From Jiella sonneratiae (GTDB lineage: Bacteria > Pseudomonadota > Alphaproteobacteria > Rhizobiales > Rhizobiaceae): a DNA stretch of 64,000 nucleotides. The notes beneath the pieces are model-generated. The model worked only from the letters and a program-made list of their open reading frames with translations. It ran no database searches and was not told where the DNA came from. The stretch covers positions 62,001-126,000 of the forward strand of contig NZ_JAFMPY010000013.1 in the NCBI RefSeq assembly GCF_017353515.1, read 5' to 3'. Positions 1 through 64,000 of the stretch are shown here, piece after piece (position 1 is the stretch's first letter; every line of letters starts with the position of its first letter). The position numbers and the translations under genes are program-made.

Positions 1-478
1 CCCGGAGCGCGGCCGCCGGCGTCTCGGCGGCGTCGAACCAGGCGGTGAGGTCGGCGCCCTCGTGGCGGCGGCGCAGCGGCGCCGGCAGGACGACGAGCCG
101 CCCGCCCGCAAGCGCGATCGGTGCCGGCTCGTCGGCGATCACCAGATTGGCGACACCGCGCCGGAGAGCGAGGGGCCGCAGCCGGTCCCAGACGCTGCCC
201 GTCGTCGCCGCGTCGTGATTGCCCGGAAGCAGGATCCAGGGTCCCTCATAGGCCGCCATCGCGTCGAGCACGCGGTTGAGGTCGCGCTCCTGCACGGTGT
301 TGTCGTCGAAGGCGTCGCCGGCGACGAGCACGGCGTCGACGCCGCGGGTCGCGGCGAGCGCGGCGATCCGGCCGACGGCCTCGAACCGTGCCGCCCGCAG
401 CCCGGCCCGCCGCTCCTCGTCGAAACCGCCGAAGGGCTTGCCGATCTGCCAGTCCGCCGTGTGGAGAAGCCGGATCAT
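1..478 (-). CDS. SbcD/Mre11-like metallophosphoesterase (5' part only)
   Basis: The reading frame runs leftward off the window edge, so only about 159 N-terminal residues are seen. They carry calcineurin-like phosphoesterase motifs in order: HTADWQIGKPF at residues 6-16, GDAFDD near residue 54 and GNHD near residue 86. This is the layout of the DNA repair exonuclease SbcD/Mre11/YhaO group, which uses two metal ions to cleave DNA and normally works with an SbcC/Rad50-type ATPase. The usual D-x-H of motif I reads D-W-Q here, which I recall as common in one subfamily. The partner gene would lie outside the window, to the left. Family assignment is firm; the exact subfamily is not. Confidence 0.8.
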   Translation of the reverse strand, partial: MIRLLHTADWQIGKPFGGFDEERRAGLRAARFEAVGRIAALAATRGVDAVLVAGDAFDDNTVQERDLNRVLDAMAAYEGPWILLPGNHDAATTGSVWDRLRPLALRRGVANLVIADEPAPIALAGGRLVVLPAPLRRRHEGADLTAWFDAAETPAAALR

Positions 479-738
479 CGTCTGACGTCTGCGATTCGGG
501 TTGCCGCCAATCTTGGCGGGAACGTGCCGGGCGGCGGCGGGCGATGCAAGGGCGAATGGCCGTTCGCGAGCCTTTTCAACGGCTTTTCCGGGCCGGCAAG
601 GTGCGGCTTTCGGCGATGCCGCGCCGGCCGCGCTGCCCGGCACCCCCGGGCGCTTCGCCCTTCCGGCAGCGCTTGACCGCATGCGCCGCCATCGCGCAAA
701 TTCCCGCGGCAACAAGAAGAAGAAGGAGAGGAGCGGCG

Positions 739-1266
739 ATGCCCGTCTATCAGCTCGGCGAGGACCGCCCCGAGATCGGCGAGGACGTGTTCATCGCCCC
801 GAACGCCCAGGTGATCGGCCGGGTGCGGATCGGCCGCGGGGCGAGCGTCTGGTTCGGCGCGGTGATCCGCGGCGACAACGAGTGGATCGAGATCGGCGCG
901 GACACCAACATCCAGGACAATGCGGTGCTCCACAGCGACCTCGGCTCGCCGCTGGCGATCGGTGCCGGCTGTACGATCGGCCATGCGGCGATCGTGCATG
1001 GCTGCCAGATCGGCGAGAACGTTTTGATCGGCATGGGCGCGACGGTGCTGAACGGTGCCAAGGTCGGCGACCGGTCGATCGTCGGCGCCAACGCCCATGT
1101 CACCGAGGGCAAGACGTTTCCGGAGAGTTCGCTCGTCGTCGGCGCGCCGGCCAAGGTGGTGCGCACGCTCGATGCGGCGGCGGCGGAGAAGCTGAAGGAA
1201 TCGGCCCGGCACTATCGCGACAACGGCCGGCGCTACGCCGCGGGCCTGAAGCGGATCGACGGATAG
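739..1266 (+). CDS. gamma carbonic anhydrase family protein (hexapeptide repeat)
   Basis: This 175-residue protein is built almost entirely of left-handed beta-helix hexapeptide repeats (for example IGRVRIGRGASVWFGAVIRG), ending in a short helical tail. That is the gamma-carbonic-anhydrase/YrdA/PaaY fold, a trimer binding zinc through histidines; HSD and GHAAIVHG segments are in the expected places. Members may hydrate CO2 or act as acyl- or thioester-handling enzymes, and the sequence does not decide which. I chose the ATG at 739 because a purine-rich AGGAGAG lies just upstream; a longer frame upstream has no family similarity. No operon partner is obvious; the next gene starts 128 bp downstream. 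Confidence 0.88.
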   Translation: MPVYQLGEDRPEIGEDVFIAPNAQVIGRVRIGRGASVWFGAVIRGDNEWIEIGADTNIQDNAVLHSDLGSPLAIGAGCTIGHAAIVHGCQIGENVLIGMGATVLNGAKVGDRSIVGANAHVTEGKTFPESSLVVGAPAKVVRTLDAAAAEKLKESARHYRDNGRRYAAGLKRIDG

Positions 1267-1394
1267 ATCGTCCGGTCCGGCGGCCCGGCATCTTTTCCCG
1301 AAGGTCACGACCGCGTAAGACGCCTCACCTTCTTCACCTATGCCCGCGATCGGCTCGCCATACCCTGCCGGTCGCCAGACCGCCGGAACCGCCG

Positions 1395-2510
1395 ATGCCG
1401 CTCTTCACCGATCTCGCCCGCTCGCTTCCCGCCACCGTGCCCTTCGTCGGGCCGGAGACCCTGGAGCGTCGCATGGGACAGGCGTTCCGCGCCAGGCTCG
1501 GCGCGAACGAGAGCGTCTTCGGACCCTCCCCGGCCGTCGTCGAGGCCATGGCCCGGGCGGCGACCGAGAGCTGGGCCTATGGCGACCCGGAACAGTACGA
1601 GTTGAAACGCGCGATCGCCGCGCATCACGGGATCGGTCTCGAAAACATCGCGATCGGCGAAGGGATCGACGGCCTTCTCGGCCATCTGGTGCATCTTGCG
1701 ACCGACCCCGGCGACACGGTGGTCACTTCCTACGGCGCCTATCCGACCTTCAACTATCACGTCGCCGGCCATGGCGCGAAGCTCGACTTCGTTCCCTACC
1801 GGCCGGACGCCCACGAGGACGCCGAAGCCTTGGTGGAGCGGGCGACGGCGCTGCGGCCGAAACTTCTCTATTTCGCCAATCCCGACAATCCGACCGGCAG
1901 TTGGCACGACGCTCGAACGATCGAGCAGATGATCGACGCGGTGCCGGAAGAGACCATCCTCGTCCTCGACGAGGCCTATAGCGATCTCGCGCCGGAGGGC
2001 GCGCTGACGCCGATCACGCTGATGCGGCCGAATCTCCTGCGCTTCCGCACTTTCTCGAAGGCCTACGGCATGGCCGGCGTGCGCGTCGCCTATGTCGTCG
2101 GAGAGCCGGCCACGGTCGCCCAATTCGACAAGGTGCGCAACCATTTCGGCGTCTCGCGGATCGCCCAGGCCGGCGCGATCGCGGCGTTGAAGGATCAGGC
2201 CTTTCTCGTCGACGTCGTGAAGAAAATCGCGGCCGCGCGCGCGGCGCTTGCGGACATCGCGCGTCGTGCGAACATGACCCCGCTCGCCTCGGCGACGAAT
2301 TTCGTCGCCATCGATTGCGGCGGCGACGGCGACTACGCGCGCGGCCTTCTCGCCGCCGTCCTGAAACGCGGCGTCTTCATCCGCATGCCGGGGGTCGCGC
2401 CACTCGACCGGATGATCCGGGTGTCCGCCGGCCGGCCGGATGATCTCGCGCTGTTCGAGGATGCGCTTTTCAGCGCCATCGACGAGATCGGCCGGCCGAA
2501 CGCTCGCTGA
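1395..2510 (+). CDS. HisC-like PLP-dependent aminotransferase
   Basis: A 371-residue fold-type I aminotransferase resembling histidinol-phosphate aminotransferase (HisC). Visible marks are LGANES near the N-terminus, NPDNPTGS (substrate/PLP asparagine), DEAYSDLAP (PLP-pyridine aspartate) and FRTFSKAYGMAGVR with the Schiff-base lysine. It could serve histidine biosynthesis or act on aromatic amino acids; no other his gene is near, so the narrower role is unproven. The ATG at 1395 matches the usual family N-terminus; a much longer upstream frame overlaps the previous gene and is not family-like. Confidence 0.85.
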   Translation: MPLFTDLARSLPATVPFVGPETLERRMGQAFRARLGANESVFGPSPAVVEAMARAATESWAYGDPEQYELKRAIAAHHGIGLENIAIGEGIDGLLGHLVHLATDPGDTVVTSYGAYPTFNYHVAGHGAKLDFVPYRPDAHEDAEALVERATALRPKLLYFANPDNPTGSWHDARTIEQMIDAVPEETILVLDEAYSDLAPEGALTPITLMRPNLLRFRTFSKAYGMAGVRVAYVVGEPATVAQFDKVRNHFGVSRIAQAGAIAALKDQAFLVDVVKKIAAARAALADIARRANMTPLASATNFVAIDCGGDGDYARGLLAAVLKRGVFIRMPGVAPLDRMIRVSAGRPDDLALFEDALFSAIDEIGRPNAR

Positions 2511-2575
2511 GCCGGCGCGGGAAGGATGCGCCGAGACGGCAGCGCCGAACCTCCGCACCGGTCCGACGGTCGGGT

Positions 2576-3649
2576 TCAGTCGGAAATCACGGAGGAGAGC
2601 GCGTATCGGCGCAAGACGACTTCGCCGGGCAACGCTTGCAGGAACGGATCGCCGTAGAGCCCGGCCATGACCACGACGACGAGGTCGTGGTCCGGGACGA
2701 CGAACAATCGTTGACCGCCCCAACCGAAGCCGGCAATCCACCGGATCTCCCGGCGTTTGATCAACGACCGACCGAGCCACCACTGGTACCCGTAGAAGAA
2801 TAACCCCTCGCCGTTGATATGCGCGCGGGTCGATTCGGAGATCCAACCGCCGGAGACAACGCGCTGCCCGTGCCACAGGCCCGCGTCGAGAACCAGTTGG
2901 CCGATCTTCGCGAGATCGCGGGGCCGCATGCGCAGTCCGGACGCCGCCATGGGTGTGCCGTCGCGATAGCGAACCCATTCCACTTCGACGATGCCGAGCG
3001 GATCGAAGAGCCATTCCCGCGCCAGCTCATCCGCCGGTCGCCCCGACACCCTTTTTAGGACATTGGCAAGCAGCATGGTCGTGCCGCCACTATAATTGTA
3101 GCTGGCGCCTGCCGGGCGAACGACCGGCCGCTCGAGAACGTAGCGGCACCGATCCGCCGCCTCGATCATTTGCCGTTCGCTATTGGCCGGATCGCTGTAG
3201 GGAATGGATTCGTTCCATTCGAGGCCCGCGGACATCGTCAGGAGGTGGCGTAGCGTGATCTGCTGCTTCTCTTTCGATCGCAGGTCCGCATGGTCTGGGA
3301 AGAAATCGAACACCGACACGTCGATATCCGCGATCAGGCCGCGATCGATCGCCGCGCCGATGAGAAGCGACGTGATGCTCTTGGTGATCGAGCGGAGGTC
3401 GTGTGTCAGCCCGGCATGATAGTCGACGCGGCCGAGCGGCACCGCAAAAGCCATGTCGTCGGCCGCGAAATAGCGCTCGTAGACGACCTTGCCGTGACGC
3501 AGGATAAGCGCCGCATGCAGCTTCGCTTCGGGCCAGGCCTCGAACTGTGGTGCGAGGCCCGCGAGCGTGGCCGCATCCATCCCCGCCTCTTCCGGACGAG
3601 CCGTCGGCCAGCCATCATCTCCAGCACTGCCATCGGCGGTTTCCTGCAT
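2576..3649 (-). CDS. serine hydrolase, beta-lactamase (class C) superfamily
   Basis: A 357-residue protein of the class C beta-lactamase/penicillin-binding-protein fold. The nucleophile motif SxxK appears as SITK at residues 87-90 and the second-motif tyrosine lies in YNYSGG at about residues 184-189. A glycine-rich GWGGQ near the C-terminus sits where KTG/HxG is expected. No clear signal peptide is seen, so it is probably cytoplasmic, like many esterase-type members (EstB-like) of this family. Substrate cannot be told from sequence. It is convergent with the upstream aminotransferase gene and less strongly GC-biased than its neighbours. Confidence 0.82.
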   Translation of the reverse strand: MQETADGSAGDDGWPTARPEEAGMDAATLAGLAPQFEAWPEAKLHAALILRHGKVVYERYFAADDMAFAVPLGRVDYHAGLTHDLRSITKSITSLLIGAAIDRGLIADIDVSVFDFFPDHADLRSKEKQQITLRHLLTMSAGLEWNESIPYSDPANSERQMIEAADRCRYVLERPVVRPAGASYNYSGGTTMLLANVLKRVSGRPADELAREWLFDPLGIVEVEWVRYRDGTPMAASGLRMRPRDLAKIGQLVLDAGLWHGQRVVSGGWISESTRAHINGEGLFFYGYQWWLGRSLIKRREIRWIAGFGWGGQRLFVVPDHDLVVVVMAGLYGDPFLQALPGEVVLRRYALSSVISD

Positions 3650-3774
3650 GGCGCACCTTCGACGTCATTGCGACATGACGTCATCGTGCCTTCCCGTATC
3701 GGGTTTCGCAAGCCACGCGAACTCAATCGCCGGGGGCCGAGAACGGTCTCGACACTTGGCGATCCGTGCCCCAG

Positions 3775-4047
3775 TCAGTGCAGCGTCAGCCACCTGCGGG
3801 CGCTGCGCAGCGCGGCGGCGATCTCGGCCTTGGTCATCTCCGCCGCGACATCCTGGCGGTGCGCGGCGGCACCGGCGACGCCCTTTTTGTCGGCGAGGTT
3901 GAAATACATATGGGCGGCGACGAAGTCGGCGGTGCCGTCGCGGCCGAGCGCGGCGCGCATGCCGAGTTCGAGAAGCAACTGCCCGTCGACATGCGCCGCG
4001 CCGTTGCCAAAGGCCCGATCGAAGGCCGAAAGGTCGATATGTGCCAT
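3775..4047 (-). CDS. small Sel1-like repeat protein
   Basis: A 90-residue protein with one Sel1/TPR-like unit: LELGMRAALGRDG, then AAHMYFNLADKKG, then MTKAEIAAALRSARRWL at the C-terminus. Small proteins of this layout are frequent in rhizobial genomes and have no established function; a helical-pair scaffold is expected. The ATG at 4047 is preceded by GGGACAGGG, a plausible ribosome site; an earlier ATG at 4089 would add 14 atypical residues. It stands alone on the minus strand. Confidence 0.72.
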   Translation of the reverse strand: MAHIDLSAFDRAFGNGAAHVDGQLLLELGMRAALGRDGTADFVAAHMYFNLADKKGVAGAAAHRQDVAAEMTKAEIAAALRSARRWLTLH

Positions 4048-4529
4048 GATCCCTGTCCCGAAAGCTGTTGTCGTTATGGCGATGATCATCCCGCGGTCGT
4101 TTCAATGCGCACTTAAAATTTGCGCTTAATTCGAGATGAATCCGCTCGAATGCCGTTGCGGTAAACAAAGTCCGACGGCGATCGGACGGCGCCGGAACGC
4201 GATCACGAGCCCGCGAATCTTGCCCAATAGTTGATCACGTTTCGCGGAGACGGGTTCCCTTCACGTCAATCCGGCTGTAGGTGGCGCCTCCACGGGCGAT
4301 CGCCGCCGTCGTGGCCCGGCCATCATGCATGTCGAGACGCAAAGAGCCGCCGGCTGGAACCACAGCCCGGGCGACCGAAGTTTTTGTCCCGCCTGCATGG
4401 GCGGGGAGCCACCTTGGCGGATCGAGGCGGCCCGCACGGCGGAACGTTCGCGAAGCCGCGGCCGACGGCCCTGCTGCCGCCGGGCGAGCCGCCGAAGACC
4501 GCATCGCATGAAACCGAGAGGATGAAACC
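4048..4529. other. 482-bp intergenic region, no gene seen
   Basis: The stretch lies between the start of the Sel1-like gene and the start of the first DUF2147 gene and must hold two divergent promoters. Its part at 4080-4230 is visibly less GC-rich than the rest. Short frames inside it have no recognisable protein features. No confident -35/-10 pair or hairpin terminator was found. Confidence 0.5.
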
Positions 4530-4874
4530 ATGATGATGAAGTCCCTGGTCTGCGCGCTGGCGCTTGCAGCCGGCCTGACCGCGCCGGCGCTCGGCGCCGA
4601 ACCGATCCTCGGCAAATGGCGCGCCCCCGGCGGCGGCATCGTCAGGGTCAGCACCTGCGGCGGCGCCTATTGCGCCACCGTCATTTCCGGAAAGCACAAG
4701 GGCAAGGCCGTCGGCCGCATGTCGGGAGCCGGCGGGGAATACACCGGCGAAGTGACCGACCCCCGCGACAACCGGACCTATTCCGGCTCCGCCAGCGTCG
4801 GCGCCAGCCAGCTCAAGCTGACCGGCTGCGCCCTCAAGGTCTTCTGCAAGACGCAGGTCTGGACCCGGGTCTGA
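4530..4874 (+). CDS. DUF2147 family secreted protein, copy 1
   Basis: A 114-residue protein with a Sec signal peptide (MMMK, hydrophobic stretch, cleavage after ALGA) and a mature DUF2147 domain: ILGKWRAPGG at its start, the cysteine pair in STCGGAYC, GKHKGK, TDPRDNRTYSG, and the C-terminal LTGCALKVFCKTQVWTR. It is expected to be periplasmic. The function of the family is not established, although lipid- or ligand-binding beta-barrels are a common guess. A paralogue starts about 400 bp downstream with the same cysteine positions. The start is supported by GAGAGG a few bases upstream. Confidence 0.85.
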   Translation: MMMKSLVCALALAAGLTAPALGAEPILGKWRAPGGGIVRVSTCGGAYCATVISGKHKGKAVGRMSGAGGEYTGEVTDPRDNRTYSGSASVGASQLKLTGCALKVFCKTQVWTRV

Positions 4875-5036
4875 CGCATTCCCGGCGGCGGCCCCGCGGG
4901 CGCGGGCTGCCACCCCGCCGGGGCGCCTTCCCGGCATTCTGACCTCATCCCCCGCGAAGTCTTTCCACCGTTCCGAGCCTTGCGATGCAGGGGCCGTCTC
5001 GACCCCCGGCCTTTTCCCGGCCACAAAGTTGAGTTA

Positions 5037-5050
5037 CGTTTACGTAAACG
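5037..5050. promoter_or_regulatory. 14-bp perfect palindrome, possible operator
   Basis: The sequence CGTTTACGTAAACG is a perfect palindrome in the gap between the two DUF2147 genes. Palindromes of this size and AT-centred shape are typical binding sites for dimeric repressors (LacI, TetR or GntR type). No dedicated regulator gene is adjacent, so this is only a candidate site. Confidence 0.3.
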
Positions 5051-5110
5051 GCGGATCCGCTGCGGCGGACGGGGAATCCGCCGGTCATCCGCGAGAACGA
5101 CTGGTGGTCC

Positions 5111-5266
5111 GATTCCGACATTTGGTACCGTCCTGTGGAGGCCGCGCAGCAAATGTCGGAAACGAAAGATCCACTATCCAAGTTTATGATTATAATGGAT
5201 TTTTTGAATTTGACATTTGATACGACGCCTCACGCGATCGGGACTCAAATGTCAAATTCAAACCAC
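5111..5266 (+). repeat. dispersed double-hairpin repeat, copy A
   Basis: This copy is best preserved. It contains two hairpins. The first has an 11-bp perfect stem (TTCCGACATTT at 5113-5123 with its complement at 5151-5161). The second has a 16-bp perfect stem (5205-5220 with 5245-5260, containing AATTTGACATTT) and a 24-base loop reading TACGACGCCTCACGCGATCG then GGAC. Related copies lie at about 30136-30288 and, inverted, at about 47024-47188. Loop sequence and stem spacing are conserved between copies, which argues for one mobile or amplified intergenic unit. It sits just upstream of the second DUF2147 gene and could affect its transcript. Confidence 0.85.
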
Positions 5267-5281
5267 TGGGGAGGAGACCAG

Positions 5282-5629
5282 ATGTCGAAGACGGCGAAAC
5301 TTACTGCGGCGGCCGCCGCGATCATGATCCTTGGCGCCGGCACGGCCGCGGCGGCGCCGATCGAGGGCAACTGGCGGACCGCCAGCGGCGAGACCGCGAA
5401 GATCGCGTCCTGCGGCAAGGCCTATTGCACGACGATCATGACCGGCCAGCACAAGGGCAAGCGGATCGGCCAGATGAGCGGCTCCGGCAACAGCTATTCA
5501 GGACAGATCACCGATCCGGCCAACGGCAAGACCTATGAGGGGACGGCCAAGATCAGCGGCAATTCGCTGAAACTGACCGGTTGCGCGCTGAAGATCTTCT
5601 GCAAGTCGCAGACCTGGACGCGGCAGTAG
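5282..5629 (+). CDS. DUF2147 family secreted protein, copy 2
   Basis: A 115-residue paralogue of the protein encoded at 4530-4874. It has a signal peptide (MSKTAK, hydrophobic run, cleavage near GTAAAAP) and the same mature pattern: IEGNWRTASG, ASCGKAYC, GQHKGKRIGQMSGSG, TDPANGKTYEG and LTGCALKIFCKSQTW. The ATG at 5282 follows GGGGAGGAG, a strong ribosome site; the frame is open further upstream through the dispersed repeat, but that part is not protein-like. Periplasmic location is expected; the function of the family is unknown. Confidence 0.86.
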   Translation: MSKTAKLTAAAAAIMILGAGTAAAAPIEGNWRTASGETAKIASCGKAYCTTIMTGQHKGKRIGQMSGSGNSYSGQITDPANGKTYEGTAKISGNSLKLTGCALKIFCKSQTWTRQ

Positions 5630-5949
5630 GCAACAACGAGGTACGGCGGGATCGGAGGGGCGCCGATCCCGCCAGGCGGGCGCCGGCGCCATCCATGACG
5701 GGTGGCGCCGGCACCGTTCTCGCCGTACCGTGCTGTGGCATGGCTTGCCGGCGCAACGCCCGCGCCTGATCCGCACCGCTCCGCAAAACCAGCGCAAGGC
5801 GACGGCCGCTAGCATTTCGCGCGCCGATCCGTTATATGCGCCCCAGCATTCGCCGCTCGACGATGCCGAATGCCATCACGGCCCTCGCTGGACGACATCC
5901 CGGCGAAGGGCGACACGACCCCGCAAAACCGAAAAGAAAGGGTAACGCG
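5630..5949. other. 320-bp gap upstream of rpsO with hairpins
   Basis: Two inverted repeats follow the DUF2147 gene: GGGATCGG at 5648-5655 with its complement at 5663-5670, and GCCGGCGCC at 5682-5690 with GGCGCCGGC at 5704-5712. Neither is followed by a clear T run, so they are only possible terminators. The rest should contain the rpsO promoter, which I could not identify with confidence. Confidence 0.4.
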
Positions 5950-6219
5950 ATGTCGATCACCGCAGAGCGCAAGGCTGCGCTGCTGAAGGAATATGCGACC
6001 AAGGAAGGCGACACCGGGTCGCCCGAGGTGCAGGTCGCGCTCCTCACCGAGCGCATCAACAACCTCACCGAGCACTTCAAGGGCCACAAGAAGGACAATC
6101 ACTCGCGCCGGGGCCTTCTGAAGATGGTCTCCCAGCGCCGGCGCCTTCTCGACTATCTGAGGGGCTGCGAGGAAAGCCGCTACCAGACGCTGATCGAGCG
6201 TCTCGGCCTGCGTCGCTAA
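5950..6219 (+). CDS. rpsO: 30S ribosomal protein S15
   Basis: An 89-residue protein with the full S15 pattern: [60 protein letters not shown] and a C-terminal [10 protein letters not shown]15 binds 16S rRNA early in 30S platform assembly. Length equals the family norm. It is followed by pnp in the same direction, the order conserved widely in bacteria. Confidence 0.97.
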
Positions 6220-6227
6220 AACACCTT

Positions 6228-6264
6228 CCGGCGGGCCCCGAACGCAGCTTCGCGGGCCCGCCGG
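6228..6264 (+). promoter_or_regulatory. strong hairpin in the rpsO-pnp leader
   Basis: An 11-bp perfect inverted repeat (CCGGCGGGCCC at 6228-6238, GGGCCCGCCGG at 6254-6264) lies directly after rpsO and about 250 bp before pnp. In Escherichia coli the pnp leader forms a hairpin cut by RNase III that is the basis of PNPase autocontrol. By position this hairpin could play that part or attenuate rpsO read-through. There is no clean T run after it. The role is inference. Confidence 0.5.
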
Positions 6265-6514
6265 CCTTTGCCGGCCGCGACGCGCGGCCGTCGCCTGACC
6301 CCCGAACGGGCCCTGCCCGCGAAGGACCACCGAACGGTCATGGGGCAGGATTGCCGGATGCTTCCGGGCAGGCCGAAAACGGCCGATCGCTTCCTCGACG
6401 AAGCGCCGCACGAAGCCTCTCGCCGTCTTGCCCATGGCGCGTTTCGACCAAAACAGAACGCCAAAGCGCCGCACCGGGATCTCCCGGCTGCGACGCCGAA
6501 CGAAAGGCAAGAGA

Positions 6515-8647
6515 ATGTTCAACACCCACAAGGTGGAAATCGACTGGGCGGGACGCCCGCTCACCCTCGAGACCGGCAAGATCGCCCGTCAGGCCGACGG
6601 CGCCGTGCTTGCGACCTACGGCGAGACGGCGGTTCTCGCGACGGTGGTCTCCGAGAAGCAGCCGAAGGTCGGCTTCGACTTCTTCCCCCTCACCGTCAAC
6701 TACCAGGAAAAGACCTTCGCGGCCGGCAAGATCCCCGGCGGCTACTTCAAGCGCGAGGGCCGGCCGAGCGAGAAGGAGACCCTCGTCTCCCGCCTCATCG
6801 ACCGTCCGATCCGCCCGCTCTTCGCCGACGGCTACAAGAATGACACCCAGGTCGTCTGCACCGTGCTGCAGCACGACCTCGAGAACGATCCCGACGTCGT
6901 CGCGATGGTCGCCGCCTCCGCCGCGCTGACGCTCTCCGGCGTTCCCTTCATGGGCCCGATCGGCGCTGCCCGCGTCGGCTATATCGGCGGCGAGTACAAG
7001 CTCAACCCGCATGTCGACGAGATGCCGGAATCGGCCCTCGACCTCGTCGTCGCCGGCACCGACGCCGCCGTGCTGATGGTGGAATCGGAGGCCCAGGAGC
7101 TTTCCGAGGACGTCATGCTCGGCGCCGTGATGCACGGCCACCGCGGCTTCCAGCCGGTGATCGACGCAATCATCAAGCTCGCCGAAGTCGCCGCCAAGGA
7201 GCCGCGCGAGCACGTCACGCCGGATCATTCGGCGCTCGAGGGCGAGATGCTGCAGATTGCCGAAAGCGAGCTGCGCGAGGCCTACAGGAACACCGACAAG
7301 CAGGCGCGCTATGCCGCCGTCGACGCGGTGAAGAAGAAGGTCGTCGCGAACTTCCTGCCCGAGGGCGCGGAAGAGACCCGCTACTCCAAGGAAGAGGTCG
7401 GCGCGGTCTTCAAGTCGCTGCAGGCGAAGATCGTCCGCTGGAACATCCTCGACACCTCCTCGCGCATCGACGGCCGCTCGCTCGACACCGTCCGCCCGAT
7501 CGTCTCGGAGGTCGGCGTCCTGCCGCGCACCCACGGCTCGGCGCTGTTCACCAGAGGCGAGACGCAGGCGCTGGTCGTCGCGACGCTCGGCACCGGCGAG
7601 GACGAGCAGTTCGTCGACGCCCTGACCGGCACCTACAAGGAGCGCTTCCTGCTCCACTATAATTTCCCGCCCTACAGTGTCGGCGAGACCGGCCGCATGG
7701 GCTCGCCCGGCCGCCGCGAGATCGGCCATGGCAAACTGGCGTGGCGGGCGATCCACCCGATGCTGCCGGGCGCCGACCAGTTCCCCTACACGCTGCGCGT
7801 CGTCTCCGAGATCACCGAATCGAACGGTTCCAGTTCGATGGCGACGGTCTGCGGCACCTCGCTGGCGCTGATGGATGCGGGCGTGCCGCTGAAGGCGCCG
7901 GTCGCCGGCATCGCCATGGGTCTGATCAAGGAAGGCGAGCGCTTCGCCGTCCTCTCCGACATTCTCGGCGACGAGGACCATCTCGGCGACATGGACTTCA
8001 AGGTCGCGGGCACGAGCCAGGGCGTCACCTCGCTGCAGATGGACATCAAGATCGACGGCATCACCGAGGAGATCATGAAGATCGCCCTCGGCCAGGCCAA
8101 GGGCGGCCGCGACCACATCCTCGGCGAAATGGCCAAGGCGATCTCCGAGGGCCGCGCCGAACTCGGCGAGTTCGCCCCGCGCATCGAGGTGATGAACATC
8201 CCGACCGACAAGATCCGCGACGTGATCGGCTCGGGCGGCAAGGTGATCCGCGAGATCGTCGAGAAGACCGGCGCCAAGATCAACATCGAGGACGACGGCA
8301 CGATCAAGATCGCGTCGGCCTCGGGCAAGGAGATCGAGGCCGCCAAGAAGTGGATCCACTCGATCGTCGCCGAGCCGGAAGTCGGCGAGATCTACGAGGG
8401 CACGGTCGTGAAAACGGTGGAGTTCGGCGCCTTCGTCAACTTCTTCGGCTCGCGCGACGGCCTCGTCCACATCTCCCAACTCGGCGCAGGCCGCGTCGCC
8501 AAGACGACGGACGTCGTCAAGGAAGGCGACAAGGTCTGGGTCAAGCTCATGGGCTTCGACGAGCGCGGCAAAGTGCGGCTCTCGATGAAGGTCGTCGACC
8601 AGACGACGGGCGAAGAGCTCAAGAAGGGCGCCGAGGAAGAGGCGTAA
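6515..8647 (+). CDS. pnp: polyribonucleotide nucleotidyltransferase (PNPase)
   Basis: A 710-residue protein, normal length for PNPase, which degrades RNA 3' to 5' using phosphate and belongs to the RNA degradosome. Two RNase PH cores are visible: the first from [14 protein letters not shown], with [11 protein letters not shown] and [12 protein letters not shown]; the second around [10 protein letters not shown] and [10 protein letters not shown]. Then come a KH domain with IGSGGKVI and a C-terminal S1 domain ([18 protein letters not shown]). The ATG at 6515 gives the standard N-terminus. A hairpin terminator follows at 8691-8720. Confidence 0.97.
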
Positions 8648-8690
8648 GCTTCACGGTGCTTTCGGGGCGGAAGCCCCACCGGACATGATG

Positions 8691-8720
8691 CGCGCGCTCG
8701 GGGAAACCCGGGCGCGTTTT
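8691..8720 (+). terminator. rho-independent terminator of pnp
   Basis: A 10-bp stem (CGCGCTCGGG at 8693-8702 with CCCGGGCGCG at 8707-8716, one G-T pair) closes a GAAA tetraloop and is followed by TTTT. It begins about 45 bp after the pnp stop codon. Confidence 0.85.
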
Positions 8721-8812
8721 GGTATCTGCGAAGATCATATTGGTCGAAGATCGATTTGCCTAAATCGGACATCCATGTTTTCATCGGGTGGTTGTGGTAC
8801 CGAGGAATTGCA

Positions 8813-9559
8813 GTGAACAGGATTCTGATCGCAGCCGTTTTAGCCGCAGTGTGGATGCAGCGTTCATTTGCAGCCGAATTGAGCCTTTCCACCGGAGAAG
8901 GTCCTGGAGGTCAAGCTACCAGAATCTTGCGCATCGCTGGGGACATCACGGAAGGCGACAGCCAGAAGGTCGCTGCTCGACTTGACCAACCGCGTGACAA
9001 AGACAGCGAAAGATCGGCCGTTGATCAGGTAACTTTGGCGGGTGAGGGTGGAGATTTTTTAGAAGCAGTGAAGATCGCTCGGCTGATCGGCCAATCCGAG
9101 GTATCGACTGCCGTGTTAGCTGGAGATACGTGTTCAGATGCCTGTGCGGTCGCGTTCATGGCTGGCAACATGGGCAATTTCAACGAGACCACCGTCCGGG
9201 CCTCGGCAAGATGCCTGCAAGAAGGCGGCGTCCTGGAGTTTTCGATCCCCACATTCGCGCAAGTGCGAACCATAAATCCGTTGGAGGACCGCAATGCCGA
9301 ACTCGCGCGGGTCGCGCGCCGTCAGATGTTTCTTTTTTTTGTTGATCTGATCACCCTGACGAGAGAGCACGAGTGGCCGGAGCAGCTAGTTCAGGCCGTA
9401 CTTGAGGCCGGAATCTCTGGAAGAACGATTGTGCGGGCGGATTATGACCCTCTCCATCTACTACGAGAAGGAAGCCCGGATGATTATTATGGCATCGTCG
9501 CCCATGCGGAGCGCAGTATAGATTTGGGGCGACCTTGTCCTTTTGTTGTGACAAATTGA
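8813..9559 (+). CDS. ClpP-fold periplasmic protein, apparently catalytically inactive
   Basis: A 248-residue protein with a signal peptide (cleavage after RSFAA, about residue 21) and a ClpP/crotonase-like domain of the COG3904 type. The domain aligns with that of the next gene: GEGGDFLEAVKIARLI (about 77-92) matches SPGGNLVEGIALANLV there, and CSDACAVAFMAGN (about 107-119) matches CVSACALVFMAGT. The expected nucleophile serine is Asp109 and the expected histidine is Ser144, so peptidase chemistry is unlikely. GTG at 8813 is chosen as start because GAGGAATTG precedes it and the signal peptide begins there. Codon use is clearly less GC-rich than in pnp, suggesting acquisition. It lies 24 bp before its paralogue and is probably cotranscribed with it. 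Confidence 0.72.
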   Translation: MNRILIAAVLAAVWMQRSFAAELSLSTGEGPGGQATRILRIAGDITEGDSQKVAARLDQPRDKDSERSAVDQVTLAGEGGDFLEAVKIARLIGQSEVSTAVLAGDTCSDACAVAFMAGNMGNFNETTVRASARCLQEGGVLEFSIPTFAQVRTINPLEDRNAELARVARRQMFLFFVDLITLTREHEWPEQLVQAVLEAGISGRTIVRADYDPLHLLREGSPDDYYGIVAHAERSIDLGRPCPFVVTN

Positions 9560-9583
9560 TTATTTAGCCTATCCGAGACTATT

Positions 9584-11221
9584 ATGAAAAAATTGTCCTC
9601 ATTTTTGACATTATTTTTCGTCTGCACGTTTGCAGACTTTACGACAGCAGCCGAGGTCTTGACGCAGTCTGCTGCCCAGATCTCCGACCGTTGTGGCGCA
9701 GAACGGACGATTTTGCTGCACGGCCAAATCGATAAGGGGGACGTCGAAAGACTGAGAGCGGCCCTCGGACCAAAGCTGAGCGAGGCTCCAACAAGCGACT
9801 TTCGAGGTTCTCAGGCGCGTTTGGTTTTGGACAGCCCCGGAGGAAACCTCGTCGAAGGAATAGCTCTGGCGAACCTCGTCCGAGATGCTGCCCTCCGAAC
9901 CTATGTCAGGAGCAACGCTCAGTGCGTTTCGGCGTGCGCGCTCGTTTTCATGGCAGGTACATCCATTGGAGCGAACGGCAAGCGCTTCTCGATCCGGGAG
10001 ATCGAGCCCGGCGCAAAACTGGCATTCCACGCCCCTGACTTACCAGAAGAAATGCTTCGCGACATTGCGCCAGACGATCGGGTCGCGGCGCGGGCCATCG
10101 AGGAGGCAATGTTCCAGGCAGCGCGCGGCTTCGTCAATTTGCTGCATGATCACAATTGGGCGCAATCATTGACGGAGTTTACCCTTGAGGCCGTCGACAA
10201 AGGGGAATTCGTTGAGGTAAAAACCGTTGATCAAGCAGGTAGGTGGCGCATCGGGATTGCTGGATCTCGCCGCTTACGCATTGAGCCAAATCTGCGCGAT
10301 GAAAGTTATTATGCGGCAGATGCAGGTTCGCCGCTGGGCCTGCATAGCTTTTGCGTCAATTCTGAAGAGTGGGCAAAAGATCAGTTCGCATTTCCTGTGT
10401 TGGACACCCCCTCTCCCTTGGCGGCGAACATTCAAGATCGGTCGATCTTAAGTCGCCCAATTATTGCTTATACGAGGGCGAGGCGATACCGGGAGCACCT
10501 CTTCTCGCACGAGACGATCGGCGGGTATGAGTCGTATTGCGTCGTGTCTACGGATCAAAGCGGCCGCATCTATTCAGCATTCTGGCCAGGCGACCTGACG
10601 GTCCGATCGGGGCTGCCGAACATCGATAATCAGGGCGTCGCTCTGATCCCTGTCGACCGAATTCGTGCATGGCAGGCTCTTCCGCCAGATACACCTATCA
10701 CCCGTATCGACGAGTCCCTTGCCGATACCGGAATTTTTCGCAGCGTTGGTCCAGAGCAGGATGTCGAGCCGTTTGTCGTCGAGTCACAGACGACCAATTG
10801 GAACCATAACGGCTCGAAGATGGAGCTCAGGGTCGAAAAGCTCGATACCGGGCAGACCGATGTGACGATCAGCTACTCGCAGCCGAGAGAGTCGCTCCTG
10901 AAGTACGGCATCGAGCCTAAGCAATTGCTTTTCAAGGGACAATTGGTCGAAGGATCGCTGAGCGGCCGAGCCTTTGTCTTCCGTCGAGGTTGCGACCCCA
11001 TCCCCTATGGCGTCACCGGCCGCTTCGATCCATCGCAAAGCGCGTTTCGCCTGACGGGAGCCGCCCCCGATCAGACCGGCGATCGCTGCCAGCCCGAAGG
11101 GAAAACCTTCGATAGCAGCGCGGCTGCGCTCGTATTCGATCATGACGGCATTGCCGAATACGAACGCGACGTCCAGACCAAGAAGATCGTTCTCGCCTGT
11201 CCTGCCGCTCCCAGCGACTGA
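9584..11221 (+). CDS. ClpP-fold periplasmic protein with intact Ser-His motif
   Basis: A 545-residue protein with a signal peptide (MKKLSSFLTLFFVCTF, cleavage near TTAA). Residues about 40-210 form a ClpP/SDH-like domain of the COG3904 group: LVLDSPGGNLVEG (about 80-92) supplies the oxyanion loop, CVSACALVFMAGT carries the candidate nucleophile Ser116 between Cys114 and Cys118, and AFHAP carries the candidate His149. The C-terminal 300 residues have no domain I recognise and include several cysteines that could form disulfides. It follows the inactive-looking paralogue, and both are less GC-rich than their flanks. A periplasmic proteolytic role is inference from fold and motifs; the substrate is unknown. 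Confidence 0.72.
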   Translation: MKKLSSFLTLFFVCTFADFTTAAEVLTQSAAQISDRCGAERTILLHGQIDKGDVERLRAALGPKLSEAPTSDFRGSQARLVLDSPGGNLVEGIALANLVRDAALRTYVRSNAQCVSACALVFMAGTSIGANGKRFSIREIEPGAKLAFHAPDLPEEMLRDIAPDDRVAARAIEEAMFQAARGFVNLLHDHNWAQSLTEFTLEAVDKGEFVEVKTVDQAGRWRIGIAGSRRLRIEPNLRDESYYAADAGSPLGLHSFCVNSEEWAKDQFAFPVLDTPSPLAANIQDRSILSRPIIAYTRARRYREHLFSHETIGGYESYCVVSTDQSGRIYSAFWPGDLTVRSGLPNIDNQGVALIPVDRIRAWQALPPDTPITRIDESLADTGIFRSVGPEQDVEPFVVESQTTNWNHNGSKMELRVEKLDTGQTDVTISYSQPRESLLKYGIEPKQLLFKGQLVEGSLSGRAFVFRRGCDPIPYGVTGRFDPSQSAFRLTGAAPDQTGDRCQPEGKTFDSSAAALVFDHDGIAEYERDVQTKKIVLACPAAPSD

Positions 11222-11357
11222 TCACAACTGTTCGCACCGCAGCATCCTGCCTTTTCCACCTCGGCGCCGAATGCTATGGCCCGTGGATCATGCAGTACCG
11301 GGATCTATGTCTTTAAGAGACCGCCCGGAAACCCTTTCTTTCCGAAAGCCCCTCCCC

Positions 11358-12527
11358 ATGCTCGACCTCTCCCGCCTGCGACGCGAAGCCGTGGAGGCGC
11401 CTGAAAGCGGTATTGTTGCCGTCGTCAACCACGCCCGCGGCAGGGAGGGGATCATCCCGATGTGGGCCGGCGAGGGCGACCTCGCGACGCCGCGCTTCAT
11501 CGCCGAGGCCGCGGCGGCGAGCCTTGCCGAGGGCGAGACCTTCTACACCTTCCAGCGCGGCCTGCCGGAGCTGCGCGTCGCGCTCAGCCAGTACACCAGC
11601 CGGCTCTACGGCCAGAACCTCGAGCCCGAGCGCTTCTTCGTCACCGGCTCGGGGATGCACGCGATCCAGCTCGCGCTGATGGCGCTCGCCGGCAGCGGCG
11701 ACGAGGTGGTGTTCGTCGGCCCGGCCTGGCCGAATTTTTCCGCCGCCGCCGGGCTGATGGGCGCGATGCCCCGCGAGGTCAGCCTCGACTGCGTCGCCGG
11801 CCGCTGGCAGCTCGATCTGGGCAAGCTGAAGAGCGCGATTACCGACAAGACCCGCGTCCTCTTCGTCAACTCCCCCTCGAACCCGACCGGCTGGACCGCG
11901 ACCCGCGAGGAGCTTGCCGCGATCCTTGCCGTCGCGCGCGAGGCCGGCATCGTCGTCATCGCCGACGAGATCTATGCGCGGTTCTATTACGAGGGCCCGC
12001 GCGCGCCCTCCTTCCACGACGTCATGGCCGCCCACGACGCCATCGTCTTCGTCAATTCCTTCTCGAAGAACTGGGCGATGACCGGCTGGCGGGTCGGCTG
12101 GATCGAGACCAGCCCGGCGCTCGGCCAGATCATCGAGAACCTCATCCAGTATTCCAATTCCGGCGTCGCGGCTTTCATGCAGCGGGGTGCGATCGCCGCG
12201 CTGACCCATGGCGAGGAATTCGTCGAGAACCAGATCGCCCGCGCCGAGACCGCCCGCGACATCTTCTGCGACATCCTGACGGCGACCAACCGCGTCGAAC
12301 TCGCCCCGCCCGACGGCGCCTTCTACGCCTTCTTCAAGATCGACGGCATCGGCGACACCAGGGCGGCGGCCTTCAGGATCGTCGACGAGGCGAAGGTCGC
12401 GATCGCGCCGGGCACGGCCTTCGGGCCGGCGGGCGCGCCGTTCTTCCGGGCCTGCTTCCACCGCCGGCTCGACGAGGTCGAGGCGGCCGCCCATCGCCTA
12501 GCGGAGTGGATCGGATACCAGGTGTGA
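11358..12527 (+). CDS. PLP-dependent aminotransferase, class I/II
   Basis: A 389-residue aspartate-aminotransferase-like enzyme. Marks in order: GEGDLATP near the N-terminus, TGSGMHAIQLALMAL, NSPSNPTGWTA, IADEIYARFYYEG and NSFSKNWAMTGWRVGW with the PLP lysine, ending with a proper C-terminal small domain. The amino-group donor and acceptor cannot be assigned from sequence. The ATG at 11358 gives the usual start; an in-frame ATG at 11307 would add 17 residues and cannot be excluded. The downstream AbrB-type membrane gene begins 2 bp after the stop, so the two are likely cotranscribed. Confidence 0.85.
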   Translation: MLDLSRLRREAVEAPESGIVAVVNHARGREGIIPMWAGEGDLATPRFIAEAAAASLAEGETFYTFQRGLPELRVALSQYTSRLYGQNLEPERFFVTGSGMHAIQLALMALAGSGDEVVFVGPAWPNFSAAAGLMGAMPREVSLDCVAGRWQLDLGKLKSAITDKTRVLFVNSPSNPTGWTATREELAAILAVAREAGIVVIADEIYARFYYEGPRAPSFHDVMAAHDAIVFVNSFSKNWAMTGWRVGWIETSPALGQIIENLIQYSNSGVAAFMQRGAIAALTHGEEFVENQIARAETARDIFCDILTATNRVELAPPDGAFYAFFKIDGIGDTRAAAFRIVDEAKVAIAPGTAFGPAGAPFFRACFHRRLDEVEAAAHRLAEWIGYQV

Positions 12528-12529
12528 GC

Positions 12530-13651
12530 ATGGGCCACCGGGCGGCGCGGGGCCGCCTGCGGGACCTTGCCGTCACCGGGGCGGCGGCGCTTTCCGCCGG
12601 CGCCGTCGCCAGTTCTTTCGGCCTGCCGGTCGCCTGGCTGCTCGGCCCGGTCGTCGCCGCGACGGCGCTCAGCCTCGCCGGGCTCGACACGCGGCTGCCG
12701 GACCGGCTGAAGACCCTCGCCTTCTACGTGCTCGGCGTCCAGGCCGGGTCCGGCGTCTCGCCCGAGATCGCCACCCAGTTCGCGGTCTGGCCGCTCTCCT
12801 TCGTCATCCAGCTTTTCGGCGTCCTCTTCGCCGTCGCCCTGTGTTACGGCTTCCTGCGGCGGATGCTCGGCTGGGACCATGCGACCGCGCTCTTCGCCTC
12901 GCTGCCCGGCGCGCTGTCCTTCGTCGTCGCGGCGGCCTCCGAGACGAAGGCGGACATGGGCCGGGTGGTGATCATCCAGTCGATCCGTCTCCTGATGCTG
13001 ATCGCCGCCCTGGTGCCGCTGCTCGGCGCGCTGGAAGGCGGCGGGGCGATGGGTCCGGCGCTGCGGCCGGCCGGCGACGGCGGGGTGTTCGCCTATGCGC
13101 TGATGTTCGGCCTTTCCGCCGCCACCGCCTGGCTCGCCGCAAGGCTCAACGTTCCCGGCGGCATGATGCTCGGCGCGCTGATCGGCAGCGCCGTTCTGCA
13201 CGGCGCCGACGTCGTCGCGGTCTCGCTGCCCTGGTGGCTCGCCCTGCCGAGCCTCGTGCTTCTCGGGATCATCGTCGGCGGCCGGCTGAACGGCATCTCG
13301 GTCTCCGCCTTCCTGCGGCTGCTCGCGCCTTCGCTCGGCTGCTTCGCGCTCGGCCTTCTCGGCACCGGGCTTGCCGGCGTCGCCGCCGTCGTCTTCGTCG
13401 ACCTGCCGGCGCCGAACGTCGCCCTCGCCTATGCGCCGGGCGCGCTCGAGGCGCTGACGGTGCTCGCCTTCCAGTTCGACATCGATCCGGCCTATGTCGC
13501 CTCCCATCACGTCGTGCGCTTCTTCGCCATCGCGCTGATCGTGCCCTTCCTCGCGCGGCGGGTCTCGCGGCGCGAGGCCGTCACGGAAAGGGCCGAGGAC
13601 GGGACGGCGGCCGCGCCGGCGCCCGGCGAATGGGATCGAGAAAGCGCGTGA
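12530..13651 (+). CDS. AbrB family membrane protein
   Basis: A 373-residue integral membrane protein with about ten hydrophobic segments arranged as two similar halves, each holding a GLP- or NVP-containing start (SSFGLPVAWLLGPVV; ARLNVPGGMMLGALIG). That duplicated unit is the AbrB/AmoA membrane family (COG3180), of unproven transport or regulatory function despite its name. Its start overlaps or nearly abuts the aminotransferase stop: GTG at 12524 overlaps it and ATG at 12530 follows by 2 bp. The coupling suggests a common transcript. Confidence 0.82.
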   Translation: MGHRAARGRLRDLAVTGAAALSAGAVASSFGLPVAWLLGPVVAATALSLAGLDTRLPDRLKTLAFYVLGVQAGSGVSPEIATQFAVWPLSFVIQLFGVLFAVALCYGFLRRMLGWDHATALFASLPGALSFVVAAASETKADMGRVVIIQSIRLLMLIAALVPLLGALEGGGAMGPALRPAGDGGVFAYALMFGLSAATAWLAARLNVPGGMMLGALIGSAVLHGADVVAVSLPWWLALPSLVLLGIIVGGRLNGISVSAFLRLLAPSLGCFALGLLGTGLAGVAAVVFVDLPAPNVALAYAPGALEALTVLAFQFDIDPAYVASHHVVRFFAIALIVPFLARRVSRREAVTERAEDGTAAAPAPGEWDRESA

Positions 13652-13664
13652 CGGCGCGGCGGGG

Positions 13665-14042
13665 TCAGGCGTCGATGGCGGCGAAGACCGACGGGCTCGG
13701 CGCTTCCGCCTCGCCGCCTTCCGGGCCCCACGAGACCACCCAGGCGGCGAAGTCGTCGCTCATCTCGGCGAAACGGAACGCCTCGCCCGCCTCGACCAGC
13801 AGCGCGTCGCCGGCGCCGACGGCCCCCGTCCCGTCGCCGGAGAGCGTCGCCGCGCGGCCGCTCGCGACGACGAACAGCCGGTCCTGATGATAGGGATCCT
13901 GGGCGTCCTCGCCGCGCGGGGCGTGGACTTCGAGGGTCATGGTGCCGTGGGCGAAGGCCTCAGCGGCAAACCTGCCGCCGGGAAAGGCCGTGCTGGCAGG
14001 GCCGGGCAGCTTCGACAGGAGGGAGGCGAGCGAAACCTTCAT
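13665..14042 (-). CDS. small cupin-domain protein
   Basis: A 125-residue single-domain cupin: APRGEDAQDPYHQDRLFVVASG forms the first conserved strand pair and GAGDALLVEAGEAFRF the second. The metal-ligand pattern is incomplete (one clear His), so metal binding is uncertain. Such small cupins store or sense small molecules or act as isomerases; nothing here picks between these. It lies downstream of hemA on the same strand, separated by 83 bp. Confidence 0.75.
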   Translation of the reverse strand: MKVSLASLLSKLPGPASTAFPGGRFAAEAFAHGTMTLEVHAPRGEDAQDPYHQDRLFVVASGRAATLSGDGTGAVGAGDALLVEAGEAFRFAEMSDDFAAWVVSWGPEGGEAEAPSPSVFAAIDA

Positions 14043-14125
14043 CGGGCAGGTCCTTGCGATCGTCGGGACCCGCCCCGTCGTCGTGCCGGCGGCACCGGCC
14101 GAGCCGGGGCCGCGACGGCCGCGAT

Positions 14126-15406
14126 TCAGCCGCCGGCTTGCGAGACGACCAGCGGGGTCACCTTCTCCGAACGCTCGGGGCTCGCCGGGCGTTCCGCGGC
14201 GAAGGGAATGCCGACGGCCTGCCAGGTCTCGACCAGCGCGTCGCGCAGCGCCTCGATCAGCCGGTCGTCGTGCAGCGGCGTCGGGGTGATGCGCAGGCGC
14301 TCGGTGCCGCGCGGCACCGTCGGATAGTTGATCGGCTGGATGTAGATGCCGTGCTTGGCCAGCAGCCGGTCGCTCGCCTGCTTGCAGAGGTCCGGGTCGC
14401 CGACCAGCACGGGGACGATGTGCGTCTCGGACGGCATCACCGGCAGACCCGCCTCGGCGAACACCGCCTTCGCCCGCCCCGCCTGAAGCTGCTGGCCGGC
14501 GCGCTCCGACTGCGAGTGCTTCAGATGGCGGATCGAGGCGGTGGCGGCGGCGGCGAGCGCCGGCGGCAGCGCGGTGGTGAAGATGAAACCCGGCGCATAG
14601 GAGCGGACCGCGTCGATCAGCGCCTTCGACCCGGTGATGTAGCCGCCGAGGACACCGAAGGCCTTGGCCAGCGTTCCCTCGATGACGTCGATGCGGCCGG
14701 CGACGCCCTCACGCTCGGAGATGCCGCCGCCGCGCGCGCCGTACATGCCGACGGCATGGACCTCGTCGATATAGGTCATGGCGTTGTAGGTCTCGGCGAG
14801 GTCGCAGATCGCGGCGATCGGCGCGACGTCCCCGTCCATCGAATAGACGCTCTCGAAGACGATCAGCTTCGGCCGGTCGGGCTCGGCGGCGGCGAGCAGT
14901 TCCTCGAGATGGGCGAGGTCGTTGTGGCGGAACACCTGCTTGCGGGCGCCGGACTTCCTCACCCCCTCGATCATCGAGGCATGGTTGAGCTCGTCGGAAA
15001 GGATCAGGCAGTTCGGCAGAAGCTTGGCGATGGTCGAGATCGACGCCTCGTTGGAAACGAAGCCCGAGGTGAAGACCAGCGCCGCTTCCTTGCCGTGCAG
15101 ATCGGCGAGTTCCAGCTCGAGCTCGACCAGCGGATGGTTGGTGCCGGAGATGTTGCGGGTGCCGCCGGCGCCCGAGCCCATGCTCTGCGCCGTCTTCGCC
15201 ATCGCCCCGACGACGTCGGGATGCTGGCCCATGCCGAGATAGTCGTTCGAGCACCAGACGGTGATCTCCCGCGCCTCGCCCTGGTGCCGCCAGATCGCCT
15301 TCGGAAACTCTCCCGCGATACGCTCCAGATCGGCGAACACCCGATAGCGCCGCTCGGCGTGAAGGGCTTCGATCGCCGAGGCGAAATGGCGCTGGTAGTC
15401 AATCAT
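14126..15406 (-). CDS. hemA: 5-aminolevulinate synthase
   Basis: A 426-residue enzyme condensing glycine and succinyl-CoA to 5-aminolevulinate, the C4 entry to haem synthesis typical of alphaproteobacteria. Visible are MIDYQRHF at the N-terminus, [47 protein letters not shown] and [14 protein letters not shown] with the PLP lysine. The C-terminus has normal length. The next gene upstream (15669-15875) lies on the same strand, and an FNR/FixK-like palindrome lies about 170 bp upstream of the start, fitting oxygen-linked control of haem synthesis known in relatives. Confidence 0.96.
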
Positions 15407-15574
15407 CCTGCACTCCTCATCGGAATGGTTCTAAGTCCGTGCATCCGCCTTGTCCACCGCCGGCGCAACCGGCCGCCGACGCCCGTCCAATCAATATGAC
15501 ACGAATGGCGCACGAAGTGACAAAATAATTTGACACCCCGGCATCGATCCTGCCGCCGTTGTAACGTCCGCACC

Positions 15575-15588
15575 TTGATTTGGAGCAA
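15575..15588. promoter_or_regulatory. FNR/FixK-like box upstream of hemA
   Basis: The sequence TTGATTTGGAGCAA differs in one base from the consensus TTGAT-N4-ATCAA bound by FNR/FixK/FnrN-type regulators. It lies 169-182 bp upstream of the hemA start. Oxygen-dependent control of hemA through such boxes is established in other alphaproteobacteria. Here it is a near match only. Confidence 0.35.
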
Positions 15589-15668
15589 ATTAAAGTTTCG
15601 AAATGCCTCCGCCGCCGCGACCGGGCTGCTCGAACGGGGCCTCGGGCGCTCCCGACGCGCCGGCGGCG

Positions 15669-15875
15669 TCACGTCTCGCCGCCGCCCTCGCCCTCGCCGG
15701 CTTCCGGCATGGACGCGCCGGGTTCCCCTGGCTCCGCCGTTTCGCCGGCCGGCGTCCCGGCGTCGCGCCGCGCCCTGGCCTGGCTCTTGCGACGCGACAG
15801 ATTGGCCCGCAGCGCCCGTTCGAGACGCTCCTCGCGCTGTGTCTTCTTCCGATCGTCGGGCGATGTACCGGCCAT
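15669..15875 (-). CDS. small basic hypothetical protein
   Basis: A 68-residue protein beginning MAGTSPDDRKKTQREERLER and continuing with a basic helical stretch (LRANLSRRKSQARARR), then a Gly/Glu/Pro-rich acidic tail. Short proteins with an REERL...ALRxNLxRRKxQAR core are widespread in Hyphomicrobiales and have no known function. The codon pattern is consistent with coding, but opposing frames are open too because of high GC. The start at 15875 matches the family; a longer frame to 16022 is less likely. Confidence 0.55.
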   Translation of the reverse strand: MAGTSPDDRKKTQREERLERALRANLSRRKSQARARRDAGTPAGETAEPGEPGASMPEAGEGEGGGET

Positions 15876-16120
15876 GGTTCCGCATGTATCGATTCCAGAC
15901 TGGAAACGCCAGACGCCGCGGCGCGGCGGGGGCGGGCCGCTGCGTCTGGCCCGTTCCGATCCGGCCCGGTCACGGATTCGGGATGGCGCAGCCGACGCAA
16001 GCTGCCGGGCCCCGGGTGACAAGCTCGTTGCAAAACCGGTAGATCGGCGGTCGAAGCGTCGCCGCCGCGGCCCGACGCGCCGCAGCCGGCCGGTGCGTGT
16101 TGAAGGAAAGTTGAGACCTC

Positions 16121-17437
16121 ATGATCGACCACATCGGCTTTGCCGCCGAACTCGCCCGTCACGCCGAATCCAGCGGGCCGGTGACGATCGGCCTTGCCGG
16201 TGCCGGGCAGATGGGCACGGACATCGTCGTCCAGACGGCGCTGATGCGGGGCGTGCGGGTCGGGGCGATCGCCGCCAACAGCCCGCGCCGGCCGCTGGAG
16301 GCGCTCGCGATCGCCGGCTACGACGAGGGCCACGGCGTCGTCGCGGCGACGCCGGCGGCGATCGACGCGGCAATCGAGACCGGCAGGATCGCCGTCACCG
16401 ACGACATCGCGGCGCTCTGTGCGGCCGGCAAGATCGACGTCATCGTCGATGCCACGGGCAGCCCGGAAGTCGGCACCCGCCTCGCCCTCCTGGCGATCGA
16501 GAACGGCAAGCACGTCGTCATGCTGAACGTCGAGGCGGACATCACCGTCGGCCGCCTCTTGGCCCGCCGGGCGGCGGCGGCCGGCGTCGTCTATACCGGC
16601 TCGGCCGGCGACGAACCGGCGGCGACGCTCGAACTGATCGGCTTCGCCCAGTCTCTCGGGATGGAGGTCGTCGCGGCGGGCAAGGGCAAGAACAATCCCC
16701 TGCGCCACGACGCCGTGCCCGAGGAATACGAGGCCGAGGCTGAGGAGCGCAACATGAACGCCCGGATGCTGGTCGAGTTCATCGACGGCTCGAAGACGAT
16801 GGTCGAGATGACGGCGATCGCAAACTGCACCGGCCTCGTCCCGGACGTGCCGGGCATGCACGGACCCGAGGCCAGCGTCGAGAACCTCGCCCAGGTTCTC
16901 TGCGCGGCCGAGGACGGCGGCGTGCTGTCGCGCGCCGGGCGGGTCGACTACACGATCGGCAAGGGCGTCGCCCCCGGCGTCTTCTGCGTCGTCAAGCCCC
17001 GCCACCCGCGCGCCATCGAGCGGATGGCGGATCTGAAGGTCGGACCCGGCCCCTGCTTCGCCCTCGTCCGGCCGTTTCATCTGACAAGCCTGGAGACGCC
17101 GCTGTCGGCGGCGCGGGTCGTCATCCACCGGCGGCCCGACATGGTGCCGATCGACCGGCCGGTGGCCGAATGCGGCGCCCGTGCCAAGCGCGGGTTGCAG
17201 CCGGGTGAGACGCTCGGTCGCATCGGCATGGCCGACTATCGCGGCTACGCTCTCGAATGGCGCGACGCACGCGGCAAGCGCGCTCTGCCCCTCGGGCTTG
17301 CCGAACATGCACGCGTCACAAGGCCGATCGCGGCCGGCGAGCTTCTCACCTACGAGAACTGCACGCCGGACGCTTCGCTCATCGTCACGCGCATGCGCGC
17401 CGAACTGGACGCTGCGGACGACAGGGCGTTCGGATAG
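16121..17437 (+). CDS. homoserine-dehydrogenase-like oxidoreductase with SAF domain
   Basis: A 438-residue protein. The N-terminal half is a Rossmann NAD(P)-binding domain (GLAGAGQMGTDI near residue 24) followed by a homoserine-dehydrogenase/Gfo-Idh-like substrate region (AAGKGKNNPLRHDAVP). The C-terminal part, from about residue 350, is a SAF-type domain with LPLGLAEHARVTRPIAAGE and LLTYENC. Proteins of this architecture occur in sugar-acid and polyol catabolism of alphaproteobacteria, but the substrate here is unknown. It is convergent with a MarR regulator gene 18 bp downstream. No transporter or other catabolic gene is adjacent. Confidence 0.78.
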   Translation: MIDHIGFAAELARHAESSGPVTIGLAGAGQMGTDIVVQTALMRGVRVGAIAANSPRRPLEALAIAGYDEGHGVVAATPAAIDAAIETGRIAVTDDIAALCAAGKIDVIVDATGSPEVGTRLALLAIENGKHVVMLNVEADITVGRLLARRAAAAGVVYTGSAGDEPAATLELIGFAQSLGMEVVAAGKGKNNPLRHDAVPEEYEAEAEERNMNARMLVEFIDGSKTMVEMTAIANCTGLVPDVPGMHGPEASVENLAQVLCAAEDGGVLSRAGRVDYTIGKGVAPGVFCVVKPRHPRAIERMADLKVGPGPCFALVRPFHLTSLETPLSAARVVIHRRPDMVPIDRPVAECGARAKRGLQPGETLGRIGMADYRGYALEWRDARGKRALPLGLAEHARVTRPIAAGELLTYENCTPDASLIVTRMRAELDAADDRAFG

Positions 17438-17455
17438 GCGGTGCGTGGCTGCCGG

Positions 17456-17914
17456 TCAGAGACGGCCGTGCGGCATTCTCGTCGCGTCGATGGCGGTTTC
17501 GAGGCCCTTGGCGAGGACGCTGCGCTCGTGGGTCGACAACTCCTCCATCGCCTTGCGGATCGAGCGCAGCGGATCGCTCTTCAGAAGCTGGTAGCCCTTT
17601 TCGGTCAGCTCCAGACGCTCGGCGCGGCCGCGGCCGATCGTCCCCATCTTGGTGACCAGTCCCTTTTCGACGAGGGTGCGCACCGTGCGCGCCACGGCTC
17701 CGGAGGCAAGTCCCTGATAGCGCGCGAGGTCGATCGCGGTGCGCCGGTCCGCCTGTGCGTGGTGGATGTAGCGCAGCGCCGACCACTGGGCGGGGAAAAG
17801 GTGCGCGGCATAGCCGTTCGAATGCAGGCGGCGCGCCATTTGCTCGAAAAGCCCAGTGAGCACTTCGGTGGAATCAGTCTCCGTCATGTCGATACAAGTT
17901 GCCCCTTCACTCAT
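17456..17914 (-). CDS. MarR family transcriptional regulator
   Basis: A 152-residue winged-helix protein. LFPAQWSALRYIHHA marks helix 1-2, then RTAIDLARYQGLASGAVARTVRTLVEKGLV is the HTH and recognition helix, and GRGRAERLELTEKGYQLL forms the wing. Expected to dimerise and bind a palindrome near its own promoter. The start could also be the ATG at 17887 (143 residues). Its target may be itself or the convergent oxidoreductase locus; the sequence does not show which. Confidence 0.82.
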   Translation of the reverse strand: MSEGATCIDMTETDSTEVLTGLFEQMARRLHSNGYAAHLFPAQWSALRYIHHAQADRRTAIDLARYQGLASGAVARTVRTLVEKGLVTKMGTIGRGRAERLELTEKGYQLLKSDPLRSIRKAMEELSTHERSVLAKGLETAIDATRMPHGRL

Positions 17915-18030
17915 CCGACCGCCGCAAAGCAGTCACAAGCATCATAGAACGGGAATCCTCGCAATGCGACCACGGAATGATTGCAAAATGTAGCGCCGCC
18001 TGCCTCACGCATGAACTTTCTAGAACAACT

Positions 18031-18747
18031 TTAATCTTGAGCCGGCGCCAGCCAGTATATCCGCAGCGGTTGCTGCAGCCGGCGGCCGGCCGCATCCGGC
18101 TGAGAACATTCGCGAAACCGGCGTTCCACCTCGTCGCGGCGGCGCTCCGCGAGGACGGCGCGCGCCGGATCGACGGCGACGAGACGCGCCAAGAAAGCGT
18201 CGACGTCGGCAAAGCGGATCGTCTCCTCAAAGACGACGTTGCCGCGCAGCCGCAACCGCCCGGCGCGCACGGCGTCGGCGATGGCGGCGCCCGCCGCCTG
18301 CCGGATCGCCGTTTCGTCCTCGACCGGACGCATCGCCTCGAAATAGCTGCCCTCGGCGAGCGGCTCGACGATCAGGATGGCCGCCTCCTGCCGCACCACG
18401 CGGCGCGCCTCGGCGAGCGCGTCCGCCATGCGCTCGGCGGGCACGTGATGCAGCGAGTTCATGAACACCACCGCATCGAAGCGTCCCGCCTCGAAGGGAA
18501 GCGCCTCGGCGCCGGCTTCGGCGAAGCCGGCGGCGGGAACGGTGCGGCGGGCCGTTTCGACGGCGAGCGGCGCCGGATCGACGCCCGTCGCGTCGAAGCC
18601 TTCGCGGATCAGCCGGCCGACCAGCCGGCCACCGCCGCAGCCGACGTCGAGGACGGTGCGGGCCGCGGCGAAGCGCAGCGCCGCGACGACGACGTCGTGC
18701 GGATTGCCGGAGGCGAAGGCGGCGTTGAGCGCCTCGGGTGTCTGCAT
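18031..18747 (-). CDS. class I SAM-dependent methyltransferase
   Basis: A 238-residue methyltransferase: motif I is TVLDVGCGGGRLVGRLI near residue 33, the acidic residue after strand 2 lies in ATGVDPAP, motif III-like ALPFEAGRFDAVVFMNSLHHV follows, then ALAEARRVVR and ILIVEP. This is the UbiE/Methyltransf_11 type; the acceptor is unknown. The ATG at 18747 is chosen because GGAGGACAGGAC precedes it; the longer frame to 18885 lacks family similarity. It is divergent from the ferredoxin reductase gene. Confidence 0.82.
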   Translation of the reverse strand: MQTPEALNAAFASGNPHDVVVAALRFAAARTVLDVGCGGGRLVGRLIREGFDATGVDPAPLAVETARRTVPAAGFAEAGAEALPFEAGRFDAVVFMNSLHHVPAERMADALAEARRVVRQEAAILIVEPLAEGSYFEAMRPVEDETAIRQAAGAAIADAVRAGRLRLRGNVVFEETIRFADVDAFLARLVAVDPARAVLAERRRDEVERRFRECSQPDAAGRRLQQPLRIYWLAPAQD

Positions 18748-18975
18748 GAAGTCCTGTCCTCCCGCGGCCGCCCGGTCGCGGCCGGCGCCTGTTTTTATGA
18801 GCGGAGCCTGCGCCCGCCCCTCACGCCCACCCTTCATCAATGCGCGCCGACCTGTCAAAACGGAACTGCGGCCGCGGGACGACATCCCACGATGCGACGA
18901 GAGGCTCGCCCTTCACAGGGCGGGCGCGCCGACGCGCGAGGGGCGCCGGCGGTACAGGTTTGACGGAGACGAGAC

Positions 18976-20256
18976 ATGAACGCTGCAAACAGCGGAGCCG
19001 AGCCGGGCGAGGGAAGCGTCGTGATCGCCGGCGGCGGCCAGGCCGGCTTCCAAGTGGCGGCCAGCCTGCGCCAGGCCGGCTATCCGGGCCGGGTGACGCT
19101 TGTCTCGGAAGAGGCGCGCCTTCCCTATCAGCGCCCGCCTTTGTCGAAGACCTACATCAAGACCGACGCGGCCTTCGAAAGCCTTGTCCTCAAGCCCGAC
19201 GGCTTCTTCGAGAAGAACCGCATCGATCTGCGGCTGGGCGAGCGGGTCGAGGCGATCGATCGCGGCGACCGGAGCGTCACGCTCTCGCGCGGTGGGCGGC
19301 TCGCCTACGACCGGCTGGTGCTTGCCGTCGGCGCCTCCAACCGCGTCCTGCCGATCCCCGGCCACGACCTTGAAGGCGTCTACCAGCTGCGCTCGGCCGA
19401 GGATGCCGAGCACTTGAGGGCCGGGCTCGCCGGGGCGCAGCGCGTCGTCATCGCCGGCGGCGGCTTCATCGGGCTCGAGGTCGCCGCGGCCCTGCGGGCG
19501 CTGGAGAAGACGGTGACCGTCGTCGAGGCCGCCGACCGGCTGATGGGCCGCACCGTCTCGCGCGAGGTCTCGGCGTTCTTCCTCGACGAGCATCGGGCGA
19601 TGGGCAGCGAGATCCGCCTCGGCACGGCGCTGTCGGCCATTCTCGGCGACGGCCGGGTCGGCGCCGTCGCCCTGTCGGACGGCAGCGAACTCGCCGCCGA
19701 CCTCGTGCTGATCGCCGCGGGCGTCGTTCCCAACGACCGGCTCGCCCGCACGGCGGGTCTTGCCGCCGAGAACGGCGTCCTCGTCGACGGCACGATGAGA
19801 ACGAGCGATCCGGCGATCTTCGCCATCGGCGACTGCGCGGCCTTTCATTCGCCCTTCGCCGAGAAGATCGTGCGGCTGGAATCGGTGCAGAATGCCGTCG
19901 ACCAGGCAAAGCTCGTCGCCGAGACGATCGTCGCCGGCGAGGCGGCGGCCGGCGTCGCGCCCTACCGGGCGGTGCCGTGGTTCTGGAGCGACCAGGGGCC
20001 GTTCAAGCTGCAGATCGTCGGCCTGACCGCCGGCGCCGATCATGTCGAGATCGCCCCCCTCGGCGAGGCCGGCAAGCTCGTCGCCTATTGCTTCTCGGGC
20101 GACAGGCTGCTCGGCATCGAGACGGTGAACCGCCCCGGCGAGCACATGCTCGGGCGGCGGATCCTCGCCGAGGACCTCGTTCTCGCGCGCGGCGAGGTCG
20201 CCCGCCACGGCTTCGACCTCAAGTCCCACGTCGCGGCGCTGAAGCGCGGCGCCTGA
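18976..20256 (+). CDS. NAD(P)/FAD-dependent ferredoxin reductase
   Basis: A 426-residue flavoprotein of the rubredoxin/ferredoxin reductase family. It has an N-terminal FAD-binding dinucleotide fold (VVIAGGGQAGFQVAASL), a second NAD-binding fold (VVIAGGGFIGLEVAAAL at about 157-173), the FAD-contacting IFAIGDCAAF, and the family C-terminal reductase domain (VPWFWSDQGPFKLQIVGL). It would pass electrons from NAD(P)H to a ferredoxin, for example for a P450 or dioxygenase. No such partner is nearby. The ATG is preceded by GGAGACGAGAC. Confidence 0.88.
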   Translation: MNAANSGAEPGEGSVVIAGGGQAGFQVAASLRQAGYPGRVTLVSEEARLPYQRPPLSKTYIKTDAAFESLVLKPDGFFEKNRIDLRLGERVEAIDRGDRSVTLSRGGRLAYDRLVLAVGASNRVLPIPGHDLEGVYQLRSAEDAEHLRAGLAGAQRVVIAGGGFIGLEVAAALRALEKTVTVVEAADRLMGRTVSREVSAFFLDEHRAMGSEIRLGTALSAILGDGRVGAVALSDGSELAADLVLIAAGVVPNDRLARTAGLAAENGVLVDGTMRTSDPAIFAIGDCAAFHSPFAEKIVRLESVQNAVDQAKLVAETIVAGEAAAGVAPYRAVPWFWSDQGPFKLQIVGLTAGADHVEIAPLGEAGKLVAYCFSGDRLLGIETVNRPGEHMLGRRILAEDLVLARGEVARHGFDLKSHVAALKRGA

Positions 20257-20365
20257 GCGCCGCCTCGGGATCGGCCGGAAACCATTGCGGGGGAAACGCC
20301 GCATTCCCATCTGATGCTGCGGGCCGGCGGAACCGGCCGCCCTTTCGTCAGGAGGAACACAGCCC

Positions 20366-20836
20366 ATGTCCGACACCACGATCGACGCCATGCGCGCCGA
20401 CCGTCTCGACGCCCCCGGCACCTACAGCGGCGTGCGCACGCGGCGGATGCTCGCCTTCGTCTTCGACTACACGCTCGTGCTTTTGCTCTGCGTGCCGGCG
20501 GCGATCGTCGTCTTCCTGCTCGGCATCGTCTCCTTCGGCCTCGCCTGGAGCCTCTATGCCTTGCTGTTTCCGGTCGTCGCGGTGTTCTACGTCGGCTTCA
20601 CCATGGGCGGGCGCAACCAGGCGACGCCCGGCATGCGCATGGCCGGCGTCCGGATCGCGCGGCTCGACGGCGGCGCCGTCGACCCGTCACTCGCCGTGCT
20701 GCACGGGGTGATCTTCTGGGCGGCGAACGCGGTGCTGACGCCCTTCGTGCTGCTGGTGTCGCTGTTCACGCCGCGCAAGCAGCTGCTGCAGGACCTGCTG
20801 CTCGGGACCGTCGTCCTGCGCGACCGCGAATTCTGA
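20366..20836 (+). CDS. RDD family membrane protein
   Basis: A 156-residue protein with the RDD signature variants RRMLAFVFDYTLV near the first membrane span, then a second hydrophobic hairpin, NQATPGMRMAGVRI, and a third span (VIFWAANAVLTPFVLLVSLF). RDD proteins sit in the inner membrane; some are linked to sodium/proton exchange, but the general function is not settled. AGGAGGAAC just before the ATG is a strong ribosome site. Confidence 0.85.
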   Translation: MSDTTIDAMRADRLDAPGTYSGVRTRRMLAFVFDYTLVLLLCVPAAIVVFLLGIVSFGLAWSLYALLFPVVAVFYVGFTMGGRNQATPGMRMAGVRIARLDGGAVDPSLAVLHGVIFWAANAVLTPFVLLVSLFTPRKQLLQDLLLGTVVLRDREF

Positions 20837-21010
20837 GACGCCTCGCCGGCCGAAGGCAAGCCGACCTTCGGCCGGCCGCCACCTGCCTGGACGGCATGCC
20901 GAGGCTCCGGCAGCTCTCCCCCGAGGCGGGGAATCAATCGTCCGGGGCCGGGTTGTCAGCCGGCGTTCGGCCGGAGATAACGGCGCGGGGACAACTGCTC
21001 GCGACGTTTC

Positions 21011-22837
21011 ATGGAATTCTTTCACATCTGGCTCACCTATCTGCTGATTCTGGTGAGCATCGTGGGTTACGCGCTGGAGCGCTGGCCCATCGAGGGGGTC
21101 GCGGCGGCGTCCCTTGCGGGATTCCTGCTCCTCTTCTCGGCCTTTCCCTATGTCGATTCCGCCGGCCAGGCGGTGACGACCTCGGATCTCCTTGCCGGTT
21201 TCGCCAATCCGGCCCTGATCACCGTGATGGCGCTCCTGATCGTCGGCCAGGGGCTGTTCGCCACCGACGCCATGGCGCGGCCGGCAACCTGGCTGACCAA
21301 GGTCGGCGGCAATATCGGCGCGGGGGCCGTCGCGATCGTCCTCGTCTCGGCGGCGACGCTCTCGGCCTTCCTCAACAACACGCCGGTGGTGGTCATCTTC
21401 ATCCCGATCCTGACGATGCTGGCGACGCAGCGCGGCATCTCGCCGAACCACGTCTTCATGCCGCTGTCCTTCCTGTCGATCCTCGGCGGCATCACGACGC
21501 TGATCGGCTCCTCGACCAACCTTCTCGTCGCCGGCGTCGCCCTGCGCTCCGGCATCCATCTCGGCTTCTTCGACATCACCGTTCCCGGCCTCGCCATCGC
21601 CGTCGTCGGCGCGATCTACGTCATCCGCTTCATGCCGCGCATCCTGACGCCGCGCGAGGCGCAGGAAGGAAGGGTCGTCGATCCCGGCGGCAAGCAGTTC
21701 CTCGGCGAGATCGACATTGCGCCCGGCCACGCCTTTCTCGGCCTCAGGGCGCGGTCGGGGCTGTTTCCGGGACTTTCCGACCTGACGCCGCGGATGATCA
21801 TCCGCGGCGGCGAGACCATCCTTCCCCCCTTCGACGACATCGAGCTGTCGATCGGCGACCGGCTGATCGTCACGGCGACGCGGCGCGCCTTCTCGCGGGC
21901 GCTGTCGCGCGGCAATCTCAAGGTGAAGGCGCTGGACCCGTCGGGCGGCGAGACCGCCGGGCGCGCCAACAAGATCGGGCCGGACATGGTGATGGCCGAG
22001 GCGGTGGTCGCGCCCGGCTCGCGCTATGCCGGCCGCACCATGCAGTTCTCCGGCCTCAGGACGCAGTTCGGCATCACCCTGTTCGGCCTGCAGCGCAAGA
22101 GCCGCATGGCGCGGGCGGCCCTGTCGGAAATCCGGCTCGAGCCCGGCGACACGCTGCTCCTGTGCGGCCGCGAGGCGAACATCTCGGCGCTGCGCGGCAA
22201 TCACGATCTCCTGCTGCTCGAATATTCGGCGCAGGCCATCCCGCAGTCGGCCAAGGCGCTGCTCGCCACCTTGATCTTCGTCACCATCGTCGGCTTCTCG
22301 GCCGTCGGCATCCTGCCGATCGAGGTGCTCGCCGTCTGCGGCGCCATCGCGATGGTGGCGACGGGGTGCCTGACCATCGGCGAGGCGGCCCGCTCCATCG
22401 ACCGGTCGATCTTCATGCTGGTCGGCGCCTCGATCGCCGCCGCGACGGCGCTGGAGCGCACCGGCGGCGCTCACCTCATCGCCGAGAGCGCGCTGTCGGC
22501 TCTCGACGGCGCCTCGCCGATCGTGCTCCTGTCCGGGCTGTTCCTGGTCGTCGCGGTCTTCACCAACTTCCTGTCGAACAACGCCACCGCCGTCCTCTTC
22601 ACGCCGATCGCCCTCGACATCTCGCGCCGCCTCGGCGTCGCGCCGGAACCCTGGCTCGCCTGCGTGATCTTCGGGGCCAACGCCTCCTTCGCGACGCCGA
22701 TCGGCTATCAGACCAACCTTCTCGTCATGGGGCCGGGGCGCTATCGTTTCGTCGACTTCGTGAAGGCCGGTGTTCCCCTCGTGCTTCTGGTGTGGTTAAC
22801 ATTCACCATCGTCGCACCATGGTATTACGGGCTTTGA
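21011..22837 (+). CDS. SLC13-family permease with TrkA-C domains
   Basis: A 608-residue inner-membrane transporter. Hydrophobic segments of the SLC13/DASS (CitMHS-like) type fill residues 1-200, including SAFLNNTPVVVIFIPIL and LGGITTLIGSSTNLLV (the SNT-type substrate loops). A cytoplasmic insert of about 220 residues then carries two TrkA-C/RCK-C units (around EIDIAPGHAFLG and AVVAPGSRYAGR), and a second membrane block repeats the NFLSNNATAVLFTPIA motif. Relatives carry sulfate or di/tricarboxylates with sodium; the substrate here is not defined. Confidence 0.87.
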   Translation: MEFFHIWLTYLLILVSIVGYALERWPIEGVAAASLAGFLLLFSAFPYVDSAGQAVTTSDLLAGFANPALITVMALLIVGQGLFATDAMARPATWLTKVGGNIGAGAVAIVLVSAATLSAFLNNTPVVVIFIPILTMLATQRGISPNHVFMPLSFLSILGGITTLIGSSTNLLVAGVALRSGIHLGFFDITVPGLAIAVVGAIYVIRFMPRILTPREAQEGRVVDPGGKQFLGEIDIAPGHAFLGLRARSGLFPGLSDLTPRMIIRGGETILPPFDDIELSIGDRLIVTATRRAFSRALSRGNLKVKALDPSGGETAGRANKIGPDMVMAEAVVAPGSRYAGRTMQFSGLRTQFGITLFGLQRKSRMARAALSEIRLEPGDTLLLCGREANISALRGNHDLLLLEYSAQAIPQSAKALLATLIFVTIVGFSAVGILPIEVLAVCGAIAMVATGCLTIGEAARSIDRSIFMLVGASIAAATALERTGGAHLIAESALSALDGASPIVLLSGLFLVVAVFTNFLSNNATAVLFTPIALDISRRLGVAPEPWLACVIFGANASFATPIGYQTNLLVMGPGRYRFVDFVKAGVPLVLLVWLTFTIVAPWYYGL

Positions 22838-22854
22838 CTGTTTCGGGATAGCAC

Positions 22855-23604
22855 GTGACCGTCCATCATCCGCAGACGCCGCAGTTCTTCCTGACCTCGC
22901 CCTCGCCCTGCCCCTATCTGCAGGGGCGGGCCGAACGCAAAGTCTTCACGCATCTCCTCGGCGAACGCGCGCCGGCGCTGCTCGACCTGTTGAGCCAGGG
23001 CGGCTTCCGCCGCAGCCAGAACATCGCCTACCGGCCGGCCTGCGAACGCTGCCGGGCCTGCGTGTCGGTGCGCATCCTGGTCGACGAATTCGCGCCGACG
23101 AAGTCGATGAAGCGGGTGAGGTCGAGGAACCGCGACCTCGTTGCCCGCATGTCCGCGCCGAATCCGACGAGCGAACAGTATTCGCTGTTCCGGCGCTATA
23201 TCGACCACCGCCACGCCAAGGGCGGCATGGCGGAGATGAGCGTCCTCGACTATGCGATGATGGTGGAGGACAGCCAGGTCGACACGCGGCTGATCGAATA
23301 CCGCCGCCGCGGCCCGGACTCGCGCTTTTCGGCCGCCTCGGACGGCGAACTCGTCGCCGTCGCGCTCTCCGACGTCATGGCCGACGGCATGTCGATGGTC
23401 TATTCCTTCTTCGACCCCTTCGAGGACGACCGCAGCCTCGGCACCCAGATGATCCTCGACCATGTCGAGCAGACCAAGAAGCTCGGCCTCTCCTATCTCT
23501 ATCTCGGCTACTGGGTCGAAGGCTCGAAGAAGATGGACTACAAGATCCGCTTCCAGCCGCAGGAACACCTGACGCCGAAGGGCTGGGAGAGATACGAGGG
23601 ATAG
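22855..23604 (+). CDS. bpt: bacterial leucyl/arginyl-type protein N-terminal transferase
   Basis: A 249-residue protein of the ATE/Bpt family, which adds an amino acid (leucine in characterised bacterial Bpt) from tRNA to proteins with acidic N-termini, feeding the N-degron pathway through ClpS/ClpAP. Motifs are [52 protein letters not shown] and [17 protein letters not shown]. The start is a GTG at 22855, matching the family N-terminus. Annotation as arginyltransferase is common but less specific. In many relatives bpt lies near parC, as here. Confidence 0.9.
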
Positions 23605-23879
23605 TGCCGGGCTTTTGCTCGCGCGGCGGGTCGAGGCGGCCCCGCGTGGCGCCGGGCTTCGCGAACGGACCGGACTGGCGGCGGGCAATCGCCCGTGCGG
23701 AAAGCGGCGGCCACGACGGCAGCGATCCGGGATGCACCGGAGCGGTGTGCATTGGCTCACCCTTCGGCCGTCGTTCGCGCTTCTGTCCATCTACTGCCTC
23801 CACCCCCGAGCGCGACCGTGATGGAGGCACGATCTTCGATCTGGTAGAAATCTTTCGTGCCGGACGAACGGATCCGACC

Positions 23880-24103
23880 ATGCCCCGCAAGATGACCATC
23901 ACCATCGCCGAAGACGTCTTCGACGGGCTCACCCGGGCCGCCGGCGAGGGCGACGTCAGCGCCTTTACATCGAGAACCTGTTGCGTCGGCACGTGATCGA
24001 CTCAGGCCTCGACGAGGCGTATCGCGCCATGGCCGCCGATGCGGAGCGGGAAACCGAAGCCGCGGACTGGCCTGACAGGGCTCGCCGCGGACACGGCACA
24101 TGA
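23880..24103 (+). pseudogene. MazE/VapB-like antitoxin gene, frameshifted
   Basis: The frame starts MPRKMTITIAEDVFDGL and then, at about 23964-23966, shifts. In the opened frame it stops at 23996. In another frame (from TAC at 23966) it continues as YIENLLRRHVIDSGLDEAYR and ends at 24103, where TGA overlaps the toxin ATG by four bases (ATGA). Joined, the two parts make an ordinary ribbon-helix-helix-type antitoxin of about 74 residues. Two extra bases (or one missing) at GCCTTTAC explain the break. No slippery heptamer is present, so a real lesion or a sequencing error is more likely than programmed frameshifting. Confidence 0.65.
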
Positions 24104-24426
24104 GGCGCGGTGAGGTATGGTGGGTCGAATTCGATCCTTCCATCGGAAGCGAGATCCGCAAGAGGCGCCCTGCCGTCATCGTCAGCAACGACGCCGCCAA
24201 CCGGAATATCAGGCGGGTCGTCGTCGTGCCATTTACGAGTGCCACGGGTCGGGTCTATCCGGGAGAGGCGGTCGTCACGGTCGGGACGCAGACCAGCAAG
24301 GCAATGGCCGATCAGATCATGGCCGCCGACAAATCCCGCCTGAAAAGCCGGCTGGGCATTCCGAGCGCACCCGACATGACGGCCGTCGAGGCGGCCATCA
24401 GGCAACATCTTGCCCTCGTGCCGTGA
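24100..24426 (+). CDS. MazF/PemK-type endoribonuclease toxin
   Basis: A 108-residue, full-length MazF-family toxin. It has RRGEVWWVEFDPSIGSEIRK, then RRPAVIVSND (active-site loop), VVVPFTSA, and DQIMAADKSRL (conserved helix). MazF enzymes cut mRNA at short sequence motifs and are held off by the antitoxin. The ATG lies inside the antitoxin stop region, a typical translationally coupled arrangement. The toxin has no visible defect although the antitoxin frame is broken. Confidence 0.88.
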   Translation: MRRGEVWWVEFDPSIGSEIRKRRPAVIVSNDAANRNIRRVVVVPFTSATGRVYPGEAVVTVGTQTSKAMADQIMAADKSRLKSRLGIPSAPDMTAVEAAIRQHLALVP

Positions 24427-24473
24427 GAGTTCGCCGCATTTTTTGAGAAACAGCGACCGGAACGGCCCCGCCC

Positions 24474-26726
24474 TCAGCCGATGAACCTGTTGTTCTTCGG
24501 AAAGCCCTTCGGCACCAGCCGGCCGGCCTGGGCGCGGTCGCCGCGCCACTCCAGCATCTCGTCCTCGCGGCGCAGGAAGGCGCGGCCGGCGGAATCGGTC
24601 CAGCCGAGGCCCTCGGCCAGCCTGAACACCTTGACGTCCGAGACGCCGCCGTCCTTGTAGCGCTGCAGGCGCACGCCCTTGCCGCGGGCCATCTGCGGCA
24701 CCTGGGCGACCGGGAACACCAGGAGTTTGCGGTTCTCGCCGACGATCGCCACCGCGTCGCCGCCCGCGAGCGGCACGGCGAAGCCGAGCCTCGCCTTGCC
24801 GGAGACGTTGACCAGCTGCTTGCCCTTGCGGGTGCCGGAGATCATGTCGGCCTCGCCGGCGATGAAGCCGGTCCCGTCGGTGGCGACGAGCAGCCGCTTC
24901 GCCTCCGGATCGGCGACGAAGCCGGCGGCGATGTCGTCCTCGTCCTCCATCTCGACGGCGAGCCGCACCGGCTCGCCCTGGCCGCGGCCGGAGGGAAGCT
25001 TGTCGGCCGACAGCGTGAAGGCCCGCCCGCCGGCCGACAGGAGGATCAGCTTGTCGGTGGTCATCGCATGGACGGCGAGCTTCAGCCCGTCGCCTTCGCG
25101 GAAGGTCAGGGCGGCAGGATCGGCGAGATGGCCCTTCATGCCGCGCAGGAAGCCCTTCTTCGACAAAACGACGGTGACCGGCTCCTTCTCGATCAGCGCG
25201 ACGGCGATGTCGTCGAGATTGTGGCTCGGCGCATCGGCGAAGCGGGTGCGGCGGCGGCCGAGCCTGGTCTTCTTGGAGAAGGTCTCGCGCACCTCGCGCA
25301 CCTCGTCGGCGACCCGGCCCCACTGCTTGTCGTCCGATGCGAGCAGCGCCTCCTTGTCGGCCTTCTCGGCGGTCAGCGCGTCGAACTCGCGCCTGAGCTC
25401 GAACTCCTCGAGCTTGCGCAGCGAGCGCAGCCGCATGTTGAGGATCGCCTCGGCCTGGGTGTCGGTCAGCTCGAAGGTGCGCATCAGCTCCTTCTTCGGC
25501 TCGTCCTCCTCGCGGATGATGCGGATCACCTCGTCGACGTTGAGAAAGACGACGAGATAGCCGGAGACGATCTCGAGCCGCCGCTCGATCTGGCCGAGCC
25601 GGTGGCGGGTGCGCCGCTGCAGCACCTCGCGCTGATGCGCCAGCCATTCCGACAGCGCCTCCTTCAGCGACAGGACCTTCGGCACCTTGCCGCCGGAAAG
25701 GACGTTCATGTTGAGCGGAATGCGGCTTTCCAGATCGGTCAGCCGGAACAGCGACTCCATCAAGAGCTCGGGATCGACGGTCCGGCTCTTCGGCTCGATG
25801 ACGACGCGCACGTCCTCGGCGGATTCGTCGCGGATGTCGGCGAGGAGCGGCAGCTTGCGCGCCGCCAGCAGCTCGGCGACCTTCTCGATCAGCCGCGACT
25901 TCTGTACCTGATAGGGAATCTCGGTGACGACGACGACGTAGTTGCCGCGGCCGACATCCTCCTTCTCCCAGCGGGCGCGCACCCGGAACGAGCCGCGGCC
26001 GGTCTCGTAGGCCTCGCGGATCTGCGCCTGGTTGTCGACGACGACGCCGCCGGTCGGAAAGTCCGGTCCCTGGACGAAGCGCAGCAGCTGGTCGGTCGAG
26101 GCGTCCGGATCCTCGATCAGCTTCAGCGCCGCGTCGCAGAGTTCGGCGGCGTTGTGCGGCGGGATCGAGGTCGCCATGCCGACGGCGATGCCGGAGGAGC
26201 CGTTGGCGAGGAGGTTCGGGAAGGCGCCGGGCAGCACCACCGGCTCCCTGTCCTCCTCGTTGTAGGTCGGGCGGAAGTCGACCGCGTCCTCGTCAATGCC
26301 GCGCAGAAGCAGCGTCGCGACGTCGGTCATCCGGGCTTCGGTGTAGCGCATGGCCGCGGCGCTGTCGCCGTCGACATTGCCGAAATTGCCCTGACCGTCG
26401 ATCAGCGGATAGCGGACCGAGAAGTCCTGGGCGAGGCGCACCAGCGCGTCGTAGATCGCCGCGTCGCCATGCGGATGGAACTTGCCCATCACGTCGCCGA
26501 CGATGCGGGCGCACTTCTTGTAGGCGTCGCCCGGATCGAGCTTCAGGATGCGCATGGCGTGGACGATGCGCCGGTGGACCGGCTTCAGCCCGTCGCGCAC
26601 GTCCGGCAGCGCCCGCCCCATGATGGTCGAGAGCGCATAGGCGAGATAGCGCTCCTCGAGCGCCGTCTTCAGGTCGATCGGTTCGATGTCGCCGCCGCTT
26701 CCCGGCGGTTCCGCAGCCTTGCCCAT
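24474..26726 (-). CDS. parC: DNA topoisomerase IV subunit A
   Basis: A 750-residue protein, the length typical for alphaproteobacterial ParC. It begins with a GyrA/ParC breakage-reunion domain: [46 protein letters not shown], and [12 protein letters not shown] with the DNA-linked tyrosine, followed by the coiled-coil tower ([16 protein letters not shown]) and degenerate C-terminal beta-pinwheel blades. It decatenates chromosomes with ParE (the gyrase-like subunit, not here). Two long opposing open frames over it are GC artefacts. Confidence 0.96.
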
Positions 26727-26961
26727 GCGCGGGCTCTAGCGGAGCGGGCCGATGAGAACAAGAGCGGAACGAAGCAATCCTCAGCTTTTTTCCGCAGGCA
26801 TTCCCCGATGCGGTCCGTTCCCGTCGCCGGATTTCCTTCGCGGGCGTCTTTCCGGCGCCTGATTTGTCCGTAGATTGCGTCAACTGATCGCGCTAAGTCT
26901 CGCGCGGGGCATGATCGGCTCCGCGCGTCGCGCCGGGCTCAACGCTGAAAGAAGGTTCTGC

Positions 26962-28158
26962 ATGTTCGCCAAGACTTCCGTGTCCCTGACCACGACGGCC
27001 GCCGCGCTCCTTTTCTGCTCGGCGAGCGCGCTCGCCGCCGACGCGAACGCCTTCGGCGAGCGCCTGAAGGCGGTCGCCGCCACCCAGAACATGATGATCG
27101 CCTACGACAGCGCGGCGTCCGAGGGCGACAACGTCGTCCTGAAGGGCATGACCGCGGCGCCGAAGGGAGAGGAGCCGGCAAAGCTCGGCGACGTCACCTT
27201 CGAGAGCGTCTCCGGCTCCACCGAGGAGGGCTGGAAGGTCGCCCGCATCCCGATCGCCGACGTCGACGTCACCAAGGACGACACCCACACCACCGTGACC
27301 GGCATGTCGGTCGAGGGGGTCGAGCTCCTGCCGGCTGACCGCTCGAAACTGCCGGCGGTCAAGCAGCTGTCGGAGTTCTATTTCCAGAAGGCCGGCCTCG
27401 ACAAGATGACCGTCGAGGAGAAGGGCGCCAAGGTCTTCGACCTGTCGGGCGTCTCGATCGAGAACACCATCAACGACGACGACACGCTGTCGTCCGACTT
27501 CAATTTCGGCACCTTCGACGCCGATTTCTCCACCGCCGATCCCGAGACGGTCCAGACCATGGGCGATCTCGGCTACACCAAGATGAACGGCAGCGTCGAA
27601 GGCAGCGCCAGCTGGGATCCGAAGACCGGCACGCTGACGCTCGATCCGTTCGACGTCAACGTCCAGAACGCCGGCAACCTGTCCTTCACCTACGAAATGG
27701 CCGGCTACACCCCGGCCTTCATCCAGTCGATGCAGCAGATCTCCCAGCAGATGCAGCAGAATCCGGACGGCAACCAGAATGCCGGCATGGCGATGATGGG
27801 GCTTTTGTCGCAGCTCTCGCTCGGCTCGGCGGACATCACCTTCACCGACGATTCGCTGACCAAGAAGCTCCTCGACTACTACGCCAAGAAGCAGGGCACG
27901 ACGCCGGACCAGCTGGTCCAGCAGCTCGAATCGATGGTGCCGGCCGCCCTCGCCCAGCTGAACAATCCGGACTTCCAGAAGCAGGTGAGCGAGGCCGTCT
28001 CGACCTATCTGAAGGATCCGAAGTCGCTGTCGATCTCGATCGATCCGGAAAACCCGGTGCCGGCGATGCAGATCATGGGCGCGGCGATGGGCGCGCCGCA
28101 GACCCTGCCGCAGGTGCTGTCGCTCCAGGTGACGGCCAACGACGCGACCAACGAATAG
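26962..28158 (+). CDS. secreted protein of unknown function
   Basis: A 398-residue protein with a clear signal peptide (MFAKTS, hydrophobic run, cleavage at SALAADA). The mature part alternates beta-rich stretches (VVLKGMTAAPKG, GDVTFESVSGS, THTTVTGMSVEGVELLP) with an Asp/Thr-rich centre (DLSGVSIENTINDDDTLSSD) and a Gln/Met-rich helix (SMQQISQQMQQNPDG). It resembles secreted rhizobial proteins of unknown function; a DUF945-like beta scaffold is conceivable but not claimed. GAAAGAAGG precedes the ATG. It is divergent from parC and ends in a good terminator. Confidence 0.7.
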   Translation: MFAKTSVSLTTTAAALLFCSASALAADANAFGERLKAVAATQNMMIAYDSAASEGDNVVLKGMTAAPKGEEPAKLGDVTFESVSGSTEEGWKVARIPIADVDVTKDDTHTTVTGMSVEGVELLPADRSKLPAVKQLSEFYFQKAGLDKMTVEEKGAKVFDLSGVSIENTINDDDTLSSDFNFGTFDADFSTADPETVQTMGDLGYTKMNGSVEGSASWDPKTGTLTLDPFDVNVQNAGNLSFTYEMAGYTPAFIQSMQQISQQMQQNPDGNQNAGMAMMGLLSQLSLGSADITFTDDSLTKKLLDYYAKKQGTTPDQLVQQLESMVPAALAQLNNPDFQKQVSEAVSTYLKDPKSLSISIDPENPVPAMQIMGAAMGAPQTLPQVLSLQVTANDATNE

Positions 28159-28223
28159 CAATCGCCGCGCCGGGCATCGCCGGCGGCCGTTAGCCGCAAC
28201 CTGAAATTTCCGGCCGATATCGG

Positions 28224-28256
28224 CGCCGGCGGTCTTTCAAGGGCCGCCGGCGTTTT
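28224..28256 (+). terminator. rho-independent terminator after the secreted protein gene
   Basis: A 9-bp perfect stem (CGCCGGCGG at 28224-28232, CCGCCGGCG at 28244-28252) with an 11-base loop is followed directly by TTTT. It starts 66 bp after the stop codon of the upstream gene. Confidence 0.8.
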
Positions 28257-28406
28257 CATTTCCCGGGGAGTGCCCGACGCGACGACGAGCCCGTTCCCGG
28301 CGACGAGCCCGCCCGCAACGACGAGAAGGAGGCGATCATCTTCGGCCTGTCCCCCACCCTGAACGCCCTGGTCGGCGGCCTCGTCCTGGCGATCCTGGCG
28401 CTCGCG

Positions 28407-28907
28407 GTGGTGATCCTGCTGGTGCGCCTGATCGGGCTGCGCTCGTTCTCGAAGATGACGGCCTTCGACTTCGTCATCACCCTCGCCACCGGCTCGCTGC
28501 TCGCGACCGCCGCCTCGTCTTCCGACTGGCCGGCGTTTCTCAAGGCGGTCGTCGCGATCGCGGCGCTGATGGCCGTGCAGGTCGCCCTCGCCTTCGGCCG
28601 CCGGCGGTCGAGCGCGGTCACCGCCGTCGTCGACAACGAGCCGATGCTCCTGATGCGCGACGGCGCCTTCATCGACGCAGCGATGGCGGAAAGCCGCGTC
28701 TCGCCCGGCGACGTCTACGCCAAGCTGCGCGGCGCCAACATCCAGTCCATGGAGGAGGTGCGCGCCGTGGTGCTGGAGACCAGCGGCGACATCTCGGTGC
28801 TGCACGGCAAGGGCTTCGCGCCGGAGCTGCTGCGCCACGTGCGCGGCGCCGAGGCGGCCGGGTTCAACCTCCGCGCCGAAGCGGCGAGCGCCAGCCGCAA
28901 GGCGTGA
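28407..28907 (+). CDS. DUF421 (YetF-like) membrane protein, start uncertain
   Basis: A DUF421 protein: LLVRLIGLRSFSKMTAFDFVITLATGSLLA is the conserved membrane/core junction, then a second span, then a cytoplasmic domain (VTAVVDNEPMLLMRDGAFI, VYAKLRGANIQSMEEVRAVVLET). The first usable start codon is GTG at 28407, but it would cut off most of the first membrane span. The frame stays open upstream and reads EAIIFGLSPTLNALVGGLVL, and a strong ribosome site (GAAGGAGG, 28325-28332) sits a few bases before two ATC codons at 28335 and 28338. The natural start is therefore probably upstream at a non-standard codon, or a start ATG has mutated. Confidence 0.75.
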   Translation: MVILLVRLIGLRSFSKMTAFDFVITLATGSLLATAASSSDWPAFLKAVVAIAALMAVQVALAFGRRRSSAVTAVVDNEPMLLMRDGAFIDAAMAESRVSPGDVYAKLRGANIQSMEEVRAVVLETSGDISVLHGKGFAPELLRHVRGAEAAGFNLRAEAASASRKA

Positions 28908-29110
28908 GTACGGCACCACAAGGCGCCCGGAGCGGCCCCGGGCCGCCGCCGATCCGAATGCACCCCACCCCCGTCGGGCCCGGGAGCCGCGGTCCGCTTT
29001 CCGTGGCCCCTGGCCCACAGGGACCGCGCGAACCGCTGTGCCGCGGCTCTTCGCGCGCCATATGGCGGTCCGACACACCGCCCCGACCGGACCCCGACCG
29101 GACATGCCGG

Positions 29111-29623
29111 ATGGCCGACGCGCCCCTCATCCTGACCCTCGGCTTCGATCCGGAGAGCTTCGCCTTCCTCGACGGGATGCGCCGGCGGCACTTTCCGGCG
29201 GAGCGCAACGTCGTGCCGGCGCATCTGACGCTGTTCCATCACCTCTCCGGCGAAAAGGAGAGCGACGTCGCAGCCGTCCTCAGCGCGGTGACGCGCGACG
29301 TCGCCCCGATCCCGCTGGTCGTTTCCGGCCTGCGTTTTCTCGGCCGCGGCACCGCCTTCGAGATCGCCGCACCCCGCCTCGCCTCGCTGCGCCGCGACTT
29401 CGCCGACCGCTGGCGCGACCAGCTGACGCCGCAGGACGCGGCGGCGTTTCGCCCGCATGTGACGATCCAGAACAAGGTCCCGGCGGGCGAAGCGCGGGCG
29501 ACCTTCGAGGCGCTCCGCGCCGGCTTCGAGCCCCTCGAGGCCACCGGCACCGGCCTCCTGCTCTGGCGCTATCGCGGCGGGCCGTGGGAGGAGGCGGGCG
29601 CATTTCCCTTCGGGGCGGCGTGA
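29111..29623 (+). CDS. 2'-5' RNA ligase family protein (2H phosphoesterase)
   Basis: A 170-residue 2H-superfamily protein. Two HxT motifs are present with the right spacing: HLTLFHH near residue 38 and HVTIQNK near residue 117. Family members include the LigT/ThpR RNA ligase and cyclic phosphodiesterases acting on 2',3'-cyclic phosphates. The ATG at 29111 opens the domain directly; a longer frame from 28904 adds low-complexity residues only. It stands alone. Confidence 0.83.
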   Translation: MADAPLILTLGFDPESFAFLDGMRRRHFPAERNVVPAHLTLFHHLSGEKESDVAAVLSAVTRDVAPIPLVVSGLRFLGRGTAFEIAAPRLASLRRDFADRWRDQLTPQDAAAFRPHVTIQNKVPAGEARATFEALRAGFEPLEATGTGLLLWRYRGGPWEEAGAFPFGAA

Positions 29624-29717
29624 GCGCCCACCCGCACGCAGTTGGCGACGACAGGGCCTTGACCGGCCGCTCTTTCTGGCTGCCTACTGCCGAGGCGCAA
29701 CGAACGCTGGATGCATC

Positions 29718-30020
29718 ATGCCGACCGGCCCGGCCGCCCGCCGCCTCGACCCCGTCGCCCACCGGCATCCGGGCCGGCTGATGCCGGGGCCGGGAAGCGC
29801 GAATGTTGTCATCGGCGGCCTGCCGGCGTGGCGGGCCCGCATCGACAGGCACGAATGCCGGCACGGCACCGGCGTCGTCGTCGACGGTTCGCCCACCGTC
29901 CTGATCAACGGTCAGCCGGCCTGCCGCCTGGGCGACACGATCGTCGAGGGGCGAGAGCGGAACCTTATCACCGGCGGCTGTCCCTCGGTGATCGTCGGCG
30001 ACGGCGCGCGGACGGTCTGA
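29718..30020 (+). CDS. PAAR-domain protein
   Basis: A 100-residue protein with the PAAR-repeat pattern: PGPGSANVVIGGLPAWRA, HECRHGTG, VVDGSPTVLINGQPACRLGD, and ITGGCPSVIVGDGARTV at the C-terminus. PAAR proteins cap the VgrG spike of type VI secretion systems and other contractile devices, often with an effector fused or adjacent. No VgrG, Tss gene or effector candidate lies nearby, so this is an orphan. The start may also be an internal ATG (MPGPGS) near 29781. Confidence 0.75.
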   Translation: MPTGPAARRLDPVAHRHPGRLMPGPGSANVVIGGLPAWRARIDRHECRHGTGVVVDGSPTVLINGQPACRLGDTIVEGRERNLITGGCPSVIVGDGARTV

Positions 30021-30135
30021 CCCGTGATCCCGGCGTCGCGGCGGCTCCGCGACGATAGGCAGCCGGCGCGCTGCCTCCAGCCGCCATGCCGGAGCGGCCC
30101 TCGTGACTGCGGCGCGTCGCCGGCCGGTCTCAAAT

Positions 30136-30288
30136 CCGATTCCGACATCGTTACCGTCTTGTGGAGACCGCGCGGCAAATGTCTAAATCGAAAGACCACT
30201 AGCCAAGATCATGATCCCAGTGGATTTTTCGAATTTGACATCTGATACGACGCCTCACCCGATCGGGGCTCGAATGTCTAATTCAATC
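30136..30288 (+). repeat. dispersed double-hairpin repeat, copy B
   Basis: The same order of elements as copy A at 5111-5266 can be read: GATTCCGACAT (30138-30148), CAAATGTCTAAATCG near 30176-30190, GTGGATTTTTCGAATTTGACAT, the loop ATACGACGCCTCACCCGATCGG, and GAATGTCTAATTC (30272-30284). The stems carry several mismatches, so this copy is more decayed than A and C. It lies between the PAAR gene and the adenosine kinase gene in a 332-bp gap that shows no other feature. Confidence 0.8.
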
Positions 30289-30352
30289 CCCTAGCCAGAC
30301 GCGGCCGCAGACTGTACCGATGCGCGCCATGTGCAACGCAGCGGAAAGCATC

Positions 30353-31363
30353 ATGGCCGAATACGACCTCCTTGCCATCGGCAACGCCATCGTCGACGTC
30401 ATCTCGCGCGGAGACGACGCCTTTCTCGAACGCGAAAACATCCAGAAGGGCGGCATGACGCTGATCGACGCGGCACGGGCGGAAGAGCTCTATGCCGCCA
30501 TGGGCCCGGGCGTCGAGACCTCCGGCGGCAGCGCCGGCAACACCGTCGCCGGCTTCCTCAGCCTCGGCGGCAGCGGCGCCTATTTCGGCAAGGTCGCCGA
30601 CGACCAGCTCGGCGCGATCTTCACCCACGACATCCGCTCGCTCGGCGTGACCTACCGCACCCGGCCGCTCGAGGGTCAGCCGCCGACGGCGCGCTGCATG
30701 GTCGTGGTGACGCCGGACGGCGAGCGCTCGATGAGCACCTATCTCGGCGCCTGCGTCGAGCTCGGCCCGGAAGACATCGACGAGGAGATCGTCAAGGCCG
30801 CCAAGGTCACCTATTTCGAAGGCTATCTCTGGGATCCGCCGCGGGCGAAGGAGGCGATCGTCAAGGCCGCCGGGATCGCCAAGGCGAACGGCCGATCGAT
30901 GGCGATGACGCTGTCGGACGCCTTCTGCGTGCATCGCTACCGCAGCGAATTTCTCGACCTCCTGCGCACCGGCGCCGTCGGCATCGTCTTCGCCAACGAA
31001 TCCGAGGCGCTCGCCCTCTACGAGACCGAGGACTTCGACGCCGCCTGCGGGAAGCTCGCCAAGGACGCCTCGCAGCTCGCGGTGATCACGCGCTCCGAAA
31101 AGGGCTGCGTCGTCCTCGAAGGCGACCGGCGGATCGACGTGCCGACCGAGAACGTCGCCGAGGTGGTGGACACCACCGGGGCGGGCGATCTCTTCGCCGC
31201 CGGGTTCCTGCGCGGCTTCACCGCCGGCTACGACCACGAGACTTCCGCCCGGCTCGGCAATCTCGCCGCGAGCCACATCATCCGGCAGATCGGACCGCGG
31301 CCGCAGACGCGCCTCGCCGACCTTCCGCCCGTTGCGGCGCTGCTCGGCTCAGCGCGGGGCTGA
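30353..31363 (+). CDS. adenosine kinase (PfkB family)
   Basis: A 336-residue ribokinase-fold enzyme. DLLAIGNAIVDV opens it, TSGGSAGNTVAGF is PfkB signature 1, and DTTGAGDLFAAGFLRGF is signature 2 with the catalytic aspartate. It closely fits the alphaproteobacterial adenosine kinase group, which phosphorylates adenosine to AMP, though related sugar kinases cannot be wholly excluded. The ATG at 30353 gives the family N-terminus. A hairpin with an 8-bp stem (31369-31376 with 31401-31408) follows, without a T run. Confidence 0.88.
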   Translation: MAEYDLLAIGNAIVDVISRGDDAFLERENIQKGGMTLIDAARAEELYAAMGPGVETSGGSAGNTVAGFLSLGGSGAYFGKVADDQLGAIFTHDIRSLGVTYRTRPLEGQPPTARCMVVVTPDGERSMSTYLGACVELGPEDIDEEIVKAAKVTYFEGYLWDPPRAKEAIVKAAGIAKANGRSMAMTLSDAFCVHRYRSEFLDLLRTGAVGIVFANESEALALYETEDFDAACGKLAKDASQLAVITRSEKGCVVLEGDRRIDVPTENVAEVVDTTGAGDLFAAGFLRGFTAGYDHETSARLGNLAASHIIRQIGPRPQTRLADLPPVAALLGSARG

Positions 31364-31632
31364 GGCATCGGGAGCGCCCTGCGTCCTGCGGGATGCCGGA
31401 CGCTCCCGGATTGTGATTGGACGTATCGTTCGTGCCGAAGATCGAACCCGATTTTCGGCACGACGCCGGCGCGGCTGGTCGCTCTCCGGCAGGACGCCTT
31501 CCCATTGCGTGAAGGCGCCGTGCCGCCGCGGTTTCGGGGCGACGCTCGTGGAGCGATCCGAGGCGGTGTCCCGACGCGAGAGATGATGCGCGTCGCTCAT
31601 CATCCTGCCGCCGGGCGCTGCACGGCGGCGCG

Positions 31633-32925
31633 TTATTCGGCCGGCACCAGGCCTTCGTGGGCGAAGAAGTCGTCTTCCATCTGAGCCGGCACGCCGGCGA
31701 GCGCCGGGCGCGGCGAGATGACCGGCGTCGTCAGTTCGAGCATCCGGCGGGACAGGGCCGGAACCAGGATCGAACGGGCCTCCGGCGTGTGGAAACCGCC
31801 GTTGAGCTGGCAGGTCGACAAGAGATAGTTGCGATAGGCACGCACCATCCGCGGATCGGGCTTCGGCGGGTTCGACCAGAATTCGGCGAGCGAGCCCTGG
31901 AAGGTGAGGCCCGCGACGTCGTAGACGGCCTTGCCGAGGCACTTCACCGGAATGCCGTTCATCACCGCCTGCAGGCCGCCGGTGGAATTGATCGTCACCA
32001 GGCAGTCCGTGCGATCCATCAGACCGGCGATGCCGGCCTTGCGCATATAGACCGCCCGGCCGGTCAGATCGAGCTTTGCGGCCAGCGCCTCGAAGGTCTC
32101 CTGCAGACGCTCGATCCCGTAGTCGAGCGGATGCTGCTTCACGACCAGGAAGGCATCCTGCGGCGCATGCTCGGCGAAGGAGGTCAGCACCTCCTCGAGG
32201 AAGCGGAGATTGGTGCCGAAGGGCGAGTGGTAGCGGATCTGGCCGTCGCCCGGCTTCTGCATCAGGACGAGGTAGACGCGGTTGCCCGACGTCGCCTTGT
32301 GGGCGTCGATGGTGGCAAGCTTCGCCGTCTCGTCGTGCCGCAGGCGCCAGGAATATTCGCCGAAATAGCCGATCCCCTGCCGGGCGATCGAATCCCCGTA
32401 ATAATGCGAATTATAGGGGAGGACCGGCTTGAGCAGGATGCTCCAGAAGAAATGGCCCATCGTGTTGGTCACGTGCGGGCGCATGTGGACCGGGAACTCG
32501 CGGCACTTCTTCTTCGGCTCGGGCGTTCCGGCGATGACTTCGGGGTCGCAGCTCAGCTCCGAGTTGCCGTTGACGCCGTTCTGCGCCAGCGTGACGTGGT
32601 GCGGCCTCAGATAGCCGTTCTCCAGCACCAGCCGGGTCAGGCCGAGACGCTTGGCGATGGTCAGGGCGATGCGGTTGCGCGGCAGCGTATCGTTGTATGT
32701 GACGACCGTCTGGATGCGGCGCGTGGCGATGACCTCGCGCAGGAAGCGCGCCCAGCTCATCGAACGGTTCAGCATGATGCGGTTGCGAGCGGGAGTCTCG
32801 GCCCAGTCACCGCCGTCGAGAACGACGCGGAACACCTCCGCACCCTGTGCCTCGAGCGCCTCTGCGAGTTCCCGGAAAAACTGGCCGAAAGGAGCGCCAA
32901 TGAACAGGATGCGTTTCGTCGCCAT
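31633..32925 (-). CDS. capsule polysaccharide biosynthesis protein, KpsS-like
   Basis: A 430-residue protein of the capsule polysaccharide biosynthesis/export family (KpsS/LipB type), whose characterised members are Kdo transferases that build the glycolipid anchor of capsules. It starts RILFIGAPFGQFFRELAEAL and has LVLENGYLRPHHVTL, FLVVKQHPLDYGIERL, CLVTINSTGGLQAVMNGIPV and LGKAVYDVAGL. No other capsule gene is nearby, so it acts with genes elsewhere or is a stray copy. Transcription runs leftward from a 542-bp gap. Confidence 0.82.
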   Translation of the reverse strand: MATKRILFIGAPFGQFFRELAEALEAQGAEVFRVVLDGGDWAETPARNRIMLNRSMSWARFLREVIATRRIQTVVTYNDTLPRNRIALTIAKRLGLTRLVLENGYLRPHHVTLAQNGVNGNSELSCDPEVIAGTPEPKKKCREFPVHMRPHVTNTMGHFFWSILLKPVLPYNSHYYGDSIARQGIGYFGEYSWRLRHDETAKLATIDAHKATSGNRVYLVLMQKPGDGQIRYHSPFGTNLRFLEEVLTSFAEHAPQDAFLVVKQHPLDYGIERLQETFEALAAKLDLTGRAVYMRKAGIAGLMDRTDCLVTINSTGGLQAVMNGIPVKCLGKAVYDVAGLTFQGSLAEFWSNPPKPDPRMVRAYRNYLLSTCQLNGGFHTPEARSILVPALSRRMLELTTPVISPRPALAGVPAQMEDDFFAHEGLVPAE

Positions 32926-33467
32926 TCTGCGTAGCGCCCCCTAGCTTCCCGCAATCGGATTGCGGCCCGACCGGACGCATCCCGTTACGACCGCGATAGC
33001 CGAACTGTCTACCCGGCATCTCCCCCGCAGCCCCTGATCCCCACGGAGCGGCACGGAATTCACTCGACTGATGCAAGACCGCCACATACCTGCGCTACTC
33101 GTCCTTACGCTCGGGAACATGACGGCTTCAAATCAGATGACGCTCGTCAAACGCCGCCTTTGCGGCGAATCTTTGGAGAAGAACGGCGAGAAGATCAATA
33201 CTTGATCCGACCGGCCGCCGCGACGCATGCAATGAGCACTCCGATCACGCTAGCATGGGGCGGCGGGATTTGCCACGCTCACATTTTGCGTTGCAGCATT
33301 GCAATTCGTGAGGAGGCCGGCAGACCCGGCGCGAGCCCGCAAACTCGAGCATGGCCGCCGGTCGCGGACCTCGCCGGGGCGGCTCCGGCTTCGCCCCGGG
33401 ACGAGGCCGGCCGACACCGGGGAACAGCAAGTCTTTCCCGGTCGCGATCGGCCGCCGCCCCGCGCCT
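32926..33467. other. 542-bp intergenic region
   Basis: The gap between rnd and the capsule gene is less GC-rich than average at 33060-33300. One short hairpin is present (CGCCGC at 33152-33157 with GCGGCG at 33162-33167). No protein-like frame and no RNA gene was recognised. The capsule gene promoter should lie in its left part. Confidence 0.45.
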
Positions 33468-34622
33468 TCAGGCGACGGAGAAGAGCTCGACCCGGCGGTT
33501 GCGGTAGATCAGCCCGGCCTTGCCGGCGAGTAGATCGAGGGCGCGCCGCCCGAACAGCTCCAGCCGCCAGCCGGAAAGCGCCGGGATGTCGGCCGCCTCG
33601 CCCTTCGAGGCGAGGCGTTCGAGATCGGCGGACGAGGCGATGAGCTTGGCCGCCACCCCCTCCTCCTCGACGACGATCTTCAGAAGCACCTTCAGGAACT
33701 CGACCGCCGCAGCCGTGCCCTCGGGAAGCGGCTCCGGCCGCGGCACCGGCGGCAGGTCCGCCTTGGGCACCGCGAAGGCCCGGTTGACCGCCGCCAAGAG
33801 GTCGCGGCCACTGGCGCTGCGCTCGAAACCCTTCGACAGCGCGCGCAGCCGCGACAGCGCCGCCTCGTCCCGGGGCTGCTGCTGGGCGATCTCGTAGATC
33901 GCCTCGTCCTTCAGGATGCGCCCGCGCGGCCTGTCGCTGTCGCGCGCCTCGCGCTCGCGCCAGGCCGCGACCTCCTTGAGGATCTGCAGCTCGATCGGCT
34001 TGCGCACCCGCATCTTCAGCCGCGTCCAGGCCTCGTCGGGGTGGAGGTCGTAGGTCTCGGGATTGGCGAGCAGCGCCATTTCCTCGGCGAGCCATTCGCC
34101 GCGCCCGCTCGCCTCGATCCTCGCACGCAGCGCCTCGAAGACGTCGCGCAGATGCGTCACGTCGGCAAGCGCATAGGCGAGTTGCTTGTCGGTGAGCGGG
34201 CGCCGGCGCCAGTCGGTGAAGCGCGAGGTCTTGTCGATCCGGGCGTCGGTCAGCCGGGCGACGAGCTGGTCGTAGGCGATGGATTCGCCGAAGCCGCAGA
34301 CCATCGCGGCGATCTGCGTGTCGAACAGCGGTTCGGGCACCCGGCCGGAAAGCTTGTAGAGGATCTCGATGTCCTGCCGGGCGGCGTGGAAGACCTTCAG
34401 CACCGAGGCGTCCGACATCAGTTCGAACAGCGGCGACAGATCGATGCCGGGGGCGAGCGGATCGACGATCACCCCCTCGTCCGGCGAAGCCATCTGGATG
34501 AGGCAGAGTTCCGGCCAGAAGGTCGTCTCGCGGATGAATTCCGTATCGACCGTGATGAACGGAGAATTTGCGAAGCGGTGGCAGAGCTCGGCGAGAGCCG
34601 CCGTCGTCGTGATGAGATGCAT
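33468..34622 (-). CDS. rnd: ribonuclease D
   Basis: A 384-residue DEDDy exonuclease. ExoI is FITVDTEFIRE, ExoII is VFHAARQDIEILY, ExoIII is KQLAYALADVTHL with the Yx3D pair, and a first HRDC domain follows (EREARDSDRPRGRILKDEAI) with a weaker second helical domain. RNase D trims the 3' ends of tRNA precursors. Length is normal. The ATG at 34622 fits the family. Confidence 0.94.
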   Translation of the reverse strand: MHLITTTAALAELCHRFANSPFITVDTEFIRETTFWPELCLIQMASPDEGVIVDPLAPGIDLSPLFELMSDASVLKVFHAARQDIEILYKLSGRVPEPLFDTQIAAMVCGFGESIAYDQLVARLTDARIDKTSRFTDWRRRPLTDKQLAYALADVTHLRDVFEALRARIEASGRGEWLAEEMALLANPETYDLHPDEAWTRLKMRVRKPIELQILKEVAAWREREARDSDRPRGRILKDEAIYEIAQQQPRDEAALSRLRALSKGFERSASGRDLLAAVNRAFAVPKADLPPVPRPEPLPEGTAAAVEFLKVLLKIVVEEEGVAAKLIASSADLERLASKGEAADIPALSGWRLELFGRRALDLLAGKAGLIYRNRRVELFSVA

Positions 34623-34753
34623 GATTCTTCTTTAGCCCGAAGAAACCTCCCGGCGAAAGCCCGGAAGGGCGACGCGGCGAATGGCCGCCCGCTGCGCCCT
34701 CCCCCGGCACCCCCGGCACCGCCCCGATGCGCCGGGAAGCGGCCGCGGCGGCG

Positions 34754-34948
34754 TCACCGCATCAGGTGGACGGCGTTGCGCGGCACGCGCTGCGTCTTCG
34801 CCCAGTCGGGCCAGCCGACGGTGTTCTCGACGATGGCGACCGCGGCACACAGGGCGACCGCGGCGCCGGCGGCGATCAGCCATCGCCTGTCGGGCGGGCG
34901 GCGCACCCAATAGGCCGTGCGCAGAAGCAGATGTATCGGCAGCCACAT
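34754..34948 (-). CDS. small single-span membrane protein
   Basis: A 64-residue protein starting MWLPIHLLLRTAYWV, with a basic stretch (RRPPDRRW), one membrane span (LIAAGAAVALCAAVAIVE) and a C-terminal VGWPDWAKTQR. It has no family I recognise. AGAGAG lies 4-10 bases before the ATG. It lies 131 bp upstream of rnd on the same strand, so a shared transcript is possible. Confidence 0.5.
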   Translation of the reverse strand: MWLPIHLLLRTAYWVRRPPDRRWLIAAGAAVALCAAVAIVENTVGWPDWAKTQRVPRNAVHLMR

Positions 34949-35216
34949 CGGCTCTCTATAAGGGCGCGCGCGCTGCCTGCCAAATTGCGGCTGCCCCAAG
35001 CCCGCGCATTTCGCCGCGACCGCGGTTCCGCCGATCGGCGCCGATGCTCTCCCGGCGCCTTCCGGCGCGTCGCTCCGCCCGTCCCCCGCAGGCGCCCCGT
35101 CGGCCTTGACATCGCGAGGCGGTCATGTGCTTTTCCGCCACCGATTCCACGAGATTTTCGCCCGCTTTCGCCCCGAGGGGCGAGGCGCCGCGCCATGAAA
35201 CGCGACGAGACGAGCC

Positions 35217-37010
35217 ATGCACCGCTACCGCACCCACCGCTGCGCCGACCTGTCCAGGGCGAATGTCGGCGAGGCCGTGCGCCTGTCCGGCTGGGCGCAC
35301 CGCATCCGCGACCATGGCGGCCTCCTGTTCATCGACCTTCGCGACCATTACGGACTGACGCAGATCGTCGTCGATCCGGATTCGCCGGCCTTTTCGACCG
35401 CCGAGACGGTGCGCGGCGAGTGGGTGATCCGCATCGACGGCGCGGTGAAGGCGCGTTCGCCCGAGACCGTGAACCCCAAGCTGCCGACCGGCGAGATCGA
35501 GGTCTTCGCCCGCGAGATCGAGGTGCTGTCGCCCGCCAAGGAACTGCCGCTGCCGGTCTTCGGCGAGCCGGACTATCCCGAGGACATCCGCCTGAAATAC
35601 CGGTTCCTCGATCTTCGCCGCGAGACGCTGCACAAGAACATCATGCGGCGGACCGAGATCATCGCGAAGATCCGCTCGCTGATGCAGGAGACCGGCTTCA
35701 CCGAGTTCCAGACGCCGATCCTCACCGCCTCCAGCCCCGAGGGCGCACGCGACTTCCTCGTGCCGTCGCGGCTGCACAACGGCATGTTCTACGCCCTGCC
35801 GCAGGCGCCGCAGCAGTACAAGCAGCTGCTGATGATGTCGGGTTTCGACCGCTATTTCCAGATCGCGCCGTGCTTTCGCGACGAGGACCCGCGCGCCGAC
35901 CGCTTCTACGGCGAGTTCTACCAGCTCGACGTCGAGATGAGCTTCGTCGAGCAGGAAGACATCTTCCAGACCATGGAGCCGGTCATCCGCGACGTCTTCA
36001 AGGCGTTCGCCGGCGACAAGAAGGTCACCGAGACCTTCCGGCGCATCCCGTATGCCGAATCCATGAAGAAATACGGCTCCGACAAGCCGGACCTCCGCAA
36101 CCCGATCGAGATGCAGGCGGTGACCCGGCATTTCGCCGGCTCGGGCTTCAAGGTCTTCGCGAACATGATCGCCAACGACGACAAGGTCGAGGTCTGGGCG
36201 ATCCCGGCGAAGACCGGCGGCTCCAGAGCCTTCTGCGACCGGATGAACTCCTGGGCGCAGGGCGAGGGCCAGCCGGGCCTCGGCTACATCTTCTGGCGCG
36301 AGGAGAACGGCGCGGTCTCCGGCGCCGGACCGCTCGCCAAGAACATCGGCGAGGAGCGCACGGAGGCGGTGCGCACCCAGCTCGGCCTCGCGGCAGGCGA
36401 CGCCTGCTTCTTCGTCGCCGGTCGGCCGGAGAAGTTCGTGCAGTTTGCAGGCGCCGCCCGCACCCGCGTCGGCGAGGAGCTCAACCTCGTCGACCGCGAC
36501 CGCTACGAGCTCGCCTGGATCGTCGACTTTCCGTTCTACGAATATGACGAGGACGAGAAGAGGATCGACTTCGCCCACAATCCGTTCTCGATGCCGCAGG
36601 GCGGCATCGAGGCGCTGGAGAGCGAGGAGCCCCTGTCGATCAAGGCGTTCCAGTACGACGTCGTCTGCAACGGCTACGAGATCGCCTCCGGAGGCATCCG
36701 CAACCAGCTGCCCGAGACGATGGTCAAGGCCTTCGAACTCGCCGGCTATTCGCGCGCCGACGTCGAGGAGCGCTTCGGCGGCCTCTATCGCGCCTTCCAG
36801 TACGGCGCCCCGCCGCATGGCGGCATGGCGGCCGGCATCGACCGCATCGTCATGCTGCTCTGCGGGGCGAAGAACCTCCGCGAGATCGCGCTGTTCCCGA
36901 TGAACCAGCAGGCCTTCGACCTCCTGATGGGCGCCCCGGCCGAAGCCTCGCCGGCGCAGCTGCGCGAGCTCGGGCTCCGCGTGGCGCCGCAGGCGGAGAA
37001 GAAGGCGTAG
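35217..37010 (+). CDS. aspS: aspartyl-tRNA synthetase
   Basis: A 597-residue class II synthetase with an N-terminal OB fold ([21 protein letters not shown], then [12 protein letters not shown]), the class II core with motif 2 ([13 protein letters not shown]), a bacterial GAD insert, and motif 3 ([18 protein letters not shown]). Organisms without AsnRS use a non-discriminating form; which type this is cannot be judged by eye. Length is normal. Confidence 0.96.
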
Positions 37011-37104
37011 CGGCCGCCGCCCTCCCCGCTACCGCCGAAGCGTCGAGGACGTCTTCGGGGGGGCCGGCCTTCGGCGATGCCACCGCCGGGCCGGCGCAAT
37101 CAGG

Positions 37105-37653
37105 TCAGTCGAAGCTTTCGTTCGGATAGACGCCCCAGATGTCTTCCTGGCGCACGAAACCTTCGCGGTCCGAGGTGGTGACCTCGCACCAGCCGGTGGC
37201 GCATTCCTTGACCCTGGAGACGACGCCTGGCTCGAGCCGGGCGACCAGCGGCGCGTCGAGCGCCGGGCTTACATGGACGTCGACCATCGTCGCCTTGCCC
37301 TTCAGCCATGGCGCGGCGATGGAGGTGCGCTCGCCGGAGAGCAGCGAGTGATAGACCCAGCCTTCCGAGCCCTCGGAATCGCGGATCCGGCGCCACAGGC
37401 CGAATTCCTGGATGATCTCGACGGGAAGGCCCGGCTTCAGATAGAGCCAGACCACCGGATAGTCGCGGCCCGGACCGATCCGGGCGTTGACCCGCGCGGA
37501 CTTGAGGCTGACATAGCGGGGCAGCGGCAGCTTCGAGACCGGGCCGAGCTCGACAGAGACGGCCGGCGACGGCGCGAGCCCGATCGCCAGGACGAGGGCC
37601 GCGAGGGCGGCCGGCAGACGGTGCATCGGGGCGAAACGAACGGCGGGCGGCAT
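37105..37653 (-). CDS. SH3-domain secreted protein
   Basis: A 182-residue protein with an N-terminal signal peptide (ALAALVLAIGLAPSPAVS) and two bacterial SH3-type units: RYVSLKSARVNARIGPGRDYPV with GLWRRIRDSEGSEGWVYHSLL, and VDVHVSPALDAPLVARLEPG with CATGWCEVTTSDREGFV. Domains of this kind bind cell-wall peptides or other ligands in the periplasm. It is convergent with aspS and divergent from the hydroxyacid dehydrogenase gene. Confidence 0.82.
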   Translation of the reverse strand: MPPAVRFAPMHRLPAALAALVLAIGLAPSPAVSVELGPVSKLPLPRYVSLKSARVNARIGPGRDYPVVWLYLKPGLPVEIIQEFGLWRRIRDSEGSEGWVYHSLLSGERTSIAAPWLKGKATMVDVHVSPALDAPLVARLEPGVVSRVKECATGWCEVTTSDREGFVRQEDIWGVYPNESFD

Positions 37654-37852
37654 GACATCTCACTCCTTGACGCGGCCGAAGCGCCACAGCTTGCCCCGGC
37701 CGCTGGCCGATGCCGGCGGCGAATGGGCGGCGACGGGCCCCGCGGAACTTTTTTTCGCGGCGCCCGGCTGCTACTGGTGAGCATCGGCGTCGATCCGGAT
37801 AATCGGCCGTTTCGGTTAACAAGGTCTTGAGAGTCATCGGGAAAGGCGGTTG

Positions 37853-38854
37853 ATGGACGAGCGCAGAAGGCCCCTCGTGATCCTCACCCGCAAGCTGCCG
37901 CAGCCGGTCGAGAGCCGCATGTGCGAGCTGTTCGACACGCGTCTCAACGAGACGGACCGGCCGATGACGCAGCCCGAACTCGTCGCCGCGCTGCGCGAGG
38001 CGGACGTCGTGGTGCCCACGGTGACCGACCGGATCGACCGCGCGGTGATCGAACAGGCCGGCGAGCGGCTGAAGCTCATCGCCAACTACGGCAACGGCGT
38101 CGACAACATCGACATCGAGACGGCGCATGCCCGCAATCTCTACGTCACCAACACGCCGAACGTCCTCAACGAGGACACCGCCGACATGACCATGGCGCTG
38201 ATCCTCGCGGTGCCGCGCCGGCTGGTGGAGGGCGGAACGCGGCTCGTCGCCGGCGGGCGCTGGCCCGGCTGGTCGCCGACCTGGATGCTCGGCCGACGGA
38301 TCTGGGGCAAGAAGCTCGGCATCGTCGGCATGGGCCGCATCGGCACGGCGGTGGCGCGGCGGGCGCGCGCCTTCGGCCTTGAGATCCACTACCACAACCG
38401 CCGCCGCGTCAGCCCGAAGACCGAGAGCGAGCTCGAGGCCACCTACTGGCAGAGCCTCGACCAGATGCTCGCCCGCATGGACATCGTCTCGATCAACTGC
38501 CCCTACACGCCGGCGACCTACCACCTGATCTCGGCGCGGCGCCTCGCCCTCGTCCAGCCGCACGCCTTCGTCGTCAACACCGCGCGCGGCGAAATCATCG
38601 ACGAAAAGGCGCTGGTCGCCGCGATCGAGGCCGAGAAGATCGCCGGCGCCGGGCTCGACGTCTTCGAGGAGGAACCGCAGGTCTCCAAGAAGCTGCTGCG
38701 GCTGGCCGAGGAGAACCGCGTCGTGCTCTTGCCGCACATGGGCTCGGCGACGATCGAGGGCCGGATCGAGATGGGCGAGAAGGTGATCATCAACATCCGC
38801 ACCCTGATGGACGGCCACCGGCCGCCAGACCGGATTTTGCCGGGCGGGGTCTGA
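37853..38854 (+). CDS. D-isomer 2-hydroxyacid dehydrogenase (glyoxylate/hydroxypyruvate reductase type)
   Basis: A 333-residue dehydrogenase. The NAD(P) fold is LGIVGMGRIGTAVARRARAFG; the catalytic Arg lies near LIANYGNGVDNID, Glu in GLDVFEEEP, and His in LLPHMGSAT. This fits the GyaR/GhrB group reducing glyoxylate or hydroxypyruvate with NAD(P)H. The exact substrate is not proven. An in-frame TTG just before the ATG is an alternative start. Confidence 0.88.
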   Translation: MDERRRPLVILTRKLPQPVESRMCELFDTRLNETDRPMTQPELVAALREADVVVPTVTDRIDRAVIEQAGERLKLIANYGNGVDNIDIETAHARNLYVTNTPNVLNEDTADMTMALILAVPRRLVEGGTRLVAGGRWPGWSPTWMLGRRIWGKKLGIVGMGRIGTAVARRARAFGLEIHYHNRRRVSPKTESELEATYWQSLDQMLARMDIVSINCPYTPATYHLISARRLALVQPHAFVVNTARGEIIDEKALVAAIEAEKIAGAGLDVFEEEPQVSKKLLRLAEENRVVLLPHMGSATIEGRIEMGEKVIINIRTLMDGHRPPDRILPGGV

Positions 38855-38864
38855 GCCGGCCGGA

Positions 38865-39662
38865 TCAGTCCGGATCGACTTCCATCTGCGTCGCCGCGAG
38901 GATGGCGCCGGGACTGCCGTCCGGGCGCACGGCCTGCACCAGCACGGCGCAGCCATAGGTCTCCTCGCCGTCCGGCATGACCGAGGACAGCGGCATGTCG
39001 ACCGCCATGCCGTCCTCGCCGACCATGCCCATCAGCTGCCAGCTCCTGACCGGATGGGTGGTCGCCAGCGTGCGTCCGCGGTTCTCGCCGCGCTCGATCG
39101 AAACCTCGGCACGGTCGGCGAAGCTGACGAGCACCAGCATCGGCTTCGGCTCGCCCGGCGCGGTGCGGATGCCGCTGGCGGTGATGTGGATGCTGTCGCC
39201 GACGCGCTTCACCCCGAGGCTGATCGGCGTCGTCGCGGCCGGCAGGCTGGACTTCGCCATCAGCCGGCGGATCTTTTCCGCATGCGAGCCGACGACGTCG
39301 TAGAGGCCGTTGATCACCAACTGCGGCGTGTAGATCATCTTGTTGGCGAAGCTGCGCGCATAGGCGCGCTGGCGCTCGCTGTTGTGGCCGGACCCGAAGG
39401 TGTCGCGCCAGCCGATATAGTCCCAGTAGTCGACGTGATAGGAGAGCGCCAGGACGTGCGGCGCGTCGGCGAAGCGGGCGAGGAGATCGTCCGCCGGCGG
39501 ACAGGAGGAGCAGCCCTGGCTGGTGAACAGCTCGAGCACGTGGGTGATCTGGCTCTTGATCCGTTCGGCACACCAGCCGTGGGCAGGCAGCGCGAGAACC
39601 ACGAGAAGAAAGAGCGGGGCAGCCGCCTTGCGGACGAGGCGGCAGGCAGGAAGAACCCGCAT
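38865..39662 (-). CDS. DUF1223 thioredoxin-fold secreted protein
   Basis: A 265-residue protein with a signal peptide (KAAAPLFLLVVLALPAHG) and the DUF1223 signature: VLELFTSQGCSSCPPADDLL with a CxxC pair, then VLALSYHVDYWDYIGWRDTFG and MIYTPQLVINGLYDVVG. The family has a thioredoxin-like fold and is common in alphaproteobacteria; function is unknown, though periplasmic disulfide or copper handling is plausible. The start at 39662 sits before the signal peptide; an ATG at 39692 is possible. Confidence 0.87.
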   Translation of the reverse strand: MRVLPACRLVRKAAAPLFLLVVLALPAHGWCAERIKSQITHVLELFTSQGCSSCPPADDLLARFADAPHVLALSYHVDYWDYIGWRDTFGSGHNSERQRAYARSFANKMIYTPQLVINGLYDVVGSHAEKIRRLMAKSSLPAATTPISLGVKRVGDSIHITASGIRTAPGEPKPMLVLVSFADRAEVSIERGENRGRTLATTHPVRSWQLMGMVGEDGMAVDMPLSSVMPDGEETYGCAVLVQAVRPDGSPGAILAATQMEVDPD

Positions 39663-39951
39663 CAGCACCGGTCCGCCCGAGCCGGAGCGCATCGGCCGTC
39701 TGCGGCGCTCCGTCTCGCGGAAGCTCCCGGCCGCCGAAAACGGCGGTCGCACCCGGGTCGGTGTTGAAGGCTGGTCATGGCGGCTCGGCGGAATGGCATT
39801 GCAGGGGGCCCTTGTCGCGGCGGACCCTAAGGGATCGACCGTCACACGGGCCAGTCAATTGCGGGTGAAAGGCGCGCTCGCGAACCATAAGGCAAACGAA
39901 CGGCTCCGTCTGCCCCTCCCCCCGGCTCCGGGCCGCGGGGCCCGGACTAAA

Positions 39952-39991
39952 GGAAGGGGCCGCGCGGCAGCCTGGCCGCGCGGCCCCTTCC
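39952..39991 (-). terminator. acnA terminator
   Basis: A perfect 17-bp stem (39952-39968 with 39975-39991) with a 6-base loop lies directly downstream of acnA on the minus strand. The leftward strand reads CCTTTAG after the stem, a short T-containing tail. The rest of the 343-bp gap to 39663 shows nothing else. Confidence 0.78.
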
Positions 39992-40005
39992 CTCGTCAAG
40001 CAGTC

Positions 40006-42765
<2,760 letters not shown>

Positions 42766-42953
42766 GAGGCTCACATTCCTTCTCGAACCGATGAAATAGT
42801 CCGAAGGGCGAACGGCCTTCATGCGCCGCGGAAGAGCGCGCTCGAAGATGCGGGTGCGACCATTTCCGCTGTCCGCCCTGACGCCCGTCGGTGCCGTGCG
42901 GGCGCCATGAGATCGGCGCTTGATGTTTCCACGCCGGTCGCTGGAGTGGCTGC

Positions 42954-42991
42954 GGGCGTTATAGGCAAGTTTGTAATGGCTATAAAGGCCC
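42954..42991. promoter_or_regulatory. imperfect inverted repeat in the acnA-ccmA divergent region
   Basis: Within the 338-bp gap between the divergent acnA and ccmA genes, TTATAG (42959-42964) faces CTATAA (42980-42985), flanked by further complementary GGGC/GCCC. The gap must hold both promoters. It could be an operator or promoter element of acnA, but no regulator is suggested by sequence. Confidence 0.3.
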
Positions 42992-43103
42992 GAGGGCGAC
43001 CGAGGCGAGAAAATATGACACGCTGCAAAATCGGCGCAAGACGGGCGGCGCCGGCCCGTCCGGCAGCGGTCCGTCCGGCGGCGGCCATCGAGGGTGCGGC
43101 CGC

Positions 43104-43853
43104 GTGATCCGGCCGCGGATCGCCCTTCAGGGCCTCGTCGTCGGGCGCGGCGCCGTCGCCGTCGCCGGGCCGTTCGACCTCGCCGTCGCAAGCGGCGAGG
43201 CGCTCGTCGTCACCGGGCCGAACGGCGCCGGCAAGTCGACGCTGCTGCGCACACTCGCCGGCCTTTTGCCGCCGATATCGGGAGGCGTCCGCCTCGAAGG
43301 CCTGACGGCGGCGGACGGCGAAGCGGCGGCGCGGCTCGCCGACGCCTCCCACTATGTCGGCCACCGCCACGGCATGAAGGCGGCGCTCGGCGTCGGCGAG
43401 AACCTCGCCTTCTGGGCGGGCTATCTCGGCGCCGGCCCTCTGCGGACGGGCGAAGCGGCCGAGGGGGCGGGGCCGCTGGCGCCGGCGGAGGCGCTGGCCG
43501 CCGTCGGCCTGCCCGGCCTTTCCGACATTCCCTTCGCCTATCTCTCCGCCGGCCAGCAGCGCCGGGCGAGCCTCGCCCGCCTGCTCGTCGCCCGCAGGCC
43601 GGTCTGGATCCTCGACGAGCCGACCTCGGCGCTCGACCTCGCCTCGCAGGCGCTTTTTGCCGGCCTCGTCGCCGGGCATCTCGCCCGCGGCGGCATCGCG
43701 ATCGCCGCCACCCACCATCCGCTCGGGCTCGAAGCGGCGCAGACGCTCCACATCACCCCACCTGCCGGGCGCGACGACGGTCCAGGCTCGAACGGCCCCG
43801 TCGCGCCCGCCATCGACGACGCCGCCCTCGCCGAAGCCGAGGGCTGGCTGTGA
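43104..43853 (+). CDS. ccmA: haem exporter ATP-binding protein CcmA
   Basis: A 249-residue ABC ATPase of cytochrome c maturation system I. Walker A is GPNGAGKST, signature [16 protein letters not shown], Walker [12 protein letters not shown], and the H-loop ATHHPL. CcmA works with CcmB and CcmC to release haem-loaded CcmE. The start codon is GTG. Its TGA overlaps the ccmB GTG by four bases (GTGA), showing translational coupling. Confidence 0.93.
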
Positions 43854-44509
43854 CCGCCCTTTTCCTCCGCGACCTGCGCCTTGCCTTTTCCGGCGGCGGC
43901 GGGGCGACCACCGGCGTCATCTTCTTCCTCGCGGTCATCGCGACGATCCCCTTCGGCGTCGGGCCGGACCTCAATCTCCTGTCGCGCATCGGCCCGGCGA
44001 TCCTGTGGATCGGCGCGCTCTTGTCGACGCTGCTCACCCTCGACCGGCTGTTCCAGGCCGACCGGGAGGACGGCACGCTCGATCTTCTGATCGCCGGGCC
44101 GCTGCCGATGCCGCTCGTCGTCCTGGCGAAATGCCTCGCCTTGTGGGCCGCCTCGTGCCTGCCGCTGGTCCTCGCCTCGCCGGTCCTCGGCCTGTTCCTG
44201 GCGCTCGAGCCCGCCGCGCTCTTCGCGGTGATGGCGACGCTCTTCGTCGGCACGCCGGCCATCGTCTTCATCGGCGCCGTCGGCGCCGCCGTCGCCGTGG
44301 CGCTGCCCCGCGGCGGCCTGCTGGTCTCGGTGCTGGTGCTGCCGCTTGCGATTCCGGTGCTGATCTTCGGCGTCTCGGCGACCTATGCCGCGGTCAACGA
44401 GCCGGACCCGTTTCTCCCTCCCTTCATGATCTTATGCGCGCTGACACTGTTCTTCGGGGCGCTGGGGCCGATCGCTGCTGGGGCTGCGTTGAAGGGGGGT
44501 GGGGATTGA
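43850..44509 (+). CDS. ccmB: haem exporter permease CcmB
   Basis: A 219-residue membrane protein with about six spans. FLRDLRLAFSGGG at the N-terminus, LLSTLLTLDRLFQADREDGTLDLLI and the hydrophobic helices after it are the CcmB pattern. It is the membrane subunit partnering CcmA. In related genomes ccmC follows at once; here ccmC starts only at 48267, after an unrelated insertion. The last codons run into a stretch of different composition (GGTGGGGATTGA). Confidence 0.92.
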   Translation: MTALFLRDLRLAFSGGGGATTGVIFFLAVIATIPFGVGPDLNLLSRIGPAILWIGALLSTLLTLDRLFQADREDGTLDLLIAGPLPMPLVVLAKCLALWAASCLPLVLASPVLGLFLALEPAALFAVMATLFVGTPAIVFIGAVGAAVAVALPRGGLLVSVLVLPLAIPVLIFGVSATYAAVNEPDPFLPPFMILCALTLFFGALGPIAAGAALKGGGD

Positions 44510-44849
44510 AGAGGCAGACGACGCTCGGCGTATGACGCCATCCCGGCGCATCGGCGGCGTGAAACGGAATACCATGATAGTGTTGCAAAACGAGGGTTCG
44601 AAGGGCCGGGACGGGTGATATGCGGATGGTCGGCTTCGGACACCGAACACGAGGAAGGAGACGCTCTCCCACCTCTCCATCATCGACCGCACTGCATCTT
44701 CATGTCGGAGGCCCTGATCTTAAACCCATGACACCAGAGCCTGTCGTCCTCTGCAGCGCCCGCAAAACGCCTCCTTCACGGCCTTGCGGAAATCCGGCGT
44801 GGAACCGCTTCGAAAGCTGGGGTTTGGCGACTCGACGCAGGGTGGGCTT
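44510..44849. other. 340-bp gap at the left end of the ccm interruption
   Basis: Composition drops towards lower GC across this stretch. No protein-like frame and no clear hairpin was found. It marks the left side of foreign-looking DNA that separates ccmB from ccmC. A promoter for the following dehydratase-like gene should lie here. Confidence 0.4.
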
Positions 44850-45809
44850 ATGACAAGACTGAGCCTCAGCAGAATTGAAGAATCATATCGGATAATCGAC
44901 CAGGTTTTTTTGAATACGCCGCAATATTCTTGCCCTCATCTCAGCAATGCGTTGGGATGCCGCGTTATTTTGAAGGTGGAAACATTGAACCCGATTCGAT
45001 GTTTCAAAGGTCGCGGAACGGAGACGGTGCTGGCTCGGCTTGGCGCGAATGACGGACCGAAATCCGTGGTGTGTGCAAGCGCGGGAAATCTTGGCCAAGC
45101 CCTTGCATATTGCGGAAAGAAGCGAGGCTTCGAGGTCACGGTCGCTGCGTCGGCAGCCGCCAACCCGTTGAAGATTCAGCGGATGAAGGCGCTGGGTGCA
45201 ACGGTTATCTTAGTGGAAGGGCAGATCGAGGAAGCTCTTGAAGCTGCTATTGCACATTCCAGAGAAACCGGTGCGTTCCTGGTCGAAGACAGCAAGAACA
45301 TTGATACTTGCGAAGGTGCAGGGACAATCGGCCTGGAACTTGCGAAATTACCATTCATATTCGATTCAATCTTGATTTCACTTGGCGCGGGCGCGATGGC
45401 AACGGGCATCGGCCTTGCGCTGAAATCCTACAGCCCCCGCACAAAAGTCTTATCCGTTCAACCTCAGAATGCACCCGCGTTAACGCGGTCATATTTTGCT
45501 GGTGAAGTGGTCGACTCCGGACCACCCAGGACAATTGCCGACGGTGTAGCCGGACGATATACGATCCCCGAGGTCTTGGCAGATATGCTGGAAATCGTCG
45601 ATGACGCCCTTCTGGTGGAGGAGAAGAGCATCGTTGAGGCCATGAGGCTTCTTTACAAATGCTGTGGCCTGGTGGTTGAACCTGCCGCTGCTTTGGGTGT
45701 CGCCAGCATTCTTGAGAACCCGAACCGCTTTCGCGGGCAAACCGTTGCGACAGTTCTGTGCGGAAGCAATGTTGCACCGGAAGATTTTGCGAAATGGGCC
45801 GGGTTTTGA
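44850..45809 (+). CDS. threonine/serine dehydratase-like PLP enzyme (fold type II)
   Basis: A 319-residue fold-type II PLP enzyme. IRCFKGRGTETVLARL carries the Schiff-base lysine, VVCASAGNLGQALAYC is the substrate loop (SxGNxGQ), ISLGAGAMATGIGLALK the phosphate loop, and VATVLCGSN the C-terminal motif. This matches threonine ammonia-lyase/serine racemase-like enzymes. The gene is clearly less GC-rich than neighbours, indicating acquisition. The start at 44850 is favoured; an upstream frame from 44784 adds unusual residues. It has no functional link to ccm genes. Confidence 0.8.
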   Translation: MTRLSLSRIEESYRIIDQVFLNTPQYSCPHLSNALGCRVILKVETLNPIRCFKGRGTETVLARLGANDGPKSVVCASAGNLGQALAYCGKKRGFEVTVAASAAANPLKIQRMKALGATVILVEGQIEEALEAAIAHSRETGAFLVEDSKNIDTCEGAGTIGLELAKLPFIFDSILISLGAGAMATGIGLALKSYSPRTKVLSVQPQNAPALTRSYFAGEVVDSGPPRTIADGVAGRYTIPEVLADMLEIVDDALLVEEKSIVEAMRLLYKCCGLVVEPAAALGVASILENPNRFRGQTVATVLCGSNVAPEDFAKWAGF

Positions 45810-45955
45810 GGATTTGAGCGGCGCTTGCTGGCGCGTGTGGAAGCCCACCAATTCTCAAACGGATTCATCAATTCCGTTTCAGCCTTCATTGATCACCAAT
45901 GCCCGCATCAATGCTGGGCGATGACGCGCGATTGTCGGCTCCGTTCCCCGGCGCC

Positions 45956-46981
45956 TCACTCCCACACCACCCGGTTGCGGCCTGCCACCTTCGCCGCATA
46001 AAGCCGCTTGTCGGCTGCGCCGAGCAGGGCCTGCAGGTCGGTTCCGTCCTCGGGAAGCGTGGCGACGCCGATGCTCGCGGTGAAGGACAGCGCCCTGCCG
46101 GCGTCCTCGAAGGACGAGGTCGCGATCAGCCGGCGGAGCTTCTCCGCCGCCTGCCGCGCGTCGTGCGGCGTGGCGTGCGACAGGAGAAGGCAGAACTCCT
46201 CGCCGCCATAGCGGACGACGTCGTCGTTCGGCCGGAGGTTCTCGACGAGCAGCGCGGACATCGCCTTCAGCGCGGTATCGCCGGCCTCATGGCCATGGGA
46301 ATCGTTGATCTTCTTGAAGAAGTCGATGTCGAGGAGGAGCATCGCACAGGGCGTGCCGTGGCGCTCCCACCGGGCCTTCTCTTCCGCAAAGCGCAGTCCG
46401 AGGAAGGCGCGATTGCCGAGCCCGGTCAGCGGGTCGCTCAGGGCCTGGCGCTTCAGGGCATTCTCGGCCCGCGAGCGCGAGGTCTCGTAGACGAAGGAAA
46501 AGCCGAAGATGCACAGCGCCACCCCCGCGACGTTGAGCAGCGCCCGCGGGTTGCCGTTGAGCGCGCTGTCTGAAAAGCGCCCGTAATAGATCAGGAAGGC
46601 GATCACCAGGAAGACGACGCTGACGCCGCCGCCGAGGGCGCGACCGAGCAGCATGTGCGACAGGATCGGGATCAGGAGGACCCAGGCGAAGACCGACGGC
46701 GCCGATTGCGGCGTCGCGAGGATCAGCATCATCGTCAAGTCGAAGAGGACGAGATAGACGAAGGACCAGCGCACGAGATGCGGCGTCCTGCGGATCACCG
46801 GAACGAGAACCAGCGCGAAGCTTCCCATCGCGATCTCGCCGACCATCGCCTCGTAATTGGCGTGGAAGTAGTTGAGGACGGCAAAGGCCGCGCCGAACGC
46901 CGTCGTGAAGATCAGGAGCGCGACGAGGATGGAGCGCCGCAGGGCGTCGACATCGTCGAATATGCTTTCCGTCTTCGCCAA
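45956..46981 (-). CDS. membrane-bound diguanylate cyclase (GGDEF)
   Basis: A 341-residue protein with five or six membrane spans in residues 15-170 and a C-terminal GGDEF domain: DPLTGLGNRAFL, LLLDIDFFKKINDSHGHEAGD, and VVRYGGEEFCLLL with the active GGEEF site. It should synthesise cyclic di-GMP. An RxxD inhibitory site is present in the segment NLRPNDD upstream of GGEEF. It is transcribed against the flanking ccm genes. Confidence 0.88.
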   Translation of the reverse strand: MAKTESIFDDVDALRRSILVALLIFTTAFGAAFAVLNYFHANYEAMVGEIAMGSFALVLVPVIRRTPHLVRWSFVYLVLFDLTMMLILATPQSAPSVFAWVLLIPILSHMLLGRALGGGVSVVFLVIAFLIYYGRFSDSALNGNPRALLNVAGVALCIFGFSFVYETSRSRAENALKRQALSDPLTGLGNRAFLGLRFAEEKARWERHGTPCAMLLLDIDFFKKINDSHGHEAGDTALKAMSALLVENLRPNDDVVRYGGEEFCLLLSHATPHDARQAAEKLRRLIATSSFEDAGRALSFTASIGVATLPEDGTDLQALLGAADKRLYAAKVAGRNRVVWE

Positions 46982-47023
46982 GATGCGACGCTTTCCTCCG
47001 GGCCCCTTCCGCGGCCGCGCGAA

Positions 47024-47188
47024 CTAGTGGATTGAATTTGACATTCGAGTGCCGATCGGGTGAGGCGCCGTATCAAATGTCAAATTCGAAAAATCCACCG
47101 GGATCATAATCTTGGCTCGTGGTCTTTCGATTCCGACATTTGCTGCGCGGTCTCGGCAAAGCGGTACAGATGTCGGAATCGGACCACG
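47024..47188 (-). repeat. dispersed double-hairpin repeat, copy C (inverted)
   Basis: Same unit as copies A (5111-5266) and B (30136-30288) in reverse orientation. The long hairpin pairs 47034-47048 (GAATTTGACATTCGA) with 47073-47087 (TCAAATGTCAAATTC), one mismatch in 15. The second hairpin pairs 47131-47142 (TTCCGACATTTG) with 47167-47178 (CAGATGTCGGAA), one mismatch in 12. The loop between the long arms again holds GCCGATCGGGTGAGGCGCCG. It lies between the diguanylate cyclase and tam in a 436-bp gap with no other feature. Confidence 0.85.
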
Positions 47189-47417
47189 AGCTTATCAAGA
47201 GGCTGAAAGGCCAGACAATTCAAGGGGCGGGCCGGCGACGGGCGGCCGGACCGTCACAAGCGGGACGAACCGCTGCAGGATGACGACGAAAGGGTGAATT
47301 TCGGATTAATCAGCCAGACAGTCGATTCGCCGCCCGAACAGTTGCGCGGCCGAACCGGCAGCCTGCCGCACCGATCGGTGCTACAAGCCGGCGACCTCAA
47401 TCCGACCGGGCCCCGCC

Positions 47418-48197
47418 ATGACCGACTGGAACGCCGACCTCTATCTCCGCTTTGCGGGCGAACGCACCCGCCCCGCCGCCGAGCTTCTGGCGCGGGTGCC
47501 GCTGACCCGCCTCGGCCGCGCCGTCGATCTCGGCTGCGGGCCCGGCAATTCGACCGAGCTGATCGCCGCGCGCTATCCCGAGGCGGCGGTCGAGGGCGTC
47601 GACACCTCGCCGGACATGCTGGAAAAGGCCAAAGCGCGCCTGCCGGGCGTCAGCTTCACCCGCGGCGACGTCGCAGCGTTCAGGGCCGAGCCGCCCGCCG
47701 ACCTCCTCTTCGCCAATGCCGTGCTGCAATGGCTGCCCGATCACGAAACGCTGTTTCCCCGGCTGATGCGGAGCCTTTCCGCCGGCGGCGTCCTCGCCGT
47801 CCAGATGCCGGACAATCTCGATCAGCCCTCGCACCGGCTGATGCGCGAGGTCGCCGCCGAGCCGCGCTTTGCGGCAAGGCTCGGCGAAGCGGGCGGCGCC
47901 CGCGCCCGCATCCTTGCGGTCGAGGCCTATTACGACCTCCTCCTCCCCCTCGCCGCCACGATCGACATCTGGCGAACGACCTACTGCCACGTCCTCGCCG
48001 ACGCCCCGGCGATCGTCGAATGGGTCCGGGCGACGGGGCTGCGCCCCTTCCTCGATCCGCTGGACGAGGCGGACCGGGCCGCCTTCCTTGCCGCCTACAC
48101 CGCCCGGATCGCCGCGGCCTATCCGCCGCGCGCCGACGGCCGGGTGATCCTGCCCTTCCCGCGGCTGTTCGTCGTCGCGACGCGCCGGGAGGGATGA
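47418..48197 (+). CDS. tam: trans-aconitate 2-methyltransferase
   Basis: A 259-residue methyltransferase: [18 protein letters not shown] at the N-terminus and [16 protein letters not shown] as motif I are the Tam pattern, with [11 protein letters not shown] and LMREVAAEP further on. Tam methylates trans-aconitate, an inhibitor formed from cis-aconitate, linking it to aconitase. acnA lies 4.7 kb away. Tam was probably part of, or moved with, the segment that separates ccmB from ccmC. Confidence 0.87.
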
Positions 48198-48266
48198 TCA
48201 CGATGTGATGGCGGGCCGCGAGAAGTCGTTTGCGGCTTCGTTCGAGAGGCTCTAAATTCGGTTCCC

Positions 48267-49028
48267 ATGACCGACGTTTCCGCCAGCGCCAAGCCCTCGC
48301 GCGTCAGCCTCCTCGCCAATCCGACGCGGTTCCTCGACCTGTCGGGCAAGGTGCAGCCGTGGCTCTACGCCGTCGCCCTCGCCGCGATCGCCGTCGGCCT
48401 GTCGCTCGGCCTGACGGCGCCGGCCGACTACCAGCAGGGCTCGACGGTGGAGATCATGTTCATCCACGTGCCCTTCGCCTGGCTCTGCATGATGATCTGG
48501 ACGGTGATGAGCGTCTCGGCGCTCGGCACCCTCGTCTGGCGCCATCCGCTCGCCGACGTGTCGATCAAGGCGGCGGCGCCGATCGGCGCGGTGTTCACGG
48601 CGCTGGCGCTGATCACCGGCTCGATCTGGGGCCGGCCGATGTGGGGGACGTGGTGGGTCTGGGACGCGCGGCTGACCTCGGTCTTCGTCCTGTTCCTGAT
48701 GTATCTCGGCCTGATCGCGCTGACCCGCGCGCTGGAAGAGCCGGGCAAGGCGGCAAGACCCGCGGCGATCCTCGTCCTCGTCGGCTTCGTCAACATTCCG
48801 ATCATCAAGTTCTCGGTCGACTGGTGGAACACGCTGCACCAGCCGGCGAGCGTCATGCGCATGGACGGGCCGGCGATGCCCGCCGTCTACCTGACCCCGC
48901 TCCTCGTCTCGGCGATCGGCTTCACCGTGCTGTTCTTCGCCCTGCATCTGACGGCGATGCGCACCGAGATCCTGCGCCGCCGGGTCGCGGCGCTGTCGCG
49001 GCTCGCCGCCCGCCGCGCCGACGCCTGA
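48267..49028 (+). CDS. ccmC: haem export protein CcmC
   Basis: A 253-residue protein with six spans and the WWD haem-handling motif WGTWWVWDARLTS between spans. It is preceded by EIMFIHVPFAWLCMMIW, whose histidine is a haem ligand. CcmC attaches haem to CcmE. It starts the second half of the ccm cluster, with ccmD 31 bp downstream. Confidence 0.95.
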   Translation: MTDVSASAKPSRVSLLANPTRFLDLSGKVQPWLYAVALAAIAVGLSLGLTAPADYQQGSTVEIMFIHVPFAWLCMMIWTVMSVSALGTLVWRHPLADVSIKAAAPIGAVFTALALITGSIWGRPMWGTWWVWDARLTSVFVLFLMYLGLIALTRALEEPGKAARPAAILVLVGFVNIPIIKFSVDWWNTLHQPASVMRMDGPAMPAVYLTPLLVSAIGFTVLFFALHLTAMRTEILRRRVAALSRLAARRADA

Positions 49029-49059
49029 GCCGGCCGGCGGCAGCCATCGGGAGGACGAC

Positions 49060-49245
49060 TTGCAAGCCGAATATTCCGCCTTCATCGCCAGCGCCTACGG
49101 CATCTCGGCGCTCGCCATCTGCGGCCTCCTCGCCTGGATCTTCCTCGATGCGCGGGCCCAGCGCCGCGCCCTCGCGGCGCTCGACGCCAAGGGCGTGCGC
49201 CGGCGCTCGGCGGCGGGCGAGACGGCAGGCGGGTCCGGCCGATGA
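49060..49245 (+). CDS. ccmD: haem exporter protein CcmD
   Basis: A 61-residue protein with one membrane span (YSAFIASAYGISALAICGLL) and a basic C-terminus (RAQRRALAALDAKGVRRR), the CcmD pattern. CcmD links CcmC and CcmE in the haem-transfer complex. It starts at TTG after GGGAGGA, and ends 4 bases inside the next gene (ATGA overlap). Confidence 0.85.
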   Translation: MQAEYSAFIASAYGISALAICGLLAWIFLDARAQRRALAALDAKGVRRRSAAGETAGGSGR

Positions 49246-49931
49246 GCGTTCGCAACGACGAGACGCTGCTCGAGACGGCGCCGGCCGACGGTGCGCGGCC
49301 CGCGCCGCATGCCGACGCGAAGACCGCCGCGCGCCGCGGCGGCCCGCGTCTCGTCGTGCTGCTGCCGCTCCTGATCTTTCTCGGCCTTGCCGGCGTCTTC
49401 CTCTACCAGCTTCTCGCCGGCAACGACCCCAAGGAGATCCCCTCGGTGCTCGTCGGCAAGACCGCGCCGATGACGGTGCTGCCGGCGCTTGCCGGGGCGA
49501 CGCTCGCCGACGGCACGCCGACGCCCGGCCTCGATCTTTCCGGCCCCGGCGACGGCCGGCCGGTGCTGGTCAACGTTTTCGCCTCCTGGTGCGCGCCCTG
49601 CCGCGAGGAGCATCCGCTCTTGATGCAGCTTGCCAGGGACAAGCGCTTCCGCCTCGTTGCGATCAACTACAAGGACAAGCCCGAAAACGCCCTCGCCTTC
49701 CTGAAGAGCCTCGGCGACCCCTATGCGGCGATCGGCGTCGACGAAAAGGGCGCGGCGACCATCGACTGGGGCGTCTACGGCGTGCCGGAAACCTTCCTCG
49801 TCGCCCCCGACGGCGAGATCCTCTACAAGCAGACCGGCCCGTTCACGCCGGATTCCATCGAGACCGGCCTGATGCCGGCGGTCGAGAAGGCGCTGAAGCG
49901 CGAACCGAAGGCGCGGGCGGCGACGAGCTGA
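49242..49931 (+). CDS. ccmG: DsbE/CcmG thiol:disulfide interchange protein
   Basis: A 229-residue membrane-anchored thioredoxin-like protein. One membrane span lies near residues 37-58, followed by the active site WCAPC at 116-120, and YGVPETFLVAPDG with the cis-proline. It reduces apocytochrome c cysteines in the periplasm. Its ATG overlaps ccmD. The longer N-terminal cytoplasmic tail (about 35 residues) is unusual. Confidence 0.93.
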   Translation: MSVRNDETLLETAPADGARPAPHADAKTAARRGGPRLVVLLPLLIFLGLAGVFLYQLLAGNDPKEIPSVLVGKTAPMTVLPALAGATLADGTPTPGLDLSGPGDGRPVLVNVFASWCAPCREEHPLLMQLARDKRFRLVAINYKDKPENALAFLKSLGDPYAAIGVDEKGAATIDWGVYGVPETFLVAPDGEILYKQTGPFTPDSIETGLMPAVEKALKREPKARAATS

Positions 49932-50009
49932 CGGCGCGATCGTTGTTGCGCGTCGGGCGGGCGGCGCCTAGCTTTTGTCGACGCTGCCACGTGACAGGAG
50001 AAGAGGGCG

Positions 50010-50279
50010 ATGAGTTCGGTCAAGACGCTCGATCTCGGAGAGCATTTCCGGAGCTTCGTCGACGGCCAGGTCGAGGCCGGCAACTTCGCCAGCGCCGACG
50101 CCGTCGTCCGGGCCGGCCTGTCGCTGCTCGAGCGCCAGAGCGCCGACGAGGAAGCGAGGATCCGCGCCGCGATCGAAGCGGGCGAGGCGAGCGGGGATTA
50201 CCGGGAGCTCGACTGGGACGCCCTCTACGAGCGCATCGAGGCGGAGGAAGCTGCCGCGGTCTCGCCCCGAGCGCGGTAG
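50010..50279 (+). CDS. ParD-like antitoxin
   Basis: An 89-residue ParD/CopG-type antitoxin: TLDLGEHFRSFVDGQVEAGNFASADAVVRAGLSLL is the ribbon-helix-helix and helix pair, followed by an acidic toxin-binding tail. It is followed 7 bp later by the ParE-like toxin. GAGAAGAGG precedes the ATG. Confidence 0.85.
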   Translation: MSSVKTLDLGEHFRSFVDGQVEAGNFASADAVVRAGLSLLERQSADEEARIRAAIEAGEASGDYRELDWDALYERIEAEEAAAVSPRAR

Positions 50280-50286
50280 CCGAGCC

Positions 50287-50583
50287 TTGGCTCCTGCGCC
50301 GCTCTATTCCCGGCAGGCCGAAGCCGACATCGCCCACGTCTTCCGCCAGAGCCTCCGCCTTTTTGGCGCGGCACAGGCGCGGCGCTATTCAGACGGCATC
50401 AGGAAAACATGCGATGATCTGGCGGCAGGCTTTCTCCGAGGGCAGCCGATCGACCAGATCCGGCCGGGGTACAAGCGCAAGCTCGTCAGATCCCATTACG
50501 TGATTTTCCGGTTCGATGCGGCGGGAAGGCTTCTCGTCGTCCGCATCCTCCATTCCCGGATGAAGCTTTCCGACCATCTATAG
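50287..50583 (+). CDS. ParE-like toxin
   Basis: A 98-residue RelE/ParE-fold toxin: QAEADIAHVFRQSLRLFG, then AQARRYSDGIRKTCDDLA, RPGYKRKLVRSHYVIFRFD, and RILHSRMKLSDHL at the end. ParE proteins poison DNA gyrase. The start is TTG at 50287, 7 bp after the antitoxin stop. Toxin and antitoxin form a complete pair, unlike the MazEF-type locus at 23.9-24.4 kb. Confidence 0.85.
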   Translation: MAPAPLYSRQAEADIAHVFRQSLRLFGAAQARRYSDGIRKTCDDLAAGFLRGQPIDQIRPGYKRKLVRSHYVIFRFDAAGRLLVVRILHSRMKLSDHL

Positions 50584-50586
50584 GCC

Positions 50587-51153
50587 ATGGCCGAACCGTC
50601 CTTTTCCCTCCGCACGCCGGACGACGACGACATCCCGCGCCGGATCTGCGACAGGTGCGGCTTCGTCGCCTATGAAAATCCGAAGATCGTCGTCGGCTCG
50701 GTGGTGCGGCACGAGAGGCGGATCCTGCTCTGCCGCCGGGCGATCGAGCCGCGCCGGGGCTTCTGGACGATCCCCGCCGGCTATCTCGAACTGGGCGAGA
50801 CGCCGGAGGAAGGCGCGCGGCGCGAGGCGCGGGAGGAGGCGGAGGCCGACCTTGTGATCGAGCGGCTGCTCGCCGTCTATGCGGTGCCACGGATCAGCCA
50901 GGTGCAGCTGATCTACCGGGCGACGCTGGGGCGGCCGCATTTTGCCGCCGGGCCGGAAAGCCTCGACGTGAAGCTGTTCACGCGCGATAAGATCCCCTTC
51001 GACGAGATCGCCTTTCCATCCGTCCACTGGGCGCTCGCCCATGACGAGGCGGCGGCGGCCGGGGCGCCGCCGGTACCCTTCGGCAATCCGGCCGGGCAGT
51101 CGGGCGACGTCATGCCGGCGCAAGGGCGCAGGCCTGCCGGCGGCGGCGGCTGA
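50587..51153 (+). CDS. Nudix hydrolase with zinc-ribbon-like N-terminus
   Basis: A 188-residue Nudix protein. The box reads GYLELGETPEEGARREAREE, followed by AEADL. An N-terminal CDRCGFVAYENPK motif resembles the zinc ribbon of NADH pyrophosphatases, with one visible CxxC pair. Substrate is not predicted. It begins 3 bp after the ParE stop, so it may be cotranscribed. The C-terminal 20 residues are low-complexity. Confidence 0.85.
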   Translation: MAEPSFSLRTPDDDDIPRRICDRCGFVAYENPKIVVGSVVRHERRILLCRRAIEPRRGFWTIPAGYLELGETPEEGARREAREEAEADLVIERLLAVYAVPRISQVQLIYRATLGRPHFAAGPESLDVKLFTRDKIPFDEIAFPSVHWALAHDEAAAAGAPPVPFGNPAGQSGDVMPAQGRRPAGGGG

Positions 51154-51167
51154 GGGCCGCGTTCACA

Positions 51168-51212
51168 GCATGATCGCGAAAACCGGGAACCGGCTTTCTG
51201 AAAGAATCATGC
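51168..51212. repeat. rhizobial-type intergenic palindrome
   Basis: Outer arms GCATGAT/ATCATGC (51168-51174, 51206-51212) enclose GAAAACCGG/CCGGCTTTC (51178-51186, 51190-51198). I recall very similar palindromes as abundant intergenic repeats in Hyphomicrobiales. It ends the host part, between the Nudix gene and the integrase, and may be close to the integration point. No tRNA gene is present here. Confidence 0.65.
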
Positions 51213-51490
51213 GCAGACAAGCAGAGACAGAGAGAGAGCGCGGGAGTTGGAGTTCGAGTTCCCCCCTCTTTCGTGGACATTTATCGGGTCACAAGATTGT
51301 CGCCGTCGAAGGCAGGCCTTTTGGAGTTGACGGCAAAAAATAGAGCGACCAAAAATCTAGCCTCAGACTATTGATTTTATTGAAACTATGGCGGTGAGAG
51401 AGGGACTGTCTGCCGTTTTGCAATATCGCCTTGTTTCCGTTATATCACAGTCGCTTCAGAGATGAATTTTGGTCGGAGCGATTGGTCGGA

Positions 51491-52864
51491 ATGGCGGTTT
51501 CAAGCAGCGAACGGTACCTCAAACGACGCGGCAACAGATACCAGTTCCGCCGTGAAATACCCGCCGCGCTTCGGCATCATTTCGACGGGAAGACGGCGAT
51601 CATCCGACCCCTGGAGACGTCCGACACCAAGATCGCGAAGCGGCGCCGCGACGAGATCGCAAGGGAGACCGACCGGCTCTTCGACGAAGCCCGCAGCGGG
51701 AAATTCTCGAAGCCTGTCGCGCGAATCGAAGAGATTGCCGATCAATGGCGGGCGGAAATCGAAGCGCATGATGCGGACCCTCTCGCATGGTCCGCAAAGG
51801 CAGGGCGAAGGGTCGAACGCGAAGAGGACGCACTCAGTCCTCACGAGGTTCTGGATGACGAGGTCGAGGGCATTGCGCGATTGCACGGCGAGGATGCGAA
51901 GGCCCGCTTCTTGGATCGTCTGCACAACCGCACCACCGTAGAGGAGCACGTGGAGACCCATCTCGGCGAACTCGACTTGAAGCCCAAGACCCTCCAAGGC
52001 CGCCGCGCAGACATCGGCTTGTTCGCCGCGTGGGCCTCCAAGCGCCGTCTGACGGTCCGCAAGGTCGGGCGGCGAGAGGCTGCGGATTTCTTCGCGGAAG
52101 TCCTCCTCCCGATGAACCGGAAAACCGCCGAGACGAAGTTCTCGAACATCAGGGTCTATTGGCGATGGCTGATCGAGCGCGGCTTCTATCTCGAAGACAG
52201 CCCTTGGGATCGTCTCCGGTTTCCAAATCAGAAGAAGGCCCGCGCGGGGCAAGCCAAGGAAGCGGAACGGCCATTCAGCGACGACGAAATGCGGCGGCTG
52301 TTCGCAGGAATCTCCGAAGCCGGCGGCAAGGATCGGGAGCGTCTCAACGATGCCATGCGGGTTGGCGCTCTGTCTGGGATGCGGATCGAAGAAATTTGCC
52401 GACTCACTGTGAGCGACTGCCAAGACGGGCTCTTCAGAATTCGCGAGGGCAAGACCGACGCTGCCGCCCGCACCCTCCCCATTCACTCAGGTCTTGCTTC
52501 GCTCGTCGCGAGGCGCTGCAAGGGCAAGGCGGCCGATGAGCGTCTATTCTCTGACGTCCGGGGGAAGGGCGCGTCCCTCTCCGATCCTCTCAGCAAACAG
52601 TTCGGCCGATTCATTCGGGCAATTGGCGTTGCCGATCTGCGGGAGGGACATCGCCGGTCCAAGGTCAACTTCCATTCGTTCCGAAGGCGCTTCGTCGAGG
52701 ATGCCATCCGGGCCGGAGTGCCTCATCACGTCGTCTCTTGGGTCGTGGGGCACGCCGAGGGCCGCGATGGGATCACACTCGGCGTCTATAACCGGGGAGG
52801 GCCATCGGAGGCGCAAATGCGGTCTTGTGTCGAGGCCGTGCGGTTGCCGGAGGGGGTCGCTTAG
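51491..52864 (+). CDS. tyrosine recombinase/phage integrase
   Basis: A 457-residue integrase. The N-terminal part (MAVSSSERYLKRRGNRYQFR) is typical for phage integrases of rhizobia. The catalytic domain has Arg in SGMRIEEICRL, HxxR in HSFRRRF, His in GHAEGRDG and the tyrosine in LGVYNRGG. An alternative start TTG at 51431 adds 20 residues. It would integrate and excise the element. Confidence 0.9.
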   Translation: MAVSSSERYLKRRGNRYQFRREIPAALRHHFDGKTAIIRPLETSDTKIAKRRRDEIARETDRLFDEARSGKFSKPVARIEEIADQWRAEIEAHDADPLAWSAKAGRRVEREEDALSPHEVLDDEVEGIARLHGEDAKARFLDRLHNRTTVEEHVETHLGELDLKPKTLQGRRADIGLFAAWASKRRLTVRKVGRREAADFFAEVLLPMNRKTAETKFSNIRVYWRWLIERGFYLEDSPWDRLRFPNQKKARAGQAKEAERPFSDDEMRRLFAGISEAGGKDRERLNDAMRVGALSGMRIEEICRLTVSDCQDGLFRIREGKTDAAARTLPIHSGLASLVARRCKGKAADERLFSDVRGKGASLSDPLSKQFGRFIRAIGVADLREGHRRSKVNFHSFRRRFVEDAIRAGVPHHVVSWVVGHAEGRDGITLGVYNRGGPSEAQMRSCVEAVRLPEGVA

Positions 52865-52894
52865 GGCCCACTCCTCGCGCTCGTCAGCGGCCCA

Positions 52895-55786
52895 TCAGTC
52901 TCCCTTCTGCGCCGCCGCTCGCTCCTGATTGAGGGCGAAGAGGCGGGCGAGGATTTCGTCGTCGGAGAGATCAGCGGGCCACCCGTAGGCAGCAGCAACG
53001 GCGGCGTCGAGCGCCTTGTGGACATTGTCGAGCCATGCCGGCCGGTCGTTATAGAGATTGGTCAGCGTCCGCTTCTTGAGGATCGCGGCGGCCTTGTCAT
53101 CGACCGGAAGGACGCGGTCGGGGAAGCCAGGGACCACTTCAGGCTCTCGGCGAACGAGATCGGGCGGATTGAGCCAGTTCTCGCGAAGCTCATTCAGCCG
53201 GGCGGCGGCGGCCGCGATGGCGATAGCGTGAGGGTTGTCGGCGTAGGCGGCAGTGGGGACGTCAGGGGTGAGGCTTTCCGGGAAGGGGAAGGTCTCGAAC
53301 GTCGTCGTCGGAGTATAGCGGGGGCGGTCTTCGAGAGATGTCCCCATGCGCAAAGACCAAATCTCATGGAACCAAGAATGCAGAATCCCGAATGTCGTAT
53401 CGTCGTCCCTCAAAACAACCATCAACTGCGAATCCGCTAGAACTGGTTTTGGGACAAAGACAAAAAGACGGTGCTTTGCTAGTGCAGGCGTAGCAATCGA
53501 TCGCGTCAGGAAGGGCAAGGTATTCCGCATCGCAGGGCGGGGGCCGCCATGAAGCCACCAGTTTTCCACCAAGACTGGATTACGGTTTGTCAACCGGTCA
53601 GGTTTCACGCGATCGACGACGAGAGCGAAGGGCCTCTCGAAGACTGCGGCGTCCGCCTCCTTCATTTCCATTCCAAAATCGATGATCCAACGATCACCCG
53701 GTCGCCTGACGATGTCCGCACCGTTCCACAACGGGGCGAGGACATCGCTGTTCGGCCGCCCATTCGGGTTCACCGGGCTCTGAAGTAGATGCCGGGCCTC
53801 TTCACCATCGATGTCAAAACTGCCAATCTTCTTCGACCCATGGACGCAAACTCCCCGATTGCTCGAAAGTTTGAGCGCCTTTGTAAGATCGATCCCGTCG
53901 CCGGTCAGGTCCGCGTTGATCACTGCAACTGCACGCCCATTTAACAACAGAATGGGCGCGTTGCCGCGAGCGAAGCACAGCAGCGATACGCGAACGGCAG
54001 CCCCGTCGACCATCCATTCCTCGTCGGACCACGCCGTTGCAAGTGGGCATATGGACATGGCTTTCTCGATGGACTTCCGGTTCGATCCGCCCCTGATGCT
54101 ATTCGTGGCAACAAAGCCGAAGCGGTCCGTCCGGTGGGCTCCAAGCGCAGCGCTCGCCTTCTCGAACCAATAGCAGACAAGGTCTGAGCTACGTGGCAGG
54201 CGTCCAGCAAAGACAGTCCTGATCGCCTCGGATTCGTCCTCGCCAAGCCGTCCGACCATCAACCGATCCCCTAGGAATGGCGGATTGCCAACGATGGCGT
54301 CGGCCTTCGGCCATTCCGCTTCGCTGCCATCGGGACCGATTAGCGCGTCTCGGCACTCGATTGTCTCAAGGGGCTTTAGAACTGGCTCCATTGACGCTGC
54401 AAAACCGTTCTTCAACATCCACTGAATTTCGCCGACCCAGACAGACACCCGGGCAAGCTCGGCGGCGTAAGGGTTGATCTCGATACCTTTGACGACCTCG
54501 GGCCCAATCGAGGGGAACCGTCTCGGCAATCCCAGCGCCTCGGCTTCCACCTGCGCCCGGTGCTCCAAGTCTTTCAGGGCTCGCAAAGCGAGATAGAGGA
54601 AATTGCCGGAGCCGCAGGCGGGATCAAGGACGCGGTAATCGGCGAGCCGCTGGAGGTATCGATCGAGGACCGCTTGAGCCTCGTTGCGGGCAGTCGTGGC
54701 GCGACCTCGCCGGGAGGAACTCGCCCGCCCGCCGGCCGCCTTCGCGTTCATCTCGGCTTCCTCGGCTTTGAGGAGAAGCCCGACGATCTCGCCCTTTGCC
54801 GCTTCCCATTCCTCCGTCAGCGGCTCCACGATGACCGGATTGATGATCATCATGATCTTGTCGCGGTCGGTATAGTGCGCCCCGAGTTGGCTGCGCTTGT
54901 CCGGGTCGAGACCACGTTCGAAGAGGGTGCCGAGGATCGAGGGATCGATGTCGCCCCAATACTGGACGGCGGCGCGGTGAATGATCTTCAGCTCGTCCTT
55001 CGTCAGCGCAAAGACCAGATCGTCGTTGAACAGCCCGCCATTGAACCAGGCGACCTTCTCGAAGCCCACCCGGCCGCCGTCCTTCATCGCGAGGAAAAGG
55101 GTCCGGGCGAAGGCCTCGAACTCGGCGGGGTCGTCGAGGGCGCGTTCGATCATCTTCGTGAACATGCGCTCGGGGAGGAGCTTCACGTCCTCGGCGAACA
55201 TGCAGAAGACGAGGCGGTTGATGAAATGCGCCACCTCTTCGGGCTTGTGGCCGCGCGAGCGCAGCGACTTCGCCAGCTCGGCAAACTCTCCCGCGACCTC
55301 TTCCGTCAGCTCCTGCCGGGTCTTCTTGGGGCGGAGGAGGTCGGGCTCACTGAAGGCCCATTTCAGCCACTGGCGTTTCTCGGCGTCCTCCAGATCGACG
55401 ATCGGAATGACGTACTTCTTGGAGACCGAGTTGGTCCAATTGGTGTGAATACGGATCGTCGTGCCGATGTCGGAAACGATGAGCAGCGGCGGATTGTCGA
55501 GGGCGACGGCGTAGCGCTGGAGCTGCGCGAAGGCGGCGTCGAGGTTTGAATGGGTGCCCTTGTATTCCCAGCCGAAATGATCGCGCTTGAAGACATCGGC
55601 GAAGCCCCGGCCGCCGGTGGTCGTCGTGGCACCGACCTCAAAGCCGTAGCTCTCGCCGGAGGGATCGACCTCGGCGGGCGTCGGCTCATTTAGGATGCGG
55701 CAGAGATCGAGGAAATGCTCTTGCGCCGCCGACCGCTCCTTCAGCTTGGAGTTGGACCACTTCTTGATGAACTCGTGCGGCGTCAT
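52895..55786 (-). CDS. MmeI-like type IIL restriction-modification enzyme
   Basis: A 963-residue protein combining nuclease and methyltransferase in one chain. The N-terminus holds GFADVF and GWEYKG, giving Asp64, Glu74 and Lys76 with the same D-x9-E-x-K spacing I recall for MmeI, followed by AQLQRY. The N6-adenine methyltransferase domain has motif I LDPACGSGNFLYLAL at about 387-401 and motif IV NPPF at 501-504. A target-recognition and helical C-terminal part follow (PRYTPTTTFETFPFP near residue 825). Such enzymes cut and methylate at asymmetric sites and protect their carrier from other phages. No separate restriction subunit is needed. Confidence 0.85.
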   Translation of the reverse strand: MTPHEFIKKWSNSKLKERSAAQEHFLDLCRILNEPTPAEVDPSGESYGFEVGATTTTGGRGFADVFKRDHFGWEYKGTHSNLDAAFAQLQRYAVALDNPPLLIVSDIGTTIRIHTNWTNSVSKKYVIPIVDLEDAEKRQWLKWAFSEPDLLRPKKTRQELTEEVAGEFAELAKSLRSRGHKPEEVAHFINRLVFCMFAEDVKLLPERMFTKMIERALDDPAEFEAFARTLFLAMKDGGRVGFEKVAWFNGGLFNDDLVFALTKDELKIIHRAAVQYWGDIDPSILGTLFERGLDPDKRSQLGAHYTDRDKIMMIINPVIVEPLTEEWEAAKGEIVGLLLKAEEAEMNAKAAGGRASSSRRGRATTARNEAQAVLDRYLQRLADYRVLDPACGSGNFLYLALRALKDLEHRAQVEAEALGLPRRFPSIGPEVVKGIEINPYAAELARVSVWVGEIQWMLKNGFAASMEPVLKPLETIECRDALIGPDGSEAEWPKADAIVGNPPFLGDRLMVGRLGEDESEAIRTVFAGRLPRSSDLVCYWFEKASAALGAHRTDRFGFVATNSIRGGSNRKSIEKAMSICPLATAWSDEEWMVDGAAVRVSLLCFARGNAPILLLNGRAVAVINADLTGDGIDLTKALKLSSNRGVCVHGSKKIGSFDIDGEEARHLLQSPVNPNGRPNSDVLAPLWNGADIVRRPGDRWIIDFGMEMKEADAAVFERPFALVVDRVKPDRLTNRNPVLVENWWLHGGPRPAMRNTLPFLTRSIATPALAKHRLFVFVPKPVLADSQLMVVLRDDDTTFGILHSWFHEIWSLRMGTSLEDRPRYTPTTTFETFPFPESLTPDVPTAAYADNPHAIAIAAAAARLNELRENWLNPPDLVRREPEVVPGFPDRVLPVDDKAAAILKKRTLTNLYNDRPAWLDNVHKALDAAVAAAYGWPADLSDDEILARLFALNQERAAAQKGD

Positions 55787-55961
55787 AGGCGGAAGCGCTT
55801 CTCTGACTGATACTCGCGACTATGGACGCAGAAAGGAAAGCGATTCGGCAAGGGCTCGTTCGCGTCTTCGTTGAGAAGGGGCGTTCTCTGCGCCTTCGTC
55901 TTTCCGACTTATGGCCCTGCGAGTTTTCACGCTTCAAGGGGCCACGGCAGGGGGTCCCGAA

Positions 55962-56906
55962 GTGAGCCAACTTCCGACCACGAACGCCAAACGGATCGAG
56001 GCGCTCCGCAAGCTGCTAGTTGCGGGCATCCCCTGCGAGTCATCGCAAGAGCGGGAGGCACGAGCGGAGCTTGAAAGTCTGCCGTTCCCGACCCTGCTCT
56101 GCGTCTATATGAATTGGGCAGATCGATATATCGCGCCGCGACCTCGCCGCGTCCTGTTCTGGCGGGGGTTCTGGCGACGCCCGGCGACGTCGGAGCAATT
56201 GGCGAAGATCAGCCCCCTCGTCGATGCCTTCGAACGCGGTGACGACCTGGAGACCTATTTGTCGACGCGGATCAAGCTCGGGTTCGTCGTAAGGCCCGAT
56301 GGAAAAAGGGGCATCGCGTGGGCCGACGGGAAGCATGGGGACAAGGACATGGCGCTCAATGCCTATGACCTCCACCATCTCCACCTGGAGCAAGCCGACG
56401 CCAAGGGGAGAAGGCGCGGAGGCTCGCGAGAATGGCTCGCCGTTCATGTGCGCCGCCACGAGGTGACGTTCGTCGCCCTTCTCGACCACAACAGCCCGAA
56501 CGACGGGATGCTTCATGAGGTGGCGACGGAATTTCGCTATGATCAGGGCCTCGTCATCAATGGCGTGGAACCGCCCCGCGAGCCGCAGGGCAGCCGGAAG
56601 CAGGTTCAGTGGCTTAGGCACGGTCTGACGGCAAACGGTGTTCACCAGGGCCGGGTAGTGTCGACGTCGCTAATCTCGCTCGCAGGCACGTCAGTATGGC
56701 ACACGCGACATGCGGACCGGGCCTCTATCCTGATGGAACAGATCGGGGAGCAGCTCGACAGTCCAAAAGGCATTTCTGAACTCTCACAACGAATGGGTGT
56801 TCGTCTCGGGCAAGGCCCCTTCTCGTGGTTCGTCAATCACTGCGATTTCGGCTTCACCGACCACGCCGAACAGCGCTCATATCTCATTGCGCCATGGTGG
56901 AAGTGA
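55962..56906 (+). CDS. uncharacterised protein with HHLHL motif, divergent from the R-M gene
   Basis: A 314-residue protein I cannot name. After a helical N-terminal part it has a segment DMALNAYDLHHLHLEQA, then EWLAVHVRRHEVTFVALLDHN and SPNDGMLHEVATEF. The cluster HHLHL, VRRHE and LLDHN is the most conserved-looking part and could bind metal, as in some nucleases; that is a guess. It starts 175 bp from the divergent MmeI-like gene and may share a promoter region with it. GTG at 55962 with GCAGGGGG upstream is preferred to ATG at 55911. Confidence 0.6.
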   Translation: MSQLPTTNAKRIEALRKLLVAGIPCESSQEREARAELESLPFPTLLCVYMNWADRYIAPRPRRVLFWRGFWRRPATSEQLAKISPLVDAFERGDDLETYLSTRIKLGFVVRPDGKRGIAWADGKHGDKDMALNAYDLHHLHLEQADAKGRRRGGSREWLAVHVRRHEVTFVALLDHNSPNDGMLHEVATEFRYDQGLVINGVEPPREPQGSRKQVQWLRHGLTANGVHQGRVVSTSLISLAGTSVWHTRHADRASILMEQIGEQLDSPKGISELSQRMGVRLGQGPFSWFVNHCDFGFTDHAEQRSYLIAPWWK

Positions 56907-57437
56907 TGCGGCTTCCTCCTCGACGGCCACGCGGAAGGACCCTATCGCCTCGGCCATGTTCTCCATGAGCTTCCCGAAAGCTTCCGGTAGGGGCATCTCT
57001 TCGCGGGTGTCGGCGTGGGCCGTCTGGCGGGCCTCTTCGTTGAGGAGATAGCCACCAGTCTTGCGGGTCGCCGGCAGGACCTCCTTCGTCACCCAATCTT
57101 AGAAGGGCTTCGCGAGTGCCTTGTCGGAGCGCATGATGAGCTTGTAGAGGCCGCTCTCGGAGATGAGCTTGATGCCGTGCGAACGGCTGGCGGTGCTCTG
57201 CAAGCCAATCCGCTTGGCCTCTCGGTAGCTCATATTCATGGACTCCTCGCTGTCGAGCTTCGTGGTCGCAGCGTTGACGTTGGTCGAACCGTTGGAACGG
57301 ACGTAGACGCCAAGAGCCCGGCAGTTGTCCGCCGCGACGAACCACGGCTCGCCGCTGATCTCGACGACGCGGATGGTGTGGCCGTCGAACTCGAAGTTGG
57401 ACAGGGCCGTGGCGTTGATGGGAGCGTTCTTCGTCAT
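56877..57437 (-). pseudogene. Bro-N phage antirepressor gene with in-frame stop
   Basis: The frame starts MTKNAPINATALSNFEFDG and has the Bro-N domain (VVEISGEPWFVAADNCRALGV, GIKLISESGLYKLIMRS). It reads ALAKPF, then TAA at 57099-57101, and continues in the same frame as DWVTKEVLPATRKTGGYLLN to 56877. The normal family sequence has Gln (CAA or CAG) at the stop position, so one base change explains the break. Together the two parts make 186 residues. Bro-N proteins counter the phage repressor. The N-terminal piece of 112 residues may still be made; the rest would need read-through or an internal start at 57092. Confidence 0.78.
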
Positions 57438-57460
57438 TCTGCAATCCTTTCAAGCGGGCA

Positions 57461-57486
57461 TGAAAAAGGCCCTTCGAGAGGGCCTT
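57461..57486 (-). terminator. terminator-like hairpin upstream of the antirepressor gene
   Basis: The leftward strand reads AAGGCCCT-CTCGA-AGGGCCTTTTT: an 8-bp stem with a 5-base loop followed by T's and then CATGCC. It ends transcription arriving from the right before the antirepressor gene. The T tail and CATGCC match two other terminators in the element (59655-59685, 62311-62341). Confidence 0.6.
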
Positions 57487-57736
57487 GAGGGTTGTCGGTT
57501 GCGGGTGTGGAGGGGTTGTGGCGGGAGGCGGTGGGGGACGCCTGCGGGGCGGCTTGATCGCCAAGACATTCCAAAAATCAGCAAAAAATGTGAGAGGCAG
57601 CCCCTCGACAACGGGAAGGCCAGAAATCCCCCCGTGGGGGTGCCGCTGGGCAGCGAATAACAACACGCCTGCTCATGAACTACCAGCGCACCGAGCCCAT
57701 CCGGCTGAAACTCCAGCCACTCATTTGGATCGCAAT

Positions 57737-58078
57737 ATGTTTCGACGTGCTTCATCCATAGCTCTTGCAGCCTCGCTTTTTTCAGGCTGCACTGGCGGCA
57801 ATTCAGGACATAGCGGCCACCCCGGCCATTTAGATAAGGATCGAGCATGGCTGACGTATGCCGTCTGCCTCGACCGCAACACCAAAGCACTTGACGATGG
57901 GCGGACCGACGCGGCTGTGATCGGTTCGATCGTTGCTAGGGAATGCATTGACAAGCTTGTCTCGGTCGCTGGCCGCAAACCAGCGAACGACTTTCAGCGT
58001 CGAGCAATCGTCGAGAAAGCTACGGCCGACGCCGCCTACTTCGTGCTTAGCCTCAGGGCTCGATTGTCGAATTCCTAA
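57737..58078 (+). CDS. small putative lipoprotein
   Basis: A 113-residue protein with a lipoprotein signal (MFRRASSIALAASLFSGC, lipobox LFSGC) and a short Gly/His-rich linker (TGGNSGHSGHPGH), then a helical, charged domain. Phage-borne lipoproteins often alter the cell envelope or block superinfection; whether this one does is unknown. No clear ribosome site was found. Confidence 0.55.
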   Translation: MFRRASSIALAASLFSGCTGGNSGHSGHPGHLDKDRAWLTYAVCLDRNTKALDDGRTDAAVIGSIVARECIDKLVSVAGRKPANDFQRRAIVEKATADAAYFVLSLRARLSNS

Positions 58079-58208
58079 TTGTGTCTCAGAAGGTAAACCC
58101 GAGCGGGACGCCGTGGCGAGACGTACTTTATGTCTTTTTTGGATTGTCTTTCGGATTTCGAGGCATTATCGTCAATGGCTCTAGACCCAAACGAGACAGG
58201 AAAGAGCC

Positions 58209-58784
58209 GTGACCAAGATTGGCTATGCGCGTGTCAGCACGTCCGACCAGGACTGTCGACTTCAGGAGGAAGCTCTCCGGCAAGCGGGGTGTGATGTCAT
58301 CCGTAGCGAGAAAAGGAGCGGGACAAGCACCAAGGGGCGCGAGGAGCTAGACACAGTGCTGTCTTTCCTGCGGCCGGGCGACATCCTCGTGGTCACCAAG
58401 ATCGACCGCCTCGCACGGTCCCTTGCGGACCTTCTGAAAATCGTCGAAGGGCTCCAGGCCACGGGCGCCGCACTCCAGGCGATCGACCAGCCCGTGGATA
58501 CCTCCAGCGCGGCCGGCAAGGCGTTCCTTCAGATGCTCGGTGTCTTCGCTGAATTTGAGACCAACTTGCGCCGAGAGCGGCAGATGGAAGGAATTTCGGC
58601 TGCCAAGGCACGGGGGGTCTATCGCGGTCGACCGCCGAAGATCGATGCTGAGGAGATCAGGCGGCTTAAGGACGAAGGCGTAGGCGCGTCCGACATCGCC
58701 AAGCGGCTCAAGATTGCCCGAGCGAGCGTCTATCGGGTGCTCGGGGATGCGCCGGCCACCACCAAGGCCGGGGAGACCGCGTAA
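58209..58784 (+). CDS. serine recombinase (resolvase/invertase family)
   Basis: A 191-residue small serine recombinase. IGYARVSTSDQDCRLQEEAL carries the catalytic serine, then GREELDTVLSFLRPGDILVV, KIDRLARSLADLL and GRPPKIDAEEIRRL with a C-terminal HTH (DIAKRLKIARASVYRVLG). The start is GTG at 58209 with AGGAAAGAG before it. It could resolve dimers of, or invert a segment in, the element. Its TAA overlaps the next ATG. Confidence 0.88.
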   Translation: MTKIGYARVSTSDQDCRLQEEALRQAGCDVIRSEKRSGTSTKGREELDTVLSFLRPGDILVVTKIDRLARSLADLLKIVEGLQATGAALQAIDQPVDTSSAAGKAFLQMLGVFAEFETNLRRERQMEGISAAKARGVYRGRPPKIDAEEIRRLKDEGVGASDIAKRLKIARASVYRVLGDAPATTKAGETA

Positions 58785-58879
58785 TGCCCGCTCCTGAGGC
58801 CTGGTTCTTCGTTCTCATGTGCGCCGTCTTCTCCGGTCCCGGCGTGGTCTATCTCTGGACCGCATGGTTTCGCCGCTAA
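58784..58879 (+). CDS. 31-residue putative membrane peptide
   Basis: The peptide MPAPEAWFFVLMCAVFSGPG continues VVYLWTAWFRR: one hydrophobic span with a basic C-terminus. Its ATG overlaps the recombinase stop as TAATG, so translation can be coupled. Such tiny span-only proteins are common in phages. It has no known family. Confidence 0.5.
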   Translation: MPAPEAWFFVLMCAVFSGPGVVYLWTAWFRR

Positions 58880-59010
58880 GGCAGGCGGATCGGAGGGGAT
58901 CAAGGAGGCCCCCGCGCCGGGGTCTCCCGGCAGAGGAACGCGCCACTCGCGCAGTCGACTGCCTCATGCCCTATCGCACAAGGAATTGCGCGAGCACGAT
59001 AGGTGCAAGC

Positions 59011-59026
59011 GTTCCCTCAAGGGAAC
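59011..59026. promoter_or_regulatory. phage-style palindrome and direct repeats upstream of the 115-residue gene
   Basis: A perfect palindrome GTTCCCTCAAGGGAAC is followed by the direct repeat TTTCATTGA (59037-59045 and 59048-59056), whose second copy runs into TTGACA (59053-59058), a -35 match. No good -10 was found. This looks like an operator-promoter region for the gene at 59124. A 52-residue frame (58966-59124) also crosses it and overlaps the next ATG as TAATG, so coding cannot be excluded. Confidence 0.35.
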
Positions 59027-59123
59027 AAGTATATGATTTCATTGATATTTCATTGACAGGTGGAATCCCGTCTGCTCTCCTTGGCGCCGTCGATGCAACC
59101 CAAGAGAGGAAGACGACGACTTA

Positions 59124-59471
59124 ATGGAACACCAAAGAGACCTCGCGAGAGAGGCCAGAATGGCCGCACGGCAGAAGGCACTTCAGGCCCCAATTACGGA
59201 TGAGCTGAGGGACAGGTTCACGCACCTCGCCTGGACCGCGAGTTCGAACCTCATGGCGGCACTCGCCGATATGGCGTCGAGTCAGAATTCGGTCGGGCAG
59301 GTCGCGGCGAAGCTCAATCGCGCCCGTGACTTTGTGCTCCTCTGTGAAGACGTGCTGAGGGAGACCGAGGCGTGTTCGGCGATGGGCCACGACTTCAGGG
59401 TCTATGGCGAGGCGTCGGCCGCCGAAGACGACGACGAGGAGGCCGTTGGCCGTATCTGGGGCTGCGCATAA
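59124..59471 (+). CDS. small phage protein of unknown function
   Basis: A 115-residue, helical, charged protein (MEHQRDLAREARMAARQKAL, later KLNRARDFVLLCEDVLRE) with an acidic C-terminus (EDDDEEAVGR). Purine-rich AGAGAGGAAG precedes the ATG. No family recognised. Position between the recombinase and the virion-type protein suggests an accessory phage gene. Confidence 0.55.
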   Translation: MEHQRDLAREARMAARQKALQAPITDELRDRFTHLAWTASSNLMAALADMASSQNSVGQVAAKLNRARDFVLLCEDVLRETEACSAMGHDFRVYGEASAAEDDDEEAVGRIWGCA

Positions 59472-59654
59472 GGGGCGACAGGGCGGGTTCGGCGTTATGC
59501 CACGGTCTAGGACCGACGGATGTAGGGTCCGCCCGCCGCCCATCCCGGTCCGCGCCGGCCTTCGTCCCTGCCTATCTGTTCTCAGCGATGTAGGGACGCC
59601 GCTGCGGACGAATTCTCTCAGCGCACCACGACGGCGTCCACCTCACCTTCCTAT

Positions 59655-59685
59655 GCCCGCTTGGAAACCTCCCGGCGGGCTTTTT
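59655..59685 (+). terminator. rho-independent terminator
   Basis: GCCCGC at 59655-59660 pairs with GCGGGC at 59675-59680, followed by TTTTT and CATGCC. It lies about 185 bp after the 115-residue gene and just before the virion-type gene. Confidence 0.65.
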
Positions 59686-59762
59686 CATGCCGCCAAGCTC
59701 CCCCTTCGACCTACCCGCCGGCCCCGTCTGAGGTCCCCGGCGACATCTCAAAAAGGAGAACC

Positions 59763-62264
59763 ATGCCAGCGAATACGAACAACGGACTCTTTGGGACCGG
59801 CGTTGCCGTCCCCGAACTCCGGCCGGAGCCCATCCGGCCCTCACCGACCCCCGGAAGCACCTTCGTCCAGCCCCAGCGGACCCAGACGGGAGGCAATGCG
59901 CGAGCCCTGGCGCAGAGCCTCTCCGGCTTCTCCCGGTCCCTCGACAACTACATGGCCGTCCAGGACCAACAGTCCCGCGACCCGAAGTCCGACGAGAACA
60001 AGGCGTTCCTCAACGCCATCCAGGGCAAGTCCGCCGCCGACCTCGAACTCATGGTCCGCAACGGCGAGTTCTCCAACGAAATCCAGTCGGACGCCCTCAA
60101 CGGGCTCCTCGGCTCGAAAGCCGCCAACGACTACCGCTTGGACACCTCCGAGTGGTATATGAGCGATTTCGACAAGACCTCCGGCAACTTCGCTGCGGAG
60201 GCTGAGCAGCGCCGGCAGCAGTTCGCCGAGGCGCTCCCCTCCGATGCAGCCCGCGCGGCCTTCTTCAAGGAGACCGAAGGCTACCTCCAGCGGATGGCCG
60301 GAGCGGACCTCAAGGAGCAAGCCGAGCAGGCTCAGCTTCACCGCAACGACGCCGTCGTGTCGAAATTCCGCAACATCGCTGACGACGCGCTGGCAGCCGG
60401 CGAGGACCCCTCAGCGGTCGCCTCGAAGATCATCAACGAGAGCAAGCTCAATCGTTCCTTCTACGGGATGACCGGGCAGGAACAGAACGCGACCCTCTTC
60501 GGGCTCGCCCAGGAATACGCTCTTCAGGGCCGCCCGGACCTCGTCAAGGCTCTCTTGGAGAACAAGCGGGGCGGCATCGGGGCCGTCGCTGAGACCTCTC
60601 AGTATGCCACGAAGTCCCTCCGGCTGGTCGAAGCGGCTCAGAAAGCTGCCAACGACGAGGCCAAGAAGGGCGCCTTCGACGTCTATGAGGAGTTGAACCA
60701 GCTCGAAGAGGCCGGCGAGCTGACCCCGAAGCGGCTCCAGGAACTCCAGACCGCGCACCCGTGGATGAAAGACGAGAACCCCGAGCGGTACTCGAACATG
60801 GTCCAGCGGTCCCGCAACAATAAGGCTCGGGCCGAGGCCAAGCGCCAGAAGCTCGAAGCCAAGACGGTCCTTCGGCAGCAGGCCGACAGGTCCCGCCAAG
60901 AGGCCGTCACGAGCACCGTCAACGGACTCACGCGGCTCTTCGGAGCGCAGCAGGTCGAGGACGCGGTGATCGACACGCCCTCGGGCGGCACGAAGGTCCT
61001 CAAGGCTGACGATCAGATCGAGGAGGCCGTCGAGGACTACTTCCGGCCCATGTGGAAGAAACAGGAACAGCAGATGGTCGAGGAGGGCGTGGACCCTGCC
61101 CAGGCCAAGGAGTCCATCTTCCGCCAGAAGGTCAACTTCTTCTCCGGCAACGGGCTGGAGAACAAGGAGTGGTCCGGTCTCTTCAATTCCATGGCCGTCG
61201 TCTCTTCCGCCTCGACGGTCGCCGAGAGCGGTGAAATCCCCGAACAGCTCGCCGGAGTGGCCGAGACCTATCACAAGCTGAAGGGCCTCAATCCCGCCTA
61301 TGCGGCGATGATCGTCAAGGATGAGCAAGCCCAGGAGTTCCTCGACGCCTACTCCGACGCCCGGTCCTCTCCCGTCGTGGGAGACGCCGTGATGTCAGAA
61401 GCGGACGCGCTGAAGCAAGCCTCCAGGCTCCTCAACAGGACCCCCGCAGAGAAGCGCATGGCGTCGGTCCCTCGCGCGGTGGCGGATGACGTGGTCAGAG
61501 ACGCGATGGGCGGATCGTTGTTCGGCGGGACGGACATCGATGAAGACTTCCTCGACAACCCGCGCAACCTCAAGATCGGCTCTGACCTCGTTAAACGGTT
61601 CATGTCCCAAGGCTTCGACCGCGACACGGCGGCCGAGAAGGCGAAGAAGGCGATGAAGGAGCGGGCCGTCTTCGTGAATGGCGTGGCGGTCATGCAGGAA
61701 CGCCGAATGTTCCCTCCGAAGTTCGGAGAGTATGCCGAGGGATACCTCTCGGACCTCGCCGAGGAACAGGGAGGGACCGTCACCGGGTCCGACCTCTATC
61801 TCGTGCCTCTCGACGAAGCGACGGGCAACTTCGCCATCATGAGCAAGAACGGCGACCCGGACATCGGCGTCGTCACCATGGAGGAGATCAGGGCCTACGC
61901 CAAGCAGTCCCAGGCTCGGGAAATGCGCAAGCAGGCCGAGTGGGGCCGTAAGGTGGACGAAGAGGGACCCGTATGGGCCTACCTCGATTGGGCGAAGAAC
62001 GGCTTCGAGGTCGAGGACTCCAACATGACCGACGAGCAGGCCAAGGCGTTCCTCAGCGACAAGCAGGAGCGCGAGAAAATCCAGAACTTCGTAGAGGCCC
62101 AAGCCGACCGCGAGGGCATCGCCTATGACGCCGTCTCGGGGACGTGGTTCCGCCGCAGCACCCCCACGAGGGACTACCGGGAGAACCCTGTCGTGAGTCC
62201 GGCCGTCACATGGTCGGCCGACGAGAAGACCGTCCGCTGGCAGACCTTGCGGCCGGGGCGGTAA
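59763..62264 (+). CDS. putative phage internal virion protein
   Basis: An 833-residue hydrophilic, largely helical protein with no membrane span. It has a proline-rich start (PELRPEPIRPSPTPGS), a Gln-rich segment (LAQSLSGFSRSLDNYMAVQD), coiled-coil-like stretches (KARAEAKRQKLEAKTVLRQQ) and a C-terminal beta part. Size, composition and layout resemble the internal virion (ejection) proteins of T7-like podophages such as gp15. This is by general likeness, not by a defining motif. AAAAGGAGAACC precedes the ATG. Confidence 0.55.
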   Translation: MPANTNNGLFGTGVAVPELRPEPIRPSPTPGSTFVQPQRTQTGGNARALAQSLSGFSRSLDNYMAVQDQQSRDPKSDENKAFLNAIQGKSAADLELMVRNGEFSNEIQSDALNGLLGSKAANDYRLDTSEWYMSDFDKTSGNFAAEAEQRRQQFAEALPSDAARAAFFKETEGYLQRMAGADLKEQAEQAQLHRNDAVVSKFRNIADDALAAGEDPSAVASKIINESKLNRSFYGMTGQEQNATLFGLAQEYALQGRPDLVKALLENKRGGIGAVAETSQYATKSLRLVEAAQKAANDEAKKGAFDVYEELNQLEEAGELTPKRLQELQTAHPWMKDENPERYSNMVQRSRNNKARAEAKRQKLEAKTVLRQQADRSRQEAVTSTVNGLTRLFGAQQVEDAVIDTPSGGTKVLKADDQIEEAVEDYFRPMWKKQEQQMVEEGVDPAQAKESIFRQKVNFFSGNGLENKEWSGLFNSMAVVSSASTVAESGEIPEQLAGVAETYHKLKGLNPAYAAMIVKDEQAQEFLDAYSDARSSPVVGDAVMSEADALKQASRLLNRTPAEKRMASVPRAVADDVVRDAMGGSLFGGTDIDEDFLDNPRNLKIGSDLVKRFMSQGFDRDTAAEKAKKAMKERAVFVNGVAVMQERRMFPPKFGEYAEGYLSDLAEEQGGTVTGSDLYLVPLDEATGNFAIMSKNGDPDIGVVTMEEIRAYAKQSQAREMRKQAEWGRKVDEEGPVWAYLDWAKNGFEVEDSNMTDEQAKAFLSDKQEREKIQNFVEAQADREGIAYDAVSGTWFRRSTPTRDYRENPVVSPAVTWSADEKTVRWQTLRPGR

Positions 62265-62310
62265 CGCGAGGCGTTCGGCCTCCTCACAGACCTCCAGCCA
62301 ACTAGCCATC

Positions 62311-62341
62311 GCCCGCTCGGGATCATCCGGGCGGGCTTTTT
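62311..62341 (+). terminator. rho-independent terminator
   Basis: GCCCGC at 62311-62316 pairs with GCGGGC at 62331-62336, with CGG/CCG continuing the stem, followed by TTTTT and CGTGCCG. It closes the virion-type gene and has nearly the same stem and tail as the one at 59655-59685. Confidence 0.75.
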
Positions 62342-62397
62342 CGTGCCGCGTCGGCGCTTTGTCGTGCGGCATTTACTACTACCAGAAAAGGAAAATC

Positions 62398-62844
62398 ATG
62401 AGGAAACACACGCGACCCTCACCGCAGAGGTGCACGGACGAACAGGGTACGCCGATCGCCCGCGTCCCCGTCGATGCGCGGGGCGACAAATGGGCGACGC
62501 TCGACGCGAGAGACTTCGACAGGATCATTGCCGACGGGCTGAGCCTGACGTGGCATCTCAATTCGGATGGCAAGCGCCGCAGCTACGTGAAGGCCCATAG
62601 CAGGACCGCCTCGGGCGGCCTCGTCACGGTCGCTCGGGTGATCATGGGGGCCGGTCCCGGCGAGATCGTCGCGTATCTCACGGGGGACCGCCTCGACCTC
62701 CGGCAGCGGAACCTGATCGTCGAACGCGGCAAGGCTAAGCGGACCGACGCGGGATATTGCGAGCGGCACGACGGGCTGGCCGGATCGGCAATTCAGCAGC
62801 GCACCGACCATCACCATCCCAAAGAAACCGCCGCATCGTGCTAA
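62398..62844 (+). CDS. HNH/AP2-type homing-endonuclease-like phage protein
   Basis: A 148-residue protein resembling phage HNH proteins: VPVDARGDKWATLDARDFDR at the N-terminus, RVIMGAGPGEIVAYLTGD, then RLDLRQRNLIVERGKAKR (the conserved G-D-x-L-D-x-R-x-x-N-L). The catalytic HNH histidines are not all visible, so nuclease activity is uncertain. The ATG at 62398 is preceded by AAAAGG. Confidence 0.6.
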   Translation: MRKHTRPSPQRCTDEQGTPIARVPVDARGDKWATLDARDFDRIIADGLSLTWHLNSDGKRRSYVKAHSRTASGGLVTVARVIMGAGPGEIVAYLTGDRLDLRQRNLIVERGKAKRTDAGYCERHDGLAGSAIQQRTDHHHPKETAASC

Positions 62845-62893
62845 GTGACTCTAAGCATGGTTCGGCCCTTTTTGAACGAGGGGAAAGAGACCA

Positions 62894-64000
62894 TTGAAAT
62901 CTGAAATCGTCACGGATGCCTTCTGGAATCTCGCCGAGAAGCAGGCTCATGATCGAGACCAAACCCTTAGTCCATTCAACAAGGAGGTCGCCGAGGCCGT
63001 CTTGAACGGAGGGTTCGCTGCTCTCGAAGACAGCTTCCGTCAAAGCCCTCGCTATCAGGTGATAAGCGCTCCTACCGGCTCAGGGAAATCGTCGTACGCA
63101 TGGGCGCTCGTCGGCGCCGTCGTTCAGGCCGAGGCGGACTCGTCCGCGCTGTTCCTATGCGAGACGATCCATCAATGTGAGGACACCTATCGGGAACTCA
63201 CCAAGCTCGTTCCGCCGGAACACCTCGCCATTTGGACAGGGGCTCACGATGCGAAGAAGCCTCTGGAGGACATTCAGCGGGATTATGGCTTCGAGCCTTC
63301 GGCCCGCTTCCATGCCAATGACCTGCCAAATAAGCGTGTGGTCGTCGCCACCCACGCCTTCTATAAAGGCGCTCGGGGAAGGCTGGCGATGGAATATCGC
63401 GGCCGAGATCGGACCCTGACCGTGGTCGATGAGCGCCCCAAGGAGGTCTCAGTCTTCGACATTGATCAAGGCGACGTGGGCAAGGTCCGGGATTGGGCGA
63501 TCGGGCACTTCGGCGGGGAAAGCGAGGCTGTTCGGGCGCTCCGGGCTCTTCACGATTATCTCGGAGACGCGTGGGAGATCGAGCGCTCGGAGGGCGGCAA
63601 AAACTTCCGCGCCCTTCGACGATCGGACCTGTCATGGTTCACCTCACTTGAGGCTCGGGAGGTCTCGGCTGGGGAAGGCGAGCAGCTCCCCGCCCGCGTG
63701 GTCTCCTTCGCCCAAGCGCTCAGCACCGGTTATGCGTTCATGGCTCGGTACGAAGGCAGCAGCCACGGTGGCCGCTTCGTCGGGTATCGAATGGACCTGC
63801 CTATTATGCCCGGAACGATCCTTCTTGACGCGACTAGCGATATCGACGGGGTCTCATCCCTCGTGCCATGGCGGGCGGCAGTGCGGTCCCCACAAGTCGC
63901 CTACGACAATCTGAGTGTCTCGCTCATGGCGCCACCGGAGGAAGTCGTCGGGCCAAAGCAAAGGCTCGTCCCATTGCTCCAGTCGGCCAAGGGCGCGAGA
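62894..64000 (+). CDS. SF2 helicase-like ATPase (5' part)
   Basis: The frame is open from TTG 62894 to the window edge (369 codons). It has Walker A in SAPTGSGKSSYAWAL, a motif Ib-like VATHAFYKGAR and a DExx-type motif II in TVVDERPKEV, the arrangement of superfamily 2 helicases. It probably drives phage or element DNA replication. The C-terminal helicase half lies outside the window. GAGGGGAAAGAGA precedes the start codon. Confidence 0.7.
   Translation, partial: MKSEIVTDAFWNLAEKQAHDRDQTLSPFNKEVAEAVLNGGFAALEDSFRQSPRYQVISAPTGSGKSSYAWALVGAVVQAEADSSALFLCETIHQCEDTYRELTKLVPPEHLAIWTGAHDAKKPLEDIQRDYGFEPSARFHANDLPNKRVVVATHAFYKGARGRLAMEYRGRDRTLTVVDERPKEVSVFDIDQGDVGKVRDWAIGHFGGESEAVRALRALHDYLGDAWEIERSEGGKNFRALRRSDLSWFTSLEAREVSAGEGEQLPARVVSFAQALSTGYAFMARYEGSSHGGRFVGYRMDLPIMPGTILLDATSDIDGVSSLVPWRAAVRSPQVAYDNLSVSLMAPPEEVVGPKQRLVPLLQSAKGAR

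Follow-up and report, generated by a model that had tools for sequence, protein, structure and literature searches.

Two adjoining genes in the window, by which we mean the whole 64,000-nucleotide stretch analysed here (contig 3, positions 62001-126000, of a 5.15-Mb genome of Jiella, a genus of the Aurantimonadaceae in the Hyphomicrobiales), encode P2, a predicted ClpP-fold protein with a catalytic motif, and P1, a relative in which that motif has been lost. The explanation that we favour, and to which we give roughly even chances, is that P1 is a pseudoprotease partner that assembles with P2 outside the cytoplasm in a ClpR-like manner, with contact between the two proteins read from the adjacency of their genes. 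The observations behind this explanation are the loss of the motif in P1 and likewise in its counterpart from another species, the adjacency of the genes, the ClpP-like fold predicted for P1, the recurrence of the arrangement elsewhere, and purifying selection on the dead copy of one other lineage. Export of the two proteins, activity of P2, contact between P1 and P2 and a regulatory effect of P1 are what we infer.

The P1/P2 gene pair and its distribution in Jiella

P1 and P2 lie 3' of pnp on the same strand, with an aminotransferase gene beyond them, and both reading frames are open and uninterrupted (all coordinates given here are on the + strand of the window). P1 (8813..9559, 248 aa), classed as an exported-looking ClpP-fold pseudoprotease from its profile match, predicted fold and ortholog, begins with a GTG start codon after GAGGAA, and P2 (9584..11221, 545 aa) is an exported-looking ClpP-fold protein that combines the catalytic motif with a long C-terminal part. 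The P1 stop codon ends at 9559 and the P2 ATG lies at 9584, which bears out the 24-base spacing reported in an earlier, sequence-only reading of this DNA. Between pnp and P1 there is a terminator-like stem-loop (8692..8717) with an 11-pair stem, 9 GC pairs and a T-containing tail; it is a consensus match only, and the region holds 4 such sites as compared with 2.7 (sd 1.8) in shuffled sequences. As had also been proposed, the N-termini of both P1 (8813..8872, VNRILIAAVLAAVWMQRSFA) and P2 (9584..9649) resemble Sec signal peptides when judged by eye, and residues 1-18 of the P1 model are of low confidence.

P2 carries SPGG (S84-P-G-G87, 9833..9844), Ser116 at the nucleophile position flanked by two cysteines (C114-V-S116-A-C118, 9923..9937), and a catalytic-type His149 (F148-H149-A-P, 10025..10036). 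On alignment, P1 has GEGG in place of SPGG (G77-E-G-G80, 9041..9052), Asp109 (codon GAT) at the nucleophile position with both cysteines retained (C107-S-D109-A-C111, 9131..9145), and Ser144 where the catalytic His is expected (F143-S144-I-P, 9239..9250). All three features of a catalytic member (Ser nucleophile, His and SPGG) are found in P2, which from its sequence is a probable serine peptidase, and none of them in P1, while both proteins have Cys two residues to either side of the nucleophile position. These residues, read from the frames, uphold the motif contrast on which the earlier reading was built and support its description of an inactive-looking paralogue coded beside an active-looking one. 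That reading had further assigned no known domain to the C-terminal part of P2, which stands insofar as there is no Pfam or NCBIfam match; residues ~404-520 (10793..11143), with the motif W-x-H-N-G-S, nevertheless correspond to a mobile domain that other genomes encode as a separate protein or as part of a fusion. Six proteins of this type had no Pfam match at E 0.1, and four had no NCBIfam match above the cut-off.

The pair is present in two of ten Jiella genomes. J. endophytica (CBS5Q-3) carries the orthologous pair at the same pnp/aminotransferase site, and its P1, 41% identical to that of the window, carries the same Asp and Ser substitutions and conserves the cysteines and C-terminal residues. 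The expected adjacency in relatives is thus seen in both genomes that have the pair, but the pair itself is not widespread. In six other Jiella genomes (loci L245, L246, L249-L252), no more than 1.5 kb separates the end of pnp from the aminotransferase gene downstream; in G003 an oxidoreductase-type ORF (Pyr_redox_2, E 7e-12) unrelated to the pair lies between the two genes, and a reading of 10 kb around the aminotransferase gene of G005 yielded no pnp. A scan of the named genomes with two short P2 peptide patterns recovered J. endophytica only, and a plasmid tblastn search with P2 returned 15 records, none reaching 80% coverage and all below 60% identity. Among the Jiella loci read, the two P1s are the only Ser-less family members.

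The base composition of the pair deviates from that of its surroundings, as previously claimed. GC3 is 0.55 in P1 and 0.63 in P2 as compared with 0.93 for both pnp and the aminotransferase gene in the window, and the corresponding values in J. endophytica are 0.66 and 0.65 as compared with 0.93 for pnp; overall GC (P1 0.55, P2 0.57) is likewise below the 0.65-0.70 of the seven other family members measured in the same genome. Between the window and J. endophytica, dN is 0.66 for P1 and 0.45 for P2 as compared with 0.045 for pnp, and dS is saturated for P2 as well as for P1 (~4), so that constraint on the Jiella pair can be stated only roughly (dN/dS values for P1 and P2, and for the G477/G647 genes below, are from NG86). 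Given the presence in two of ten genomes and the fast divergence, the pair is not a core machine; it is an accessory unit, and one that was probably acquired.

The C-x-S-x-C family and the predicted fold

Sequence comparison places P1 and P2 in what appears to be a large and uncharacterised family, here named C-x-S-x-C because two cysteines flank the nucleophile. Against a family profile made from 48 Ser-bearing domain segments, P1, which is absent from the seeds, matches at E 6.6e-22, and P2, which is probably among the seeds since its own motif fits the seed rule, at E 9e-38. The motif contrast between P1 and P2 exceeds chance, because P1 matches so strongly and because the orthologous pair of a second species shares both substitutions and occupies the same site. 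Thirteen further ORFs of the host genome match the profile, giving 15 members with P1 and P2, and the family motif reads SPGG ... C-x-S-x-C ... G-[FV]-H. Sel1 repeats occur in four of the 15, and PAN, bacterial SH3, peptidoglycan-binding and YceG domains in one member each; these accessory domains point to the cell envelope. The family may be that of COG3904, 'predicted periplasmic protein', the exported ClpP-like proteins of Alphaproteobacteria, which share the motif of which P1 lacks SPGG, Ser and His. No functional study of the family was found in the open literature, outside which most subscription papers lie, and in the portions of text available there COG3904 figures only as a gene-table entry.

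The wider sample comprised 370 loci, chosen as top matches to P1, P2 or the dead-copy alignments together with regions holding two close matches, and contained 234 distinct ORFs after removal of edge-truncated duplicates. At the nucleophile position 227 of these have Ser, 4 have Asp, 2 have Leu and 1 has Gly, counts in which Ser-less members are under-detected because the profile seeds are all Ser-bearing. Cys is found at -2 and +2 in 233 of the 234; the exception, an ORF in L031 that is counted in the total and is itself not C-x-S-x-C, has AASMG as in classical or phage ClpP. The cysteines are therefore better conserved than the serine. The expectation that homologues of P1 would commonly lack the Ser/His residues fails for the family as a whole and holds for the sole P1 ortholog found.

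The predicted fold of P1 is ClpP-like, in agreement with the fold that the sequence-only reading had assigned to it. The model, obtained from four sequences, is of moderate quality (pLDDT 62.9, pTM 0.67); its best Foldseek match is ClpP (E 4e-5), MenB-type crotonases are listed too, and the query-normalised TM-scores are low, at 0.28-0.47 among the 50 matches listed. VIA-align, used to re-score Foldseek's own matches only, aligned 168 residues of the model with ClpP at Z 13.3 and an rmsd of 3.2 A, and this is the stronger figure. The P2 model, from a two-sequence alignment, is too weak to judge the fold by (pLDDT 34); it shows mostly strands at residues 404-520, and its Foldseek matches, all with E of at least 0.001, carry no meaning. 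Searched against solved structures, a profile of the 15 own-genome members matched Sel1/TPR proteins as well as ClpP (E 2e-4 to 9e-4). Pfam CLP_protease matches P2 at 21.1 bits, barely above the cut-off of 20.2, and P1 has no Pfam match at E 1; the NCBIfam models of the ATP-dependent Clp protease proteolytic subunit, TIGR00493 and NF001368, score P2 below cut-off (14.4 of 308.6 and 15.6 of 249 bits, respectively) and do not match P1.

Recurrence of dead copies beside live ones

Seven members of the family are Ser-less (here called dead, as opposed to live, Ser-bearing members): the two Jiella P1s, one each in G021, G477 and G647, and two in G454. Five of the seven (the two in Jiella and those in G021, G477 and G647) have a Ser-bearing neighbour within 400 bp on the same strand, and the two in G454 stand alone, with no adjacent family member. 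When counted over the 218 ORFs with >=400 bp of flank on both sides (16 of the 234 were excluded), a family neighbour within 400 bp on the same strand accompanies 5 of 7 Ser-less as compared with 9 of 211 Ser-bearing ORFs (Fisher p 1e-5), a value to be taken as a guide only, since the sample is biased by the choice of loci and partners are not independent of each other. The G477 and G647 pairs were picked by score alone, their neighbours being then unseen. By genus, there are three tandem cases (Jiella, the genus of G021, and that of G477 and G647) as compared with one genome with lone dead genes; the dead copy was seen, among the loci whose active sites were read, in one of four genomes of G021's genus, and the tandem in two of three of G477's genus. 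Five of the nine Ser-bearing ORFs with neighbours are partners of dead copies and the other four form two live/live tandems (G450, G332), and looser Ser-bearing pairs with gaps of ~700 bp are found in G494 and G384, so adjacency by itself is no proof of regulation. The recurrence of Ser-less beside Ser-bearing members nonetheless favours a partner role, in which P1 might be a regulator, a scaffold or an inhibitor, and the same arrangement in other lineages suggests that the dead copy works as the partner of the live one.

The dead copies have lost their catalytic residues in diverse ways. The Jiella P1s have Asp at the nucleophile position and Ser at that of the His; the G021 copy has Asp and Arg, has lost SPGG, and bears a WD40 propeller downstream; the copies of G477 and G647, which belong to one genus, have Leu at the nucleophile position and have lost the His; and of the lone genes in G454, from this same genus, one has Gly with Thr for His and the other has Asp with the His lost, Gly taking its position by alignment. 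The dead gene comes first in Jiella and second in G021, G477 and G647, and in G477 the ATG chosen for it falls within the end of the live gene, such that the frames overlap.

In a tree computed without the active-site columns, the G021 dead copy and the live gene beside it cluster together (98/80). A weakly supported group of eight (88/52) unites the Jiella P1s and P2s with a G048 protein and a three-member clade that includes another paralogue of the host genome; the G477/G647 dead copies are placed elsewhere, separate from their live neighbours. AU tests, for which the groups were defined after sight of a first tree, disfavour a single clade of the Jiella P1s with the G021 copy (p-AU 0.021) or with the G477/G647 copies (p-AU 0.012), and neither support nor reject P1s as sister to P2s (p-AU 0.40). 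These comparisons indicate that the dead copies probably have more than one origin, a single origin being disfavoured. Between G477 and G647, dN/dS is 0.202/0.757 for the dead gene and 0.199/0.741 for the live gene, or ~0.27 each, and judged by these substitution rates the dead gene is under purifying selection and is constrained like its live neighbour.

Competing explanations and comparison with known systems

Under the favoured explanation, P1 and P2 would form a two-gene accessory unit of exported C-x-S-x-C ClpP-fold proteins. P1 would be a pseudoprotease of the same family in which the Ser, the His and the SPGG loop have been lost and the fold and both cysteines around the nucleophile position retained. 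Using subunit contacts of the ClpP type, it would form mixed oligomers with P2 and there, like ClpR with ClpP, control how they assemble, what gains access or which substrates are chosen. The two would act outside the cytoplasm, in the periplasm, and no unfoldase gene was recognised alongside them by eye among the ORFs of positions 6000-14500. A broader proposal, which we put forward tentatively and regard as somewhat doubtful, is that these proteins are an extracytoplasmic counterpart of ClpP/ClpR, in which live/dead pairs have arisen several times, dead subunits exert control without ATP, and the cysteine pair is perhaps linked to redox. If this is true, the redox state of the envelope could be tied to the active-site helix via the cysteine pair.

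It is conceivable, though rather unlikely, that P1 is instead a dead paralogue with a binding job of its own, for example as a decoy or sensor of envelope peptides, that makes no contact with P2 and lies beside it as a remnant of duplication and shared control. The propeller on the G021 dead copy is a binding module, this copy resembles a local duplicate, the two Ser-less G454 members stand alone, and P1 is not clearly the sister of P2, all of which would be in keeping with such a role. Adjacency to a live member nevertheless recurs in separate lineages, and in G477 and G647 the dead copy is adjacent to a live neighbour that is not its sister, for which leftover duplication is not an easy explanation. 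We consider it unlikely that the pair is cargo of a variable pnp/aminotransferase site, such as a module for defence or conflict at the envelope, with P2 as the attacker and P1 as its restraint or as a marker of the target. The low GC3 in both species, the presence in two of ten genomes and the very fast divergence relative to pnp fit this reading, as do the closeness of pnp to the aminotransferase gene in six other Jiella genomes and the unrelated ORF between them in G003; however, the composition of the G477 pair (GC 0.72/0.71) equals that of its locus (0.70), with that of the G021 pair nearly so (0.42/0.42 as compared with 0.445), and PADLOC returned no convincing match (P2 best E 0.033, 11.3 bits; P1 none). 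A known anti-phage system was rejected on this PADLOC result.

Two further explanations carry far less weight. It is very improbable that P1 is a different enzyme with a new Asp109 and Ser144 active site on the ClpP/crotonase fold. The crotonase superfamily uses acidic residues, which counts in favour of this, and Asp occupies the nucleophile position in dead copies from separate parts of the tree, namely those of Jiella and G021 and one of G454; the His position, however, varies from Ser in Jiella to Arg in G021 and Gly in G454, SPGG is lost in both Jiella and G021, other dead copies have Leu or Gly at the nucleophile position, and as a helix cap Asp can simply stand in for Ser, which counts against a new active site. 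That P1 is a decaying gene heading for loss is hardly credible: the lost motif, the low GC and the 41% identity to its ortholog could be taken for decay, but both species have an intact P1 in which Asp, Ser, the cysteines and C-terminal residues are conserved, and synonymous change is well above amino-acid change (dN 0.66; dS ~4, saturated). A decaying pseudogene was rejected on these grounds, namely two intact orthologs, conserved residues and dS far in excess of dN.

Among known ClpP-like systems, the phage head maturation protease shows a weak likeness to the pair, with P2 at 27 and P1 at 12.1 bits against NF045542 (cut-off 120), head maturation families of PHROG from E 3e-4, and one PHROG 'protease' family at 7e-5. 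Unlike that protease, P1 and P2 have signal-peptide-like N-termini and no phage genes were recognised beside them; with the PHROG and NCBIfam matches being weak, a phage origin was rejected. The ClpP1/ClpP2 cores of Listeria and mycobacteria resemble the pair in that each combines two different ClpP paralogues, but both subunits of the Listeria mixed complex are active according to the available part of the source, whereas P1 lacks Ser, His and SPGG (PMC4673316).

The pseudoprotease-partner explanation finds its counterpart in the ClpP3/ClpR and the plastid or apicoplast ClpPR cores, which in the available portions of their descriptions, like P2 and P1, comprise an active ClpP-fold protein and a related subunit without the triad (PMC4673316; PMC7966870; PMC6508832). 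The same portions give three ClpP3 and four ClpR subunits in cyanobacterial rings (PMC4673316), four inactive ClpR proteins in plastid cores (PMC7966870), and one plastid subunit whose catalytic site is dispensable and whose structural contribution is not (PMC6508832). Cores of this kind are cytoplasmic or organellar and operate with ClpC/ClpX-type unfoldases; their rings are of the ClpP type, being 14-mers in cyanobacteria and plastids. P1 and P2 differ from these cores in their signal-peptide-like N-termini, the long tail on the active partner and the cysteine pair at the nucleophile, and they provide a small two-gene test case for a family with 15 members in the host genome alone. Ultimately, the known active/inactive ClpP pairs belong to the cytoplasm and plastids, where the chamber is fed by an ATP-driven unfoldase, and if such pairs have arisen repeatedly among exported proteins, it would follow that dead ClpP-fold subunits have a use independent of an unfoldase machine.

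The cysteine pair flanking the nucleophile

Two cysteines flank the nucleophile, at positions -2 and +2, in 233 of the 234 distinct ORFs of the C-x-S-x-C exported ClpP-fold family, and both are present in all seven members that lack the Ser itself. In the window, this pair is encoded at 9131-9145 in the dead protein P1 and at 9923-9937 in its live neighbour P2. The two cysteines at the active-site helix may form a structural disulfide or serve as a redox switch.

Dead members outside Jiella

In genome G454, a lone Ser-less member (locus L293, 3614-4486) carries C-F-D-A-C and keeps SPGG. This protein clusters in the tree with the live genes of G477 and G647, two genomes of the same genus (support 95/86), and thus the Ser may have been lost in G454 within the live lineage itself. 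A small, exported-looking protein of ~230 residues, similar in the two genomes, comes after the live/dead pair in both G477 and G647 (L317, 8913-9599; L318, 2897-3619). In genome G021, the live neighbour lies upstream and the dead gene downstream, the latter (L319, 4573-6261) bearing a C-terminal WD40 propeller.

The gap between pnp and the aminotransferase gene

The gap between these genes (window 8648-11357; locus L313, 6372-8831) appears to be variable across Jiella genomes: two have the P1/P2 pair there, a third (G003) has an oxidoreductase-type ORF on the opposite strand, and in six others the aminotransferase gene lies close to pnp.

Additional domains

The C-terminal part of P2 includes a mobile domain (window 10793-11143) with W-x-H-N-G-S and a conserved Cys, for which Pfam and NCBIfam models were sought and none was found. 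This domain also occurs by itself or as the end portion of other proteins (loci L003, L026, L027, L028, L045, and L093). One paralogue in the Jiella sonneratiae genome itself (L051, 1601-3406; G000:C8) carries, in addition to the ClpP-like domain, a Sel1 repeat as well as a YceG region of the MltG type (residues 362-591, E 1e-57).
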